This document shows positions 1 through 48,782 of a stretch of DNA of 48,782 bases, in pieces. Under the pieces are notes generated by a model that saw nothing but the letters and a program-made list of their open reading frames with translations, was not told the origin of the DNA and made no database searches. The DNA comes from a virus. Both the position numbers and the translations under genes were made by a program. The stretch spans positions 64,001-112,782 of the IMG/VR virus record IMGVR_UViG_3300025649_000002. One strand, given 5' to 3'. How positions within the stretch are numbered: position 1 is the first letter of the stretch; every line of letters begins with the position of its first letter.

Positions 1-3
1 ATT

Positions 4-585
4 ATGAAATTTAAAGTTGGACCTATGGCATACATATCTCGTATGGCATATGCAAAATCAGCACCCGGTTGGTGGGTGAAGTTTGTGCGAAGTGGAGTAT
101 ATCTTGCACAAAAGAAATTCAATGATTCTGAATTTGGTGGTGAGGCAAATTCATTAATCGTGGCCACAAAATGGAGAGATGGAACTCTCAAAGAACTTAT
201 TAAAAATACTGATTTCAGACCACTTTTTGCGGGTCATCGTAAACCTGCATTCTTAACAGCAAGGCGTGGGAGTATACCGGGAAGAGTCGGTATTATGAAA
301 TTGGATAATTATTGGTTCCGAACTACGACACAAACTGCCATTCATGCGTATGCATGGAAAGCGACATGGGTTCAATATGTTGTGGAACATGGCAAAGTTG
401 TTCGAAAACAAACTTATAGAACATTCTCAATTCATAAGTTTGGTGAACGTGATGCATTTTTTAAAGCACAGACTGCTAGAAAAAATGCGGAAAAATTTTT
501 AATGACTTCTGAACAGAGTCGTCTTCGAAACGAATACAAAAACAATGAAATTATGAAACGGGGTAGAGATAGTAAAAGGATATAA
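4..585 (+). CDS. Tandem AP2-like DNA-binding protein (possibly 5' partial)
   Basis: The 193-aa product has two AP2-like segments. Residues about 22-70 carry an aromatic strand followed by FNDSEFGGEANSL and a WRDG helix, the usual AP2 pattern of FSDSKYGG plus a helix with RD. Residues about 93-165 repeat the layout with YWFR and FSIHKFGERDAFFKAQTAR. AP2 domains in phages occur in homing endonucleases and small DNA-binding proteins. No HNH or GIY-YIG nuclease core is visible, so this is either a stand-alone binding protein or a nuclease-less remnant. The ATG lies 4 nt from the window edge, so the ribosome site and any upstream extension cannot be seen. The basic C-terminus (KRGRDSKRI) fits nucleic-acid binding. 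The domain call is inferred by pattern. Confidence 0.55.
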   Translation: MKFKVGPMAYISRMAYAKSAPGWWVKFVRSGVYLAQKKFNDSEFGGEANSLIVATKWRDGTLKELIKNTDFRPLFAGHRKPAFLTARRGSIPGRVGIMKLDNYWFRTTTQTAIHAYAWKATWVQYVVEHGKVVRKQTYRTFSIHKFGERDAFFKAQTARKNAEKFLMTSEQSRLRNEYKNNEIMKRGRDSKRI

Positions 586-630
586 AGTGAAGTGATTGAA
601 AACATTAATTTATTTTAGGAGGAATAAAAT

Positions 631-894
631 ATGTTAAATAAAATTTTAAAGTATTCTTGGTATCTTTCATTGATGTTATTTATGTATGGTATTTGGTTGT
701 GGGTTGATGTTTACTACTTTGACGGTGGTGGATTTTTTGAATGGTTGACTTTATGTCAAAGGCGGTTAGGGATGCAGTATATGTTATGGGGTTTTATTGT
801 GTCATTCATTATGACCGGGGTTTTCGTTGTTTTATCCAATAGGAAGAAAAAGAAAGAAAAAGAAGAAAATGTATTAGACGTCGATAAAAAATAA
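631..894 (+). CDS. Small two-helix membrane protein
   Basis: The 87-aa product has two hydrophobic segments, about residues 9-30 and 50-70, joined by a short loop, and ends in a lysine/glutamate-rich cytoplasmic-type tail. AGGAGG lies 9 nt before the ATG, so the start is secure. The family is not recognised. A small two-helix protein could be holin-like, but nothing beyond size and topology supports that. Its stop codon is followed within 10 nt by an RNA hairpin that resembles the one after the 355-aa secreted-protein gene. Confidence 0.6.
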   Translation: MLNKILKYSWYLSLMLFMYGIWLWVDVYYFDGGGFFEWLTLCQRRLGMQYMLWGFIVSFIMTGVFVVLSNRKKKKEKEENVLDVDKK

Positions 895-902
895 TGAATT
901 TA

Positions 903-939
903 TCAATCGGTTCATGTTTATATTTCATGGACCGATTGG
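903..939 (+). promoter_or_regulatory. Intergenic RNA hairpin A
   Basis: A 14-bp stem (903-916 with 926-939, two G-T wobbles) closes a TTTATATTT loop, and the loop-proximal end is CATG on both arms. It starts 8 nt after the stop of the preceding gene. No T-run follows, so it does not look like an intrinsic terminator. A related hairpin lies at 2613-2642. Roles in mRNA processing, stability or translation of the next gene are inference. Confidence 0.55.
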
Positions 940-986
940 ATAAGTTCATAATTAAAAACGATAACCTATTAGAGGAAGGTATGATA

Positions 987-1361
987 ATGACGACTACTAT
1001 AATTACTAAATTTACATCATATATAAATGAAACTGATTCAACAATTGTTATTGAAACACCAAAATTTAAATATACATTCTTCCATGTAAATAACAATGTT
1101 GGTTTAGTATGTAAGAAGTTGTATGAAGATGGACCTAATTGTCATGGATTGATATGGGTTAAATTGAAAACTATTGAATTTGGTCGAGAAGATTTTGAAA
1201 CTGGAGAAAAGAAAATTGTAACAGAAATACTAAAGGAAGGAGATTTGAAACCTCAGAAGATAGAAACTGTCATAGATAATCCTACAACCAGTATTGAAAA
1301 AAGTAGGAATAAAATAATAGATGACAAAAATTCATTTGAAAAAGGATGGAAGAAAATTTAG
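987..1361 (+). CDS. Hypothetical protein, 124 aa
   Basis: The start is placed at the ATG at 987 because AGAGGAAGG lies 7 nt before it. An in-frame ATG at 894 would force translation through hairpin A and has no ribosome site. The product starts with a run of threonines and isoleucines, has a likely beta-rich N-terminal half (TIVIETPKFKYTFF) and a charged C-terminal half. I do not recognise the family. Its end overlaps a short downstream gene that starts at 1321. Confidence 0.6.
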   Translation: MTTTIITKFTSYINETDSTIVIETPKFKYTFFHVNNNVGLVCKKLYEDGPNCHGLIWVKLKTIEFGREDFETGEKKIVTEILKEGDLKPQKIETVIDNPTTSIEKSRNKIIDDKNSFEKGWKKI

Positions 1362-1434
1362 CATATTCGTTAATGAAGATCCGGAAGATATATTAGATCC
1401 TGAAAAATATCTAAAAAGATTTATAAGTTTATAG
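1321..1434 (+). CDS. Small acidic protein, 37 aa
   Basis: This reading frame starts with ATG inside the end of the previous gene, in another frame, and encodes MTKIHLKKDGRKF followed by an acidic NEDPEDILDPEKY segment. Upstream AGGA lies about 13 nt from the ATG, which is long. The composition is protein-like and the overlap of 41 nt is within the range seen elsewhere in the window. No function is recognised, and it could be a chance frame. Confidence 0.4.
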   Translation: MTKIHLKKDGRKFSIFVNEDPEDILDPEKYLKRFISL

Positions 1435-1530
1435 ATTTATTTGAGTGTAGATTTATCTGAACGGTAAACGGTACGTTTTAGTAACTGAAATGAGATGAAC
1501 ATAAATAATAATTTTTAAGGGAGAACTATC

Positions 1531-2598
1531 ATGTTATTCAATAAAAAGAATTTAATTGCTATCGTAGTATGTGTATTAATTTATAACTTTTCATTTGCAG
1601 CAACAGAAGATTACATTGCAGATCCGTGTGATAGTATCGACGGTTGGGTACGTGTGAATCAGGTTGATAATTTCAATCCAATAGTAGAAGAAGAAGCAGT
1701 TGATAATGGTGATGTAATTGTTGTGGAATCACATGCATATACAGTAGTTGAACAGTCCAACTGGATAACCCGTTATCTGTACAAAGAATGGACATTCGAT
1801 GCAGATATGAACGCTGACGGTATGAAGTTGCAGTTCGACGCTGTATTTGAAAGAACCGGTGGAACTATTCATAACAGTCCATTTTTAATTATCAATCTTT
1901 ATAATGCTGAAGGTATCCGTACTGGTTGTAGAGTTATATTTTCAGAAGATACAATCGGTGATTGGCATCGTGATTATGTTGCGAATATGGAAGCAACCTA
2001 TCCTGGGAAGTATATCATAGTTCCTGATTCTGGTAGTTTTGAATATGATGTTGCGGCACTGATGGGTGTGAGTGATTTTCGTAGTATGAGAATTTATCTT
2101 GCAAATCGTGTTGGATATCAAGAAGGAACTAATACTCTTTCCATTGACAATATCATGATGTATAGAGAAGTTACAGAACGTGATGTTGAAGATGCTGAAG
2201 TCGAGTTGGAAAATTACGAATTACAGAATGATGGTTCTATACTCTTTCATGAAATGGAAAGCATGGAACTGTTTAGACTTGACGGTCCCCATTGTTATAA
2301 TGGCCCTGTATATGCAGTTGAAGCAGATGGCACTGAGACTCTGATAACTAAGCAGGTTAATAATTCTAAACACGGCAGAGAAGTTATCACTGGATCATAC
2401 ATATTGAAGTTTGAGGTAACCCATGGTAAGAATGCTTGGACGTTACTTTCAACTGATTCGTCAGTCTGTAATACGTATGATACAGACTATGGTATGATAT
2501 TTGAATTTCACACTGATGATTTTACGATTGTATTACTTCTTGCTCCTGAGTATGTGGAGAGAGAAGTTATAATTTCATGTGGTCAGGTTGTTAAATAA
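1531..2598 (+). CDS. Secreted beta-rich protein with signal peptide
   Basis: The 355-aa product begins with a classical signal peptide: KKN, a hydrophobic core at residues 8-20, then SFAAT with likely cleavage after Ala. The mature part starts with CDSIDGWVR and runs into beta-rich sequence (LQFDAVFERTGG, FLIINLYNAEG, SIDNIMMYREV) resembling jelly-roll, carbohydrate-binding-like modules. The second half (from about residue 225) is a separate unknown domain. GGGAGA precedes the ATG. Codon use is somewhat more GC-rich than in neighbouring small genes, and the gene has leaders on both sides. Phages rarely export proteins, so a cell-surface or extracellular role during infection is possible but unproven. 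Confidence 0.6.
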   Translation: MLFNKKNLIAIVVCVLIYNFSFAATEDYIADPCDSIDGWVRVNQVDNFNPIVEEEAVDNGDVIVVESHAYTVVEQSNWITRYLYKEWTFDADMNADGMKLQFDAVFERTGGTIHNSPFLIINLYNAEGIRTGCRVIFSEDTIGDWHRDYVANMEATYPGKYIIVPDSGSFEYDVAALMGVSDFRSMRIYLANRVGYQEGTNTLSIDNIMMYREVTERDVEDAEVELENYELQNDGSILFHEMESMELFRLDGPHCYNGPVYAVEADGTETLITKQVNNSKHGREVITGSYILKFEVTHGKNAWTLLSTDSSVCNTYDTDYGMIFEFHTDDFTIVLLLAPEYVEREVIISCGQVVK

Positions 2599-2612
2599 TT
2601 AATATACTCATC

Positions 2613-2642
2613 GATAGGTTCATGGTGGTGCATGGATCTATC
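2613..2642 (+). promoter_or_regulatory. Intergenic RNA hairpin B
   Basis: A 12-bp stem (2613-2624 with 2631-2642, two wobbles) closes a GTGGTG loop. It shares the GGTTCATG / CATGGAYC arms of hairpin A and also lies just after a stop codon. The loops and outer arms differ, with compensating changes on both sides, which suggests selection on structure. No T-run follows. An AT-rich TATAATA stretch occurs about 20 nt downstream, before the next gene. Confidence 0.55.
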
Positions 2643-2690
2643 TATTGGTCGTATTAATAAATCTATAATAATATTTTTAGGAGAAATAAT

Positions 2691-2918
2691 ATGGATTCCG
2701 TAACATATATGAAAAAAAATGGTAGTACATTTTTCGCTGGATGTTATTTCGATGATGGTTTTGATCCATATGCTCATGAAGGTATGATTGGTATTACGCC
2801 ACCATTACACAGTGATAGTGATACAACTTGCCGTAGTAATTCAAAAGTAACTATATTTGTAACAAGTGGTGATGAAGTTTCATACAATCCAGAAAAGGAT
2901 AATAGAGTATATAAATAA
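2691..2918 (+). CDS. Hypothetical protein, 75 aa
   Basis: AGGAG lies 9 nt before the ATG. The product has GCYFDDGFDPYAHEGMIG and a later VTIFVTSGDEVSYN strand. It has no transmembrane segment or recognised domain. It follows hairpin B and precedes three small closely spaced genes on the same strand. Confidence 0.6.
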   Translation: MDSVTYMKKNGSTFFAGCYFDDGFDPYAHEGMIGITPPLHSDSDTTCRSNSKVTIFVTSGDEVSYNPEKDNRVYK

Positions 2919-2939
2919 TATTTTGGGGAGAAAAAAGAA

Positions 2940-3095
2940 GTGGCAACTAAAAAAGAAAAAGCAATGAGGTTGAGAAATATTTTATTGGATATTATTAATA
3001 TAGATTTCAATGAGAAACATAAACCTCAAGAAGACAAAATCAAAAAAGATGCAATTGATATTGTTAAATTCTTAAATAAAACAATTTTAAGATAG
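2940..3095 (+). CDS. Small protein with GTG start, 51 aa
   Basis: GGGGAG lies 9 nt before a GTG start. The product begins VATKKEKAMRLRN and is lysine-rich with an amphipathic helical pattern throughout (LLDIINIDFNEKHK, DAIDIVKFLNKTIL). The next gene starts 12 nt after the stop with its own GGGAGA. Function unknown. Confidence 0.5.
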   Translation: MATKKEKAMRLRNILLDIINIDFNEKHKPQEDKIKKDAIDIVKFLNKTILR

Positions 3096-3107
3096 GGAGA
3101 ATGTATC

Positions 3108-3221
3108 ATGGCAAAAGATAAAAAAACCAATGAAGTAGATTGTCTTGAATTTTTAACCAGCAATCCGGATAAGTATCCTGAGTTATTTCCTGAAGTTTTT
3201 AAAGATAGTGAGAAGAAGTAA
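3108..3221 (+). CDS. Small protein, 37 aa
   Basis: GGGAGA precedes the ATG by about 10 nt. The product includes CLEFLTSNPDKYPELFPEVF, a short helical motif typical of small phage proteins, and ends in KDSEKK. The next gene starts 25 nt after the stop. Function unknown. Confidence 0.5.
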   Translation: MAKDKKTNEVDCLEFLTSNPDKYPELFPEVFKDSEKK

Positions 3222-3246
3222 TCGCCAAATATATGTAGGAGAATAT

Positions 3247-3444
3247 ATGAGTAATAATTGGCATAAGAATCGTCGTCTGGCCAGAGGTACACAAGACTAT
3301 TTCTTAGATCGTATGGATGAAACCATTAATGATGATGATATCATAGATATTCATCTGAAACGGGCAGCACGAGATAGTAAGGAATTTAAGGAGAGGAGAA
3401 AGAAGAGTAGGGAAAGAAAGGTTAAACGAATTAGGAACCCGTGA
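3247..3444 (+). CDS. Small highly charged basic protein, 65 aa
   Basis: The start is the ATG at 3247, preceded by TAGGAGA. The product opens MSNNWHKNRRLARG, has an acidic centre (DETINDDDIIDIH) and an arginine/lysine-rich tail. The stop codon lies in the loop of the terminator at 3433-3460. This is the last + strand gene. A nucleic-acid-binding role is only suggested by charge. Confidence 0.55.
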   Translation: MSNNWHKNRRLARGTQDYFLDRMDETINDDDIIDIHLKRAARDSKEFKERRKKSRERKVKRIRNP

Positions 3445-3460
3445 GGGTTTCTTTTTTTTT
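3433..3460 (+). terminator. Rho-independent terminator at convergent junction
   Basis: An 8-bp stem (AGGAACCC / GGGTTTCT, one wobble) with a GTGA loop is followed by nine T residues. It ends the + strand operon, between it and the convergent - strand gene at 3463. Confidence 0.85.
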
Positions 3461-3462
3461 GC

Positions 3463-4752
3463 CTATTTTTCTTGATTAGATCTAAACATTGTTAATGTCG
3501 CATTGCAATTCCATTGTTCCGAACCTCCTTTGAACCATTGTATATCAGATGTCTGTAAAATAAATTTTCCTTGATATCCTAAATAACTTTCTGACATTGG
3601 TTCTAATTGAATCGGACTTCCTATTTTAATCAGATTTTCAATATCTACATTTCGTATAATAGTCAATTTAACTGATGTTGTATTTTGAATCTGTTTTGCC
3701 ATTCTTGATGATAATGCATATGTATTTCGTGCAAGACCTTTAAGACCTGTACAAACATCTGGTGTTACTCCAACCATATCTTCATTAAATTTCATTGAAT
3801 CATTATCATCATAAACTCCCAAGTTTTCCATTACATCATCCAAATTGTTTTCAATATTAAAAAATAAAAGATCATCAGGATGTATAATTTGTTTCTTTTT
3901 ATGAGTTGCATTTATAACATTTGAATTTGCATGATGTAAAGTCATCAATGGAGAATCCGTATAATAATAATGTGGTTTTTGGTCACATTTTTCTATTATT
4001 GATTCAACCTCTCCCGCAGGGGCACCTGCTGGTAAATGCCAAATCTTTGCAACAGGTTTAGTTTTAATTCGTTTGCTTAGATCCCACATTTGAAGTACTG
4101 ACTCTTTCTTTTTATTATCCCATATACAATATCTATGTAGAGGACCTTCAAATAAACCATATGTTTCATTAAAGAAATCGATTGTTTTGATGACAGACAT
4201 AGTGGGAATTATACATTGATTGATTTCTTCTTCATTTTTACCTTTTTTATCAAATTCAATTTCACCATTCACTTTATCTAATAACGCTTCTAATAGTGCA
4301 TCAAAAGGTCCGACTGATGCACGTTCTTCAAATATGTAATTTATCAATGTAGACATCATATTGTAACAAGGAAGAATAATTGCTGATAATGATATTCCAC
4401 CCAGATCTTTATCTTCACTAGTAGTACCACCCATTGTTTTAGGAACTAAAGAAAGATTTGATTGTAGATATAATAATTCTAAGTTCAAAAATTCAACAGA
4501 ATTACCATCTTCTTTATCAAGAGATACTGTAAATTTTAGAGTATTCTCACCATACATATTACGTGAGATAATTTCTGTTGCATCTGCTTTGAATAAAAAT
4601 ATGAAGGTTGGATAAATTGAACCCATTGTATTGACAAAACGAATTGAATCAAGATATATAGATAAATCATCTGTTCCATCTTCTGGATTTTCAACACCTA
4701 CTTTCAAAGAAAAACTATAATTTCTACCTTTAGTAAATTTTGGGTCTGCCAT
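3463..4752 (-). CDS. Putative baseplate hub / virion structural protein
   Basis: The start at 4752 is chosen because AAAGGAT lies 7 nt before it; an in-frame ATG at 4803 has no good ribosome site and would overlap the upstream gene. The 429-aa product is beta-rich and opens with a domain (SFSLKVGVENP, LDSIRFVNTMGSIYPTFIF, NTLKFTVSL) whose layout recalls T4 gp27/late-gene-D baseplate hub proteins. The C-terminal part has VKLTIIRNVDIENLIKIGSP and a final IQWFKGGSEQW strand with NATLTMFRSN, like the ring-forming beta-barrel ends of such hubs. It is the last gene of the - strand array. The assignment is inference from fold pattern, not from a catalytic motif. Confidence 0.4.
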   Translation of the reverse strand: MADPKFTKGRNYSFSLKVGVENPEDGTDDLSIYLDSIRFVNTMGSIYPTFIFLFKADATEIISRNMYGENTLKFTVSLDKEDGNSVEFLNLELLYLQSNLSLVPKTMGGTTSEDKDLGGISLSAIILPCYNMMSTLINYIFEERASVGPFDALLEALLDKVNGEIEFDKKGKNEEEINQCIIPTMSVIKTIDFFNETYGLFEGPLHRYCIWDNKKKESVLQMWDLSKRIKTKPVAKIWHLPAGAPAGEVESIIEKCDQKPHYYYTDSPLMTLHHANSNVINATHKKKQIIHPDDLLFFNIENNLDDVMENLGVYDDNDSMKFNEDMVGVTPDVCTGLKGLARNTYALSSRMAKQIQNTTSVKLTIIRNVDIENLIKIGSPIQLEPMSESYLGYQGKFILQTSDIQWFKGGSEQWNCNATLTMFRSNQEK

Positions 4753-4783
4753 AGGTCTATCCTTTTGTTTAGAAAAAAAAGCT

Positions 4784-4966
4784 CTAGGAGCCTTTCTTTT
4801 CATACTTTATACAATACGCTTCATCGTCAAATAAATCTCGGGGTGAAATGATAAACATTATTTCTATCATTCTAATCCCTTTAATAAATCGATTGCATGT
4901 TTTATGTCTAGGACAATCATCATCATCACAAAGACACATTGGGGAGTGATTTTTTTTCTCTATCAT
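4784..4966 (-). CDS. Cysteine-rich small protein, 60 aa
   Basis: GAGGAGA lies 3-6 nt before the ATG. Residues 11-25 hold a compact metal-site pattern, MCLCDDDDCPRHKTCNRF (C-x-C-x4-C-x5-C), common in short phage proteins. A later SPRDLFDDEAYC segment recalls TPRDLLWIIDDC in the protein at 17178-17378. It overlaps the end of the upstream gene by 41 nt in another frame. Zinc binding is likely; function unknown. Confidence 0.5.
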   Translation of the reverse strand: MIEKKNHSPMCLCDDDDCPRHKTCNRFIKGIRMIEIMFIISPRDLFDDEAYCIKYEKKGS

Positions 4967-5243
4967 TCTTCTCCTCTAACCAATCCTTTAAATCTTCCCG
5001 ACTTGCTTCTTCGAATCTTAACAGTTGTTTTTCATAATCTTTATATGGATTAGATCTAGCATTACCTGTCTTTCTATAATGACCTAATAGACTAGGAATA
5101 TCATCATCATGGTCGATCCACCAATCATCATTATAAAATCTGCTACCTCTTGAAGTTTCGGGGCTAGATGGATTAAAATTATGAAAATGTTTAAACCGTC
5201 TTAATGCATATTTCTTGGCACGTTGTAAAGTTTGCCAACTCAT
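4926..5243 (-). CDS. Hypothetical protein, 105 aa
   Basis: AAGGTG lies about 9 nt before the ATG. The N-terminus is basic (RAKKYALRRFKHFHNF), the centre is acidic and aromatic (NDDWWIDHDDDIPSLLGHYRKTG), and the C-terminus is a charged helix. No family recognised. It starts 4 nt after the stop of the zinc-ribbon gene upstream. Confidence 0.55.
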   Translation of the reverse strand: MSWQTLQRAKKYALRRFKHFHNFNPSSPETSRGSRFYNDDWWIDHDDDIPSLLGHYRKTGNARSNPYKDYEKQLLRFEEASREDLKDWLEEKNDREKKSLPNVSL

Positions 5244-5246
5244 GAT

Positions 5247-5483
5247 TTACACCTTATAATTCATAATTGTATTTCTTATTTGACCAACAACCTTGTTTAT
5301 AGTTGTTTCATCGGCATCCCGAAATTTATCCATGAAAGATTTTTGAATGGTTTCAAATGAATCAAATAACTTTGTACCCATCTCTGCTTTCATTTCAGAT
5401 TTTCTATTTTGTTCCTTTGCAACCGGACATTTTCCTGGAGCAGTTGGAGGGTGATCAAAACCGCATTCTGGACATTGTGACAT
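5247..5483 (-). CDS. Small zinc-ribbon protein, 78 aa
   Basis: AAAGGAGA precedes the ATG. The N-terminus reads MSQCPECGFDHPPTAPGKCP, a Cys knuckle (C4, C7, then C19) consistent with a partial zinc ribbon. The rest is helical and charged (FETIQKSFMDKFRDADETTINKVVGQI). Related phage proteins are usually unannotated. Confidence 0.55.
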   Translation of the reverse strand: MSQCPECGFDHPPTAPGKCPVAKEQNRKSEMKAEMGTKLFDSFETIQKSFMDKFRDADETTINKVVGQIRNTIMNYKV

Positions 5484-5510
5484 AACAGTATCTCCTTTTT
5501 ATATTTGTTC

Positions 5511-6434
5511 TTACTTCTGTAATAACTTGATTAATAACTCTCTATTTAAAACTTCTCTAAAGTCATCATTTAAATTACAATCTTCAACAAAATGATTTTT
5601 AAGATATTGAGGATAAACATCTACGAGGGTTTTTGCACATACATCCCCTTTCGATGCAAAAGTCAGGGATGGTAAAAATCCACCCTTATTTATTTCATTC
5701 TTTCGAGCCTTCGTCATTGGGAAACGTTTATTACCTCTCTGTACACTCTTTGATGTTAACTCAGTAAATATTCTATTCAATATTGGAACTATCATTTGTG
5801 TATATTTTGATTTCTTTCCAAATTTTTCAATATGAATCAATCTTAAAATTTCTGTTTCATTCAAATTCCAATCAGGATTTAAAAATGAAGTATCAGTAGG
5901 TCCATCAATAATAGGATGAAATTTATAACACTTCATTATTTGTCTGAATGGTAAAAGTTTTTCATCTACTCTATCCACATAATTCATGAATTCACGACCA
6001 GCATCCGTTAATGCTAATCCTACAATTAATCCAAACTTCATTGAAGTCATTGGTATACCATACTGTCTAATATAAAATGATTTCTCATCATCCAAATCCA
6101 TTATATGTCGAGTTCCTGTATATCGAAATCTTTGCATCATTTTTTTAAACATCATTGTTATCTTAGGGGCAGTATCCATATTTCTATAAAAATGACCCTT
6201 GATACATTTAGCAGCATAGTTTGAAAATGTAACAGATATATTATCACTATCATCAATCTTACACAATCGTTTCAAACAATTTGCAAAGTTAGTCACAAAT
6301 ATATGAGACGTTGAAAGAACAGCATAACAATCTGGTCTATCAGTTTTCCAACTTTTATCTCCCATCATTGCAAAGTATTCATCTATCTGATACTTACATT
6401 TTTCTCCCGTCATTAGTTCCTCCGTAAATCTCAT
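5511..6434 (-). CDS. Hypothetical protein, 307 aa
   Basis: AGAGGAGA precedes the ATG by 5-6 nt. The product is mostly alpha-helical and basic, with no membrane segment and no motif I recognise. Visible segments include DSDNISVTFSNYAAKC, a GLALTDAGREFMNYVD helix and a positively charged stretch KSVQRGNKRFPMTKARKN near residue 235. It lies 2 nt from the preceding gene, so the two are co-translated. Confidence 0.6.
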   Translation of the reverse strand: MRFTEELMTGEKCKYQIDEYFAMMGDKSWKTDRPDCYAVLSTSHIFVTNFANCLKRLCKIDDSDNISVTFSNYAAKCIKGHFYRNMDTAPKITMMFKKMMQRFRYTGTRHIMDLDDEKSFYIRQYGIPMTSMKFGLIVGLALTDAGREFMNYVDRVDEKLLPFRQIMKCYKFHPIIDGPTDTSFLNPDWNLNETEILRLIHIEKFGKKSKYTQMIVPILNRIFTELTSKSVQRGNKRFPMTKARKNEINKGGFLPSLTFASKGDVCAKTLVDVYPQYLKNHFVEDCNLNDDFREVLNRELLIKLLQK

Positions 6435-6436
6435 AA

Positions 6437-7204
6437 TTATCTCCTCTGTAAAATGTATAGAAGGTATTCCCTTAACAGTATGTCCAATCTTTCTCCACTT
6501 ATATTTTTAGGTCTTCTTCCTGTATTCAATTGATTTATATAACCTTCAATAATCTTATGATGCATTCCATGAGCACAAACAATTCCTAATAATTCTTCAT
6601 TGTCTTCATAGAATTCATAAAGATATACCAATGATAAAATCCTCATCATATCTTTGACAAGAACTCGTTCATTATCACTATCATCATAATCAAAGTTAGT
6701 TTCATTTTCATAATACAATAGAAAATCGCCTATATAATATACAGATTCAATTATGAATGTTTCAACTGCCATACCCATCTCAGTCTTCTTTACCTTTGAA
6801 TCGTTCATTAATGAAAATATACAATCTATCATTGAATATGATTGATTTGTAAAAGACATTAAATTATTAAAATTGACTCTACAATTTGATCCATCTCTTG
6901 ACATTTTACAGAATAATTTTGAATTTCTATCTTTAATTCTTCTGGGCACTTTTAATTGATTATCAGATCTAAAACTCAATTCATTTATACAAATTTGTTT
7001 CAATTGTTTATCTTTTATTATTATGTCAATGCTTTCATGTTTCTTAAAACATTTAGATAATATTTCATTCATGTTTTCAATTAAGGTTCTGTTAGATGCA
7101 ATACTACTATTTTTTACATCATCACCTTTCAATATAGATTTTTTATTTGTAATCTCAATACAGAACATATTTGTTTTCTCCTCCCTCTTCTTCTTCCTAC
7201 TCAT
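6437..7204 (-). CDS. Hypothetical protein, 255 aa
   Basis: The start codon overlaps the stop of a 47-aa upstream gene (ATGA). An in-frame ATG at 7168 has a stronger ribosome site (GGGAGGAG), so the first 12 residues (SRKKKREEK) may not be translated. The product is helical; segments include CFKKHESIDIIIKDKQL, RIKDRNSKLFCKMSRDGSN and a long C-terminal helical region ending LREYLLYILQRR. Adjacent to the 307-aa gene and perhaps functionally paired with it. No family recognised. Confidence 0.6.
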   Translation of the reverse strand: MSRKKKREEKTNMFCIEITNKKSILKGDDVKNSSIASNRTLIENMNEILSKCFKKHESIDIIIKDKQLKQICINELSFRSDNQLKVPRRIKDRNSKLFCKMSRDGSNCRVNFNNLMSFTNQSYSMIDCIFSLMNDSKVKKTEMGMAVETFIIESVYYIGDFLLYYENETNFDYDDSDNERVLVKDMMRILSLVYLYEFYEDNEELLGIVCAHGMHHKIIEGYINQLNTGRRPKNISGERLDILLREYLLYILQRR

Positions 7205-7344
7205 TTCAAAAGTCCTTCGATTACAAAACTAGTTTCTAATAGTTCTTTAAAGTCTCCACTTAACATTTTATCATCTGTATAAATGAATGCTTTTTTAATA
7301 TTTTTATGTTTGAGTACTTTTATACTAATCTTAGGTATTGGCAT
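7201..7344 (-). CDS. Small protein, 47 aa
   Basis: GGAGATTATA lies directly before the ATG. The product (MPIPKISIKVLKHKNIKKAF...) is a short beta/alpha peptide ending FVIEGLLK. Its stop TGA overlaps the next gene's ATG, indicating translational coupling. Function unknown. Confidence 0.6.
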   Translation of the reverse strand: MPIPKISIKVLKHKNIKKAFIYTDDKMLSGDFKELLETSFVIEGLLK

Positions 7345-7360
7345 TATAATCTCCTTTGTT

Positions 7361-7398
7361 ACAAAATGGTTCCCGTAAGATTGCTCCTACGGGAACCA
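7361..7398 (-). terminator. Hairpin terminator after the 298-aa gene
   Basis: A perfect 10-bp stem GGTTCCCGTA / TACGGGAACC (7368-7377 with 7388-7397), extended by one T-A pair, closes a 10-nt loop and is followed on the - strand by ATTTTGT. The T-run is short, so termination may be partial. It lies 8 nt after the stop of the 298-aa gene. Confidence 0.65.
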
Positions 7399-7405
7399 AT
7401 TTTTG

Positions 7406-8302
7406 TTATGCAGTTTTCAAGTCATCAAGATACTCTGAAATAAACTTCCTGCTTTTCAATTCAAATTCAATTTTCTTTTCTGAATTTGCAATAGCGGAAA
7501 TTACATATGTCAGATAATAGAAATTACTCAAATCGCCACCGACATTTGCCCAGATCTTTTCAACTTTTTTCATGATCCTACGAGCGCCGACTTTTGATTT
7601 GAACTCTTCCATGAAACCATCAGGTACAATTGTTTCCTTGAATTTATTGATTTTATTGATAATATTTTCCTTAACATTCTGAACCTGTTCATAGTCAAGT
7701 GCCAATTTTTTATCATGTACAAGTGTCTTCTTGAATTCATCAAGGAGATAAATGTTATTGATACTCAATCCTTTCTTGACCTTATCACTTGCCAAGGATG
7801 TCATAAAACCATAATTCAGAGAAAGAGTATGACAACCAGTCATGTTATTGACAATTGAAAATGTCAATGATGATTGCTGTGCCAATTTCTCCTCATCAAT
7901 ACCAGTCAGAAGTTTGAACATCATTGCATTCACTTCATCAGGTTCTGTTTCCTCAATCTCGTAACCATCTAAAACGAATGTATAATTAATAATTGAACCA
8001 TTGCGGAAAAATGTTTCACCCACTGTACTCCCGCCCAATTGTTTCTTAATTGTCTCAACGATTCCTTCTGTTTTTCCAACTGTATAATCATTGGATAACA
8101 ATCCTGGAGATACTTCCCAAGGTGCTTCGTCTGAGAGTTTTTCAGGTTTCATTGCCAAAACCCATTTTGAAGAATTAACTCCTGATGGATCAATGAAATT
8201 ACTGTAGCGAAATTTTACTTTACAATCAGTAAATTCAAGATGAGGCATTCCACCTTCTTTAATTTTTGTATGTACGTCGCCAAGATTAATAAAATTAGAC
8301 AT
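7406..8302 (-). CDS. Hypothetical protein, 298 aa
   Basis: AAGGAGA precedes the ATG. The product is soluble and mixed alpha/beta: an N-terminal half with short strands (LEFTDCKVKFRYSNF, SIINYTFVLDGYEIEE) and a helical C-terminal half (VQNVKENIINKINKFKETIV, KVEKIWANVGGDLSNF). Codon use is richer in GC-ending codons than its small neighbours and a hairpin terminator follows, consistent with high expression. It overlaps the start region of the ligase gene's end by 8 nt. Function unknown; a structural or abundant DNA-metabolism role is possible. Confidence 0.6.
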   Translation of the reverse strand: MSNFINLGDVHTKIKEGGMPHLEFTDCKVKFRYSNFIDPSGVNSSKWVLAMKPEKLSDEAPWEVSPGLLSNDYTVGKTEGIVETIKKQLGGSTVGETFFRNGSIINYTFVLDGYEIEETEPDEVNAMMFKLLTGIDEEKLAQQSSLTFSIVNNMTGCHTLSLNYGFMTSLASDKVKKGLSINNIYLLDEFKKTLVHDKKLALDYEQVQNVKENIINKINKFKETIVPDGFMEEFKSKVGARRIMKKVEKIWANVGGDLSNFYYLTYVISAIANSEKKIEFELKSRKFISEYLDDLKTA

Positions 8303-10154
8303 TTATATTTCTCCTTGCTTTCATGTGCAGTTCGACTAATTGTTCTTCGGTTATAATCGGTATACCTTTATCCTGTGCCTTTTTATATTTACCGGAAGAT
8401 GATACTTCATTACACACCAAATGTGAACATGATGAAATAGATGCATTTCTTCCGCCATTATCTTCAATCCATTTTTCAATTTCTTTACGAGGACGTGATA
8501 ACTTTCCTGTAACACAAAATGTATGTCCAGTCAATGTACCAACTGTATTCGTATTTGTTTCCAATCCGATATGTCTCAATTGCTCCAATAAATCTAAATT
8601 ACTTCTCAATCCATTAACAATTTTCTCTGCTGTTTTCATTCCTATACCTTTAATCTTTACGAGGTCATCACAGAATACATTAAGAACACATTTGCTCAGA
8701 ATAACCTTAAATTCAAAATTATCAAGAAGAAGTTTTGATGTTGTACGACCCAACCCATCTATTCCTAAAGATGATAAAAGTTTTTCGGGAGTTGTCTGTT
8801 TGACTTCACCAACTCGTTTTATAAAATCAGTTGCTGATGTTTCACCCCATCCTGAAAGTTTTTCAATATCACCTTGTTTCAAATTGAATACATCAATGAT
8901 TGAATTACAACCCAGTGACGTTAACATTTTTTCACTGAAGAATTCAAGTCCTAATCGTTCAAAGAAATGTGCAATTCCTTTCTGAACCTTTGTGGAACAA
9001 TCAGGATTACCACAAACTAAATGAACTTTTTCTGAAATCAATGTTGAATTACATGAAGGACAAACCTTCGGCCATGTTACCTTAGGAGCTTTTTGAACAA
9101 CATCCTCAATGTAAGGAATAACATCACCGGAACGAACAATTTTGATGATGGATCCGATTCCAACTGCATTCTCCAAAATGAATTTTGCATTGAAACCTGT
9201 ACACTTTCCTATTGTTGCTCCTCCAAGATCAACAGGTTCCACCCATACAACCGGAATGATTTTTCCTGTTCTTGATGGTTTCCATTCAACTAGTTTGACA
9301 GTTGTTTCTGCAACCATCTTATTTGCCTTATATGCAATCTTATGTTCAGGCAATTTTATATGTTCAACTTCACAATTATCAACACTGATAACAACACCAT
9401 CTTTGTCATAATCAGTAGTCTCTTCGAGAAGTTTCAATGCAGCACCTTCAATGTTTAATTCTTTATCATTTGTAGGAAATTTCACTATCTTATATCGAAC
9501 ACAACGACTAGTCATTTTAGCAATTTTATCTATTCTCACTGCTTCAGATGTAGCAGCAGGACCGTCAGGATCTTTCCAACCATGGAATAATACACTTAGA
9601 TGTTCCAAATGTTTTCCTGATTCCCGATGCATTATTCCTGCAACACCATTTCGTTTATTCTTGTAACCTAATTTAGTATGGTCACATGTTAAAATGATCT
9701 CACCAACGAAAGTTGCAATTGGTCGGTCGGACAATATATGCCGAGGTACAAACGTTCTCGCTTTTTCTGTAACGTTTTCACCTATCGTTCCATCTCCTCT
9801 TAACCATGCTTTATGAAAATCCCCATTTTTATATTGTGCCTCAATACCAATACCATCCAATTTATGAGATAGAATATATATGAGTGAAGGATGTTTCGCT
9901 AACCATGGATCAAGATCAATGGATGTTTTATTTTTGAGACTACCCATTGTATATGGCAGAAACTCTTTATTCACCTTAGGTTTATTCCCGACTTCTTTGA
10001 GAAATTCATTTTCAGGATCTGTTTTCTCTAATACTTGTTTGAAATGGTCATATGTGCCATCATCCACTTGTGGGAATCCTAGACTATATGATTCATTCCA
10101 ATCCCGTAATGAACTCACCATTTCTTCGGAAGATTCGAAATTGAATTCAATCAT
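8295..10154 (-). CDS. ligA: NAD-dependent DNA ligase
   Basis: The 619-aa product shows the full LigA order. The nucleotidyltransferase domain has KLDG at 98-101 (K98 is the predicted AMP-accepting lysine), RGDGTIGENVT near 119-129, GEIIL at 151-155 and the DKDGVV motif at 250-255. The OB fold follows (about 290-360), then a four-Cys zinc finger (C365, C368, C381, C386), helix-hairpin-helix repeats (about 400-530) and a BRCT domain (540-610). The N-terminal NAD-binding Ia region is short (only a YDHFKQVLEK-type helix is visible), which explains why it is slightly smaller than the bacterial 670 aa. It seals nicks with NAD+ as cofactor during phage DNA replication and repair. The ATG follows GTGGAGA and overlaps the upstream gene by 4 nt. 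Confidence 0.95.
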   Translation of the reverse strand: MIEFNFESSEEMVSSLRDWNESYSLGFPQVDDGTYDHFKQVLEKTDPENEFLKEVGNKPKVNKEFLPYTMGSLKNKTSIDLDPWLAKHPSLIYILSHKLDGIGIEAQYKNGDFHKAWLRGDGTIGENVTEKARTFVPRHILSDRPIATFVGEIILTCDHTKLGYKNKRNGVAGIMHRESGKHLEHLSVLFHGWKDPDGPAATSEAVRIDKIAKMTSRCVRYKIVKFPTNDKELNIEGAALKLLEETTDYDKDGVVISVDNCEVEHIKLPEHKIAYKANKMVAETTVKLVEWKPSRTGKIIPVVWVEPVDLGGATIGKCTGFNAKFILENAVGIGSIIKIVRSGDVIPYIEDVVQKAPKVTWPKVCPSCNSTLISEKVHLVCGNPDCSTKVQKGIAHFFERLGLEFFSEKMLTSLGCNSIIDVFNLKQGDIEKLSGWGETSATDFIKRVGEVKQTTPEKLLSSLGIDGLGRTTSKLLLDNFEFKVILSKCVLNVFCDDLVKIKGIGMKTAEKIVNGLRSNLDLLEQLRHIGLETNTNTVGTLTGHTFCVTGKLSRPRKEIEKWIEDNGGRNASISSCSHLVCNEVSSSGKYKKAQDKGIPIITEEQLVELHMKARRNINV

Positions 10155-10711
10155 GTTATTTTCTCCACTTGCTTTGCAGTTTTTAGTTCCATTTTTTGTT
10201 CTATTATATTATCAACTTTTTCATTAATATCAATATCATTTATTTCTTCCTCAATTTTTTCTTCAATCATTAAGTCTACTTTATCTCTAATATCAATATC
10301 ATCCAAATCTGAAGTAATTTGTTCATTCATTACATCCTCAACTGAATGTCTTGCTACTTCTTGTTCTACTTCTTTTTCAATAACCTGAGTGAAATCTTCA
10401 TTTCTTATCACATGAGCAACTTCATCCCGTGCCACTTCATCCATATCATAATTCTCGGCCAGTTGTTTTATAGATGTTGCGCACTCTTCATTTATCATTG
10501 TTTCATCAAGATTATCATCTATATATGCTTCAACAATATTCGAAACACCTCTAGTAATATATTCTTCAATTTCTTCAAATACTTTACTCTCTTTATCAAC
10601 AACACGAATAATGAAATCTGCAAGATGTTCCTTAATCATTTCACTAATTTTTGGTTCCAATATTTCACTTACCCGTATGGCCAAAACCTCCTGCTCCTCT
10701 TTCTGTAACAT
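10151..10711 (-). CDS. Acidic coiled-coil-like protein, 186 aa
   Basis: GGAGGA lies 6 nt before the ATG. The product is strongly acidic and helical, with repeated blocks of the form D-I-D-I-x-x-K-V-D-x-x-I-E-x-K (DIDIRDKVDLMIEEKIEEE, then DINEKVDNIIEQKMEL), suggesting an extended oligomeric helix. It overlaps the end of the dUTPase gene by 47 nt in another frame and overlaps the ligase start by 4 nt. No family recognised. Confidence 0.6.
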   Translation of the reverse strand: MLQKEEQEVLAIRVSEILEPKISEMIKEHLADFIIRVVDKESKVFEEIEEYITRGVSNIVEAYIDDNLDETMINEECATSIKQLAENYDMDEVARDEVAHVIRNEDFTQVIEKEVEQEVARHSVEDVMNEQITSDLDDIDIRDKVDLMIEEKIEEEINDIDINEKVDNIIEQKMELKTAKQVEKIT

Positions 10712-11096
10712 CTAGTTCCTCCACTTCTTCGAAATAGATTGATGGTACTTCTTGAATTACCCCTTGTGCAATTCGTTCACCTGTTGTAATTTGATAAACT
10801 ATATGAGGTAATAAATTAGTGACAAGAATTTTAATTTCGCCCCTGTAATCGCTATCAATCGTCCCAGGTGAATTTACGACAATTATTCCCAATTTTGCGA
10901 GTCCACTTCGTGGTCGAATCTGCATTTCAAATCCGATTGGAATGGCCACTGCCAATCCTGTTGGAATCATATAAATATCTCCCTGTTTCAATTCACAATT
11001 AATCATGGAATGTAAATCAAAACCAGCAGATCCTTCAGTGGCCAATTTCGGAATTTGAGCATCTTTATGAAGTTTCTTTACGAGTATCTTATGCAT
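10665..11096 (-). CDS. dut: dUTPase (dUTP diphosphatase)
   Basis: The 143-aa product has all five trimeric-dUTPase motifs in order: GSAGFDLHS (I), PRSGLA (II), GTIDSDYRGEI (III), GERIAQGVI (IV) and RGAGGFGHTGK (V). It hydrolyses dUTP to dUMP, keeping uracil out of DNA and feeding dTMP synthesis. The start is ATG 11096, with AAGGTGAT upstream; an in-frame extension to 11189 lies inside the previous gene. Motif V is complete to the stop, so all active-site elements are present. Confidence 0.95.
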   Translation of the reverse strand: MHKILVKKLHKDAQIPKLATEGSAGFDLHSMINCELKQGDIYMIPTGLAVAIPIGFEMQIRPRSGLAKLGIIVVNSPGTIDSDYRGEIKILVTNLLPHIVYQITTGERIAQGVIQEVPSIYFEEVEELDVTERGAGGFGHTGK

Positions 11097-11256
11097 CGGG
11101 TCTATCACCTTTTTCTTTGAACAGACTTGAAATTGTTTTAAATATATTTTCGAATATGTTTTGAATTTCTTGAATTGGATTTTTACCATCCCTGACTTTG
11201 TTTGCGATCCACCATCCTAAGATGATTCCCGCAATAAATACAATTATAGTATTCAT
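11089..11256 (-). CDS. Small single-span membrane protein, 55 aa
   Basis: GAGGAGATATAAAT precedes the ATG. Residues 3-18 (TIIVFIAGIILGWWIA) form one membrane segment, followed by a basic patch (NKVRDGKN) and an amphipathic helix (IQEIQNIFENIFKTISSLF). The layout is like YtxH-type or phage small membrane proteins. It overlaps the dUTPase start by 8 nt. Confidence 0.6.
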   Translation of the reverse strand: MNTIIVFIAGIILGWWIANKVRDGKNPIQEIQNIFENIFKTISSLFKEKGDRPDA

Positions 11257-11258
11257 AT

Positions 11259-11831
11259 TTATATCTCCTCAAATGAACATTTTATGTTTGTATTAATTCT
11301 TCTACCTTTTAATGTTATAGTTCCTGCCTTTGTTTGTTCCTGCAATAGATCCCGAGACCAAGCATAATATCCCGAAGGATCTCCACCATCCCATCCTCCA
11401 TCACCACATGACTTTGCAGTCTGTGAATAATAAAGAATACCTTCTTTATTTTTTAGTTTAATTTTTCCTTCATCATCATCGAATAGACAACCCACTATTG
11501 AAGAAAATATTCTTTCTGTTTCTTCAATTAAATCTATTTCACTTTTTTGAATTAATTCTTTCGATAATTCAATAGATACAATAGTCAATAGATTGTCATT
11601 TTCATCACGCACCCGAGAAACTGATACATGTCTTTCTTCGTTTTTATTTTCATCTACGAAATATCCACTCGCATAATCATTTGAAACGATTCCGAAATCA
11701 ATTCCTTCAACTGCATCAGTAACACGATTAATATGTTGACCATGCAGTGGAGGTAGATGTCCTTTCGCTCGACTCTCAACAATGAAACTACATGAAGAAC
11801 TATTTGATATAAAACCAGTTCTAGATTTCAT
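11259..11831 (-). CDS. SNSSS-tagged protein, 190 aa
   Basis: The N-terminus is MKSRTGFISNSSSCSF, a member of the six-protein tag family of this window. The remainder is unique: a glycine/aspartate-rich C-terminal half (CGDGGWDGGDPSGYYAW) and a preceding acidic stretch (CLFDDDEGKIKL). No signal peptide or membrane segment. Its ATG overlaps the stop of the upstream SNSSS gene (TAATG), with no strong ribosome site of its own, so it is probably translated by re-initiation. Function unknown. Confidence 0.65.
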   Translation of the reverse strand: MKSRTGFISNSSSCSFIVESRAKGHLPPLHGQHINRVTDAVEGIDFGIVSNDYASGYFVDENKNEERHVSVSRVRDENDNLLTIVSIELSKELIQKSEIDLIEETERIFSSIVGCLFDDDEGKIKLKNKEGILYYSQTAKSCGDGGWDGGDPSGYYAWSRDLLQEQTKAGTITLKGRRINTNIKCSFEEI

Positions 11832-12304
11832 TACTTTGTTTCTTTCATTGCGTTACAAAATTCATCATATGTTTTAAACTTATCACGAATCTCGTCCAGA
11901 ATATCATTACGTTTTATCCCGAATTTCTTTTGAAAGTAAGTGATATAATCACTATCCATCATTGTATCGAAATTGCAGATAGGACATGCAATAATCGGAA
12001 CTTCATAATATCCTTCGTCACCTTCGAAGATTTTCTCTTTCACTGTTTCTTTTAGATCTACATCAGAAATATTTTCATCATCTGTTGTATCCTCAAAGGC
12101 ACTGTACAATGTTCTTAATTCTTCAATACTCATATTTTCAATTCTGTCTCTCATATGATCTTGACAAACTGTATGGCCATTTTTACATTCTGCCATCTCC
12201 GCTTCATCCAAACACATATCCATACCTGATACATCATTACCACATACATCACATACAAATGATGATGATGAACTATTAGATACAAATCCTTTACGTTTTT
12301 TCAT
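11831..12304 (-). CDS. SNSSS-tagged protein with RING-like zinc pattern
   Basis: The start is ATG 12304, with AAGGAGA 6 nt upstream; a GTG at 12310 sits inside the spacer. After the tag MKKRKGFVSNSSSSSF come cysteines and histidines in order C18, C21, C31, C40, H44, C47, H50 and, after an acidic helix, C107 and C110 (CPIC). The ECKNGHTVCQDH core and the closing CPIC resemble a treble-clef or RING-type zinc module, although the middle spacing is longer than usual. The zinc-binding call is fair. An E3-like role is speculation, raised because E1-like and E2-like genes lie elsewhere in the window. Confidence 0.6.
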   Translation of the reverse strand: MKKRKGFVSNSSSSSFVCDVCGNDVSGMDMCLDEAEMAECKNGHTVCQDHMRDRIENMSIEELRTLYSAFEDTTDDENISDVDLKETVKEKIFEGDEGYYEVPIIACPICNFDTMMDSDYITYFQKKFGIKRNDILDEIRDKFKTYDEFCNAMKETK

Positions 12305-12320
12305 ATACACTCTCCTTAAA

Positions 12321-12599
12321 TTAATGTAACTTTCTTGTTAATGATAATATGACAATCCCTTTTTCCGGATCTTTTGTTATCAAGATATTAAATAAAGATT
12401 CAATATCATATTCTTCTACACATAAATCGTTGGCCATCTGTTGAGTCAGAAGTGGTCGTAAGAAATTGACCATATTAATTTCAACCATTTTTACAATGTC
12501 AGGATTTTCTCCTATTGCATCCGCCATGATCCTTGCATATGATTCTTCTAATAATTTAACTTCCCGATCTGTTAGTAGTGCAGTCACATCACGACCCAC
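12321..12599 (-). CDS. Hypothetical helical protein, 92 aa, GTG start
   Basis: TAGGAGG lies 5 nt before a GTG start. The product is helical (LTDREVKLLEESYARIMADAIG, VKMVEINMVNFLRPLLTQQMAND) with a final beta strand (KGIVILSLTRKL). No recognised domain. It sits 9 nt after the stop of a Cys-rich gene and 16 nt before a tagged gene. Confidence 0.6.
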   Translation of the reverse strand: MGRDVTALLTDREVKLLEESYARIMADAIGENPDIVKMVEINMVNFLRPLLTQQMANDLCVEEYDIESLFNILITKDPEKGIVILSLTRKLH

Positions 12600-12608
12600 T
12601 TTATCCTC

Positions 12609-12791
12609 CTACATATTAATTTTATTAATATCCACTTCATCACAATCATCATGACAATAAAATGTATTATTCAATAAATCCATTTTAAGTTTACCAAACT
12701 TGCTACAACGCCCGAAACCTATTAAATATTTTGAATATTGACAAGTTATGTGACAACATTTTGGTGAATTATTTATGAAGGTTTTACTCAT
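12609..12791 (-). CDS. Cysteine-rich small protein, 60 aa
   Basis: The product carries KCCHITCQYSKY, a later GRCSKF and C-H-D-D-C near the end, a plausible zinc site. It overlaps the upstream gene's stop by 8 nt. It resembles other short Cys-rich proteins here (4784, 12784, 17178) in style rather than in sequence. Function unknown. Confidence 0.5.
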   Translation of the reverse strand: MSKTFINNSPKCCHITCQYSKYLIGFGRCSKFGKLKMDLLNNTFYCHDDCDEVDINKINM

Positions 12792-13011
12792 GATTTACTC
12801 CTGATAAAGGTGCCCAGTTTATACATGTATTAGTGGGTTTCGTCCACGAATGTACATAAGTACGACCACAGTAATCACTTTCCTTAAAATATCCTGCACA
12901 ATTAATACATCTTTTAAAAGGATCAGCAATAATTTTATCAAGTTGTGCTTTAAGTTTGGCTCTAAACTTTTTATCTGCTGCAGTAAGAATTGTTGTTGAT
13001 GAATTTGTCAT
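12784..13011 (-). CDS. Cysteine-motif small protein, 75 aa
   Basis: The C-terminal half has CINCAGYFKESDYCGRT and TNTCINW (C-x2-C-x9-C, then Cys before Trp), a recurrent short phage/prophage zinc motif. The N-terminal half is a basic helix (KKFRAKLKAQLDKII). A ribosome site (GGAGAA) lies about 10 nt upstream. Function unknown. Confidence 0.55.
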   Translation of the reverse strand: MTNSSTTILTAADKKFRAKLKAQLDKIIADPFKRCINCAGYFKESDYCGRTYVHSWTKPTNTCINWAPLSGVNHE

Positions 13012-13023
13012 AACAATATTCTC

Positions 13024-13209
13024 CTACGTTTCTATTTTTATTTTAATGTCATTGATTGAACCCCGTTCGCAACATTTTTCTTTTATTTCTTCAACTGTTT
13101 CAAACAACTCTGCGAGATCCAATGACATAAAATCTACTTCTAGATTCATTACAATTTTTTTTATTGATTTCTCTTTTCCTTTATCGAACAATTTTACTGA
13201 ACTCTTCAT
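13024..13209 (-). CDS. Hypothetical protein, 61 aa
   Basis: AAAGG lies about 9 nt before the ATG. The product has a strand (KIVMNLEVDFMSL), a helix (LAELFETVEEIKEKCC) and a final strand. It overlaps the previous gene by 29 nt in another frame. Function unknown. Confidence 0.5.
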   Translation of the reverse strand: MKSSVKLFDKGKEKSIKKIVMNLEVDFMSLDLAELFETVEEIKEKCCERGSINDIKIKIET

Positions 13210-13528
13210 TGATATAATCCTTTCGATTTATTTTGTCAGTAATTTTTCTCGCTTCATACTGTTTTACATTTTCAATCATTGCCTTTTTAAATTCCAATTC
13301 TTTACTCAATACTCCAATTGGCGATTTAGCAATCATTTTTAATGCATCCATAGGATCACTTTTCATGACTGCTGCGGCCATATCTTCATCCAATTCAATT
13401 GTTCCCATGACATAATTTCTTTGAGGATTTACTCTCATACGAAGTTTTAATACATGGACAATACTCGATTCATATGGAACCAATGATTCTAATCCATAAC
13501 AGTCTCCCATAAATAGATATTGCATCAT
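13181..13528 (-). CDS. Hypothetical protein, 115 aa
   Basis: The product starts MMQYLFMGDCYGLESLVP, has beta strands (IVHVLKLRMRVNP, YVMGTIELDEDMAAAV) and a C-terminal charged helix. The ribosome site GGAGGA lies upstream inside the previous gene's end, with a 4-nt overlap (ATGA). No family recognised. Confidence 0.6.
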   Translation of the reverse strand: MMQYLFMGDCYGLESLVPYESSIVHVLKLRMRVNPQRNYVMGTIELDEDMAAAVMKSDPMDALKMIAKSPIGVLSKELEFKKAMIENVKQYEARKITDKINRKDYINEEFSKIVR

Positions 13529-13986
13529 CTTCCTCCTTTCAATATTTTAACGTACTGAGGTTTCTTTAGATGATTTGGTTCGTTTCGACCTATCGCTAAT
13601 TGTTTCAACACTGTCGAATTTGCATCCTCAATCAAAACCTCATACATTACATCTTTAATATTATTTTTTGTATATATTTTCAATCCTTTGCCTTTTGCCA
13701 TATCAACATCTTTGACTTCAAAAATTCTCCCGCCTGCAAAGTATATCCAATAACCTTTAACATCCATAAATTTATTGATGATAGTTTGAATGAATTTCAT
13801 ACGGTGGGGATGATCCATCGTAAGTTTTTTCACATTTGGTTTTATCAATCCATCCAAACAGTCATCAATCATTTCCGCTATATCATCAAGTCCATCCTTA
13901 TTGGCTCTGTCAATCATTTCCATTGCCCACTTGATAGTCATAGGTCTTTTACATTTTAAAAGTTTAATAATGACATAATTCGTCAT
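13525..13986 (-). CDS. Hypothetical protein, 153 aa
   Basis: The start overlaps the stop of gat-queC by 4 nt. Segments include a helical first half (IKWAMEMIDRANKDGLDDIAEMIDDC), an aromatic strand (YWIYFAGGRIFEV) and a C-terminus ending LKGGR. Tight coupling to gat-queC could mean a related role, but nothing in the sequence shows it. Confidence 0.55.
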   Translation of the reverse strand: MTNYVIIKLLKCKRPMTIKWAMEMIDRANKDGLDDIAEMIDDCLDGLIKPNVKKLTMDHPHRMKFIQTIINKFMDVKGYWIYFAGGRIFEVKDVDMAKGKGLKIYTKNNIKDVMYEVLIEDANSTVLKQLAIGRNEPNHLKKPQYVKILKGGR

Positions 13987-15680
13987 CTTTTTAACGCCTT
14001 TATCTCATTGATTTTCCTTTGTAAATTATTCTTCTTATCTTCAGGTAGTAAAATCCGAGATACGACTTTATAGATATCTAAATCTAACTTTACACCACTA
14101 TCAAGATGCTTTGCATGATGGGGCGTATAATCTTCCGCTATTTCATAAAATCGTCGAGGATCTTTCATCCCTACCATCTTAGCACCCCACCAACTCAGTA
14201 ATCCTGAACCACATGCAGGAAGTCCATTCTTCATACAATTTTGTGGGACACCATTACAATCAACTATTGGTCTATCACAAGAGATTGTATGTTTAATGAT
14301 ATCTTCAATTCCTAATGCCTTAACCAACAACCATTGTTCAGACTTCATCAAATTTGCTAAACAATATAATGGTTGAAATCGATCACCAATCAATGTACCA
14401 TATTTTGTAGTCTGCAAAAATGATCTAATAAAATCTTCACAGTTATCTGGATAAAATCCCGACTCTGCAAGATTCAAAAAACCTCCTAACAGATATACCT
14501 TTTTGTAATTATATTTCATCACCATAGACTCTGCAAGAGTTGCCATGTATGTTAGAAACATCATATTACGACCAGGAACCCAAGCCTCTGTAGTTTTCAA
14601 TGCAACATCAGTTCCTGTACGAACTTCCGCCTCTGCATCAAGAAGCATTGATTGTGCTTCGATATCTTTATAGAAAGACCCTAAATCAAAAACTTTACTT
14701 TTAATTTCCAATTCATTACAGACTCTGTGAAATGCAATTTTCTCTGCCTCACTTCCACGGTGACCATAATCAAAATGACATGCAATAATATTTTTATATC
14801 CCGCATATTTCAATGTTGCTAATGTAACAGAAGAATCAAGACCACCTGAACATGATACCAGACATAACTCATCCTGAGATCTTGGTTTGCTTGAATCCCA
14901 TGTACTTGTTATGTATCGAGGACTGAATTTAATATGTTGTTCAAAACCAGATTCAAGATCTATCATTCTAATAAGAGGACCTTTCTGTGGATTATTATAA
15001 TAATATTCCCACACATTCATTCCTGTTCTTGAACAATCAGTTAACTCCTGAACCACATCACCTAAACAATCATTATCACTCGCTGCCATATATCCTGTAC
15101 CTTTGATATATCCTGTTGCAATTGGTTTGAAATCGTTAACAACATACATCTGACCTTTATTCAAATCAACCATAACAAATGCAAATCCACCTGATAGATA
15201 TTCCATAGTCTTTTTCATGTTTCGACCATTTTTCACATATGCAGCAATGATTGCTTCACTATCTATTTCGGTTGTAAATTTGAATTCGTTATCTTTTGCC
15301 CATTCATCCAACTCGTTATATATCTTTTGACTTACTGCACCATTATGAATAATAACACAACCAGCATTATGTATTGGTTGCATATTTATTTCAGTAGAAG
15401 ATGGTTCAGTCTCTGGTGATGCACGACTAACCATAAGATATAAATCACCAACCTTAGGACCATGATCTTCAGCATGCATCATCATATCAATTCGCGCTTC
15501 AGAAAATGGTCTTGTAGTTCTATAAAAATCATCAACAATCCATCCTTCTACTGGATGTTTTCTAATCAATGCATAACCAGAACCATCAACGCCTCTTTTC
15601 TCACACCACGTCATCATTTTATCTAATACACTAATGGCAGGTACACTTTCACATATATACAATGCTGCTATTCCACACAT
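13983..15680 (-). CDS. queC: Gat-QueC: glutamine amidotransferase fused to 7-cyano-7-deazaguanine synthase
   Basis: The 565-aa product joins a class II (Ntn) glutamine amidotransferase to a QueC ATPase. The N-terminus is MCGI with Cys2 as the expected nucleophile, HNGAV at 112-116 and TEIDSEAI at 137-144. The PP-loop SGGLDSS is at 278-284, followed by CHFDYGHRGSEAE (301-313), VPGRN (368-372), YPDN (410-413) and a Cys set (C468, C475, C482, C490) where QueC has its zinc ligands. QueC converts 7-carboxy-7-deazaguanine to preQ0 with ATP and ammonia, and the fused amidotransferase would supply ammonia from glutamine. Such fusions are known in phages that put 7-deazaguanines in DNA. AAAGGATAG precedes the ATG. 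The next gene is coupled by overlap. Confidence 0.9.
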   Translation of the reverse strand: MCGIAALYICESVPAISVLDKMMTWCEKRGVDGSGYALIRKHPVEGWIVDDFYRTTRPFSEARIDMMMHAEDHGPKVGDLYLMVSRASPETEPSSTEINMQPIHNAGCVIIHNGAVSQKIYNELDEWAKDNEFKFTTEIDSEAIIAAYVKNGRNMKKTMEYLSGGFAFVMVDLNKGQMYVVNDFKPIATGYIKGTGYMAASDNDCLGDVVQELTDCSRTGMNVWEYYYNNPQKGPLIRMIDLESGFEQHIKFSPRYITSTWDSSKPRSQDELCLVSCSGGLDSSVTLATLKYAGYKNIIACHFDYGHRGSEAEKIAFHRVCNELEIKSKVFDLGSFYKDIEAQSMLLDAEAEVRTGTDVALKTTEAWVPGRNMMFLTYMATLAESMVMKYNYKKVYLLGGFLNLAESGFYPDNCEDFIRSFLQTTKYGTLIGDRFQPLYCLANLMKSEQWLLVKALGIEDIIKHTISCDRPIVDCNGVPQNCMKNGLPACGSGLLSWWGAKMVGMKDPRRFYEIAEDYTPHHAKHLDSGVKLDLDIYKVVSRILLPEDKKNNLQRKINEIKALKR

Positions 15681-15699
15681 ATATCTATCCTTTCTTTAA

Positions 15700-16098
15700 T
15701 TATTCAGAATAATATTGAAGCAATTCTGCTTCATTAATATAATTATCAAATTCACCATTACGCAAATCTGTTTCAACATCACTTCCAGTATCATCTGCAA
15801 ATGAACCTGTAATTATAGCACGTCCAGATTCAATTTCCTTTTTCATCATACGATATGTTGCAACAGAATTTTCATTATAATGTTCTTTAATTTGATCTTC
15901 AATATTTTCATCATCTTTAAATTCAATCCAATTTTGATCTATCCACTCTATCAATTCTTTCATTGTTGTAAGTTTCCACCCGAAATCTTCAAGTGTATTG
16001 TTCGTTCCACGAACCGGTACAGATGTATTAATATTATCAGTTACTGCAATGAATGAAGTACTAGAACTATTCGATACAAAACTTGCTCTCATTTTCAT
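15700..16098 (-). CDS. SNSSS-tagged protein, 132 aa
   Basis: GAGGAGATG precedes the ATG. The tag is MKMRASFVSNSSSTSF. The rest is acidic, with two helices (LTTMKELIEWIDQNWIEF, ENIEDQIKEHYNENS) and a late AIITGSFADDTGSD motif that matches IITGS/IISGT-type motifs near the end of the two following tagged proteins. It lies 20 nt upstream of gat-queC. Function unknown. Confidence 0.65.
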   Translation of the reverse strand: MKMRASFVSNSSSTSFIAVTDNINTSVPVRGTNNTLEDFGWKLTTMKELIEWIDQNWIEFKDDENIEDQIKEHYNENSVATYRMMKKEIESGRAIITGSFADDTGSDVETDLRNGEFDNYINEAELLQYYSE

Positions 16099-16109
16099 AT
16101 ATCATCTCC

Positions 16110-16529
16110 TCAACACATCATTGATCCAGTAACGACACAAGGTGTTTCATCTGGAAATTTTTCTTTTAATGATCCTAAATCCTTGGTGATACTATCTGCT
16201 GAAATAATTTGAGTTTCTGCACAATCATCACCAAGACTGATCCGATTGCCAACCATAATTTTTCCTTTTGGACATCCATCTTCATCAGAATCAGTAATAC
16301 AAATACCTAATTCATTTTGAAATACCCAGAGTAAATCATCCTTTTCATCGTCGATCAATTCATCCCAATTCTTTTGAGTATGTTCTTGAGCAACTTCATT
16401 TTTTAATTTATCTTCGTATACCAAATCAATAATATTCAATACTGTATATTTTGATTCGTCCAATACAAATCCTGTCAGTATGAATGAACAACTTGAACTA
16501 TTTGATACGAAACATGTTCTAGTCTTCAT
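16110..16529 (-). CDS. SNSSS-tagged protein, 139 aa, paralogue of the 16733 protein
   Basis: GAGGAGAA precedes the ATG. The tag is MKTRTCFVSNSSSCSF. The body aligns by eye with the protein at 16733: an acidic core with DEDGCPKGKIMVGN (cf. AEECPVGSVIVGY) and a C-terminal CVVTGSMMC (cf. QIISGTVYDS). The shared Cys-Pro-x-Gly and Val-Gly motifs show true homology beyond the tag. Function unknown. Confidence 0.65.
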   Translation of the reverse strand: MKTRTCFVSNSSSCSFILTGFVLDESKYTVLNIIDLVYEDKLKNEVAQEHTQKNWDELIDDEKDDLLWVFQNELGICITDSDEDGCPKGKIMVGNRISLGDDCAETQIISADSITKDLGSLKEKFPDETPCVVTGSMMC

Positions 16530-16698
16530 TTTTTTTATTCTCCTCTACAAACTTTTTAATTTCTTCGATATGTTCGATAATCGATTCGGCCTTTTTCATA
16601 CCGAATGTCATACCTTTACCCCAACCAGTTGGTAATGATATTACAGGACTACCTTTATACTCACTACGTTTTACTTCTGTCAATGTTTCGTCTGACAT
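16519..16698 (-). CDS. Small protein, 59 aa
   Basis: CAGGAGATTAAA precedes the ATG. The product contains VISLPTGWGKGMTFGMKKAESIIEHIEEIKK, a glycine-rich segment followed by a charged helix. Its end overlaps the start of the tagged gene at 16529 by 11 nt. The compact form resembles short DNA- or membrane-associated proteins, but no family is recognised. Confidence 0.6.
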   Translation of the reverse strand: MSDETLTEVKRSEYKGSPVISLPTGWGKGMTFGMKKAESIIEHIEEIKKFVEENKKNED

Positions 16699-16732
16699 TT
16701 TAATCTCCTGTTGTAAATTTGATTAATATTTA

Positions 16733-17152
16733 TTAACTATCATATACTGTTCCGCTGATAATCTGAAGATCATTAATTGAAAAATGATTCTTTATTGGTT
16801 CCAATATTTTAATAATTTCTGCCAATTCCCGAACCATTAAATTACCTTCAGATGTTGAATATTTATATCCTACAATTACACTTCCAACAGGACATTCCTC
16901 AGCATCATCTCGAAAGATTTGAATTTCATTACAATCAATATCGACAACTTCAATAACTTTTAATTTTTCATCACCTGAACATTCAATATAATCTTTTTGA
17001 AATAATTTAATAGAAATAATATCCATCAATTCAACTCCATAAACATTTCCATACAAATCGAAAATGTTACCATCTAATTTATTCAATACAACTCCAACAA
17101 TTACAAATGATGAAGAACTACTATTTGATACAAAACCAACTCTTTGCTTCAT
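16733..17152 (-). CDS. SNSSS-tagged protein, 139 aa
   Basis: AAGGAGG precedes the ATG by 7 nt. The tag is MKQRVGFVSNSSSSSF. Body motifs AEECPVGSVIVGY and IISGTVYDS are shared with the adjacent paralogue at 16110. The central region alternates short beta strands with acidic loops (IECSGDEKLKVIEVVDIDCNEIQIF). Function unknown. Confidence 0.65.
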   Translation of the reverse strand: MKQRVGFVSNSSSSSFVIVGVVLNKLDGNIFDLYGNVYGVELMDIISIKLFQKDYIECSGDEKLKVIEVVDIDCNEIQIFRDDAEECPVGSVIVGYKYSTSEGNLMVRELAEIIKILEPIKNHFSINDLQIISGTVYDS

Positions 17153-17177
17153 GTAATGCCTCCTTATTCATATTTTA

Positions 17178-17378
17178 TTAATTAACTTTAGGTAAAGGAC
17201 AATCATCGATTATCCAAAGTAAATCTCGAGGGGTGCTTAAATGTCTTGTAGATTCATCATTATATAAAAATCTACATCTGAAATCTTCATGATATTCATT
17301 TCCTACAATATCAATTAATTCAGGACATTTAAAACACTCATCTATTATTGTTTTATAAAACAATCTTTTTTCATTCAT
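17178..17378 (-). CDS. Cysteine-cluster small protein, 66 aa
   Basis: The pattern CFKCPELIDIVGN...CRFL...DDCPLP (C-x2-C-P, Cys, then D-x-C-P-L-P at the C-terminus) is a recurring short phage zinc protein. TPRDLLWIIDDC recalls a segment of the 60-aa protein at 4784-4966. The start overlaps the upstream gene's stop (ATGA) and there is no strong ribosome site, so translation is probably coupled. Confidence 0.55.
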   Translation of the reverse strand: MNEKRLFYKTIIDECFKCPELIDIVGNEYHEDFRCRFLYNDESTRHLSTPRDLLWIIDDCPLPKVN

Positions 17379-17506
17379 CTATATTCTCGTAAATCAATTT
17401 TAGAATTGTTACGATCCTGTTTTTTTGTTTTCTTTTTGAATACCTGATTTGTTCCACTTCCAGAAACACGATCATACTCTCGTTTCTTTTTTTGTTTCTT
17501 TTTCAT
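17375..17506 (-). CDS. Very basic small protein, 43 aa
   Basis: The start at 17506 follows GGAGACG and overlaps the methyltransferase stop (ATGA); an in-frame ATG at 17560 lies within that gene. The product is almost entirely basic (MKKKQKKKREYDRVSGSG..., KKKTKKQDRNNSK), consistent with nucleic-acid binding. Function unknown. Confidence 0.55.
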   Translation of the reverse strand: MKKKQKKKREYDRVSGSGTNQVFKKKTKKQDRNNSKIDLREYR

Positions 17507-18168
17507 CAATCGTCTCCACGTTTTGAAACTACGATTAACATATAATCTCTTCCATCCCATTTAACAGATTCATGAATTGCAGTGATACTAAGATTTCCTT
17601 CTGTTTCAATATAATACTCTGCAGTCTTTGGAGTCCATACAGATCCATGAGGATCACATCGAGTATTACAAAACTCTGTATTCAATAACAACGCTTCATA
17701 TGCAGTAAGCGTTGCTTTACCATTAAGATCAAAATTCAATAATTTATTTGCAAGTATTTCATGATTAGGAACTAAAATGAACATCCTTCCATTCTTTTCC
17801 AATACACTTCGACTCATTGAAAGTAATTGACCAACCTCTCCCGCATCATAAAACATATGTTCTGCAATACGACTCATAAAAATCGTATCAAATTTATATT
17901 TATAAGTTCCAAGAAAATCAAAAATACTTCCACCCACATTGTATATTTTTGTTTCTTCTCCATCATAAGAATTTTGATTCTCTTCAATTTCTACAATATA
18001 ACTATTTAACAATCTTTCACATCCATAACTCTGATCTACATTTACAAGAAAAGATTTTGATGCCATGAGTGTAAGATCTTCACTAATTTTTCCTGCTCCA
18101 AGATTCAAAATAGTGTTACCTTCTTTTATTGCAGATACAACATCTAACGCCTTATCTAACTTTCCCAC
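17506..18168 (-). CDS. SAM-dependent methyltransferase (class I)
   Basis: The start is GTG 18168, with AGGAGA 6 nt upstream; an ATG-led extension to 18240 would overlap the previous gene. The 220-aa product has motif I ILNLGAG (about residues 20-26), an NVDQS acidic end of strand 2, and FDTIFMSRIAEHMF in the post-III position, followed by LEKNGRMFILVPNH. This is a Rossmann methyltransferase of the type 11/23 kind. The substrate is not evident: small molecule, protein or sugar are all possible. There is no DPPY or Cys-type DNA methyltransferase motif. Confidence 0.75.
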   Translation of the reverse strand: MGKLDKALDVVSAIKEGNTILNLGAGKISEDLTLMASKSFLVNVDQSYGCERLLNSYIVEIEENQNSYDGEETKIYNVGGSIFDFLGTYKYKFDTIFMSRIAEHMFYDAGEVGQLLSMSRSVLEKNGRMFILVPNHEILANKLLNFDLNGKATLTAYEALLLNTEFCNTRCDPHGSVWTPKTAEYYIETEGNLSITAIHESVKWDGRDYMLIVVSKRGDD

Positions 18169-18178
18169 TGTCTTTCTC

Positions 18179-19246
18179 CTATTTCTTAAGTTGATGTAAA
18201 ATGTATTGTTCATTCCATAAATCTTGATGTTCCATTGCATAGTGCTTCAATAATATAAACATTTCATCTCGGGGTCTAAAGTATTTCTTTTTATACCATA
18301 ATCTAAATTTATCACTCAATGTCAAGAATAATAAATCTTTAATCTGAATAAAATGTTTAAATCTCAATACTTCTTGTTTCGTTATTAATGATCTCATATC
18401 TCCTTTACATATTTTAATTTTACGGGATAATGGAATCAATGATTCATCATACCATAATGTAAAATGTTCTGGAAATTTTATTATGAGAAATTCAGAATAG
18501 TTTTTATAATCAAATGTTTTTTTATCAAACCAATCTATGAAATGATCTGGGAGATAATAACAGAATGATTGTGTACAGCAATATATTTCATCATCTGGAA
18601 TTATACTTTTATCAAACCAATCCTCAAAATTTTCGGATGCATAATGTGATAAATCTTGAATATAATCTCCAACCGGTACAATATCTTTATCGAACCATGT
18701 ATTGAATTGTTTATTACAAAACATAGTCAATGAACAAACACATTCTTTTCTAGCGATTGTTTGTTCTCTCTCGCCCCATTTATCCCAAAACATTTTAAAA
18801 TGTCTTTGACCAAATGAATCTATCATTGATTCAATTGATTCTTCTGTCCATACAATAAAATTCCAATTTAATATAACTTCTTCAAATGTATTATTAGAAA
18901 TAAACAGGTTAGATGATACTTTCCAATTGAATGTTTCTATATCAAACCAATATTCTTTATATTTCTTACCTACTGAAAATAGTTTGCTATACAAATCATC
19001 ATGATCTTTTGCAATTATTTTTTTAAAATCATCATCCCACCATAGATCAAATTCACTCATATACTTTTGAAAAAATATTTGTATAGATCTTTCAACAAAA
19101 CCACTTTGATTTCTAATACTATAAAATGGGGTCTTCATTCTCATCGCAATCGATTTTCGAAGTGATCTCAATCGTGGAATATCAATCTTATCAATTTTAA
19201 AATCCTGATGTTCTTGAAAGAATTTAATAGTTCCTGGTACTGCCAT
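18179..19246 (-). CDS. Tryptophan-repeat protein (W-F-D-K repeats), 355 aa
   Basis: The product consists of about ten loose repeats of 30-40 residues with a core F-x2-W-F-D-K-x-I/F, for example FNTWFDKDIV, FEDWFDKSII, FIDWFDKKTF, FTLWYDESLI and FRLWYKKKYF. The pattern suggests a solenoid. A shorter relative with W-L-P-x repeats lies at 39773-40759. The ATG overlaps the stop of the PLD gene (TAATG). Protein-protein interaction is likely; function unknown. Confidence 0.6.
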   Translation of the reverse strand: MAVPGTIKFFQEHQDFKIDKIDIPRLRSLRKSIAMRMKTPFYSIRNQSGFVERSIQIFFQKYMSEFDLWWDDDFKKIIAKDHDDLYSKLFSVGKKYKEYWFDIETFNWKVSSNLFISNNTFEEVILNWNFIVWTEESIESMIDSFGQRHFKMFWDKWGEREQTIARKECVCSLTMFCNKQFNTWFDKDIVPVGDYIQDLSHYASENFEDWFDKSIIPDDEIYCCTQSFCYYLPDHFIDWFDKKTFDYKNYSEFLIIKFPEHFTLWYDESLIPLSRKIKICKGDMRSLITKQEVLRFKHFIQIKDLLFLTLSDKFRLWYKKKYFRPRDEMFILLKHYAMEHQDLWNEQYILHQLKK

Positions 19247-19857
19247 TATACAGATCCTCCGTATGGTTTACTATATTTTTCATTAAAGTCCTTCATGTAA
19301 ATTGATTTGGGATTTTGTTCCTCTCTCTTGATATATAGTTCTGAGGATATTAAATATTCAGATTCTTCCATTTCATATATTATATCCCAAATTTTATTTA
19401 CTTCTTTTACATCTGTAAATCTGATATACATATCGACACATAATTCAGAACCTAATGTTGGATTACCAGTATTCACCCATGCAATCTTATTGTCAATAAC
19501 AATAGTTTTCATATGCAATCGTTTGAATATTATTTTCTCAGGATCAGATGGATCCTTAACGTTATTTTTAAAGGCGTAAATTTTAAATCTAGATCCTGGA
19601 GCTTTTTTATATCGAAGAATCATTTCCTGTACACTTGCATGTTTAGATTTTCCGTTAAGTCCTTTTTCTAAATCTGGTTCATTAAAAAATACAATCTTTT
19701 CTTTTGCAAATGATTTTCGAAATGCGATTGCATAATCATTTTTTGTAAACCATCCTGCTGCAATTGCCAATTTATCTTTTGCACCAATTATGTCCTTAAC
19801 AATCATACCATAATCAAATATTTTAATTCCTGGAATATTATAGAATATCTCTGCCAT
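19246..19857 (-). CDS. Phospholipase D-like (single HKD) protein
   Basis: The 203-aa product has one PLD motif, H115-M-K117-T-I-V-I-D122, followed by a TGNPTLGSELCVD segment in the usual G-S-x-N position. Single-HKD proteins of this size act as dimers and are often nucleases (Nuc type) or phosphodiesterases. The N-terminal part has KDKLAIAAGWF, typical of the first strand of PLD folds. AAGGAGATAAA precedes the ATG. Nuclease activity is likely but not certain. Confidence 0.7.
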   Translation of the reverse strand: MAEIFYNIPGIKIFDYGMIVKDIIGAKDKLAIAAGWFTKNDYAIAFRKSFAKEKIVFFNEPDLEKGLNGKSKHASVQEMILRYKKAPGSRFKIYAFKNNVKDPSDPEKIIFKRLHMKTIVIDNKIAWVNTGNPTLGSELCVDMYIRFTDVKEVNKIWDIIYEMEESEYLISSELYIKREEQNPKSIYMKDFNEKYSKPYGGSV

Positions 19858-19866
19858 TTTATCTCC

Positions 19867-20577
19867 TTAATAAAAATATAAAAATAATACCTCTATGAAT
19901 GGTCTGAAATATACATCATAATATTTCTCGACCTCTATACTTTTCATTGATACGTTAGTTCCTGATTTCATCTCTAATAATCCACGCTTACGGTGCATTA
20001 ACAATCTCTTTTTATTATGTTCTATTAAATAGAAATTAGGATCTTTATTTTCGAATACAAGTTTTCGTATTCCATTCAATTGTTTAAATAGTGATTTTTT
20101 ATTATGAAAATTCAAATCTCTGAATTTCATATACACTTTATCCAATTCAGGATATCTATTTGCAACTCCTTTTACAATGATTTCATCATCAGTTGCTGCC
20201 ATATATTTTGAACGGTCTGGAGTTATAATCATAAAATTATAATGTGCTCTCAGATCCATAGTCATCATACTTGTATTGTTCTTCAATAATTTTTTCAAAA
20301 TACAACCATCTCGTTGTATTAGAACTATATCATCAAGATCAACATTATTGTCTGTCAAATAAAAACTCACAGTTGCTTCTGCTGATTTGTTCATGAAGTC
20401 TGCAAGTCCTGGATTTCCAATTTGTTCCTTACCAATCGCAATGTTTCTTTCCGTTTTATTCTCCCGATCTACATCAGGTAACTTATAATGTACCGAATCA
20501 GCGATTTGTGCATAACAACTTTTAATATCATAAAAATATAAATCTTTTAAAAATAATTCTTCTGTTTGTATTTTCAT
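19867..20577 (-). CDS. Possible PolB-like palm fragment, 236 aa
   Basis: The product shows segments that resemble family B DNA polymerase motifs in the right order: FYDIKSCYAQIADSV (cf. motif A, D-x2-S-L-Y-P-S), an IGNPGL stretch where N-S-x-Y-G would be, VLIQRDGCIL (cf. motif C, Y-x-D-T-D-S) and DRSKYMAATDDEIIVKGV (cf. the K-K-Y...KGV segment after motif C). There is no exonuclease domain and the fingers are minimal. If related, key acidic residues are partly replaced (QRDG for DTDS), so it may be inactive or a regulator. The match is by eye and could be chance. Confidence 0.35.
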   Translation of the reverse strand: MKIQTEELFLKDLYFYDIKSCYAQIADSVHYKLPDVDRENKTERNIAIGKEQIGNPGLADFMNKSAEATVSFYLTDNNVDLDDIVLIQRDGCILKKLLKNNTSMMTMDLRAHYNFMIITPDRSKYMAATDDEIIVKGVANRYPELDKVYMKFRDLNFHNKKSLFKQLNGIRKLVFENKDPNFYLIEHNKKRLLMHRKRGLLEMKSGTNVSMKSIEVEKYYDVYFRPFIEVLFLYFY

Positions 20578-20945
20578 AGACTAGCTCCAAACCATTCAAA
20601 TAATGTTTCCCATTCATCTTTATCTTTAATATTAAATTCCCCAAGATCCCAATCATTCAATAACTTAAATATAATTTTAAACTCAATAATTTCATTTTCT
20701 GTTAATTCTTTAATTATAAGGTTTTCATTGTTTTCTGGTTTATCAATTTCAATCATACATCTACCCCAAGTATCGGGATCATCTGCTTCTGAACATCTAT
20801 CAAAATCTTCACAAACGCACATCCATGATTTATTCTTTTCAGAATATCCTTCTACATAGATAGGCCGAGGTGGTATATATGATTCAGTTCCTTTTTCTGC
20901 TGCTGCACAATCGAATAAATAAAATGTATGTGGTCTAAGGTTCAT
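20574..20945 (-). CDS. Hypothetical protein, 123 aa
   Basis: The product has a YIPPRPIYVEGYSEKNKSWM strand region, Cys residues (CVCEDFDRC) and an acidic helical C-terminus (LLNDWDLGEFNIKDKDEW). It overlaps both neighbours by 4 nt, a chain of ATGA couplings. Family not recognised. Confidence 0.55.
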   Translation of the reverse strand: MNLRPHTFYLFDCAAAEKGTESYIPPRPIYVEGYSEKNKSWMCVCEDFDRCSEADDPDTWGRCMIEIDKPENNENLIIKELTENEIIEFKIIFKLLNDWDLGEFNIKDKDEWETLFEWFGASL

Positions 20946-21184
20946 AATCCATGCTCCAATTTAAAAAGTATCCATTCTACATCATCGTTTATTTTAGTTG
21001 CATTATGGAAATCCTTTGAGTATACACGACATCCTGGATATTTGAGTCTAAGACATTTTTCATTAAAACATTTTATATTATATTCTACTCCATTTTTAAA
21101 ATTAGTAATTATCTGTATACCTGTTTGTGCATTAACTTCTTCACAATTATATTTATAATATGCGCCTATTTCAAATCCTTTCAT
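20942..21184 (-). CDS. WKLK-tail family small protein, 80 aa
   Basis: The product starts as a small beta barrel (IGAYYKYNCEEV, IQIITNFKNGVEYNIKCF) and ends VEWILFKLEHGL, the tail shared by a set of small proteins in the window (21181, 36348, 38707, 42631). Overlaps by 4 nt with both neighbours. Function unknown. Confidence 0.55.
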   Translation of the reverse strand: MKGFEIGAYYKYNCEEVNAQTGIQIITNFKNGVEYNIKCFNEKCLRLKYPGCRVYSKDFHNATKINDDVEWILFKLEHGL

Positions 21185-21459
21185 AATTCATGCTCCAATT
21201 TGAACATTATCATATCTATATCTGAAACAGATTTCATATGTTTCATAACTTGTAAGACACTACGTTTTTTCCATACCCATTCCTTTCTTGTACGACTATA
21301 AAAGAATGTTTTAAATCGTGGAATTTTCACCCCCCCATAATCTCTATATATAACTTCAAATACAATTGATTGAAGATATAAATAATTGTTTGAATTATTT
21401 TTGCTCCAAATGCCAGATTTTCGTTTTACAACCTTTCCTATCCAATCATCATGTTTCAT
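21181..21459 (-). CDS. WKLK-tail family small protein, 92 aa
   Basis: The product opens MKHDDWIGKVVKRKSG, a KOW/SH3-like first strand (IGKVV...), and ends IDMIMFKLEHEL, like the adjacent 80-aa protein. The upstream position holds a decayed copy whose last codons read IEDTIIFKLRYDL. Function unknown. Confidence 0.55.
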   Translation of the reverse strand: MKHDDWIGKVVKRKSGIWSKNNSNNYLYLQSIVFEVIYRDYGGVKIPRFKTFFYSRTRKEWVWKKRSVLQVMKHMKSVSDIDMIMFKLEHEL

Positions 21460-21519
21460 AAATCATACCTCAATTTAAATATGATAGTATCCTCTATTGA
21501 TAATTCAAAGTGATTTCAT
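21456..21519 (-). pseudogene. Decayed WKLK-tail gene remnant
   Basis: A good ribosome site (AAAGGAGATAT) and ATG AAA at 21519 lead in frame to a stop after four codons. In the +1 frame the rest of the stretch reads NHFELSIEDTIIFKLRYDL and then TGA overlapping the next ATG. The tail, the ATGA coupling and the ribosome site are those of the neighbouring family genes, so a body deletion with frame loss is the simplest reading. Confidence 0.55.
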
Positions 21520-21530
21520 ATATCTCCTTT

Positions 21531-21563
21531 AAAAATAGGGGACAGACACTTTGTCCATCCCCC
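21531..21563 (-). terminator. Rho-independent terminator after the 304-aa gene
   Basis: On the - strand an 11-bp stem (two G-T wobbles, arms 21538-21548 and 21552-21562) with a 3-nt loop is followed by TATTTTT. It lies 15 nt after the stop of the 304-aa gene. Confidence 0.8.
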
Positions 21564-21577
21564 ATTTTGGTCACATA

Positions 21578-22492
21578 TTAACGTTTGGTATGCATAAGAA
21601 TCAGATCGAGTTTAATCTGATACTCAACATCCGTACATGTTGGACGGAATGTATTGACCTCAGGAATGATCTCTGCGATCGTTGCTTTGTCTTTACAGTT
21701 CTTGTTGAACAGAGTTACTGCCTGTTTCTTCAGAAGAAGTTTCAGGTCATCAGTATCAACATATTTTTCCTCTGCTACAACTTCAGTAACTGGTGTTGCG
21801 GAACCCTTTTTAGTAATAGTACGCATTACAATAGGATGCCCAGATGCATCAAGATCGAACATGACACAATTAGATTTCCTTGTGTAAATACGCTGGTTTG
21901 CTGTAACGATTGCAAGACCAGAATTGTAAACATGAATAGAAACTGCTGCCTCAGGTTTCAGGAGCTGCAGTTTATCAGGTGTATCAATTTTGATGAGTGA
22001 AGCATCTTTTTCCTCATTGGTAACATACATCAGGTACTTGCCAGCAGGAACTGTAGAAATACTCAGATTGATAAGTTTTGCATTAACAACATTGTCCTTG
22101 TTATCAGCGATAAATGAATGCAGATCAACCATGCCCGGAATAACAACAACTTCCTTTTTGACCTTTGGAGTTGCAGCGGCTTTTATGGTTTTACCATCAT
22201 CATCCTCTTCAGGAATAGCGGATCCTGAACCCTTGTCAGTCTCTGATGCTGCTGTTTCAACGGCATCGGTGTTAGTATCAACTACAGGAATTACTGGTGC
22301 CTCAGTGGCTTCTACTGTTGTGTCTGCTACTACTTCTGGATTGTTTTCCATATTATTTACCTCCTCAGTACTGGTTGCGATTGCGGCCATTACATCTTTA
22401 GGTGTTTCCATAGATCCACTTCCGTGAGTATCATTTTCGTAATCACCAATAAGATCAGACAGTTTCAAAGTTTCTTTATTTTCAGTGGTCAT
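21578..22492 (-). CDS. Acidic, low-complexity N-terminus protein, 304 aa
   Basis: The first 110 residues are acidic and rich in Thr, Val, Ala and Glu (e.g. VVADTTVEATEAPVIPVVDTNTD), an intrinsically disordered pattern. The C-terminal 190 residues form a mixed globular domain (IPGMVDLHSFIADNKDN, GKYLMYVTNEEKDASLIKID, LAIVTANQRIYTRKSNC). Codon choice is more GC-rich than its neighbours and it has its own candidate promoter and terminator, so it is probably abundant. No family recognised. Confidence 0.65.
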   Translation of the reverse strand: MTTENKETLKLSDLIGDYENDTHGSGSMETPKDVMAAIATSTEEVNNMENNPEVVADTTVEATEAPVIPVVDTNTDAVETAASETDKGSGSAIPEEDDDGKTIKAAATPKVKKEVVVIPGMVDLHSFIADNKDNVVNAKLINLSISTVPAGKYLMYVTNEEKDASLIKIDTPDKLQLLKPEAAVSIHVYNSGLAIVTANQRIYTRKSNCVMFDLDASGHPIVMRTITKKGSATPVTEVVAEEKYVDTDDLKLLLKKQAVTLFNKNCKDKATIAEIIPEVNTFRPTCTDVEYQIKLDLILMHTKR

Positions 22493-22496
22493 AGTG

Positions 22497-22545
22497 CTCT
22501 CCTTTTACGTACGTAAATTATAATTTATGTATCTCCTGTTGTGCA
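22497..22545 (-). promoter_or_regulatory. Candidate promoter/operator upstream of the 304-aa gene
   Basis: On the - strand a TATAAT box overlaps the folE stop codon, with TGCACA 17 nt upstream (4 of 6 matches to TTGACA). Just downstream is a perfect 14-bp palindrome TTTACGTACGTAAA, and AAATTATAATTT is itself palindromic. The palindrome may be an operator. The call rests on sequence alone. Confidence 0.35.
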
Positions 22546-23303
22546 TGTGAAATATGCTGATAAAACTCATTTCTAAAATCTTCAGGTGTTCTGAACCCAG
22601 TAGGTCCAGTCTCAAAACGACCACTATAGTCAACCATGACAGCACAGGAACCAGGTTGTTTGATTCCTCTTGCAGTCATACAACCATGTTGACCTGTAGC
22701 ACGAACAATAACGCCTACCGCATCAAGTCCTTTTTGATAAATATCTACCAAATCCTTGACCAATGTTTCATGTAAAATCGGTTGCGCTCCATACAATATA
22801 GCAACTCTCGAAAGTTTTGATAACCCGACAACTTTTGATTTCGGGTAGTATCCAATATCAATCGAGTATACTACATTTTCAAAATGATGAGGGCATAATG
22901 AATACACCCTCACTCCCGGCACTACAATAATTTTCTTGTAGTCTGACGGAAATCCAATCTTTAAAATATCACTACACTTCTTTACAGAATTTATTCCTCT
23001 GCATTTTTCAATATAACTTCTCGCAATTCTTTCAGGTGTTCCTTTGAAATTTTCATCATTTTGCCATTCCAATCCAAATTCTTCTTCAAGTCCTTCAAAG
23101 AGGCTTGTCATACCATCTTTGATTTTCTCATTCCCGACAAATTGTGTTTCTGAATATTGAAGTTCATCAGAATATATATTCTGACAACATTCACACAATT
23201 GGTCCATGAAATCCAATTTTTCCATATCTACATATGAATCAACTGTTTCAATTTGAAATACCACACCACATCGTTTGCAATTCGCATCATGTTTAAAACC
23301 CAT
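22518..23303 (-). CDS. folE: GTP cyclohydrolase I, with N-terminal zinc extension
   Basis: The start is ATG 23303, with GAGGAGG 7 nt upstream and TGATG overlap with the rpoB stop. The 261-aa product has FolE motifs GTPERIARSY, SLCPHHF (zinc Cys137 and His140), VVGLSKLSRV and QHGCMTARGI (zinc Cys208). FolE converts GTP to 7,8-dihydroneopterin triphosphate, the first step of folate and of preQ0. The first 55 residues are extra: C9-x2-C12 and C37, C39, C40 form a separate Cys site not found in standard FolE (190-220 aa). With Gat-QueC and QueD in the window, the preQ0 role is the likelier one. Confidence 0.9.
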   Translation of the reverse strand: MGFKHDANCKRCGVVFQIETVDSYVDMEKLDFMDQLCECCQNIYSDELQYSETQFVGNEKIKDGMTSLFEGLEEEFGLEWQNDENFKGTPERIARSYIEKCRGINSVKKCSDILKIGFPSDYKKIIVVPGVRVYSLCPHHFENVVYSIDIGYYPKSKVVGLSKLSRVAILYGAQPILHETLVKDLVDIYQKGLDAVGVIVRATGQHGCMTARGIKQPGSCAVMVDYSGRFETGPTGFRTPEDFRNEFYQHISHAQQEIHKL

Positions 23304-26300
23304 CAATCATCCTCCTCTCGTACATTATAACCAAGACCCATTGAAAACATGCTAGATTGTAATACCCTTACAGATTGGGAAGTACTATCTTCATCATCTT
23401 TCCATAATAAATGGTCATTTTTAATCATAGACGAAATATATGTATCTCGTTTTTGAATACTGTCTGATTTTATTGTAATAATTTCATTCAGATTTTCTTT
23501 TGCGCCATGACCCACAAGAGACCATATTTCCATTTCACCTAATCTCTGTCCACCTTTACGAACTTTTCCATGTAAAGGTTGAGATGTTTTTGATGTATAT
23601 GGACCTATACCTCTAACGGCACATTTATCTTCTGCAATATGATTCAATTTTTGAAAATACATGTAACCAAATGCTACTTTATTTTTCGTTTGCTTTTTGG
23701 AAATAGGTTCAAAACATGGATCTACATAATTATTTCCAACGTATTCCAATGCGAGTGTTACATCATCTTTCTTAACAGTTTCAAAAGGTATTTGAATAAT
23801 ACAGAAATTATCAAGATCCGACATAAAATCTTCTAATGATGTATTATCTAATTCCAATTGCATTTGTTTCGAATAATAATTCTTACCCGTTTTATCAATA
23901 ATTCGAATGAAACCCATCACATACTCATAAATTTCATCCTTCAAATCATCTGCCATTTCACGACATTGATCTATAACACCCTTCTTTTCTTCAGAAGTTA
24001 CATCCTTATTATCAACCATCAATTTCTGAATTGGTTTCAGACCTTTTTGATACTTCTCAGCAATATTTTCACGAAGAGCCATTGTTGCGCCTGCCATATG
24101 CAATTCAAACAACTGCCCAACATTCATCCTTGATAGAATTCCTAAAGGATTAATAATAATTTCTGCTCTGTTTCCATCTGGTGTTACAGGCATTTTTGCA
24201 TCAGGAACAACCGCAGCAACAATACCTTTATTACCATGTCTATTACCTAATTTATCTCCAACTTTTATTGAACGTTCATAAATTGCAGTAATAGAAACCA
24301 GAACACCTTCAATCGCTTCACCTTTAATTTTGAATCTTTCTTCGTCCTTAGATGATTCATCAATTTCCAAATCAATTAAAAACGTTTCAAGTTCATCCTT
24401 TGTTAAAAAGTTCTTCAATGTACTTACCAAATCTTGTTTTTTACTATTCTGATTCTTAACAAGATTTTTAATATAATGATTGTACTGTTCAATATTGTCA
24501 TTCAATTTACTCACGTATACCTTAACATCAACAACAGTGCAATTTTCATCTACAGTCTTTATAGATTCGGTATCGAATATAACATCAAAATTTCTATCGT
24601 TACCAGTTGAGACTGTTTTGATACGAGCATACGCATCACCCTTTTTCATTCTCTGACCCACTCGTGGTAATGGATCATAACCACCTAACAATTCATCATC
24701 CAAACCTAAAAGAACTTTATCAGGACTAATTTCAAATGTAAGATCTAAATAATGTATAGATGTTAATTTGCCTTCATCCCTAACTTTTTCTGAAATGATA
24801 ACGGCATCCTCATAATTATACCCATACCATGTCATAACAGCAGTTCTTAAATTTCGACCAATTGTAGTCTTACCATCATGAAGGAAATTACTCTCTGAAA
24901 TAATATTTCCTTTTTTGAATCTTTCACCAACTTCAAAATAAGTTTTATAGAAATCAACAATAGACAAACGAGATTTCTTATATCCAATATTGAATGCACG
25001 GCATTTTCTATTATTGTATTGAACTACAATAACATCTTTGTCTTTATAAATCACTGAACCATCACGTTCCGCAATAAATATAAACGATGTATTTTCAGTA
25101 TACATTCCTTCAATACCTGATTGGCACAATGGTAAATCAAACTTCTTCAACATGATACTATGTCTCATCTGAGATGATGCCATCTGCAAACGAGTAGGAT
25201 CATCATGTTCAAGAAAAGGAACATGTAGAATAGAAATTGATACAGGAGTATCTTTCTTTTGATCCGTAAACAAACCATCTGTATCCAATTTTAAATTTGG
25301 AATCAGATATAATAATGTTCCACAATTTTCTCTATCACCTGTATCCGCAGGACAAATTCTTCCTTTCATAGTATGATGAATATCTCTCAAGTATGCAGGA
25401 ATATTATCCTTTTTAAATCCACCAGGACCAGTCATTGCAATACGAGTCAATCGTGCCAATTCATCAATAGGATTGATTGGAGACTCATACTGAATAATAG
25501 GACTTGAATTTGCATTTACAAGAACCACTTTTGAATTATTTGAAAAGGTTGCTGCTTTCGATGACTTCAAAGTAACAATCATATTATAGAAATCTTTACA
25601 TAGAAAACTATACAGATAATACTCTAAAAATCTCAACCTTTTATTTTCTACTGAACAATCATCTAGGAGATTCCGATCAGCCTCTTTAGTCGAATCCTTT
25701 AATTCGAGTGCATGAACCAATTCATCAATAACATTATCAGTGTACATATATTTCTTTGTGAAAATATCTATATCTGCTAAGAGACGTATATTTTCCAAAA
25801 TATCATTTTCACCTCTTCCTCTGAAGAGCTTAGATAATATTTTTCCTTCTACCAGAGTTGGATCAGCAATTGATTTTTTCAAATCCTCAATTAACAGTAA
25901 TATGTTTTCACCAACTTTTGCATTCTCATTATCCAACTTGAAATCAATCTTTACCTGTTCAATTCCTTTCATCGCAATAAGAACATGTGCCAATGGAATT
26001 TTCTTATTGAATATATGAGTTATATAATGAAACCCAGTTTTTGCCGTAAATGATTTTTCTAATTGAACAGACTGAATATTAGTCCTCAATTTAATCATAT
26101 CTTTTCGGGCAATAATAGGTTTATCGAATATTTGCAGAATAGGTATTTTTCTATTTCCACCAACATAGAAATAATTCTGAATCAAATTCGGAATTTCATA
26201 ATTCAATTCAATAGTCTTAGCATCCTTCACCAGAAATTCAATACGCAAGAACTTTGAAATGGTTCTTTTAATTTCTGATAAGGCAGACTTTTTACCTGCT

Positions 26301-26449
26301 ACAAATTCAACTTTTTTCACAATTATATCGTATTGTTCTCCTACCTTTAACATTTCTGTAATCGTTGATACAATCTGATTCTCGTCCCATTCCCGTTTAC
26401 GAAAATTAAAAACATTTCGTTTAGGCAACTTATACTTTTGTAATATCAT
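23303..26449 (-). CDS. rpoB: DNA-directed RNA polymerase beta subunit (phage-type, unsplit)
   Basis: The start is ATG 26449, with GAGGAG upstream; an in-frame ATG at 26497 sits inside the hairpin at 26474-26509. The 1048-aa product shows the beta core: a fork region with GPGGF, LRDIHHTMKGRICPADTG and LEHDDPTRLQMASSQMRHS, then WYGYNYEDAVIISE (about 541-554), GDKLGNRHGNKGIV (about 731-744), PDGNRAEIIINPLGILSRMNVGQ, and the C-terminal GGQRLGEMEIWSLVGHGA (about 965-980). It has no beta-like split, unlike phiKZ- and AR9-type phages in which beta is made of two or more proteins. It is shorter than the bacterial 1342 aa, mainly at the lobe and flap insertions. Works with the RpoC protein upstream. 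Confidence 0.95.
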   Translation of the reverse strand: MILQKYKLPKRNVFNFRKREWDENQIVSTITEMLKVGEQYDIIVKKVEFVAGKKSALSEIKRTISKFLRIEFLVKDAKTIELNYEIPNLIQNYFYVGGNRKIPILQIFDKPIIARKDMIKLRTNIQSVQLEKSFTAKTGFHYITHIFNKKIPLAHVLIAMKGIEQVKIDFKLDNENAKVGENILLLIEDLKKSIADPTLVEGKILSKLFRGRGENDILENIRLLADIDIFTKKYMYTDNVIDELVHALELKDSTKEADRNLLDDCSVENKRLRFLEYYLYSFLCKDFYNMIVTLKSSKAATFSNNSKVVLVNANSSPIIQYESPINPIDELARLTRIAMTGPGGFKKDNIPAYLRDIHHTMKGRICPADTGDRENCGTLLYLIPNLKLDTDGLFTDQKKDTPVSISILHVPFLEHDDPTRLQMASSQMRHSIMLKKFDLPLCQSGIEGMYTENTSFIFIAERDGSVIYKDKDVIVVQYNNRKCRAFNIGYKKSRLSIVDFYKTYFEVGERFKKGNIISESNFLHDGKTTIGRNLRTAVMTWYGYNYEDAVIISEKVRDEGKLTSIHYLDLTFEISPDKVLLGLDDELLGGYDPLPRVGQRMKKGDAYARIKTVSTGNDRNFDVIFDTESIKTVDENCTVVDVKVYVSKLNDNIEQYNHYIKNLVKNQNSKKQDLVSTLKNFLTKDELETFLIDLEIDESSKDEERFKIKGEAIEGVLVSITAIYERSIKVGDKLGNRHGNKGIVAAVVPDAKMPVTPDGNRAEIIINPLGILSRMNVGQLFELHMAGATMALRENIAEKYQKGLKPIQKLMVDNKDVTSEEKKGVIDQCREMADDLKDEIYEYVMGFIRIIDKTGKNYYSKQMQLELDNTSLEDFMSDLDNFCIIQIPFETVKKDDVTLALEYVGNNYVDPCFEPISKKQTKNKVAFGYMYFQKLNHIAEDKCAVRGIGPYTSKTSQPLHGKVRKGGQRLGEMEIWSLVGHGAKENLNEIITIKSDSIQKRDTYISSMIKNDHLLWKDDEDSTSQSVRVLQSSMFSMGLGYNVREEDD

Positions 26450-26465
26450 ACTTAGATCTCCTCTT

Positions 26466-26509
26466 TCAAAAGAAGGGGGATTCTGGAATTTTATCATCAG
26501 AATCCCCCT
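26466..26509 (-). terminator. Terminator-like hairpin between rpoC and rpoB
   Basis: A perfect 12-bp stem AGGGGGATTCTG / CAGAATCCCCCT with a 12-nt loop is followed on the - strand by TTCTTTT. It lies after the rpoC stop and before the rpoB ribosome site. With an imperfect T-run it may terminate partially and lower rpoB mRNA, or it may be a processing hairpin. Confidence 0.6.
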
Positions 26510-26513
26510 ATTA

Positions 26514-29228
26514 TTAGATCTTTTTATTAGTCATTATTTTTTCCAAAAATCCCTCTTCATCGGGAGATTCGTGCATAAGACCATCTATAATATATTCCTT
26601 TGGTCTATGAAATGCCAACGCCAACAACCATGAATCCAACTGTGGTACTGTGAGAATGGATGTCATTGAAGGTGTAGTTGTGTTTCGATCTTTATGTAAT
26701 CTCCATCTCATTGAACCAACTCTCATCATCTGACTTACAATACATTCAAAATGAACTATCAATATTTTCCTATGAGTTACATAGATATTGAATAATTTAT
26801 TCAGAATCTCAAGCGAAGTTAAATTTAAATTACAATGCAGGATAGATCTAACCATAGTTAAATCTGAAATTATATCTTCCTGTTCTCCTCCACCTTTACC
26901 AATTTGGGCAACACCAGATGTATGAAAAGTTCTCATAACCAACTGAGTACTTACTTCTCCTAATGCCTGTGCCGCTAATACTCCTACGTATTTTGTATGT
27001 ATATAATCCAATGTTGTTCCGTAACATCTTCTACATATTTTTGGAGATGTACACATTATAGGGGATCTTAATTTAATCGTTTTATTCAAAACATCTTTAT
27101 AATTTTCCCAAGTAATTTCTTCAAGATTTTTATTTACAAGATGCCAACGACCAACCAAACAACGTGCTTTTTTCATAGTATCAACTGTTAAATCAATTGT
27201 ATCTTTCGTACCACAATCCTCAAGTTCAAGATTCGCCTCTAAATTTGCAGTACCAAATACTGTCTTTCGGGTCAAGTAACCACTAACTCCTGTATTCATT
27301 GCAACATCCAATAGACCCTTTCGAGTTCCATATGATGATGTAAAGAACTCATCAGGAGATAGACCATCAACAAAATTACTTTTAACTGGTTCTGGCATAA
27401 TACGACCTGCCGCATTCGAAACATATCCTCTTGACAATACAATCTGACATGCTTGATCCCATGAACCACGAGAACCAGATTCAATAAATGATGAAGATCC
27501 AAATTCCGCTTTTACCTGATCCATTACTTCTTTACTTTTCAATTTAATGATTCTATCTGATATTGATAAAGAGTCATCTTCATATATTTCTGCTGCTAAT
27601 TTTGCAGAATTTTTCAGAGTCATTCCATCCAATGAAAGTGTTGAACCATTTAAGGTTGTTGTTTCAAATCCCAATCTTTTAATTTTATCTAACACTGATT
27701 TTACCTCATCCAACGGATAAGTTCGAGCAACATCATTTAAAATCAACTGCAAGAATGTTTTGGTCATTGTTTCATTCCAGAATTTATAACCATCTGGTAA
27801 ACACTTATTAAATTTAATTCTTCCTTTATAAGTGTTAACCTTTTCACCATCAGGATATACAAACACATCTTTTTCATCTTCCTCAGGTTCTGTCAATAAA
27901 TACAGTCCCAATACAATATCTTGATTGATTCCGATAATCAAATCACCTGTAGATGGAGATAATAGATTTTGCATCAATGATAATTTTTCTCTACATTCTG
28001 CTTCGGTTTCTGCATACAATGCTCTGTATACCGCCATCTGATCTCCATCAAAATCTGCATTGAATGGTTCACATGCCATGGGATGAACTTGAATCACCAT
28101 TTCTTTATTTGCAACAACTTTGAATGATAACATTCCCATTCTATGCAAAGTCGGTTGACGATTTAAAATAACATGTTGACCATTGCATATCTTACAAACC
28201 AAATCAAACAATTCAAAATCATAGGTTTTCATAAGGTTATCTATATGAGTAATTGCCTCATCATATTCCTTAAATAACCTTTTATCAATCAATGCGTTAG
28301 CGATTTCCAATTTATACAATTCCAATAACATCCAATAAGGAATACCACATTCATCAAGGTTCAATGTAGGACAAGGTGCAATAACGGCTCTTCCCGAAAA
28401 GTCACTCCTTTTTCCTAATATGGCACTCCTAATTAATCCCTGTTTCTTTCCGAATTTTGACAGAACGTAATTGTATAATTCAAATATAAACTTCTGTAAA
28501 TTTCTTGCATGGATCAATTTCAAATTCTCATCTTTATTACTATTGAATAATTCTTCATTCTTTGTCAGAGTGAAATTCAATATCTTCAAATAGAAATCAT
28601 TCAATTTATCTCTCTTCTGCACATCTCTTGTTTTAGATGTCGGACGAAATGCAGGAGGAAGTACAATAACATTTGACATATAGAAACTATCAAGTTTTTC
28701 CTCAATAAATTTCCACATAGGATTAATTTCTTTATCCCTTTCAATCATGAGTTCAACAATTTCTCGAACACTTGCTAACCCATTTTTATATTCTTTGACT
28801 CCCGAAGGTGCCACTTCTTCTTCTATCAATTTACGAAATCTCTTTGTTTTCTCATCATACACATATGAGATTGGCATATCGATAAGTAATAAATCATCAA
28901 TAATTTTCTTTAATGTAACTTTACCTGCTCTACATAATAGATAATACATTATAGGATTCAAAATCGGAAATGGTAATTGTATTCTGCCAAATAGTTTTCT
29001 TCGAGCACTTGAATGATTTATTTCAACACCACATGTAGGACACCTCTGACCAATTTTTGATCGACCATAATAATCTCTACATGCACATGAATAATTCTTT
29101 ATAGGCCCAAATATTTTTTGACTGAATAAACCATCCTCATGGAAACCCTTCTTTGCATAAATCTTATTACTTGTAATAGGAGGTAAATCTTTACAAAGTT
29201 CATCTATATCCAAGAATTGGATTTTCAT
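26514..29228 (-). CDS. rpoC: DNA-directed RNA polymerase beta' subunit (phage-type, unsplit)
   Basis: The 904-aa product has a first zinc finger (C48, C50, C63, C66), LGKRSDFSGRAVIAP (271-285), LNRQPTLHRMGM, and the catalytic NADFDGDQMAV at 390-400 with its three Asp residues. Later come a bridge helix/trigger-loop region SSYGTRKGLLDVAMNTGVSGYLTRK (631-655), a second zinc set (C672, C726, C732, C735) and LAAQALGEVSTQLVMRTFHTSGV (751-773). All core elements are in one chain, so beta' is not split. It is shorter than the bacterial 1400 aa, missing most of the non-conserved insertions. AAGGAGG precedes the ATG, which overlaps the upstream gene by 4 nt. No alpha, omega or sigma gene is in the window. 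Confidence 0.95.
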   Translation of the reverse strand: MKIQFLDIDELCKDLPPITSNKIYAKKGFHEDGLFSQKIFGPIKNYSCACRDYYGRSKIGQRCPTCGVEINHSSARRKLFGRIQLPFPILNPIMYYLLCRAGKVTLKKIIDDLLLIDMPISYVYDEKTKRFRKLIEEEVAPSGVKEYKNGLASVREIVELMIERDKEINPMWKFIEEKLDSFYMSNVIVLPPAFRPTSKTRDVQKRDKLNDFYLKILNFTLTKNEELFNSNKDENLKLIHARNLQKFIFELYNYVLSKFGKKQGLIRSAILGKRSDFSGRAVIAPCPTLNLDECGIPYWMLLELYKLEIANALIDKRLFKEYDEAITHIDNLMKTYDFELFDLVCKICNGQHVILNRQPTLHRMGMLSFKVVANKEMVIQVHPMACEPFNADFDGDQMAVYRALYAETEAECREKLSLMQNLLSPSTGDLIIGINQDIVLGLYLLTEPEEDEKDVFVYPDGEKVNTYKGRIKFNKCLPDGYKFWNETMTKTFLQLILNDVARTYPLDEVKSVLDKIKRLGFETTTLNGSTLSLDGMTLKNSAKLAAEIYEDDSLSISDRIIKLKSKEVMDQVKAEFGSSSFIESGSRGSWDQACQIVLSRGYVSNAAGRIMPEPVKSNFVDGLSPDEFFTSSYGTRKGLLDVAMNTGVSGYLTRKTVFGTANLEANLELEDCGTKDTIDLTVDTMKKARCLVGRWHLVNKNLEEITWENYKDVLNKTIKLRSPIMCTSPKICRRCYGTTLDYIHTKYVGVLAAQALGEVSTQLVMRTFHTSGVAQIGKGGGEQEDIISDLTMVRSILHCNLNLTSLEILNKLFNIYVTHRKILIVHFECIVSQMMRVGSMRWRLHKDRNTTTPSMTSILTVPQLDSWLLALAFHRPKEYIIDGLMHESPDEEGFLEKIMTNKKI

Positions 29229-29914
29229 TCAGTTCCTCCTTTAGCGTCCAGCATTTGTTTTAATTTTTCAAATAAATTCTCATACTTCTTCACCTCTCTA
29301 TCCTGTATTGAATTTATTTCAATCATATTCTTTAATTGTTTCTGAATTTCCGAATCGACATGTGATCTTAGATTCGTCAATAAAGTAGGTACAACATTCA
29401 ATTTGAATTCAGATCTCACTACAGTTTTGACTGTCGCTGTAATAATTTCTTCATATTGATCTGCAGTAACCTCTTTCAATTTTTCAACAACAACTCTTGT
29501 TGCAACACGGTCAATACCTTCAATCATTGCCTGAGCATCGATAGGTTCAGGTTTTATTAATGCAATTTTCTTATCAACATAACCTTCCAATGTTGTCATC
29601 AAATCTTCCAATTTTATTACATTCTTTGGATTAAATAATGAATCCTGATTGAATAAATCTTGTAGATCTATTGATTCAGGATTATCTGCTTTCATAATAT
29701 CCTTTACAGAATTTAATCTTACCCAAAATTTTGTTTTTGGAAGATATTTTATATATTTTTCATCCTTCAATATTTTCATTGCATACTTTAAATCCTTATC
29801 CTTTGCAGCAAAAGATCCTTTTTGTAATAACATCTTCATTGATTGTTTGTTATACATTTGACCAACAACAAGAATCTTTTTTAATCGTTCTACAACCAAA
29901 TTATTTGACGACAT
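29225..29914 (-). CDS. Possible winged-helix protein upstream of rpoC, 229 aa
   Basis: AGGAGGAAGAATAT precedes the ATG. The first 70 residues have a helix-turn-helix plus wing-like pattern (KILVVGQMYNKQSMKMLLQ, KDLKYAMKILKDEKYIKYLPKTKFWVRL). The rest is a long helical stretch with a final coiled coil (VKKYENLFEKLKQMLDAKGGTE). Its 4-nt overlap with rpoC and the need of phage RNA polymerases for a promoter-recognition partner make it a candidate specificity factor, by position only. Not sigma-like in sequence. Confidence 0.5.
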   Translation of the reverse strand: MSSNNLVVERLKKILVVGQMYNKQSMKMLLQKGSFAAKDKDLKYAMKILKDEKYIKYLPKTKFWVRLNSVKDIMKADNPESIDLQDLFNQDSLFNPKNVIKLEDLMTTLEGYVDKKIALIKPEPIDAQAMIEGIDRVATRVVVEKLKEVTADQYEEIITATVKTVVRSEFKLNVVPTLLTNLRSHVDSEIQKQLKNMIEINSIQDREVKKYENLFEKLKQMLDAKGGTE

Positions 29915-30701
29915 ATATTCTTCCTCCTCCTTTATTATTATTTGTAATCAATCCTAATTTATGAATTGGAGTTATTTTTTCCTTCTTAAATTTCGACAAT
30001 TCATCAATTTTTTCCGTCAATTCAAGTCCATTTATTTTATGAGAATCTGATCCATAATCATAAAATTCGTAATAATAACTCCCCAAATTAATCCAACTCA
30101 TAGATTCCCTAATTCCCATAATATTTTCATATGTATATTTCAAAGGAAGATCTGATATACAAAATAATCCATTTTTTGAATTAGGATGTATTCCTTTCGT
30201 ATGAATTTCATGGATTTTTGGTTGTCTATGTATTTTGAAATCTGTTATTCCGTGTATTCCATAATTTATTAAAAGATTTTGTATTTCAGAATCAATTTCA
30301 GTAATCAATCCTTGTTTATCAGATATATAAACTATTGGAATAGGGTTCGGATAATATAGAAATTCGTCTTGTACTATAAAACCTGAATCTGTCAATCGTT
30401 CATCAAGAGTTTTATTAATTCCATATTCCTTAACAATTTTAGAATACTCACATAAATCATCGTTCACATTCTTTACAATTTCTTCAATCATCAACAATCG
30501 TTTATTCATCATAGATCCTGAAACTTTATTCAAAGAATTACGTATACTTTGTCTAATATCAGTAATATTAGTTTTAATTTCTTTAGAATCTATATAAAAT
30601 TTACCACCAACTTTATTCATTGTGAACTCATATTTTTTCTGAGTATTTGGTAGTTGTAACCAATCTAATGTTTTTGTGGCAACATCTGTAATAGTTGTCA
30701 T
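29901..30701 (-). CDS. Putative E2-like (UBC/RWD-like) protein, 266 aa
   Basis: Residues 160-187 read QPKIHEIHTKGIHPNSKNGLFCISDL in order, with Pro161, H172-P-N174, then Cys181. This matches the E2 pattern of Pro, HPN, and an active Cys about 10 residues later followed by Ile/Leu (canonical E2s have HPNINSNGSICLDIL). The N-terminal half (1-150) is separate, with KYEFTMNKVGGKFYID and a long helix. The adjoining E1-like gene (31042) and the absence of any other recognised fold support the assignment, but it needs structure comparison. The ATG overlaps the preceding gene by 4 nt. Confidence 0.5.
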   Translation of the reverse strand: MTTITDVATKTLDWLQLPNTQKKYEFTMNKVGGKFYIDSKEIKTNITDIRQSIRNSLNKVSGSMMNKRLLMIEEIVKNVNDDLCEYSKIVKEYGINKTLDERLTDSGFIVQDEFLYYPNPIPIVYISDKQGLITEIDSEIQNLLINYGIHGITDFKIHRQPKIHEIHTKGIHPNSKNGLFCISDLPLKYTYENIMGIRESMSWINLGSYYYEFYDYGSDSHKINGLELTEKIDELSKFKKEKITPIHKLGLITNNNKGGGRIYVVK

Positions 30702-30967
30702 GCCGTATTTGGTAGGTTTATAAAATTAATATTAATAGTATTACCAACAACTTTTTCTCGTTGTATTACAGTAGGAAATGGCATTTTTTTAATAAAATTC
30801 TCAATTTGTTGTTCCATTTCACTAGTAAAGTAAAGTCCCGGTTTATCAATAAAAACCGGTGATATCAATTTTTTAAATCTAGGTTCTGGACGAAGAACTA
30901 CTTGTTCAGGTTTATGTTCCATTAATAATTCACCAATCCTTGTTTTATACTTAAGATTTTCTCCCAT
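30698..30967 (-). CDS. Small protein of the E1/E2-like cassette, 89 aa
   Basis: The start is ATG 30967, with AAGGAGATTGT upstream; a longer frame to 31048 runs through the tandem repeat and is not credible. The product (MGENLKYKTRIGELLMEH...) has a strand-turn-strand end, FPTVIQREKVVGNTININFI. It could be a ubiquitin-like protein or a cofactor, but no diglycine tail is present (it ends NLPNTA). Its 5' end was duplicated together with the 3' end of the E1-like gene. Confidence 0.5.
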   Translation of the reverse strand: MGENLKYKTRIGELLMEHKPEQVVLRPEPRFKKLISPVFIDKPGLYFTSEMEQQIENFIKKMPFPTVIQREKVVGNTININFINLPNTA

Positions 30968-31071
30968 ACAATCTCCTTGATTAACATTCGATAATTTCAT
31001 AATCATTATACTTAAGATTTTCTCCCATACAATCTCCTTGATTAACATTCGATAATTTCATAATCATTATA
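30945..31071. repeat. 61-bp tandem duplication, two copies
   Basis: Positions 30945-31005 and 31006-31066 are identical, and identity runs 5 bp further. The unit holds the last codons of the E1-like gene and the ribosome site and start of the next gene (GGAGATTGT ATG GGA GAA). The flanking similarity between AGAAAATCT...TATAA in both places suggests slippage or microhomology-mediated duplication. The extra copy encodes only a 15-aa peptide, MGENLKYNDYEIIEC. Confidence 0.9.
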
Positions 31072-31635
31072 TTGTAGATTTTCTATTGCCTCCTTATTCC
31101 ACAAATTTGTTAAATCGAGTATTCTTTTATCGTTTTTATTAGGCAAACTCAAAGTTATATATCTCCATACTGCTCGTGCAAACAATCTTCCTCGTCGATG
31201 AATCTTACGATATTGATAATACGGATAATCAATTTCATTGAAAACTTTTGGTCTTCGGGAATCAAATACCGCAATATCTCCATCATATGATACTGAAAAT
31301 GTTGATTGAATTTGAGATTTATTTTTCGAATCTGTACAATCAACCACGATACCTCCAGGAGCTATCGTACTTATAAAATTACCACTTACCAACTCTCCAT
31401 GTGTCTTTATACTTGTTGTATTAGACCTATCTAATAAATTACATATTATAGGCAACACATCTATTTTTAAAAATCCTTTTCCTACATATTTCTTTGGATA
31501 TGTATTTGAATCACTTGTTGATATTTCACCAGGATCCCATATATGAAGTTCATCAATTTCAGATTTTAAAAATAACAATTGTGTCAAATAATAACCTATA
31601 TTACCGCATCCAATAATATGTACGGTTTTTTTCAT
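31042..31635 (-). CDS. E1-like (ThiF/MoeB-family) adenylyltransferase protein
   Basis: The 197-aa product has a Rossmann ATP-binding start VHIIGCGNIGYYL (GCGNIG 9-14), an acidic end of strand 2 (WDPGEI, D34), a DSNTYPKKYVGKGFLK block in the position of the S-N-x-x-R-Q...G-x-x-K motif of ThiF/MoeB (K53) and VDCTDSKNKS (98-107), like D-x-x-D-N. The usual Arg of the SNLxRQ motif is replaced by Lys/Tyr-Pro. These proteins activate the C-terminal Gly of ubiquitin-like or sulfur-carrier proteins by adenylation. It is smaller than MoeB (250 aa) and lacks the C-terminal rhodanese domain. AAGGATAATAT precedes the ATG. Confidence 0.75.
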   Translation of the reverse strand: MKKTVHIIGCGNIGYYLTQLLFLKSEIDELHIWDPGEISTSDSNTYPKKYVGKGFLKIDVLPIICNLLDRSNTTSIKTHGELVSGNFISTIAPGGIVVDCTDSKNKSQIQSTFSVSYDGDIAVFDSRRPKVFNEIDYPYYQYRKIHRRGRLFARAVWRYITLSLPNKNDKRILDLTNLWNKEAIENLQYNDYEIIEC

Positions 31636-31991
31636 ATATTATCCTTGATAGATGAAATTCGAATAACTATTCCAGTAGATTTTTGATTTTCTTCATACTC
31701 TATTCCGATAGTCTTCAATACTTCACAATTACGTGCATTCAAAAATTCTTCAATCTCTTTACAATCATCCACACCGAGTTCATTCATTTCAATAATTCCA
31801 TAATCCTCAATTTTTTCATTTTTAAGATCATAGAATTTATATGTATCTGTATGAAGGATTCGAAACATTCGAACAGGAAACCCAACTCCTTTTAAAATTA
31901 CTGCTACACGCTGGAGTTTTCTTCCTTGACTTCTTACAAAATTATCAACTTTCGTATCAAACGATTGTACTGGTACTGGTCTTTTTTTCAT
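31632..31991 (-). CDS. Hypothetical protein of the E1-like operon, 119 aa
   Basis: GAAAGGAG precedes the ATG. The product has a basic first half (TKVDNFVRSQGRKLQRVAVILKG) and a later acidic helix, ending in a strand (TGIVIRISSI). No family recognised. It overlaps the E1-like gene by 4 nt, so it is probably part of the same functional set. Confidence 0.55.
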   Translation of the reverse strand: MKKRPVPVQSFDTKVDNFVRSQGRKLQRVAVILKGVGFPVRMFRILHTDTYKFYDLKNEKIEDYGIIEMNELGVDDCKEIEEFLNARNCEVLKTIGIEYEENQKSTGIVIRISSIKDNI

Positions 31992-32009
31992 TTAATATTT
32001 CTCCTTTCA

Positions 32010-32246
32010 TTAAAATAACTGAATTGCAAATGTACCCATTTCAATATTCTGAACCCGAAGAACCGTTTTAGGTGGAATATCATTCAATACATCTTTATCT
32101 GAATCCGATAATTTACATTCCATTAATCTTTCACGAGTTACAGTCATTTCAGTTTTTTCCTCATAGAAAAATTCTTCTGAACGATCTTTACCTACAAGTT
32201 TAACAACATCCTCTAAAATTAAATTGATTGGTCTAAACATTGACAT
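32010..32246 (-). CDS. Small beta-rich protein, 78 aa
   Basis: The start is ATG 32246 (M15 of the longer frame), with AAGGAGAAAAAG upstream; the longer frame overlaps the HAD gene. The product (MSMFRPINLILEDVVKLVG..., then KTVLRVQNIEMGTFAIQLF) is of ubiquitin-like size, but there is no Gly-Gly tail and no clear beta-grasp signature. It lies in the operon with the E1-like gene. Confidence 0.5.
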   Translation of the reverse strand: MSMFRPINLILEDVVKLVGKDRSEEFFYEEKTEMTVTRERLMECKLSDSDKDVLNDIPPKTVLRVQNIEMGTFAIQLF

Positions 32247-32256
32247 CTTTTTCTCC

Positions 32257-32748
32257 TTACATGTAAATCTGAAAGTTACCGGACACAAAATCTGGAACCC
32301 CTATTGAAATATAAGGATCTGAAGGTTTTCGTGTCGCATTTATGTACGTTATAGTTTCTGGATCACTATCAATATAAACAACTTTTGATATTAAAGCAGG
32401 TCTTATTTTTTGAAATTCTGCGAAATCTGTATCACATAGATTCTGTAATTTTCGAAGTTTCCATTCAAAGACTTGCTCCTTTTTGTGCATTGTAAATGGA
32501 GTGGGAGACATCAACACCTTTTCAGGATACATCCCATTCTTCCAACAACAAAATAACAATGGCCATTTATCAATCGTCGGCCGACCCGTTAGTATAGACC
32601 ATCTAATATCAAAATCGTGAGGATTGATAAATGGACCTCGCATCAATGCATATTTCCAGTTTTTGAAATAACCGTCCCATGCATCTTGACCCATCAAAGT
32701 TCCATCGAAATCAAACAGATATAATGTACCTCCTGTTTTGACTATCAT
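32257..32748 (-). CDS. HAD-superfamily phosphatase
   Basis: The 163-aa product has DFDGT (D13, D15), the nucleophile motif of HAD enzymes, LTGRP as motif II (T54), lysine HKKEQVF as motif III and VVYIDSDPETI as motif IV. The length and the LTGRP form resemble the phosphatase part of phage polynucleotide kinase/phosphatase and similar small phage HAD enzymes. Substrate uncertain (5'/3' nucleic-acid phosphate or nucleotide). The start overlaps the upstream gene's stop (ATGA). Confidence 0.75.
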   Translation of the reverse strand: MIVKTGGTLYLFDFDGTLMGQDAWDGYFKNWKYALMRGPFINPHDFDIRWSILTGRPTIDKWPLLFCCWKNGMYPEKVLMSPTPFTMHKKEQVFEWKLRKLQNLCDTDFAEFQKIRPALISKVVYIDSDPETITYINATRKPSDPYISIGVPDFVSGNFQIYM

Positions 32749-32891
32749 AATCTATTCCCTTCATCATCGAGGACATATTGATTTCCATCATCATCCTCTT
32801 CAATCTTTATTGTAATTACACTTTTCGGTTTGTAGTTTTCACAATTACAACAATTTTGTTCTGTTGAATGACAACAACTGGGTTCATTCAT
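32745..32891 (-). CDS. Cysteine-rich small protein, 48 aa
   Basis: The N-terminus is Cys-rich (CCHSTEQNCCNCENY), followed by a basic/acidic tail (IKIEEDDDGNQYVLDDEG). Zinc or metal binding is likely. The start overlaps the stop of the repeat-bearing gene and the stop overlaps the HAD start (both ATGA). Confidence 0.55.
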   Translation of the reverse strand: MNEPSCCHSTEQNCCNCENYKPKSVITIKIEEDDDGNQYVLDDEGNRL

Positions 32892-33421
32892 ATCTTTTTC
32901 TGTTTATTTTTAACAGAAACATTATCATCCTTAACTTCTCCATCCTTAACTTCTCCATCCTTAACTTCTCCATCCTTAACTTCTCCATCCTTAACTTCTT
33001 CTTTCTTCTCTTCCTTCTTTATTTCAATAACCATGGTGAATTTTTCCATGAGTGTTATTATAACTTTTTTTCTTCTTTTCAATAATACCCAACCTGGTTT
33101 AACTTCTTTTCTTATGGATTTAGTCGTCTTCCAATATGGGAGTAAAAGAAAACCCCATTTCCATAACCATACTGTTTTTTTATGTGTAACATCATACTCG
33201 TTGACAAAACGATCTTCAACTAGTGCAGAATCAACAGGACCAAAATCTTTATTATGAACCGCTGCTTCATGCTGTTCACCATCAATTATATATCCTTCTT
33301 CAGTCTCAGTTATTGAACCATCATATATTATCCGATTAGTAGCAATGAATGTATCAGGTTCAATTGTAAATTGTTTCTTATCCTCATCTATTTCAAGACA
33401 ATGGAATTTTTTATCAAACAT
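32888..33421 (-). CDS. Protein with C-terminal DGEVK repeats, 177 aa
   Basis: The start is ATG 33421, with TAGGAG 7 nt upstream, rather than ATG 33427, which touches the ribosome site. The N-terminal half is soluble; near residue 85 is a hydrophobic WLWKWGFLLLPYW stretch. From about residue 146 the chain is a DGEVK pentapeptide repeated about five times, encoded by a 15-bp tandem repeat, then KNKQKKI. The highly charged tail is likely unstructured. Function unknown. Confidence 0.6.
   Translation of the reverse strand: MFDKKFHCLEIDEDKKQFTIEPDTFIATNRIIYDGSITETEEGYIIDGEQHEAAVHNKDFGPVDSALVEDRFVNEYDVTHKKTVWLWKWGFLLLPYWKTTKSIRKEVKPGWVLLKRRKKVIITLMEKFTMVIEIKKEEKKEEVKDGEVKDGEVKDGEVKDGEVKDDNVSVKNKQKKI
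32929..33000. repeat. 15-bp minisatellite inside a coding region
   Basis: About 4.8 copies of CCTTAACTTCTCCAT in tandem (32929-33000) encode repeated EVKDG on the - strand. Because 15 is a multiple of three, copy number can change without a frameshift. Confidence 0.9.
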
Positions 33422-33430
33422 ACTCATCTC

Positions 33431-35821
33431 CTATAATCTATAAATGTTATCACATTCTACATCGACTTTTAATTCATGGGTGATTAAATTGATAGACATA
33501 CCCTCTGAAAGTTTCTTCAGAACTTGACAGAATATTGAAGAATTTTCTGTATCAAGACTATCTAATACTTCATCCATGAGTAATAAATTTAATCGCTTCC
33601 CATATAAATTCTCAGTGAGTGATCTAAGTGATAACAATGCACAAACATCAATTATCCTTTTCTCACCACCTGATAATAATTTATGTGAATCAGCTCCAGT
33701 TTCTGTATTGAGAATATTTACATTAAATTTATCTCGTACATCTCCTGCTTTTGTTTCAGACATAGTATCAAATGATACAATAAATTTTCCTGGTACAATT
33801 CGTTCCAATTCCTCTTTAATTCTTTTATTCAAGAATGGGATTGCGCTATCCAGAAGCATAGATTTAATTCCTCTATCAGAAAACGCTTCTTTCCAAAATT
33901 CTAACATCTTCAACGTTTTATTTAGAGTCGTTAAAATCTTTGTCTGTTTTGTACGTTCTTTTTTCTTTTCAGTCAATTGTTTCTTTTGTTCTACTATTTC
34001 TGAAGAATCGAAAACTTCTTCTTCACAATTTGTAATCTGATTATGTTTATTCTCTAATTCCATAGACACTCTTTTAATGTCATCTGAAATTTCATTAATG
34101 AGATTACGCAACTTAACTGTTTCGGTAATTTGTTTATCAATTTCCTGAAGTTTAACATTTAACTCCTTTTCTTGTTTAGTAGCATCCGCATTAATTTTCT
34201 CTACGGAAAGTCTATCCTTATTTATTTGTTCTAATGTTTCATCAGTAACATCTTGAGCAATGCGAGTTTTAATTTCTTGAATCTTTTCCAATGTCGACAC
34301 ACGTTCCAATCTCAGATTATTTTGTAATTTATTCTTCTCTGTTTCTAATTCTGATGATTGTACTTCAACTTCATCATCACGTTTCTTTATTTTATCATTG
34401 AATGAATCTAACATACCTTCTTCGCCTTCACAGACGGTATCATATTCCTTTTTTGCTTCAGCGAATTTTGTTTTAAAATTATTAAATTCATTCATCAATG
34501 TTGTCTTTTCATTTTGAAGTACTTTCAATTCCTCTTCCAATATACCCTTAACCTGTTGACGTTTTTCTGCATCCATCTCTTGGTCACATGTCGGACATTT
34601 CGCATTTGGAACAATAAGCATTTTAAAATCACTCTCTTTTTTATCAAATGCTTCAACTGAACTATTAAATTTTGTTTGTGTTGATTGTGCTTCTGATTTT
34701 ATATCTGTTGCAATTTTAAGTTTTGAGGCCTTATCAGTATTTAATTGACCAACTGCAGCACCCTTTTCCTGTAATAATTTATATCCCACTTCATCTTTAG
34801 CAATGACATTTAATTCTGTCATGATAACTTCTACTGCCGTATCACAAGTTTCTTTCAATTTTGAATATTTATCTTCATGAACAGTTTTCTCAGAATTTAT
34901 AGTATTCTCCGCTTTCAAATTTACGGTTTCCATATACTTTAATTTTTCCTGTTCAACCTTTTCTATTTCATCATCAGCATTAGTTTTCACAGATGCAATT
35001 TTATCTGTAACATCTCCTTTATCTGCCAATAATTGTCCATATACATCTTCATCTATTTGAACCTTAGATCTCGCATTTCGAAATCCATCATCGTCCATTT
35101 CCAATTGTTTTATTTCATCTTTCAATAATACAATTTTTTCTTTATGATCTTTATGAAAAGTCTTTTTCTGTTCTTCCAGAGTTTTAATCATCGTTTCCTT
35201 TTCAGGAATTACATTATCAATGACAATGATGCATTGTTTAACTGTTGCAATTTCTGTTTCAGTTAAAGAAATTTTATCTGTAGAATTTCCATAATATAAT
35301 TTCCATTCTGCCAAATCCATGATTGCATCAAAGATTCGTTTTTGATCTGCATCTCCCAATGCTGTAAAGAAATCTTTTACTTGTTGAGAGAAATATACTG
35401 TATTCTTAAATACGTTTTTCGGTAATATAAGTGACTCAATAATCTTATGAGTATCAGTTGTTGTTGTCCCACTTATATCATTATCTTCACCTTCAATCAA
35501 TACGGTCTTATTGCTGAACTTCTTATGAGAATGATATTTTCGAATTTCATATTTGGTCTTCTTACCATCAACCAATTTATGAAGTCTGATAATTATCTCC
35601 ATATTCTTTCCAACTTTTTTATTGACCATATCTCCCACTGTGACAGACTTCTCACCGGGATCACCAAATAGTCCTGTATTCAATGCTTGAAATATTGTTG
35701 ATTTCCCAGCACCATTTTTTCCAACAATCGCTGTTAATGCATTCAACTTAAAATCAATTTCAAGTTCATCATGACATCTAACATTTTTCATTAGAATCTT
35801 ATCGAAAATAATTTCTTCCAT
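33431..35821 (-). CDS. sbcC: SbcC/Rad50-like ATPase (T4 gp46-like recombination nuclease subunit)
   Basis: The 796-aa product has the Walker A GKNGAGKST (34-42), a long two-armed coiled coil with a Cys-x2-Cys zinc hook (NAKCPTCDQEMD, about 404-415), the ABC signature LSGGEKR (about 717) and Walker B LLMDEVLDSLD (about 750). This is the SMC-like partner of SbcD/gp47 in the exonuclease that processes DNA ends for recombination-dependent replication. The matching SbcD gene lies at 36617-37627, with three small genes between. AGGGAGA precedes the ATG. Confidence 0.9.
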   Translation of the reverse strand: MEEIIFDKILMKNVRCHDELEIDFKLNALTAIVGKNGAGKSTIFQALNTGLFGDPGEKSVTVGDMVNKKVGKNMEIIIRLHKLVDGKKTKYEIRKYHSHKKFSNKTVLIEGEDNDISGTTTTDTHKIIESLILPKNVFKNTVYFSQQVKDFFTALGDADQKRIFDAIMDLAEWKLYYGNSTDKISLTETEIATVKQCIIVIDNVIPEKETMIKTLEEQKKTFHKDHKEKIVLLKDEIKQLEMDDDGFRNARSKVQIDEDVYGQLLADKGDVTDKIASVKTNADDEIEKVEQEKLKYMETVNLKAENTINSEKTVHEDKYSKLKETCDTAVEVIMTELNVIAKDEVGYKLLQEKGAAVGQLNTDKASKLKIATDIKSEAQSTQTKFNSSVEAFDKKESDFKMLIVPNAKCPTCDQEMDAEKRQQVKGILEEELKVLQNEKTTLMNEFNNFKTKFAEAKKEYDTVCEGEEGMLDSFNDKIKKRDDEVEVQSSELETEKNKLQNNLRLERVSTLEKIQEIKTRIAQDVTDETLEQINKDRLSVEKINADATKQEKELNVKLQEIDKQITETVKLRNLINEISDDIKRVSMELENKHNQITNCEEEVFDSSEIVEQKKQLTEKKKERTKQTKILTTLNKTLKMLEFWKEAFSDRGIKSMLLDSAIPFLNKRIKEELERIVPGKFIVSFDTMSETKAGDVRDKFNVNILNTETGADSHKLLSGGEKRIIDVCALLSLRSLTENLYGKRLNLLLMDEVLDSLDTENSSIFCQVLKKLSEGMSINLITHELKVDVECDNIYRL

Positions 35822-35830
35822 AGAATCTCC

Positions 35831-36103
35831 CTAGTTAAATAATATATTTTCTCTTTTTCCTTGAGTTATTGTTGAGTATACCATCATATTAAACATTTTA
35901 TCATCAGGAGGTAATTGAAATATTGAGCACGATTGCGAATAATTTTCCGAGTATATTGCAACGAACCCTCCTATATTTTTTATTATACTTACATGAATAT
36001 AATACTGTGTTCCGTTAAATTCCCGAGTCATGACATGTTCACTGCCATATTCATCTTCGAAGGAAACAGTATCTTTTAAACCTATGTATTTAGCAGAACC
36101 CAT
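35831..36103 (-). CDS. Small beta-rich protein, 90 aa
   Basis: GAGGAAAG precedes the ATG. The product is beta-rich (YIGLKDTVSFEDEYGSEHV, TQYYIHVSIIKNIGGFVAIYSE). It lies between sbcC and sbcD with two WKLK-tail-like small genes and may be distantly related to them, but its own C-terminus (TQGKRENILFN) lacks the tail. Confidence 0.5.
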   Translation of the reverse strand: MGSAKYIGLKDTVSFEDEYGSEHVMTREFNGTQYYIHVSIIKNIGGFVAIYSENYSQSCSIFQLPPDDKMFNMMVYSTITQGKRENILFN

Positions 36104-36366
36104 AGAATTCTTTCCTCCTCTGGATAAATTGTCACACTTGTTGTTCCTCCTAAATAATGAGGAATCTCTCCTCTACCTGGAATCATAATCAAACCCATTG
36201 AATGATGAAAACGTTTATCCTCATATGCCAATTTAAGAATTCCTTTACCCTTATGGAATCCTTCAATCTTTATCAATTTATTTTTAAATTCATTCCACCG
36301 TTTCGGAGGTGCATAGCGCCAATCCCATTCATCAGAATTTTTTATAACTATCTTTTCAGTTTCCAT
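36082..36366 (-). CDS. WKLK-tail family small protein, 94 aa
   Basis: The product has a beta-rich core (NKLIKIEGFHKGKGILKL, MIPGRGEIPHYLGGTTSVTIYP) and ends EEERILWVLLNT, matching the shared tail (acidic pair, Ile/Leu, Trp, Leu). Overlaps by 22 and 19 nt with its neighbours. Function unknown. Confidence 0.5.
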   Translation of the reverse strand: METEKIVIKNSDEWDWRYAPPKRWNEFKNKLIKIEGFHKGKGILKLAYEDKRFHHSMGLIMIPGRGEIPHYLGGTTSVTIYPEEERILWVLLNT

Positions 36367-36638
36367 AACAACTGTTCCTCCAATGAAATTTCTCGAATTT
36401 TCTGAACATATTTTATAAGATAAAAACCACTTGTTAATTCAACAACTCTTTCAGCTCTATATCTCATACCTACTATTTTATCTATGATTGGTTCATCTAG
36501 AAAATTGATATGAACCATGCAAACTTTACCTTCCAAACATCTCGCAATATTTTCTGATTTATTATAAGATTTAAGATGTAATTCTTTCATTTTTAAATGT
36601 ACATCTTTAGACCATCTTATATCTGTTTTATTTGACAT
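36348..36638 (-). CDS. WKLK-tail family small protein, 96 aa
   Basis: After a basic helical start (KEL HLKSYNKSENIARC region), the product has LEGKVCMVHINFL, then VGMRYRAERVVELTSGFYLIKYV, and ends ISLEEQLLWKLKR, the clearest form of the tail. No good ribosome site; coupled to sbcD by a 22-nt overlap. Function unknown. Confidence 0.5.
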   Translation of the reverse strand: MSNKTDIRWSKDVHLKMKELHLKSYNKSENIARCLEGKVCMVHINFLDEPIIDKIVGMRYRAERVVELTSGFYLIKYVQKIREISLEEQLLWKLKR

Positions 36639-37627
36639 AATTCAATGCCCATTTTTAAATACTCTGCCATTTCAGTAGCAGGTATTTCTTTTATTTCTGC
36701 ATACTTACGAAGTTTATCAGCAGTTGACATTGTAATTTCGACTCCACGATTTGTAATATCAATTTCTTTTTCAGATATGACAAATACATCATCTTCATCA
36801 ATCACTTCCTCTGTTTTATTTCTGACTCGTACATGATTACCATCGGCTCTTTGTTGTTTCGCCTCTGCCAAAATATCCTTTGCATTTTCTTTATTACTAT
36901 TATCAATTATCAATTCAATATATTTTCTATAACCATCAGTTAAAATCGATTCAACTTTAAGAGTTTTTGAATCATATACAAGAAATCGTTTCTTCTGATG
37001 TTTTTCATTCCAATCTTTTTGATACGGTGATCCTGTATAATATACCATAGTTCCTTTTCCATCAATATCTTGTGGTAAATGATAATGACCCAAAAGAACC
37101 ATTTTCCATTTTTTCAAATCGCTCATTTTAATATTAGAAGTCAATGACATTCCTGGAACAATTTGTGCTTCATTCAATCCAAAATGACTTATGAGAATAT
37201 CACCACCTTCTGCTTCCTCAATATCTTGTGCAATATTTTTGGTATACGGAATATATGTAATATTATCAAATATATATGGATTTACAATACATGCAACATT
37301 TGGAACACTTTCGAATCCTGATATAATTGATATCTGATCATCGGCAGTTGTATCCAAATCATGATTACCACTCATCAAAACAAAATCCAATTCTTTCCAT
37401 TTATGAAAATATGCAGTCAACATTACAAATGGTCTTGTATGAAGAAGGGATTTATCATTGAATAAATCTCCCGCAATTTCAATAACTTTGATCCCATTTG
37501 CTTTTGCATACATCGCCATTTGTTCCAATACATGAAACGCACTATGTAAACGTTCTGGTATACCTTCAATCAATCTATCATTCGAATACAATGATAGATG
37601 AATGTCTGCTGTAAATAATTTTCTCAT
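36617..37627 (-). CDS. sbcD: SbcD/Mre11-like nuclease (T4 gp47-like)
   Basis: The 336-aa product has calcineurin-type phosphodiesterase motifs in order: ADIHL (D-x-H), AGDLF, GNHD, ISHFGL and GHYHLPQ. The GDxxD motif is GDLFND, with the second Asp shifted. It is the nuclease partner of SbcC (33431-35821), forming the exonuclease that processes double-strand ends in recombination-dependent replication. AAGGAG precedes the ATG. Confidence 0.9.
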   Translation of the reverse strand: MRKLFTADIHLSLYSNDRLIEGIPERLHSAFHVLEQMAMYAKANGIKVIEIAGDLFNDKSLLHTRPFVMLTAYFHKWKELDFVLMSGNHDLDTTADDQISIISGFESVPNVACIVNPYIFDNITYIPYTKNIAQDIEEAEGGDILISHFGLNEAQIVPGMSLTSNIKMSDLKKWKMVLLGHYHLPQDIDGKGTMVYYTGSPYQKDWNEKHQKKRFLVYDSKTLKVESILTDGYRKYIELIIDNSNKENAKDILAEAKQQRADGNHVRVRNKTEEVIDEDDVFVISEKEIDITNRGVEITMSTADKLRKYAEIKEIPATEMAEYLKMGIELCQIKQI

Positions 37628-37635
37628 TAGTCTCC

Positions 37636-37998
37636 TTAATCTTCTTTAATTGGAATTGTTGCCAAAGGATCTACATCATCATTGGTATATTGTTTTGTCA
37701 ATATATCAACTATTTCCTTATTAGGTTTTTTAACATCATTATTTAATTTTTTATTTTCCTCCATAAAACGTTCCTTGACTTTATCAACACCATCATCTTT
37801 TCGCTTCAAGAGAATAGGACAAGACTCAATCAATTTCTTCTTCATCATTTCTTTGATTTTATATTTATTTGAGTTTGCTTCATTCCAATCCATTTCTCCA
37901 TCAAACTCTTTTAATACATCAAATACTTCTGATGGTTTCAGAACCATATCATCTTTTTTCAAACACAATATGAATTTTCCAGATTTATCTTTTGACAT
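37636..37998 (-). CDS. Hypothetical charged protein, 120 aa
   Basis: GCGGAGG lies before the ATG. The product is lysine- and acid-rich and helical: VFDVLKEFDGEMDWNEANSNKYKIKEMMKKKL, then VDKVKERFMEENKKLNNDVKK. No family recognised. It sits between sbcD and the transglycosylase. Confidence 0.55.
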   Translation of the reverse strand: MSKDKSGKFILCLKKDDMVLKPSEVFDVLKEFDGEMDWNEANSNKYKIKEMMKKKLIESCPILLKRKDDGVDKVKERFMEENKKLNNDVKKPNKEIVDILTKQYTNDDVDPLATIPIKED

Positions 37999-38000
37999 TC

Positions 38001-38705
38001 TTAAGCCTCCGCATTGATAATTAATGATTCTTTATATCGTTCATAGAATATGAAAACTTTTTTCACATAATCTTTTGTTTCTTGTGCTTTTCCATCCATG
38101 TAATAATATGCATTCTTAGGACCACCATTATATGCGGCAACCATAATTTTAATATCATCATATTCAGATGAAAGAATATCTAAATATAATACTGCTAAAC
38201 GTGTATTCTTTTTGAAATCTAAAAGTATTTTTGGATTATATTCCCAATCAACCAACCGACATAACATCCTTCCTGTCGGTGGCCATATTTGATTTAATCC
38301 CAATGCACCCTGTTCACTTTCTGCATCATAGATGAAATTACTTTCAACCTTTTGAATTGCAGTCAATAATATAGGAGATATTGTTTCATATTTATCACAT
38401 TCATTCACAGTTGTTTCTGCAATTGAATATGCTTCTTTATTAGTCAGTCTGGAATTCTCTTTCAAAATAATATCACGAAGTCCTAAAATCATTCTCTTTC
38501 GTTTTATTTCGAATGTAATTCCTGCATCTAACTCTTGTACCTTTAATCTCAATTCTTCCATTGTTTTATCTTGATTTTTACCCATCGTTTTAAATGCTTC
38601 AATCATAGTCTGATTGAATGAGTAAGTTATTACACCAACCACAACAATCATTGCCAATGCTTGAAATGCAATAAATGAATTTAAAAATAATTTCCCTTTA
38701 TCCAT
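38001..38705 (-). CDS. Membrane-anchored lytic transglycosylase (SLT/GH23)
   Basis: The 234-aa product has one N-terminal membrane segment (about residues 10-30) and then a GH23-type domain: ISPILLTAIQKVESNFI with catalytic Glu121, GALGLNQIWPPT (133-144) and AAYNGGPKNAYYY (190-202). It cleaves peptidoglycan glycan strands to 1,6-anhydro products. The anchor without a cleavage site suggests inner-membrane attachment, so it could act in lysis or in early peptidoglycan opening. GGAGGTAAA precedes the ATG. Confidence 0.85.
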   Translation of the reverse strand: MDKGKLFLNSFIAFQALAMIVVVGVITYSFNQTMIEAFKTMGKNQDKTMEELRLKVQELDAGITFEIKRKRMILGLRDIILKENSRLTNKEAYSIAETTVNECDKYETISPILLTAIQKVESNFIYDAESEQGALGLNQIWPPTGRMLCRLVDWEYNPKILLDFKKNTRLAVLYLDILSSEYDDIKIMVAAYNGGPKNAYYYMDGKAQETKDYVKKVFIFYERYKESLIINAEA

Positions 38706-38706
38706 T

Positions 38707-38970
38707 TTACCTCCAGTTATGTTTAATTTTCCAAATGATTTGATCTTCTTCAGGAAGGACCGTTATAGTTCTACCCGAACCTTCAAACACATTTTCAACT
38801 AATCCCCATGTTTTCTTTTTATCATGAGTAGTCAAATCTAATACTTGTGTACCGTTGTCTTTTGTTCTTACTTCAACGCCACAACCTTCAAATGATTTCC
38901 AGTAATCTTTATATTCAACACTAATTACTTTGCCAATATAATTTTCAAGATTTTTAAAATCGATGCTCAT
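38707..38970 (-). CDS. WKLK-tail family small protein, 87 aa
   Basis: The product opens with an IGKVISVEYKDYW strand (KOW/SH3-like), has a beta core (GVEVRTKDNGTQVLDLTTHD) and ends EEDQIIWKIKHNWR, the shared tail. AGGGAGG precedes the ATG. Function unknown; a small barrel plus an amphipathic tail suggests protein-protein or membrane contact. Confidence 0.55.
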   Translation of the reverse strand: MSIDFKNLENYIGKVISVEYKDYWKSFEGCGVEVRTKDNGTQVLDLTTHDKKKTWGLVENVFEGSGRTITVLPEEDQIIWKIKHNWR

Positions 38971-38980
38971 AAATCCTCCC

Positions 38981-39343
38981 TTATCTTAACCATTCATGAA
39001 AGCTCCATATGAAACTCTTACTGGAGCCCCCTTCTCTTAACATGTAATCATAAACACGACCCAACAGAGTCCCTTCTTCGTCACCAAATGGAATGTATTT
39101 TGTTTCGCCTGGTTTGAATTGATTGTCATCACGTTCTTCAGCATTTTCAATCATGACTTCAATTCCAGGTCTGGGATTTTCATTAATTTCTTCATAAACA
39201 TTTTTAAATTCTTCATCAAATTCTTCCAATAGATTTGCATTTTCTTTTACAAAATCCATTAATGTTTTTTCTTCTGATGATATATTTGTCATGATGAATG
39301 ATGTACTTGAACTATTTGAAACAAATGATGCTCTAATTTTCAT
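38981..39343 (-). CDS. SNSSS-tagged protein, 120 aa
   Basis: The tag is MKIRASFVSNSSSTSF; the first 16 residues differ from the 15700 protein only at position 3. The rest is acidic and helical (LMDFVKENANLLEEFDEEFKNVYEEI) and then has a glycine-rich FGDEEGTLLGRVYDYM segment, ending SFHEWLR. GGGAGG precedes the ATG. It lies 20 kb from the other tagged genes, next to the prepilin-like pair. Confidence 0.65.
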   Translation of the reverse strand: MKIRASFVSNSSSTSFIMTNISSEEKTLMDFVKENANLLEEFDEEFKNVYEEINENPRPGIEVMIENAEERDDNQFKPGETKYIPFGDEEGTLLGRVYDYMLREGGSSKSFIWSFHEWLR

Positions 39344-39346
39344 TGA

Positions 39347-39559
39347 CTACCTCCCATTCTGACATGCCTCTAAAGCATTTTCCAAATCCATAATTTTTTT
39401 ATCTTTTTCTAAATCAACTGCTAGTTCAAATGAAGTTTTTTTATTCTTATCATTCGTACCAAAAAGTGTATGTAATACAACTGGAATACTCATCAATCCT
39501 ACAATAATAAAAATTAACAATAATCGAAATATTGAAGAACTTTTCTTTTTAATTCCCAT
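39347..39559 (-). CDS. Degenerate prepilin-like membrane protein, 70 aa
   Basis: The start is ATG 39559, with GGAGG 9 nt upstream; the frame extends to 39586 within the neighbour. The product (MGIKKKSSSIFRLLLIF...) has one membrane segment and a soluble part with SFELAVDLEKDKKIMDLENALEACQNG, homologous to SFEQAVQTEEQLRITELEDELEECRDG of the prepilin-like protein next to it. It has lost the cleavage motif (no G/FTLIE), so it is a divergent tandem copy. Confidence 0.6.
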   Translation of the reverse strand: MGIKKKSSSIFRLLLIFIIVGLMSIPVVLHTLFGTNDKNKKTSFELAVDLEKDKKIMDLENALEACQNGR

Positions 39560-39749
39560 CTCGACATTCCTCCAATTCATCTTCAAGTTCCGTAATTCTC
39601 AATTGTTCTTCTGTCTGAACCGCCTGTTCAAATGAACTTCCACTATTCCTCTTTACACCGAAAAGTGGAGGCACTATAATTGTAGCAATGATTCCTACAA
39701 TAGCAACAACTATCATCAATTCAATTAATGTAAAACCTTTTCTTTTCAT
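39549..39749 (-). CDS. Type IV prepilin-like protein
   Basis: The 66-aa product opens MKRKGFTLIELMIVVAIVG, the type IV prepilin leader with the KG/FTLIE peptidase site and the Glu at +5, followed by one hydrophobic helix (about 8-30). The remaining 36 residues (SSFEQAVQTEEQLRITELEDELEECRDG) are too short for a pilin globular domain. AGGAGATCATAA precedes the ATG. It could be processed by a host prepilin peptidase and interfere with host pili or secretion. The leader is clear; the role is inference. Confidence 0.75.
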   Translation of the reverse strand: MKRKGFTLIELMIVVAIVGIIATIIVPPLFGVKRNSGSSFEQAVQTEEQLRITELEDELEECRDGN

Positions 39750-39772
39750 TTATGATCTCCTAATTATTTAAT

Positions 39773-40759
39773 TTATCTTTTTAAAACGATTGGCATCCAT
39801 ATATCACCATCCTCTGCACAATACACTCTGAGGTTCTCTAACATTTTATCATTGACCCATTTATGCAAACTTTTTGCATTCATCCATCGTTTGATTCCAT
39901 TCGGCCACAATGCAGGTAGATATTGTGCATAATCTCTCCAATGGTGATATAATGCTCTCGCATCATAATTTTTTGAAATTATACACTCACTCTCAGGCAA
40001 CCATATATCCCGGTGTTCAGGAACAATCTCGTGTAAATGTTTGAAAACATTTAACACTTTATCAATATTTTTAGTAAGTTCATAACTACCCAATACATGA
40101 GTTTTAAAATCATCCCACCATTTTTCAAAATCTTCTTTAAATACTGTAATAAATTTTTTGATTACATTATCAGGACTATATGTTTGCCATACAAATTTAT
40201 CTGGGAGCCAAACATTAAAAAAATCTTCATCAACAACTTCAATCGATTGAAGGACCATATGTTCTATGCTATGCTCAAATCCATGAGTAGAAAATAATAT
40301 AAATTCATATTCATTTTGAATTTTATTATTCTTATCTACATAATCATTAATTCGACCATTATGAATAGTTCTCATATAATAAGTTTTGTCTTTATATGAG
40401 TTATTCCATGTGTCATATATCTTCAATGTAAATACACCACCGTTTATAAATTGAGATGATATTGTATTTGCAGAGGCCATGTCAAGAGATTTTAAATTAC
40501 CAAATGTCAATTCATCTAACGCCTTCTTATAAATTTGCTCACATATCTTATCAATATTTAAAAATTGACCTATATCGCCATTGTATGTAAAATCACCAAT
40601 TGCTTCTTTTGAGGTCTTTTCCAATTTTTTTTCTATTCGTGGAATAATTTTTTCCTTAATGGATGTTTCCATTGTATCAAATATTCCATTCATATTTACA
40701 AAATGTGTTTTCTTAGGTTCTAAATCAACAGTATCTCCTAATAATAATTCTCCTGCCAT
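39773..40759 (-). CDS. Tryptophan-repeat protein, 328 aa
   Basis: The C-terminal half shows loose W-L-P repeats: FNVWLPDKFVWQT, FEKWWDDFKTH, RDIWLPESECI and GDIWMPIVLKR, related in style to the WFDK-repeat protein at 18179-19246. The N-terminal 150 residues form a separate mixed domain. GGGAGAC precedes the ATG. A solenoid interaction protein is likely; function unknown. Confidence 0.6.
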   Translation of the reverse strand: MAGELLLGDTVDLEPKKTHFVNMNGIFDTMETSIKEKIIPRIEKKLEKTSKEAIGDFTYNGDIGQFLNIDKICEQIYKKALDELTFGNLKSLDMASANTISSQFINGGVFTLKIYDTWNNSYKDKTYYMRTIHNGRINDYVDKNNKIQNEYEFILFSTHGFEHSIEHMVLQSIEVVDEDFFNVWLPDKFVWQTYSPDNVIKKFITVFKEDFEKWWDDFKTHVLGSYELTKNIDKVLNVFKHLHEIVPEHRDIWLPESECIISKNYDARALYHHWRDYAQYLPALWPNGIKRWMNAKSLHKWVNDKMLENLRVYCAEDGDIWMPIVLKR

Positions 40760-40770
40760 TTCAGTCTCCC

Positions 40771-41811
40771 TTATACAAGTTTAAATACAGGACATTTTCT
40801 ACATCCAGGAGCGATATCATCATGTTTCTGAGATGTTAAAGATTCCCTGAATTTCATAGTTTCTTCGCCGTACCATACATCTTTTATGAAATCATCGCAC
40901 GCAACAACATCAACACCATCCCATCCATCTTCACCTTCTGTAAATGAACAATGGACATATCGACCATCAACATTTATATATGATGAAAATAATGATGACT
41001 CACATGGTTCTGCCATTTCAACAAATTTATTAAAATCTTTATGATCTTTAACACATGACAAAAACGTTGGAGCGAAACATGAATCAAAACCTATTCGAGC
41101 AGATTTTGAAAATGCATAATCGATTAATTTTTTATAATCATCCATGTTTCCAACAGAGGTCATTTTATTTCTATCGCCTTTAGGTTTCATCATTAAAAAT
41201 ACAACTGCATATAATTTTGAAAGTCTATCATCGGTAGTCAATTCATCGATTAATTTAAAGCAACTGTCATATGTTTCACGACATAATAACTGATGAATAT
41301 TGACTTGTTTCAATCCCAGTTTTGTCAATTCGTCTACTGCATCATAACATACATCATACTGTGCGTAACGAGACACCGCCACAGCACCACAATAATGTAC
41401 CAATGCATGATATTCCTCTGGTGTCATCCGATCGCCATTAATGGTGACATTTGGAATGACTCCATTCTCACGAGAATATTTAAACATTCTCCACATATCA
41501 GGATTTGCATCAATATCACCAATTCCAAATGCAATCTGTGTAAGATTCTTTGGCATCTTATCGAATATGATTTTAAAGGTTTCAAATGACATAACCTTTC
41601 CTGTTCCCGTATTCGATTTATAACAATGACTACATGGAACATTTTTAATTCCATGACAGATAGTTGAAATTTCAAGATCTAAAATCTCAGGACCTATCGG
41701 ACTGAATTTGGGATCATCCTTGGTTGTTTTTCCCCATCGACAAAATGATCCGTTAACCGTATTAAAAACCCAATTATAATTTTCAGATTTATGAGCGCGC
41801 ATTGTCTTCAT
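40771..41811 (-). CDS. Radical SAM enzyme with SPASM-like C-terminus
   Basis: The start is ATG 41811, with GAGAGGAA about 8-10 nt upstream; the frame also has a TTG at 41841. The 346-aa product has a cluster-binding set C52-x7-C60-x2-C63 (ICHGIKNVPCSHC), wider than the usual C-x3-C-x2-C, and barrel strands typical of radical SAM proteins. The C-terminal Cys set (C270, C288, C305, C337, C340: CESSLF, YVHCSF, ACDDF, CRKC) fits a SPASM extension with extra iron-sulfur clusters. Related genes recur in phages with no known substrate. It is not QueE, which lacks a SPASM part. Confidence 0.75.
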   Translation of the reverse strand: MKTMRAHKSENYNWVFNTVNGSFCRWGKTTKDDPKFSPIGPEILDLEISTICHGIKNVPCSHCYKSNTGTGKVMSFETFKIIFDKMPKNLTQIAFGIGDIDANPDMWRMFKYSRENGVIPNVTINGDRMTPEEYHALVHYCGAVAVSRYAQYDVCYDAVDELTKLGLKQVNIHQLLCRETYDSCFKLIDELTTDDRLSKLYAVVFLMMKPKGDRNKMTSVGNMDDYKKLIDYAFSKSARIGFDSCFAPTFLSCVKDHKDFNKFVEMAEPCESSLFSSYINVDGRYVHCSFTEGEDGWDGVDVVACDDFIKDVWYGEETMKFRESLTSQKHDDIAPGCRKCPVFKLV

Positions 41812-42619
41812 TAATAACAGTTCCTCTCTGTATATGTTCAATATTAATATTTTTGATTCGTGTTTTTACATCATTAAATACATCACAACAATTTTTAATA
41901 TAATAATTTATTTTAATCAGATCGGACATTGTCATATCTTGCCTATCAAGTACAGTCAAACCATCTTTCGTGAAATGAAGACCAAAATACTTATTACCCG
42001 AAATGAATTCACAATCGAGTTTGGCCTCGGTTTTAATTGTTACAGGAACTCCATTAATCACATCTACATGTACAACTTTTACATTGTATTTAATTTCTTT
42101 AAAAGGCCAGTAGTTATCAATATGCTCAACAATAAGACTTGGTAAATGTATAACAATTTGATATCCTTGTGGAATACTAAATCCAAATATCTTTTCAAAT
42201 TGGTTGCAACTCATCATATCTTCTTCTTCACAGTAAAATTCATCATCAGATTCATCTGGATCAGAAATTGATAATTTATATCTAGAGAATCCATAATTAT
42301 CACCACTATTCGCAATATAAATACATCGGCCATGCTTCGCTTTCATTTTCGGAAAAGATGCAATTTTTTTAGTTCCCATTTTAAGAGAATCTTTTATAGC
42401 ACCATCTACAACTTTGTATTTCATTTCCGATAGATTTACAAACTTCAAATCCATATCATTCATACGAATACCAAGAAGTTCTAATGCTCTATCACAAAAT
42501 GATTCATTCTCTGATTTTTTTAAAACTTTGAACCTAAACCTTTTTATATCCATTTTCAATTTTTCATTGGATAAGAAAACTACATCATCTACATATCCTA
42601 TATAAAAACCTATTTTCAT
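41789..42619 (-). CDS. Hypothetical protein, 276 aa
   Basis: AAAGGAGA precedes the ATG. The product has a beta-rich N-terminal start (MKIGFYIGYVDDVVFLSNE), central acidic loop (DPDESDDEFYCEEEDMMSC) and a later strand-rich part (IKYNVKVVHVDVINGVPVTIKTEAKLDC). It overlaps the radical SAM gene by 23 nt, so the two may be functionally linked. No family recognised. Confidence 0.6.
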   Translation of the reverse strand: MKIGFYIGYVDDVVFLSNEKLKMDIKRFRFKVLKKSENESFCDRALELLGIRMNDMDLKFVNLSEMKYKVVDGAIKDSLKMGTKKIASFPKMKAKHGRCIYIANSGDNYGFSRYKLSISDPDESDDEFYCEEEDMMSCNQFEKIFGFSIPQGYQIVIHLPSLIVEHIDNYWPFKEIKYNVKVVHVDVINGVPVTIKTEAKLDCEFISGNKYFGLHFTKDGLTVLDRQDMTMSDLIKINYYIKNCCDVFNDVKTRIKNINIEHIQRGTVINEDNARS

Positions 42620-42630
42620 TTTTATCTCCT

Positions 42631-43050
42631 TTAGAAATTATATTCTAATTTTTTTATCATCTGTTCAAACTCATCGTAAATCTCCTTAATCAAAATAGTT
42701 ATCCCCCTACTTCCATCATCAACATATACTCCCTCCATTGGATAAAGAGGATATACACGAATCCTTGATAATCGTTCCTCTAAAAATCCTTTGGCAACCA
42801 CAATGGTCAGATTTGCACAATAGAATGTTTTGGGTAATCCCTTTCTCACATATTTGGATTGTAATATAACTCTTGATATTTTATACTCTTTTACAATCCC
42901 TATATATTCAGGTTCCTTATAATAACCTTTTTCCACGAATCGAATGACCTTTCCAATCAATTCATCAAGATTATATTCTCCAATAGTTGTAGGAAGTTTT
43001 TTTGGTCTTAACCATTTTGATCTTTTTCTTCTTTGGTCTCGTCTACCCAT
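42631..43050 (-). CDS. Basic small-barrel protein with WKLK-like tail, 139 aa
   Basis: The N-terminus is very basic (MGRRDQRRKRSKWLRPKK), followed by an LIGKVIRFVEKGYYKEPEY strand region and a KLEYNF tail (EFEQMIKKLEYNF) similar to the other tail-family proteins. It overlaps the upstream gene by 43 nt. Nucleic-acid binding is plausible from charge. Function unknown. Confidence 0.5.
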   Translation of the reverse strand: MGRRDQRRKRSKWLRPKKLPTTIGEYNLDELIGKVIRFVEKGYYKEPEYIGIVKEYKISRVILQSKYVRKGLPKTFYCANLTIVVAKGFLEERLSRIRVYPLYPMEGVYVDDGSRGITILIKEIYDEFEQMIKKLEYNF

Positions 43051-43466
43051 TTATCAGTCCTCGTGCTAGATTTTGGGTCATCAGGGTAACCGTTTCTTTT
43101 TTTACATTCTTCGCACAATGTTTTCCACCAACCTCCTAAATTTAATGTTCCGGGTTTTCCACATACCTCACATGTACTTGCTGATCTTTCACAAGCCACT
43201 TGAACCAAAGAACTTATTGTAGAATAATCACCTTGATTAGGAGTATCAAAATATACTGTCAATGTTCCAAATTTTTCTTTAATCTGAGTAAATCTAATAT
43301 CTTTACTCACAAGTGTTATTTGTCCACACAAATCATTAAGAATATCAAACCAACCATCACCATGAGCACAACCCCAACACATACAGGTTTGTGTTTCTGG
43401 AAGATTTTTTTCAATAAACAAATTTGGATATTTATCATGTAATTTTTTCTCAAGTTCCTTTTTCAT
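43008..43466 (-). CDS. Zinc-binding protein, 152 aa
   Basis: The start is ATG 43466, with GGAGGAG upstream; an in-frame TTG at 43481 is not used. The product has CMCWGCAHGDGWFDILNDLC, a central QIKEKFGTLTVYFDT segment, and a zinc ribbon CEVCGKPG...CEEC. This is a recurring phage protein family with GDGWF and two Cys pairs. Function unknown. Confidence 0.6.
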   Translation of the reverse strand: MKKELEKKLHDKYPNLFIEKNLPETQTCMCWGCAHGDGWFDILNDLCGQITLVSKDIRFTQIKEKFGTLTVYFDTPNQGDYSTISSLVQVACERSASTCEVCGKPGTLNLGGWWKTLCEECKKRNGYPDDPKSSTRTDKWVDETKEEKDQNG

Positions 43467-43477
43467 AATCTCCTCCT

Positions 43478-45856
43478 TCAACTTAGAATTTTTTCCTCAA
43501 CATGCCAACCTTTTTCATCATAAAATTTTCGTCGATACTTTGATCTATCTTTCATTTCTTCACACCCAGTATCAACAATATCTATGACAACAGGCATTCT
43601 TTTATTATCACATGTCCTAACAACTCTGCCCACTGCTTGATCTATATTACTAACTGGACTACAAAATACAATTGAATCAAGACGAGGAATATCCAATCCA
43701 TCCCTTGCCTTTAAATATGTGGAGAATATAATACGTTTCATCAACATATCAATTTGATCTGCATCACTCATCGAACCAACATATAAACTAGAATCCCGTT
43801 TCTGATGTTTCACTACTTTTCTTGCGGTTTCTAATACATTTATTCTCTCCGATAATATAAGAGCAAACCTTCCAGAAGTATCAATTTGACGTACAATTTC
43901 ATTTAACATATTCATGAATTTTTCAGACTTCCACATCCATTTCAGATATGTGCCTTTACTAAATCTGCCTCTATTCTTATTACCTTCTTTCAAATACAAT
44001 TGATTTATTCTAAACTTATACTTCTTCATTATTCCATGGTCGATATATATCATTATGACTTTTGGGGTCATTGTTTCTGCTTCACCTTCCGGTATGAATG
44101 TATCCCCTAAATGCATACTCATAATATCTGTATTTCCATCGGTTCGATCTGGTGTTGCAGACAAACCAAAATATCGATACGCTGGTGTGTATAATGAAGT
44201 CTTTGAAAATTGTTCAGCAGAGATACTTGTATGACAATTATGCATAACATAACCATCACATACAAATAATTCATCATTCGAATCAATACTTATATCATAT
44301 AAAATACGTTTTCCAATATTTTCAATTTTAATAACTTTATCCATTTCCATATTATCATGTCTATTCATTGTATTTCGAGTTGATAATATGGTATTTGATT
44401 TGAATGGTTTACCAAATAATAATATAAATCTTAATGTATTTTTCCCATCAATTATTAATCTATATAAATTATTTGCTGGTTTTTCACGAGATATACATGT
44501 AATAGAACATCTAATTCCATAATATGCTAACATATCTCTAATTTGCAAAATTGCATTTTTTGAAGTTAATTCCAGACCAATTTTATATGAATCATTCTGC
44601 AGATAACCATCAGAATCAAATAGTCCTTTTATTACCCCAGGACTATTTTTTCTATACAATTTTTCATTTATTGAAAATGTTCCACTCTTTTTACCAATTT
44701 GAAGTTCATATTTTTCAATCATATTCTTTGTATATTCTTTCGAAAATCCGATTGTCAAATCACCTCTTTTATTCTCTTCTATATTATGAATTCCTTCAAA
44801 TAACATTTTGAATTTATCCACCCATTCGTATTTTTTCTTTCTATATGAAAATGCCATTTTTTTATGGCATTCATATCCATCATTTGCAATATGTCCATCT
44901 CCATAATACAACCCAATTAAATATTCTTCATTATCTATTTGAACTGTATCATGATGAGATTTCATATAAAATAGAAAATTCTCACATTTTGAAGATTCTC
45001 TACATTCATAATAATATTTATTTTTTGAATAATATTTTGTCAATACAGGATGATCTGAACTCATTATAAAAGTTTTTCCAGATTTTAAAGTTATCTTCAC
45101 AGATTCCTTTTCAGTAATTCTTATTGCATTAACTCTAATATATTCATTTTTATTATTTCTAATATACTCCCCAATTTTTAGATTTTTTAATTTAATAGAT
45201 TCATTTTTTGTATAAACAGGATGTTCTCCATCTATACATTCATCCCAGATCGCCATTCCAAATTTTGCATCACGTATTTCTTTGATAAATTCAATTCCCT
45301 TTGTTTTAATCAATGAACAGAATGTCTGAACTGTTGCTACAATGATTTGTTTTTGTAAGTCCGCTTTCCAATTTGAACTTCTCAACCAACCAACACGATT
45401 TGCATCCATGTCCGAATGTTCAACAATTCTATCAATCCACTGAGTACCTAAACCATTTTTATGGACAAATATAATTGCCTTTTCTCCAACACGACAAATC
45501 GCTTCAATTGCAACAACAGTCTTTCCCTCTCCTGGTTGCATACATAAAAGACCATTTCGATTTTCGGACATCCAATTCATTGCCAACTCCTGTTTTAAAT
45601 TCCTAGGAGTAATATTAGATTTTACGTTTATCGAATGACCAGGAGTGGAAATATCCTGTATCTGATGTGGGACTGAATAGCAACGTGGGAGAAGTATATG
45701 AGATTTGACTTGACCATAATACCATTTAATCTCTTCTTCTTCTACATCCGCAAACGATTTGTGTTTTCTTGTAAGTTCTGAAATCGCATTCAACACCCAT
45801 GGTTCATTTTTTAATCGAATGGGAACCCAAATACACGAATCGCTTTTTAAAATCAT
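43478..45856 (-). CDS. UvsW-like SF2 helicase with intein
   Basis: The 792-aa precursor is a 458-aa helicase plus an intein. Before the intein: N-terminal UvsW-like region, Walker A QPGEGKT (107-113) and motif Ia. The chain reaches IWDE at the DECH box (motif II), and the intein (207-540) is inserted between Glu and Cys. After it come CHTS, LSATPDRTDG (motif III) and QAVGRVVRTCD (motif VI). T4 UvsW unwinds and branch-migrates DNA for recombination and replication. AAGGAATAATT precedes the ATG. Confidence 0.85.
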   Translation of the reverse strand: MILKSDSCIWVPIRLKNEPWVLNAISELTRKHKSFADVEEEEIKWYYGQVKSHILLPRCYSVPHQIQDISTPGHSINVKSNITPRNLKQELAMNWMSENRNGLLCMQPGEGKTVVAIEAICRVGEKAIIFVHKNGLGTQWIDRIVEHSDMDANRVGWLRSSNWKADLQKQIIVATVQTFCSLIKTKGIEFIKEIRDAKFGMAIWDECIDGEHPVYTKNESIKLKNLKIGEYIRNNKNEYIRVNAIRITEKESVKITLKSGKTFIMSSDHPVLTKYYSKNKYYYECRESSKCENFLFYMKSHHDTVQIDNEEYLIGLYYGDGHIANDGYECHKKMAFSYRKKKYEWVDKFKMLFEGIHNIEENKRGDLTIGFSKEYTKNMIEKYELQIGKKSGTFSINEKLYRKNSPGVIKGLFDSDGYLQNDSYKIGLELTSKNAILQIRDMLAYYGIRCSITCISREKPANNLYRLIIDGKNTLRFILLFGKPFKSNTILSTRNTMNRHDNMEMDKVIKIENIGKRILYDISIDSNDELFVCDGYVMHNCHTSISAEQFSKTSLYTPAYRYFGLSATPDRTDGNTDIMSMHLGDTFIPEGEAETMTPKVIMIYIDHGIMKKYKFRINQLYLKEGNKNRGRFSKGTYLKWMWKSEKFMNMLNEIVRQIDTSGRFALILSERINVLETARKVVKHQKRDSSLYVGSMSDADQIDMLMKRIIFSTYLKARDGLDIPRLDSIVFCSPVSNIDQAVGRVVRTCDNKRMPVVIDIVDTGCEEMKDRSKYRRKFYDEKGWHVEEKILS
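44237..45238 (-). mobile_element. Intein with LAGLIDADG homing endonuclease
   Basis: The 334-residue intein starts with Cys (CIDGEHPVYT, block A), has block B SSDHPVL (Ser/His in the usual T-x-x-H place), LAGLIDADG-type motifs LIGLYYGDG (Asp114) and IKGLFDSDG (Asp210), and ends VMHN before Cys+1 of the extein. All residues needed for splicing are seen. It sits in the DECH box of the helicase, so splicing is required for function. Confidence 0.9.
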
Positions 45857-45858
45857 AA

Positions 45859-46746
45859 TTATTCCTTAAAATAATCTTTTATTTTTTTTTGAAATACTGA
45901 TAACATCCCTTCAGATGTAATCTGTGCCCAACTATCAGGAGCTTCCCATATTTTTATAGATGATATACCTTTTAATTTTGCATCAAACATTAATATTTCC
46001 CATAACATAATTAAAAGATTTTCAGCAGTAGGCAATTCAATATAGTCATTTAAACAACTATGATCTAATAAATCGACAATATATTTATTTACAATCTTTT
46101 TCAAATCTGAAAAATCCATTACCATTCCTGATGTATGATTAATTCTTTTCATTATACTTATTTCAAAGAACCATTCATGGCCATGAAGGTTTGCACATTT
46201 ACCATCATAATTAGGAAGAAAATGTGCAGCAGCAAATGAAAATTTTTTCGTTATTGTTACAAATGGAGTTCGAAGTTGGATTTTACCATGGCATTTATCG
46301 CATAACGGTTCAAGATTTGATATTAGAAAATTATCATGATTCCCATCTATATGATGAACTTGAACACTTTTATCAGAATCACATTCTACACAATTTTCAA
46401 TATCTTGAAAGTTTACTAATAAATTTCTACATTGGCGTCCTAAATCTGCCTCTAAATTTAATTCAGTATCAATTTTCAAACATCCATTTATTCTATCTTT
46501 ATATGTACCAGTTTTCCAAAGATCTTTAATACTTTCTGAAACTTTTTGTTTCACATCATCTCTTTTCATAGGATTTGAATCACCCATATTAATATTACCT
46601 TTATTTGTTTTAGAAAGTTTTTCTCTTACAATCGGATCAAAATTAGAACCAAATTGTTTTCTATAATCGGCCACCGTCATATTATGTTTTTTCAAATGAG
46701 TAGCAGTGATCATAAGAAATTCTTTATTACATATTTTACATTTCAT
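45859..46746 (-). CDS. queD: QueD fused to an N-terminal HNH endonuclease domain
   Basis: The C-terminal 130 residues are 6-carboxy-5,6,7,8-tetrahydropterin synthase: FSFAAAHFLPN with His175, GKCANLHGHEWFFEI with Cys184, His188 and His190, a VMDFSDLKKIV segment, LDHSCLND and a PTAENLL helix. The N-terminal part (1-160) has a zinc motif CKICNKEF...HLKKH, a NUMOD-like GDSNPMKRDDVKQKVSESIKDLW block, and an HNH core CVECDSD...VHHIDGN...NLEPLCDKCH. The fusion is one reading frame with no stop. QueD makes carboxytetrahydropterin from the FolE product. The HNH may be a homing nuclease caught in fusion. GAAAGG precedes the ATG. Confidence 0.9.
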   Translation of the reverse strand: MKCKICNKEFLMITATHLKKHNMTVADYRKQFGSNFDPIVREKLSKTNKGNINMGDSNPMKRDDVKQKVSESIKDLWKTGTYKDRINGCLKIDTELNLEADLGRQCRNLLVNFQDIENCVECDSDKSVQVHHIDGNHDNFLISNLEPLCDKCHGKIQLRTPFVTITKKFSFAAAHFLPNYDGKCANLHGHEWFFEISIMKRINHTSGMVMDFSDLKKIVNKYIVDLLDHSCLNDYIELPTAENLLIMLWEILMFDAKLKGISSIKIWEAPDSWAQITSEGMLSVFQKKIKDYFKE

Positions 46747-47196
46747 CTATTCATCCTTTCTGAAATCCTTTAATGTTAAAAGTCTTCCATCATATTGACA
46801 TTTATGATTGAGAAACCAATTCAAATCAAACAAAGTCTTTTCAGAAAATTCACTTCCCCCTGAATGAATTGAATAAGTATCCGTGATTTCATCGCCCATC
46901 TTTATTGCCCACCGTATAATCCATAAAGGATTCTTAGATGGATGAATTAATTTTATAATTTGATATGCAGTTTCTTCTTCCTCAATAACTTCAACTGTTT
47001 TTGAAAAATCAATCAAACGAACTATTGTCCATCCAAATCGTTGACGTCTTACCAATGGTGTTTCTTTATCACTACATAATTTACAATCTATGTCATTTTC
47101 ATCACTTAAAAAATTCACACATTCTTCATTGCAATCAATTTGACATTCAACATCAATACCTGTGGTTTCTTTAAATTCGTATAGTCGACAAATCAT
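46747..47196 (-). CDS. Hypothetical protein, 149 aa
   Basis: The first half is Cys-rich (DVECQIDCNEECVNF, DCKLC), the second half is mixed alpha/beta (RFGWTIVRLIDF, WIIRWAIKMGDEITDTYS). GAGGCG precedes the ATG. No family recognised. Confidence 0.55.
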   Translation of the reverse strand: MICRLYEFKETTGIDVECQIDCNEECVNFLSDENDIDCKLCSDKETPLVRRQRFGWTIVRLIDFSKTVEVIEEEETAYQIIKLIHPSKNPLWIIRWAIKMGDEITDTYSIHSGGSEFSEKTLFDLNWFLNHKCQYDGRLLTLKDFRKDE

Positions 47197-47203
47197 TATC
47201 GCC

Positions 47204-47536
47204 TCATAAAGTAATTATAGATGATTTTGTTTTTTGTGTCGTAGCGCCAGTTTTTCCTTCTCGCATACCTGCGGTGATTTCAGAAGTATTTGTAAGATAA
47301 TCGGTTTCAATCGATTCCACTGCTTTTGTTATCAATGCAATTGCAGACTTCTGAACGTCAAACTTAGATGATCCTGATACCATCACAAACAGAGGTGGTG
47401 TAAATACAAGTCCGCCTTTTTCAGGATGTGGAAACATTGATAAAGGTTTTTCAATAGTTATGAAATGATCTGTTTCCGCTACTACTCTTGCAATGATAAT
47501 TTCTCCGCCCAAATGTATAATTTTAATTTCCATCAT
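47204..47536 (-). CDS. Sm-like (Lsm/Hfq-type) protein, phage type
   Basis: The start is placed at ATG 47536, because AAGGAGA would touch the earlier ATG at 47545. The first 55 residues read like an Sm fold: IKIIHLGGEIIIARVVAETDHFITIEKPLSMF, then a beta strand LVFTPPLFVMV, as in phage Sm-like proteins with a G-x-E-I-I-A-x-V first strand. The C-terminal part is Thr/Ser-rich and charged. It could bind RNA or be structural; the assignment is by pattern. Confidence 0.55.
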   Translation of the reverse strand: MMEIKIIHLGGEIIIARVVAETDHFITIEKPLSMFPHPEKGGLVFTPPLFVMVSGSSKFDVQKSAIALITKAVESIETDYLTNTSEITAGMREGKTGATTQKTKSSIITL

Positions 47537-47771
47537 TTTCTTCATTCTCCTTATCGGTTAATAATTCATGTTCAATTGGAAATGTGCCCTGTACCTGACC
47601 ACAATTCATACAAATTTCTAAATCAACATCATCTCCTCCGCCAATCCCCATTTCATAAGGAACATAATCAGAAGAAATAATTTCTCGACCTTTATAATTC
47701 AAACAGAATAAATCACTACAATGTGCCTGTAGATCAATAATTCTATCACTTTTACATTTTATACATTCCAT
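47523..47771 (-). CDS. Zinc-ribbon small protein, 82 aa
   Basis: The pattern is MECIKCKSDRII...DYVPYEMGIGGGDDVDLEICMNCGQVQGTFP: two Cys pairs around a GIGGGDD loop. This is a recurring phage small-protein family. AGGAGTTGTC precedes the ATG. Confidence 0.65.
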   Translation of the reverse strand: MECIKCKSDRIIDLQAHCSDLFCLNYKGREIISSDYVPYEMGIGGGDDVDLEICMNCGQVQGTFPIEHELLTDKENEENDGN

Positions 47772-47779
47772 GACAACTC

Positions 47780-48782
47780 CTATTTATATTTTTCTTTCCA
47801 TATATATTCGTCTATTTTATTTAACTTATCGACTTTATCCTTTCTCTTTACAGTCAATTCTGTAGTCTCTGTATTTGTTTTGAATATTCGTGAAATTGTG
47901 AATTTATCAAATATATTTTTCACAATTATCATATCAATGTTTAAAATATTATAAATATTCTTTATTACCAAATCAATATTATTCGGATTCAATTGTAATT
48001 GTTTTGATAGTTCTGGTTTGATATGTGAAAGATATTGAAGTTCAAGTACCTTATCATCTATATCTGCAATTTCTTTTGTTAGAACTCCTTCAACAACTTT
48101 TCTATGTAATTTGTATATATTCAATAACATTCCATCAACAGAAATCAATACAACTTTTCCTTTTGTATTGACCATGTTACATTCAAATGTTATAGTTCCA
48201 GTTAATTCTTTATCCAATTTTTCAGTAAGTTTTTGCATGTTAATCATTCTAGGTCTCAGAATTTTTAACCTGACTTTTGTTGATGTTTTAGACTCATCGA
48301 TATAACCAATAGATTTTTCAATTTCAACTTCTTTACTAAACTTTTTCAACAATGAAATGAATGTTTTGCCAGGAGGAATTGATGTTATGAGAATCGATTT
48401 ATTTACCGTATCGACCGTGTATCTCCCCTTGACTTCCATTTTTCCTTTACCCGTTGTCAAGATACTCTTATCAATAGAATTCAAGTCACAGTCGATTTTC
48501 GGGTTAATAACAGGTTCTGTCTTACGTCTCTTGAGTATCCATTCAAGACGTTTCTTCAAATCCTTTTTTTCATAACAAGGAATGATTGTTCGATAACCAA
48601 ATCCTATTCCTTGACAAAATGATTCTCCCAATAAACAGAATGGATATTTAGTTGGGAGGAATATTGGTTCCATGTCAATCTCTCTTGCTTCCATTGGAAC
48701 AATATTGATATTTTCAAATGCCATATCCAATATTTCTTTATTGGATTTACATTCTGTATATCTTTGTGCGGCCGCTGGAGAT
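47780..48782 (-). CDS. Type IIA topoisomerase subunit A-like (5' partial)
   Basis: The frame is open to the window edge: upstream of a TTG at 48730 the chain reads SPAAAQRYTECKSNKEIL, the active-site region of GyrA/ParC-type subunits, with the catalytic Tyr codon at 48758-48760. After it come PTKYPFCLLGESFCQGIGFGYRTIIP and ILITSIPPGKTFISLLKKF, fitting the GyrA DNA-gate and tower regions, and a helical coiled-coil-type end (VKRKDKVDKLNKIDEYIW). The start and N-terminal winged-helix part lie beyond 48782. It would pass DNA strands for replication with an ATPase subunit. Confidence 0.8.
   Translation of the reverse strand, partial: SPAAAQRYTECKSNKEILDMAFENINIVPMEAREIDMEPIFLPTKYPFCLLGESFCQGIGFGYRTIIPCYEKKDLKKRLEWILKRRKTEPVINPKIDCDLNSIDKSILTTGKGKMEVKGRYTVDTVNKSILITSIPPGKTFISLLKKFSKEVEIEKSIGYIDESKTSTKVRLKILRPRMINMQKLTEKLDKELTGTITFECNMVNTKGKVVLISVDGMLLNIYKLHRKVVEGVLTKEIADIDDKVLELQYLSHIKPELSKQLQLNPNNIDLVIKNIYNILNIDMIIVKNIFDKFTISRIFKTNTETTELTVKRKDKVDKLNKIDEYIWKEKYK

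Follow-up and report, generated by a model that had tools for sequence, protein, structure and literature searches.

The gene at 45859-46746 (minus strand) of the window, which is the 48,782-nt stretch analyzed here from a 112.8-kb virus record (G000:C1:64001-112782), encodes an HNH nuclease fused to a complete QueD and belongs to a family of homing-type elements that have probably invaded phage queD genes at an active-site codon, each carrying its own QueD in frame. Homing endonucleases normally sit in introns, inteins or between genes and thereby spare the gene they invade. The family described here points to another solution, namely a fused replacement of the target that is carried along, which we otherwise found described only as C-terminal hybrids in fungal mitochondria. 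The evidence consists of the fusion and its conservation, short queD stubs in front of the HNH module, the common end point of these stubs, and the decay of the nuclease half in several lineages.

The fusion gene is one uninterrupted frame of 295 codons, as the initial annotation had described it. It starts with an ATG at 46746 that the stop of the preceding gene directly abuts, and a Shine-Dalgarno-like AAAGGA (46754-46759, minus strand) lies within the 3' end of this upstream gene (46747-47196). From the N- to the C-terminus the 295-aa protein consists of a MucR/C2H2-like zinc finger (aa 1-32; 46651-46746), a NUMOD3-like linker stretch (aa 50-90; 46477-46599), the HNH nuclease core (aa 113-157; 46276-46410) and the complete QueD domain (aa 161-295; 45862-46266), all on the minus strand. 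A check for a hidden internal start near codon 160 had been suggested, and no usable one was found: in the window there is no in-frame ATG, GTG or TTG from 45 codons before to 10 codons after the start of QueD, which makes a separate internal QueD start unlikely. Readings of the gene as an intein or as a group I intron ORF were dropped, since profile searches found no splicing domain in the fusion and Rfam gave no intron match around the ORF.

The QueD half matched PF01242 (E=2.3e-31) and TIGR03367 (98.1 bits, above the equivalog cut-off of 89.25), and H175, C184, H188, H190, D228, H229 and E268 are invariant, the PTPS domain thus possessing the His zinc ligands, catalytic Cys, Asp-His and Glu that define a QueD. 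A Foldseek search returned QueD matches, E. coli QueD among them, and none that spanned the full-length fusion. The HNH half scored below the Pfam gathering scores (HNH_3, 18.3 versus 24.8 bits; HNH, 16.0 versus 21.4 bits) and its assignment therefore rests on matches to PHROG HNH families (E about 1e-4), on the conservation of C119, C122, H131, H132, N144, C149, C152 and H153 across the relatives, and on an AlphaFold2 model with a mean pLDDT of 85 (92-96 in the HNH core, mostly 94-98 in QueD and below 50 in two linker stretches). Despite the Pfam scores, the HNH half is real. The catalytic residues and zinc knuckle of an HNH homing endonuclease are present at the level of sequence and model, and so are the modular DNA-binding parts (zinc finger, HTH, NUMOD) of such enzymes. 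Regarding the NUMOD-like and zinc-knuckle parts proposed in the initial annotation, the knuckle residues proved to be conserved, while no Pfam model matched the NUMOD part, which resembles NUMOD3 by eye only (GxxNPxxxxxVxxKISxxVxxxWxxGxYxDRING, a family-wide motif).

The N-terminal finger is also weak in Pfam (ROS_MUCR, 21.4 versus 25.4 bits), with C3 and C6 conserved and a pLDDT of 84-88. Three kinds of N-terminal module precede the constant NUMOD3-like stretch in the family: the short MucR-like finger (window, L018 and L019), a CPxC finger with a long helical part (many members) and an HTH (L104, L125 and L134). These DNA-binding modules are swapped between members, as in L019 versus L104. 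The nearest HNHs outside the family are carried by intein-like inserts of the genes for ThyX, DNA polymerase III and deaminase.

Comparison with the QueDs of related phages, which the initial annotation had suggested, revealed the N-terminal HNH in 17 further distinct viral contigs (L002, L003, L018, L019, L020, L021, L024, L026, L027, L104, L106, L107, L110, L125, L134, L262 and L264; 18 members including the window) that are about 30-49% identical and come from different metagenomes. The members were obtained from scans of IMG/VR and all are metagenomic contigs; L105 is a second assembly of L104 and was counted once with it. With the same architecture in 17 other distinct contigs, the fusion is not due to chance, and an assembly error that joined two genes, raised earlier as a possible cause, is unlikely. 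Full fusions were found neither in INPHARED phage records, which gave QueD-only or HNH-only matches, nor in 84,980 prokaryote genomes of GTDB, which gave isolated HNH proteins only, nor in the plasmids of PLSDB. Plasmid tblastn matches to residues 104-275 fall in unannotated stretches and were taken as alignment run-on around QueD. The searches yielded no close sister allele without the HNH, and no description of an HNH-QueD fusion was found in the open-access literature. L002 and L021 resemble the window in their neighbors, gyrase A being upstream and an SF2 helicase downstream. The operons of most other members include QueE and, in many cases, FolE or QueC. One such run (L027:3253-8197, on a 162-kb contig classed as viral) combines QueA- and QueF-like genes, QueC, HNH-QueD, QueE and FolE, nearly the whole queuosine pathway, and in L018 (8300-9202) FolE is apparently fused to an N-terminal phosphoribosyltransferase-like domain.

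Six of the 18 members (L003, L019, L104, L262, L264 and the more diverged L134) have, directly before the HNH module, the 5' end of another queD as a stub of about 20-28 codons. All six stubs stop at or beside the catalytic-Cys codon (HxGxC..LHGH), which constitutes a fixed insertion site in these relatives. In L003 the fused protein itself opens with a second QueD N-terminus (KASITNVIKFETAHQLTD), whose PSSM score of 16.5 bits was reached by 0 of 20,000 shuffles. Separate stubs just upstream of the HNH ORF are present in L019 (MISITRIFTFEAAHYLPQHEGDC; 42.2 bits), L104 (VLTVTRIFRFEYAHRLPEHEGK; 39.4 bits), L262 (MHLVSKTFSFCAAHMLVTSYTE; 24.6 bits) and L264 (VKIGKTYRFEAAHHLPNHRGG, with a GTG start; 30.6 bits), and that of L134 (IVSVTKVFNDISCSHFLKEYQGK) is weak by score. 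The best score among control regions, the 300 nt upstream of 45 QueD-only genes, was -1.6. The HNH ORF starts inside the stub or just behind it, and queD codons make up its Shine-Dalgarno-like sequence in L019, L104 and L264.

The single sequence nearest to each stub is a QueD-only gene (in L262, the resident queD) and not the fused copy of the same element; the QueD that the element brings is therefore of foreign origin or diverged long ago. The L262 stub is identical at 66 of 67 nt to the opening 22 codons of an intact resident queD located just downstream and then diverges at once, and this event therefore looks recent. This second queD (L262:3825-4274), directly behind the HNH-QueD gene, belongs to another lineage and is without the usual Cys. 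Apart from it, a 3' part was found in L264 only, where a QueD remnant (LSRVRLYETEKCYAEWTP followed by a stop; 33 bits) lies directly behind the fused gene. No stub occurs in the window gene or in 11 other intact members, and the origin of the window gene is therefore read from its relatives, among which it looks like a streamlined member at a later, clean stage.

These observations suggest the following route, in which cleavage, target site and homing, like both activities of the window protein, are predicted from sequence. The nuclease half would recognize queD genes without the element and would cut them at or beside the codon of the active-site Cys (HxGxC..LHGH); codons of conserved active sites are among the typical targets of homing endonucleases (PMC3943268). 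Break repair would then put the HNH ORF at the cut, with its own complete, diverged QueD arriving in frame behind it. Since the element brings a complete QueD, the host would keep a working enzyme even though all that remains of its original queD is a short 5' piece (about 20-28 codons), in some cases together with a 3' remnant or with a further, resident copy. The ribosome-binding site of the HNH ORF would be provided by severed queD codons in at least three of the members with stubs. Later, loss of the stub may result in a clean fusion as in the window, or the HNH may decay while QueD stays.

Decay of this kind is apparent in five related QueDs with a dead or shrunken N-terminal remnant (L025, L112, L120, L122 and L130). 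The catalytic His residues are gone in L025 and L112, L120 has a knuckle remnant left, L130 has the zinc finger without the HNH, and L122 is left with a 69-aa stump without recognizable HNH. Throughout, lineages in which the HNH is dead or gone retain an intact QueD. Among 16 intact members, in contrast, mean identity is similar for HNH (0.51) and QueD (0.50), and the distances of the two halves correlate (Mantel r=0.64, p<0.001). Ahead of QueD, identity amounts to 34% between the HNH-dead L025 and L112, as against 60% between the intact L021 and L110 (Fisher p=1e-7), with no significant difference in QueD identity between the two pairs, which suggests that the N-terminal part is freed from constraint once the HNH is dead. 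The fusion is old and shared, with residues of both halves conserved and the nuclease lost in several lineages. Of the two ideas in the initial annotation, a fixed homing event with both functions kept is the better one. Homing with both functions kept has good support, and insertion scars are preserved in the relatives; "fixed" is only half right, several lineages having lost the nuclease.

A rather unlikely alternative is that HNH and queD were joined once, by an ancient chance event, and that the fusion was inherited vertically and kept because the phage now benefits from the nuclease, which might, for instance, cut the unmodified DNA of the host or of rivals, with the phage itself protected by a 7-deazaguanine in its DNA. 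The constraint on the HNH residues is in agreement with this, as is a DpdA-like protein in 14 of 21 records. A QueD tree of 70 rows has a supported branch (99/85) with 19 of the 21 fused or remnant sequences on one side of it, and joining all 21 in a single clade is not rejected (AU p=0.47). The grouping of the fused QueDs in one clade (98/86) would be expected as well if a single old fusion had simply descended vertically. The tree of the adjacent queE scatters the element-bearing phages (7-10 changes), one clade again not being rejected (AU p=0.25), and the conflict between the queD and queE trees is suggestive only as a sign of mobility. Vertical descent alone, however, leaves the foreign queD stubs with their common end point unexplained. 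Moreover, L025, L112, L120 and L122 retain DpdA and QueD with the HNH dead or missing, and DpdA was not detected in the window genome, either by the TGT family or by the DpdA-like protein of L025. That the HNH part is a structural or regulatory zinc domain without nuclease activity is improbable: the zinc finger does persist in the HNH-dead L025, L112 and L130, but nearly all intact members keep the catalytic His and Asn, and the N-terminal region loses constraint after the catalytic residues are lost. The remaining idea of the initial annotation, that the HNH/zinc-finger part brings the deazaguanine enzyme to DNA, draws on the physical fusion to a DNA-binding nuclease module and is very improbable, as the substrate of QueD is free pterin and not DNA, and L120 and L122 keep QueD without the DNA-binding part.

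The adjoining SF2 helicase gene (43478-45856, minus strand) harbors a 334-aa LAGLIDADG intein (44237-45238; aa 207-540) inserted in the Walker B box at DE|CH. A GIY-YIG-like ORF among the tail genes of the same phage (L016:7580-8284, corresponding to G000:C1:47580-48284) is probably another homing endonuclease. HNH-containing inserts were also observed in QueE genes beside queD (L019:6837-8549, L147:3415-5022 and L187:3399-4958); that of L019 resembles a Cys1...His-Asn intein and immediately precedes the third cysteine of the CxxxCxxC cluster motif. Homing elements seem to have a hot spot in the deazaguanine operon. On the minus strand the window encodes Gat-QueC (13983-15680), FolE (22518-23306) and a radical-SAM/SPASM-like protein (phrog_7293; 40771-41841), and neither QueE nor DpdA was detected in its record. 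The radical-SAM/SPASM-like protein could stand in for QueE, and the modification pathway of this phage is incomplete or employs unusual enzymes. Also on the minus strand are a phage multisubunit RNA polymerase with beta- and beta'-like subunits (23303-29228) and six small proteins (11259-11831, 11831-12310, 15700-16098, 16110-16529, 16733-17152 and 38981-39343) that share an N-terminal tag of roughly KxRxxFVSNSSSxSF on differing bodies.

Invasion of queD by elements that bring their own QueD would account for the odd fusion of a nuclease to an enzyme and would offer a route by which a DNA-modification gene could be swapped between phages. It is about evenly balanced whether the family amounts to a natural "rescue" homing drive in phages, which would target enzyme active-site codons, draw its own signal for translation start from the severed codons and carry a fused, diverged and probably cleavage-proof copy of the enzyme, each invasion replacing the resident queD without loss of function. 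Such a drive would be a testable natural counterpart of engineered rescue drives, and other phage enzymes may then have elements of like design that pass for bifunctional fusions. The fusion of a nuclease to an enzyme need not mean a new combined function.

Compared to known systems, the family shares with the 7-deazaguanine DNA modification of phages 9g and Dp-1 (PMC6884629) the QueD domain and an operon with FolE, QueE, QueC or Gat-QueC, with the difference that the QueDs described there are unfused, without mention of an HNH, while those reported here are HNH-fused. As in the phage Mob-type HNH homing endonucleases, such as MobE in nrdA of phage Aeh1 (PMC2988022), the HNH gene would enter a functionally critical region of a phage enzyme gene; the Aeh1 mobE, in contrast, is unfused, comes without a replacement copy and divides nrdA into two parts, which reassemble. 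The nearest known kind are the hybrids of fungal mitochondrial mobile ORFs, which carry a replacement for the severed gene part, in atp6 of Allomyces macrogynus and in atp6, atp9, cox2 and nad3 of Glomus (PMC3630166). In both, an endonuclease ORF lies within a protein gene and comes with a foreign substitute for the severed part, the inserted copy being diverged and the native part left as a remnant, and some of the fungal ORFs are likewise in phase with the host gene. While the fungal ORFs, with enzymes of the LAGLIDADG or GIY-YIG type, supply a new C-terminus and leave the native 3' part as a remnant, the queD element has an HNH N-terminal of a whole replacement protein and is found in phages, its relatives with a 5' stub and a whole QueD displaying the fungal arrangement in mirrored form. 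Homing elements that substitute part of an invaded gene are a known kind, and to our knowledge of the open-access literature no such element has been described in phages, with an HNH enzyme or as an N-terminal fusion.
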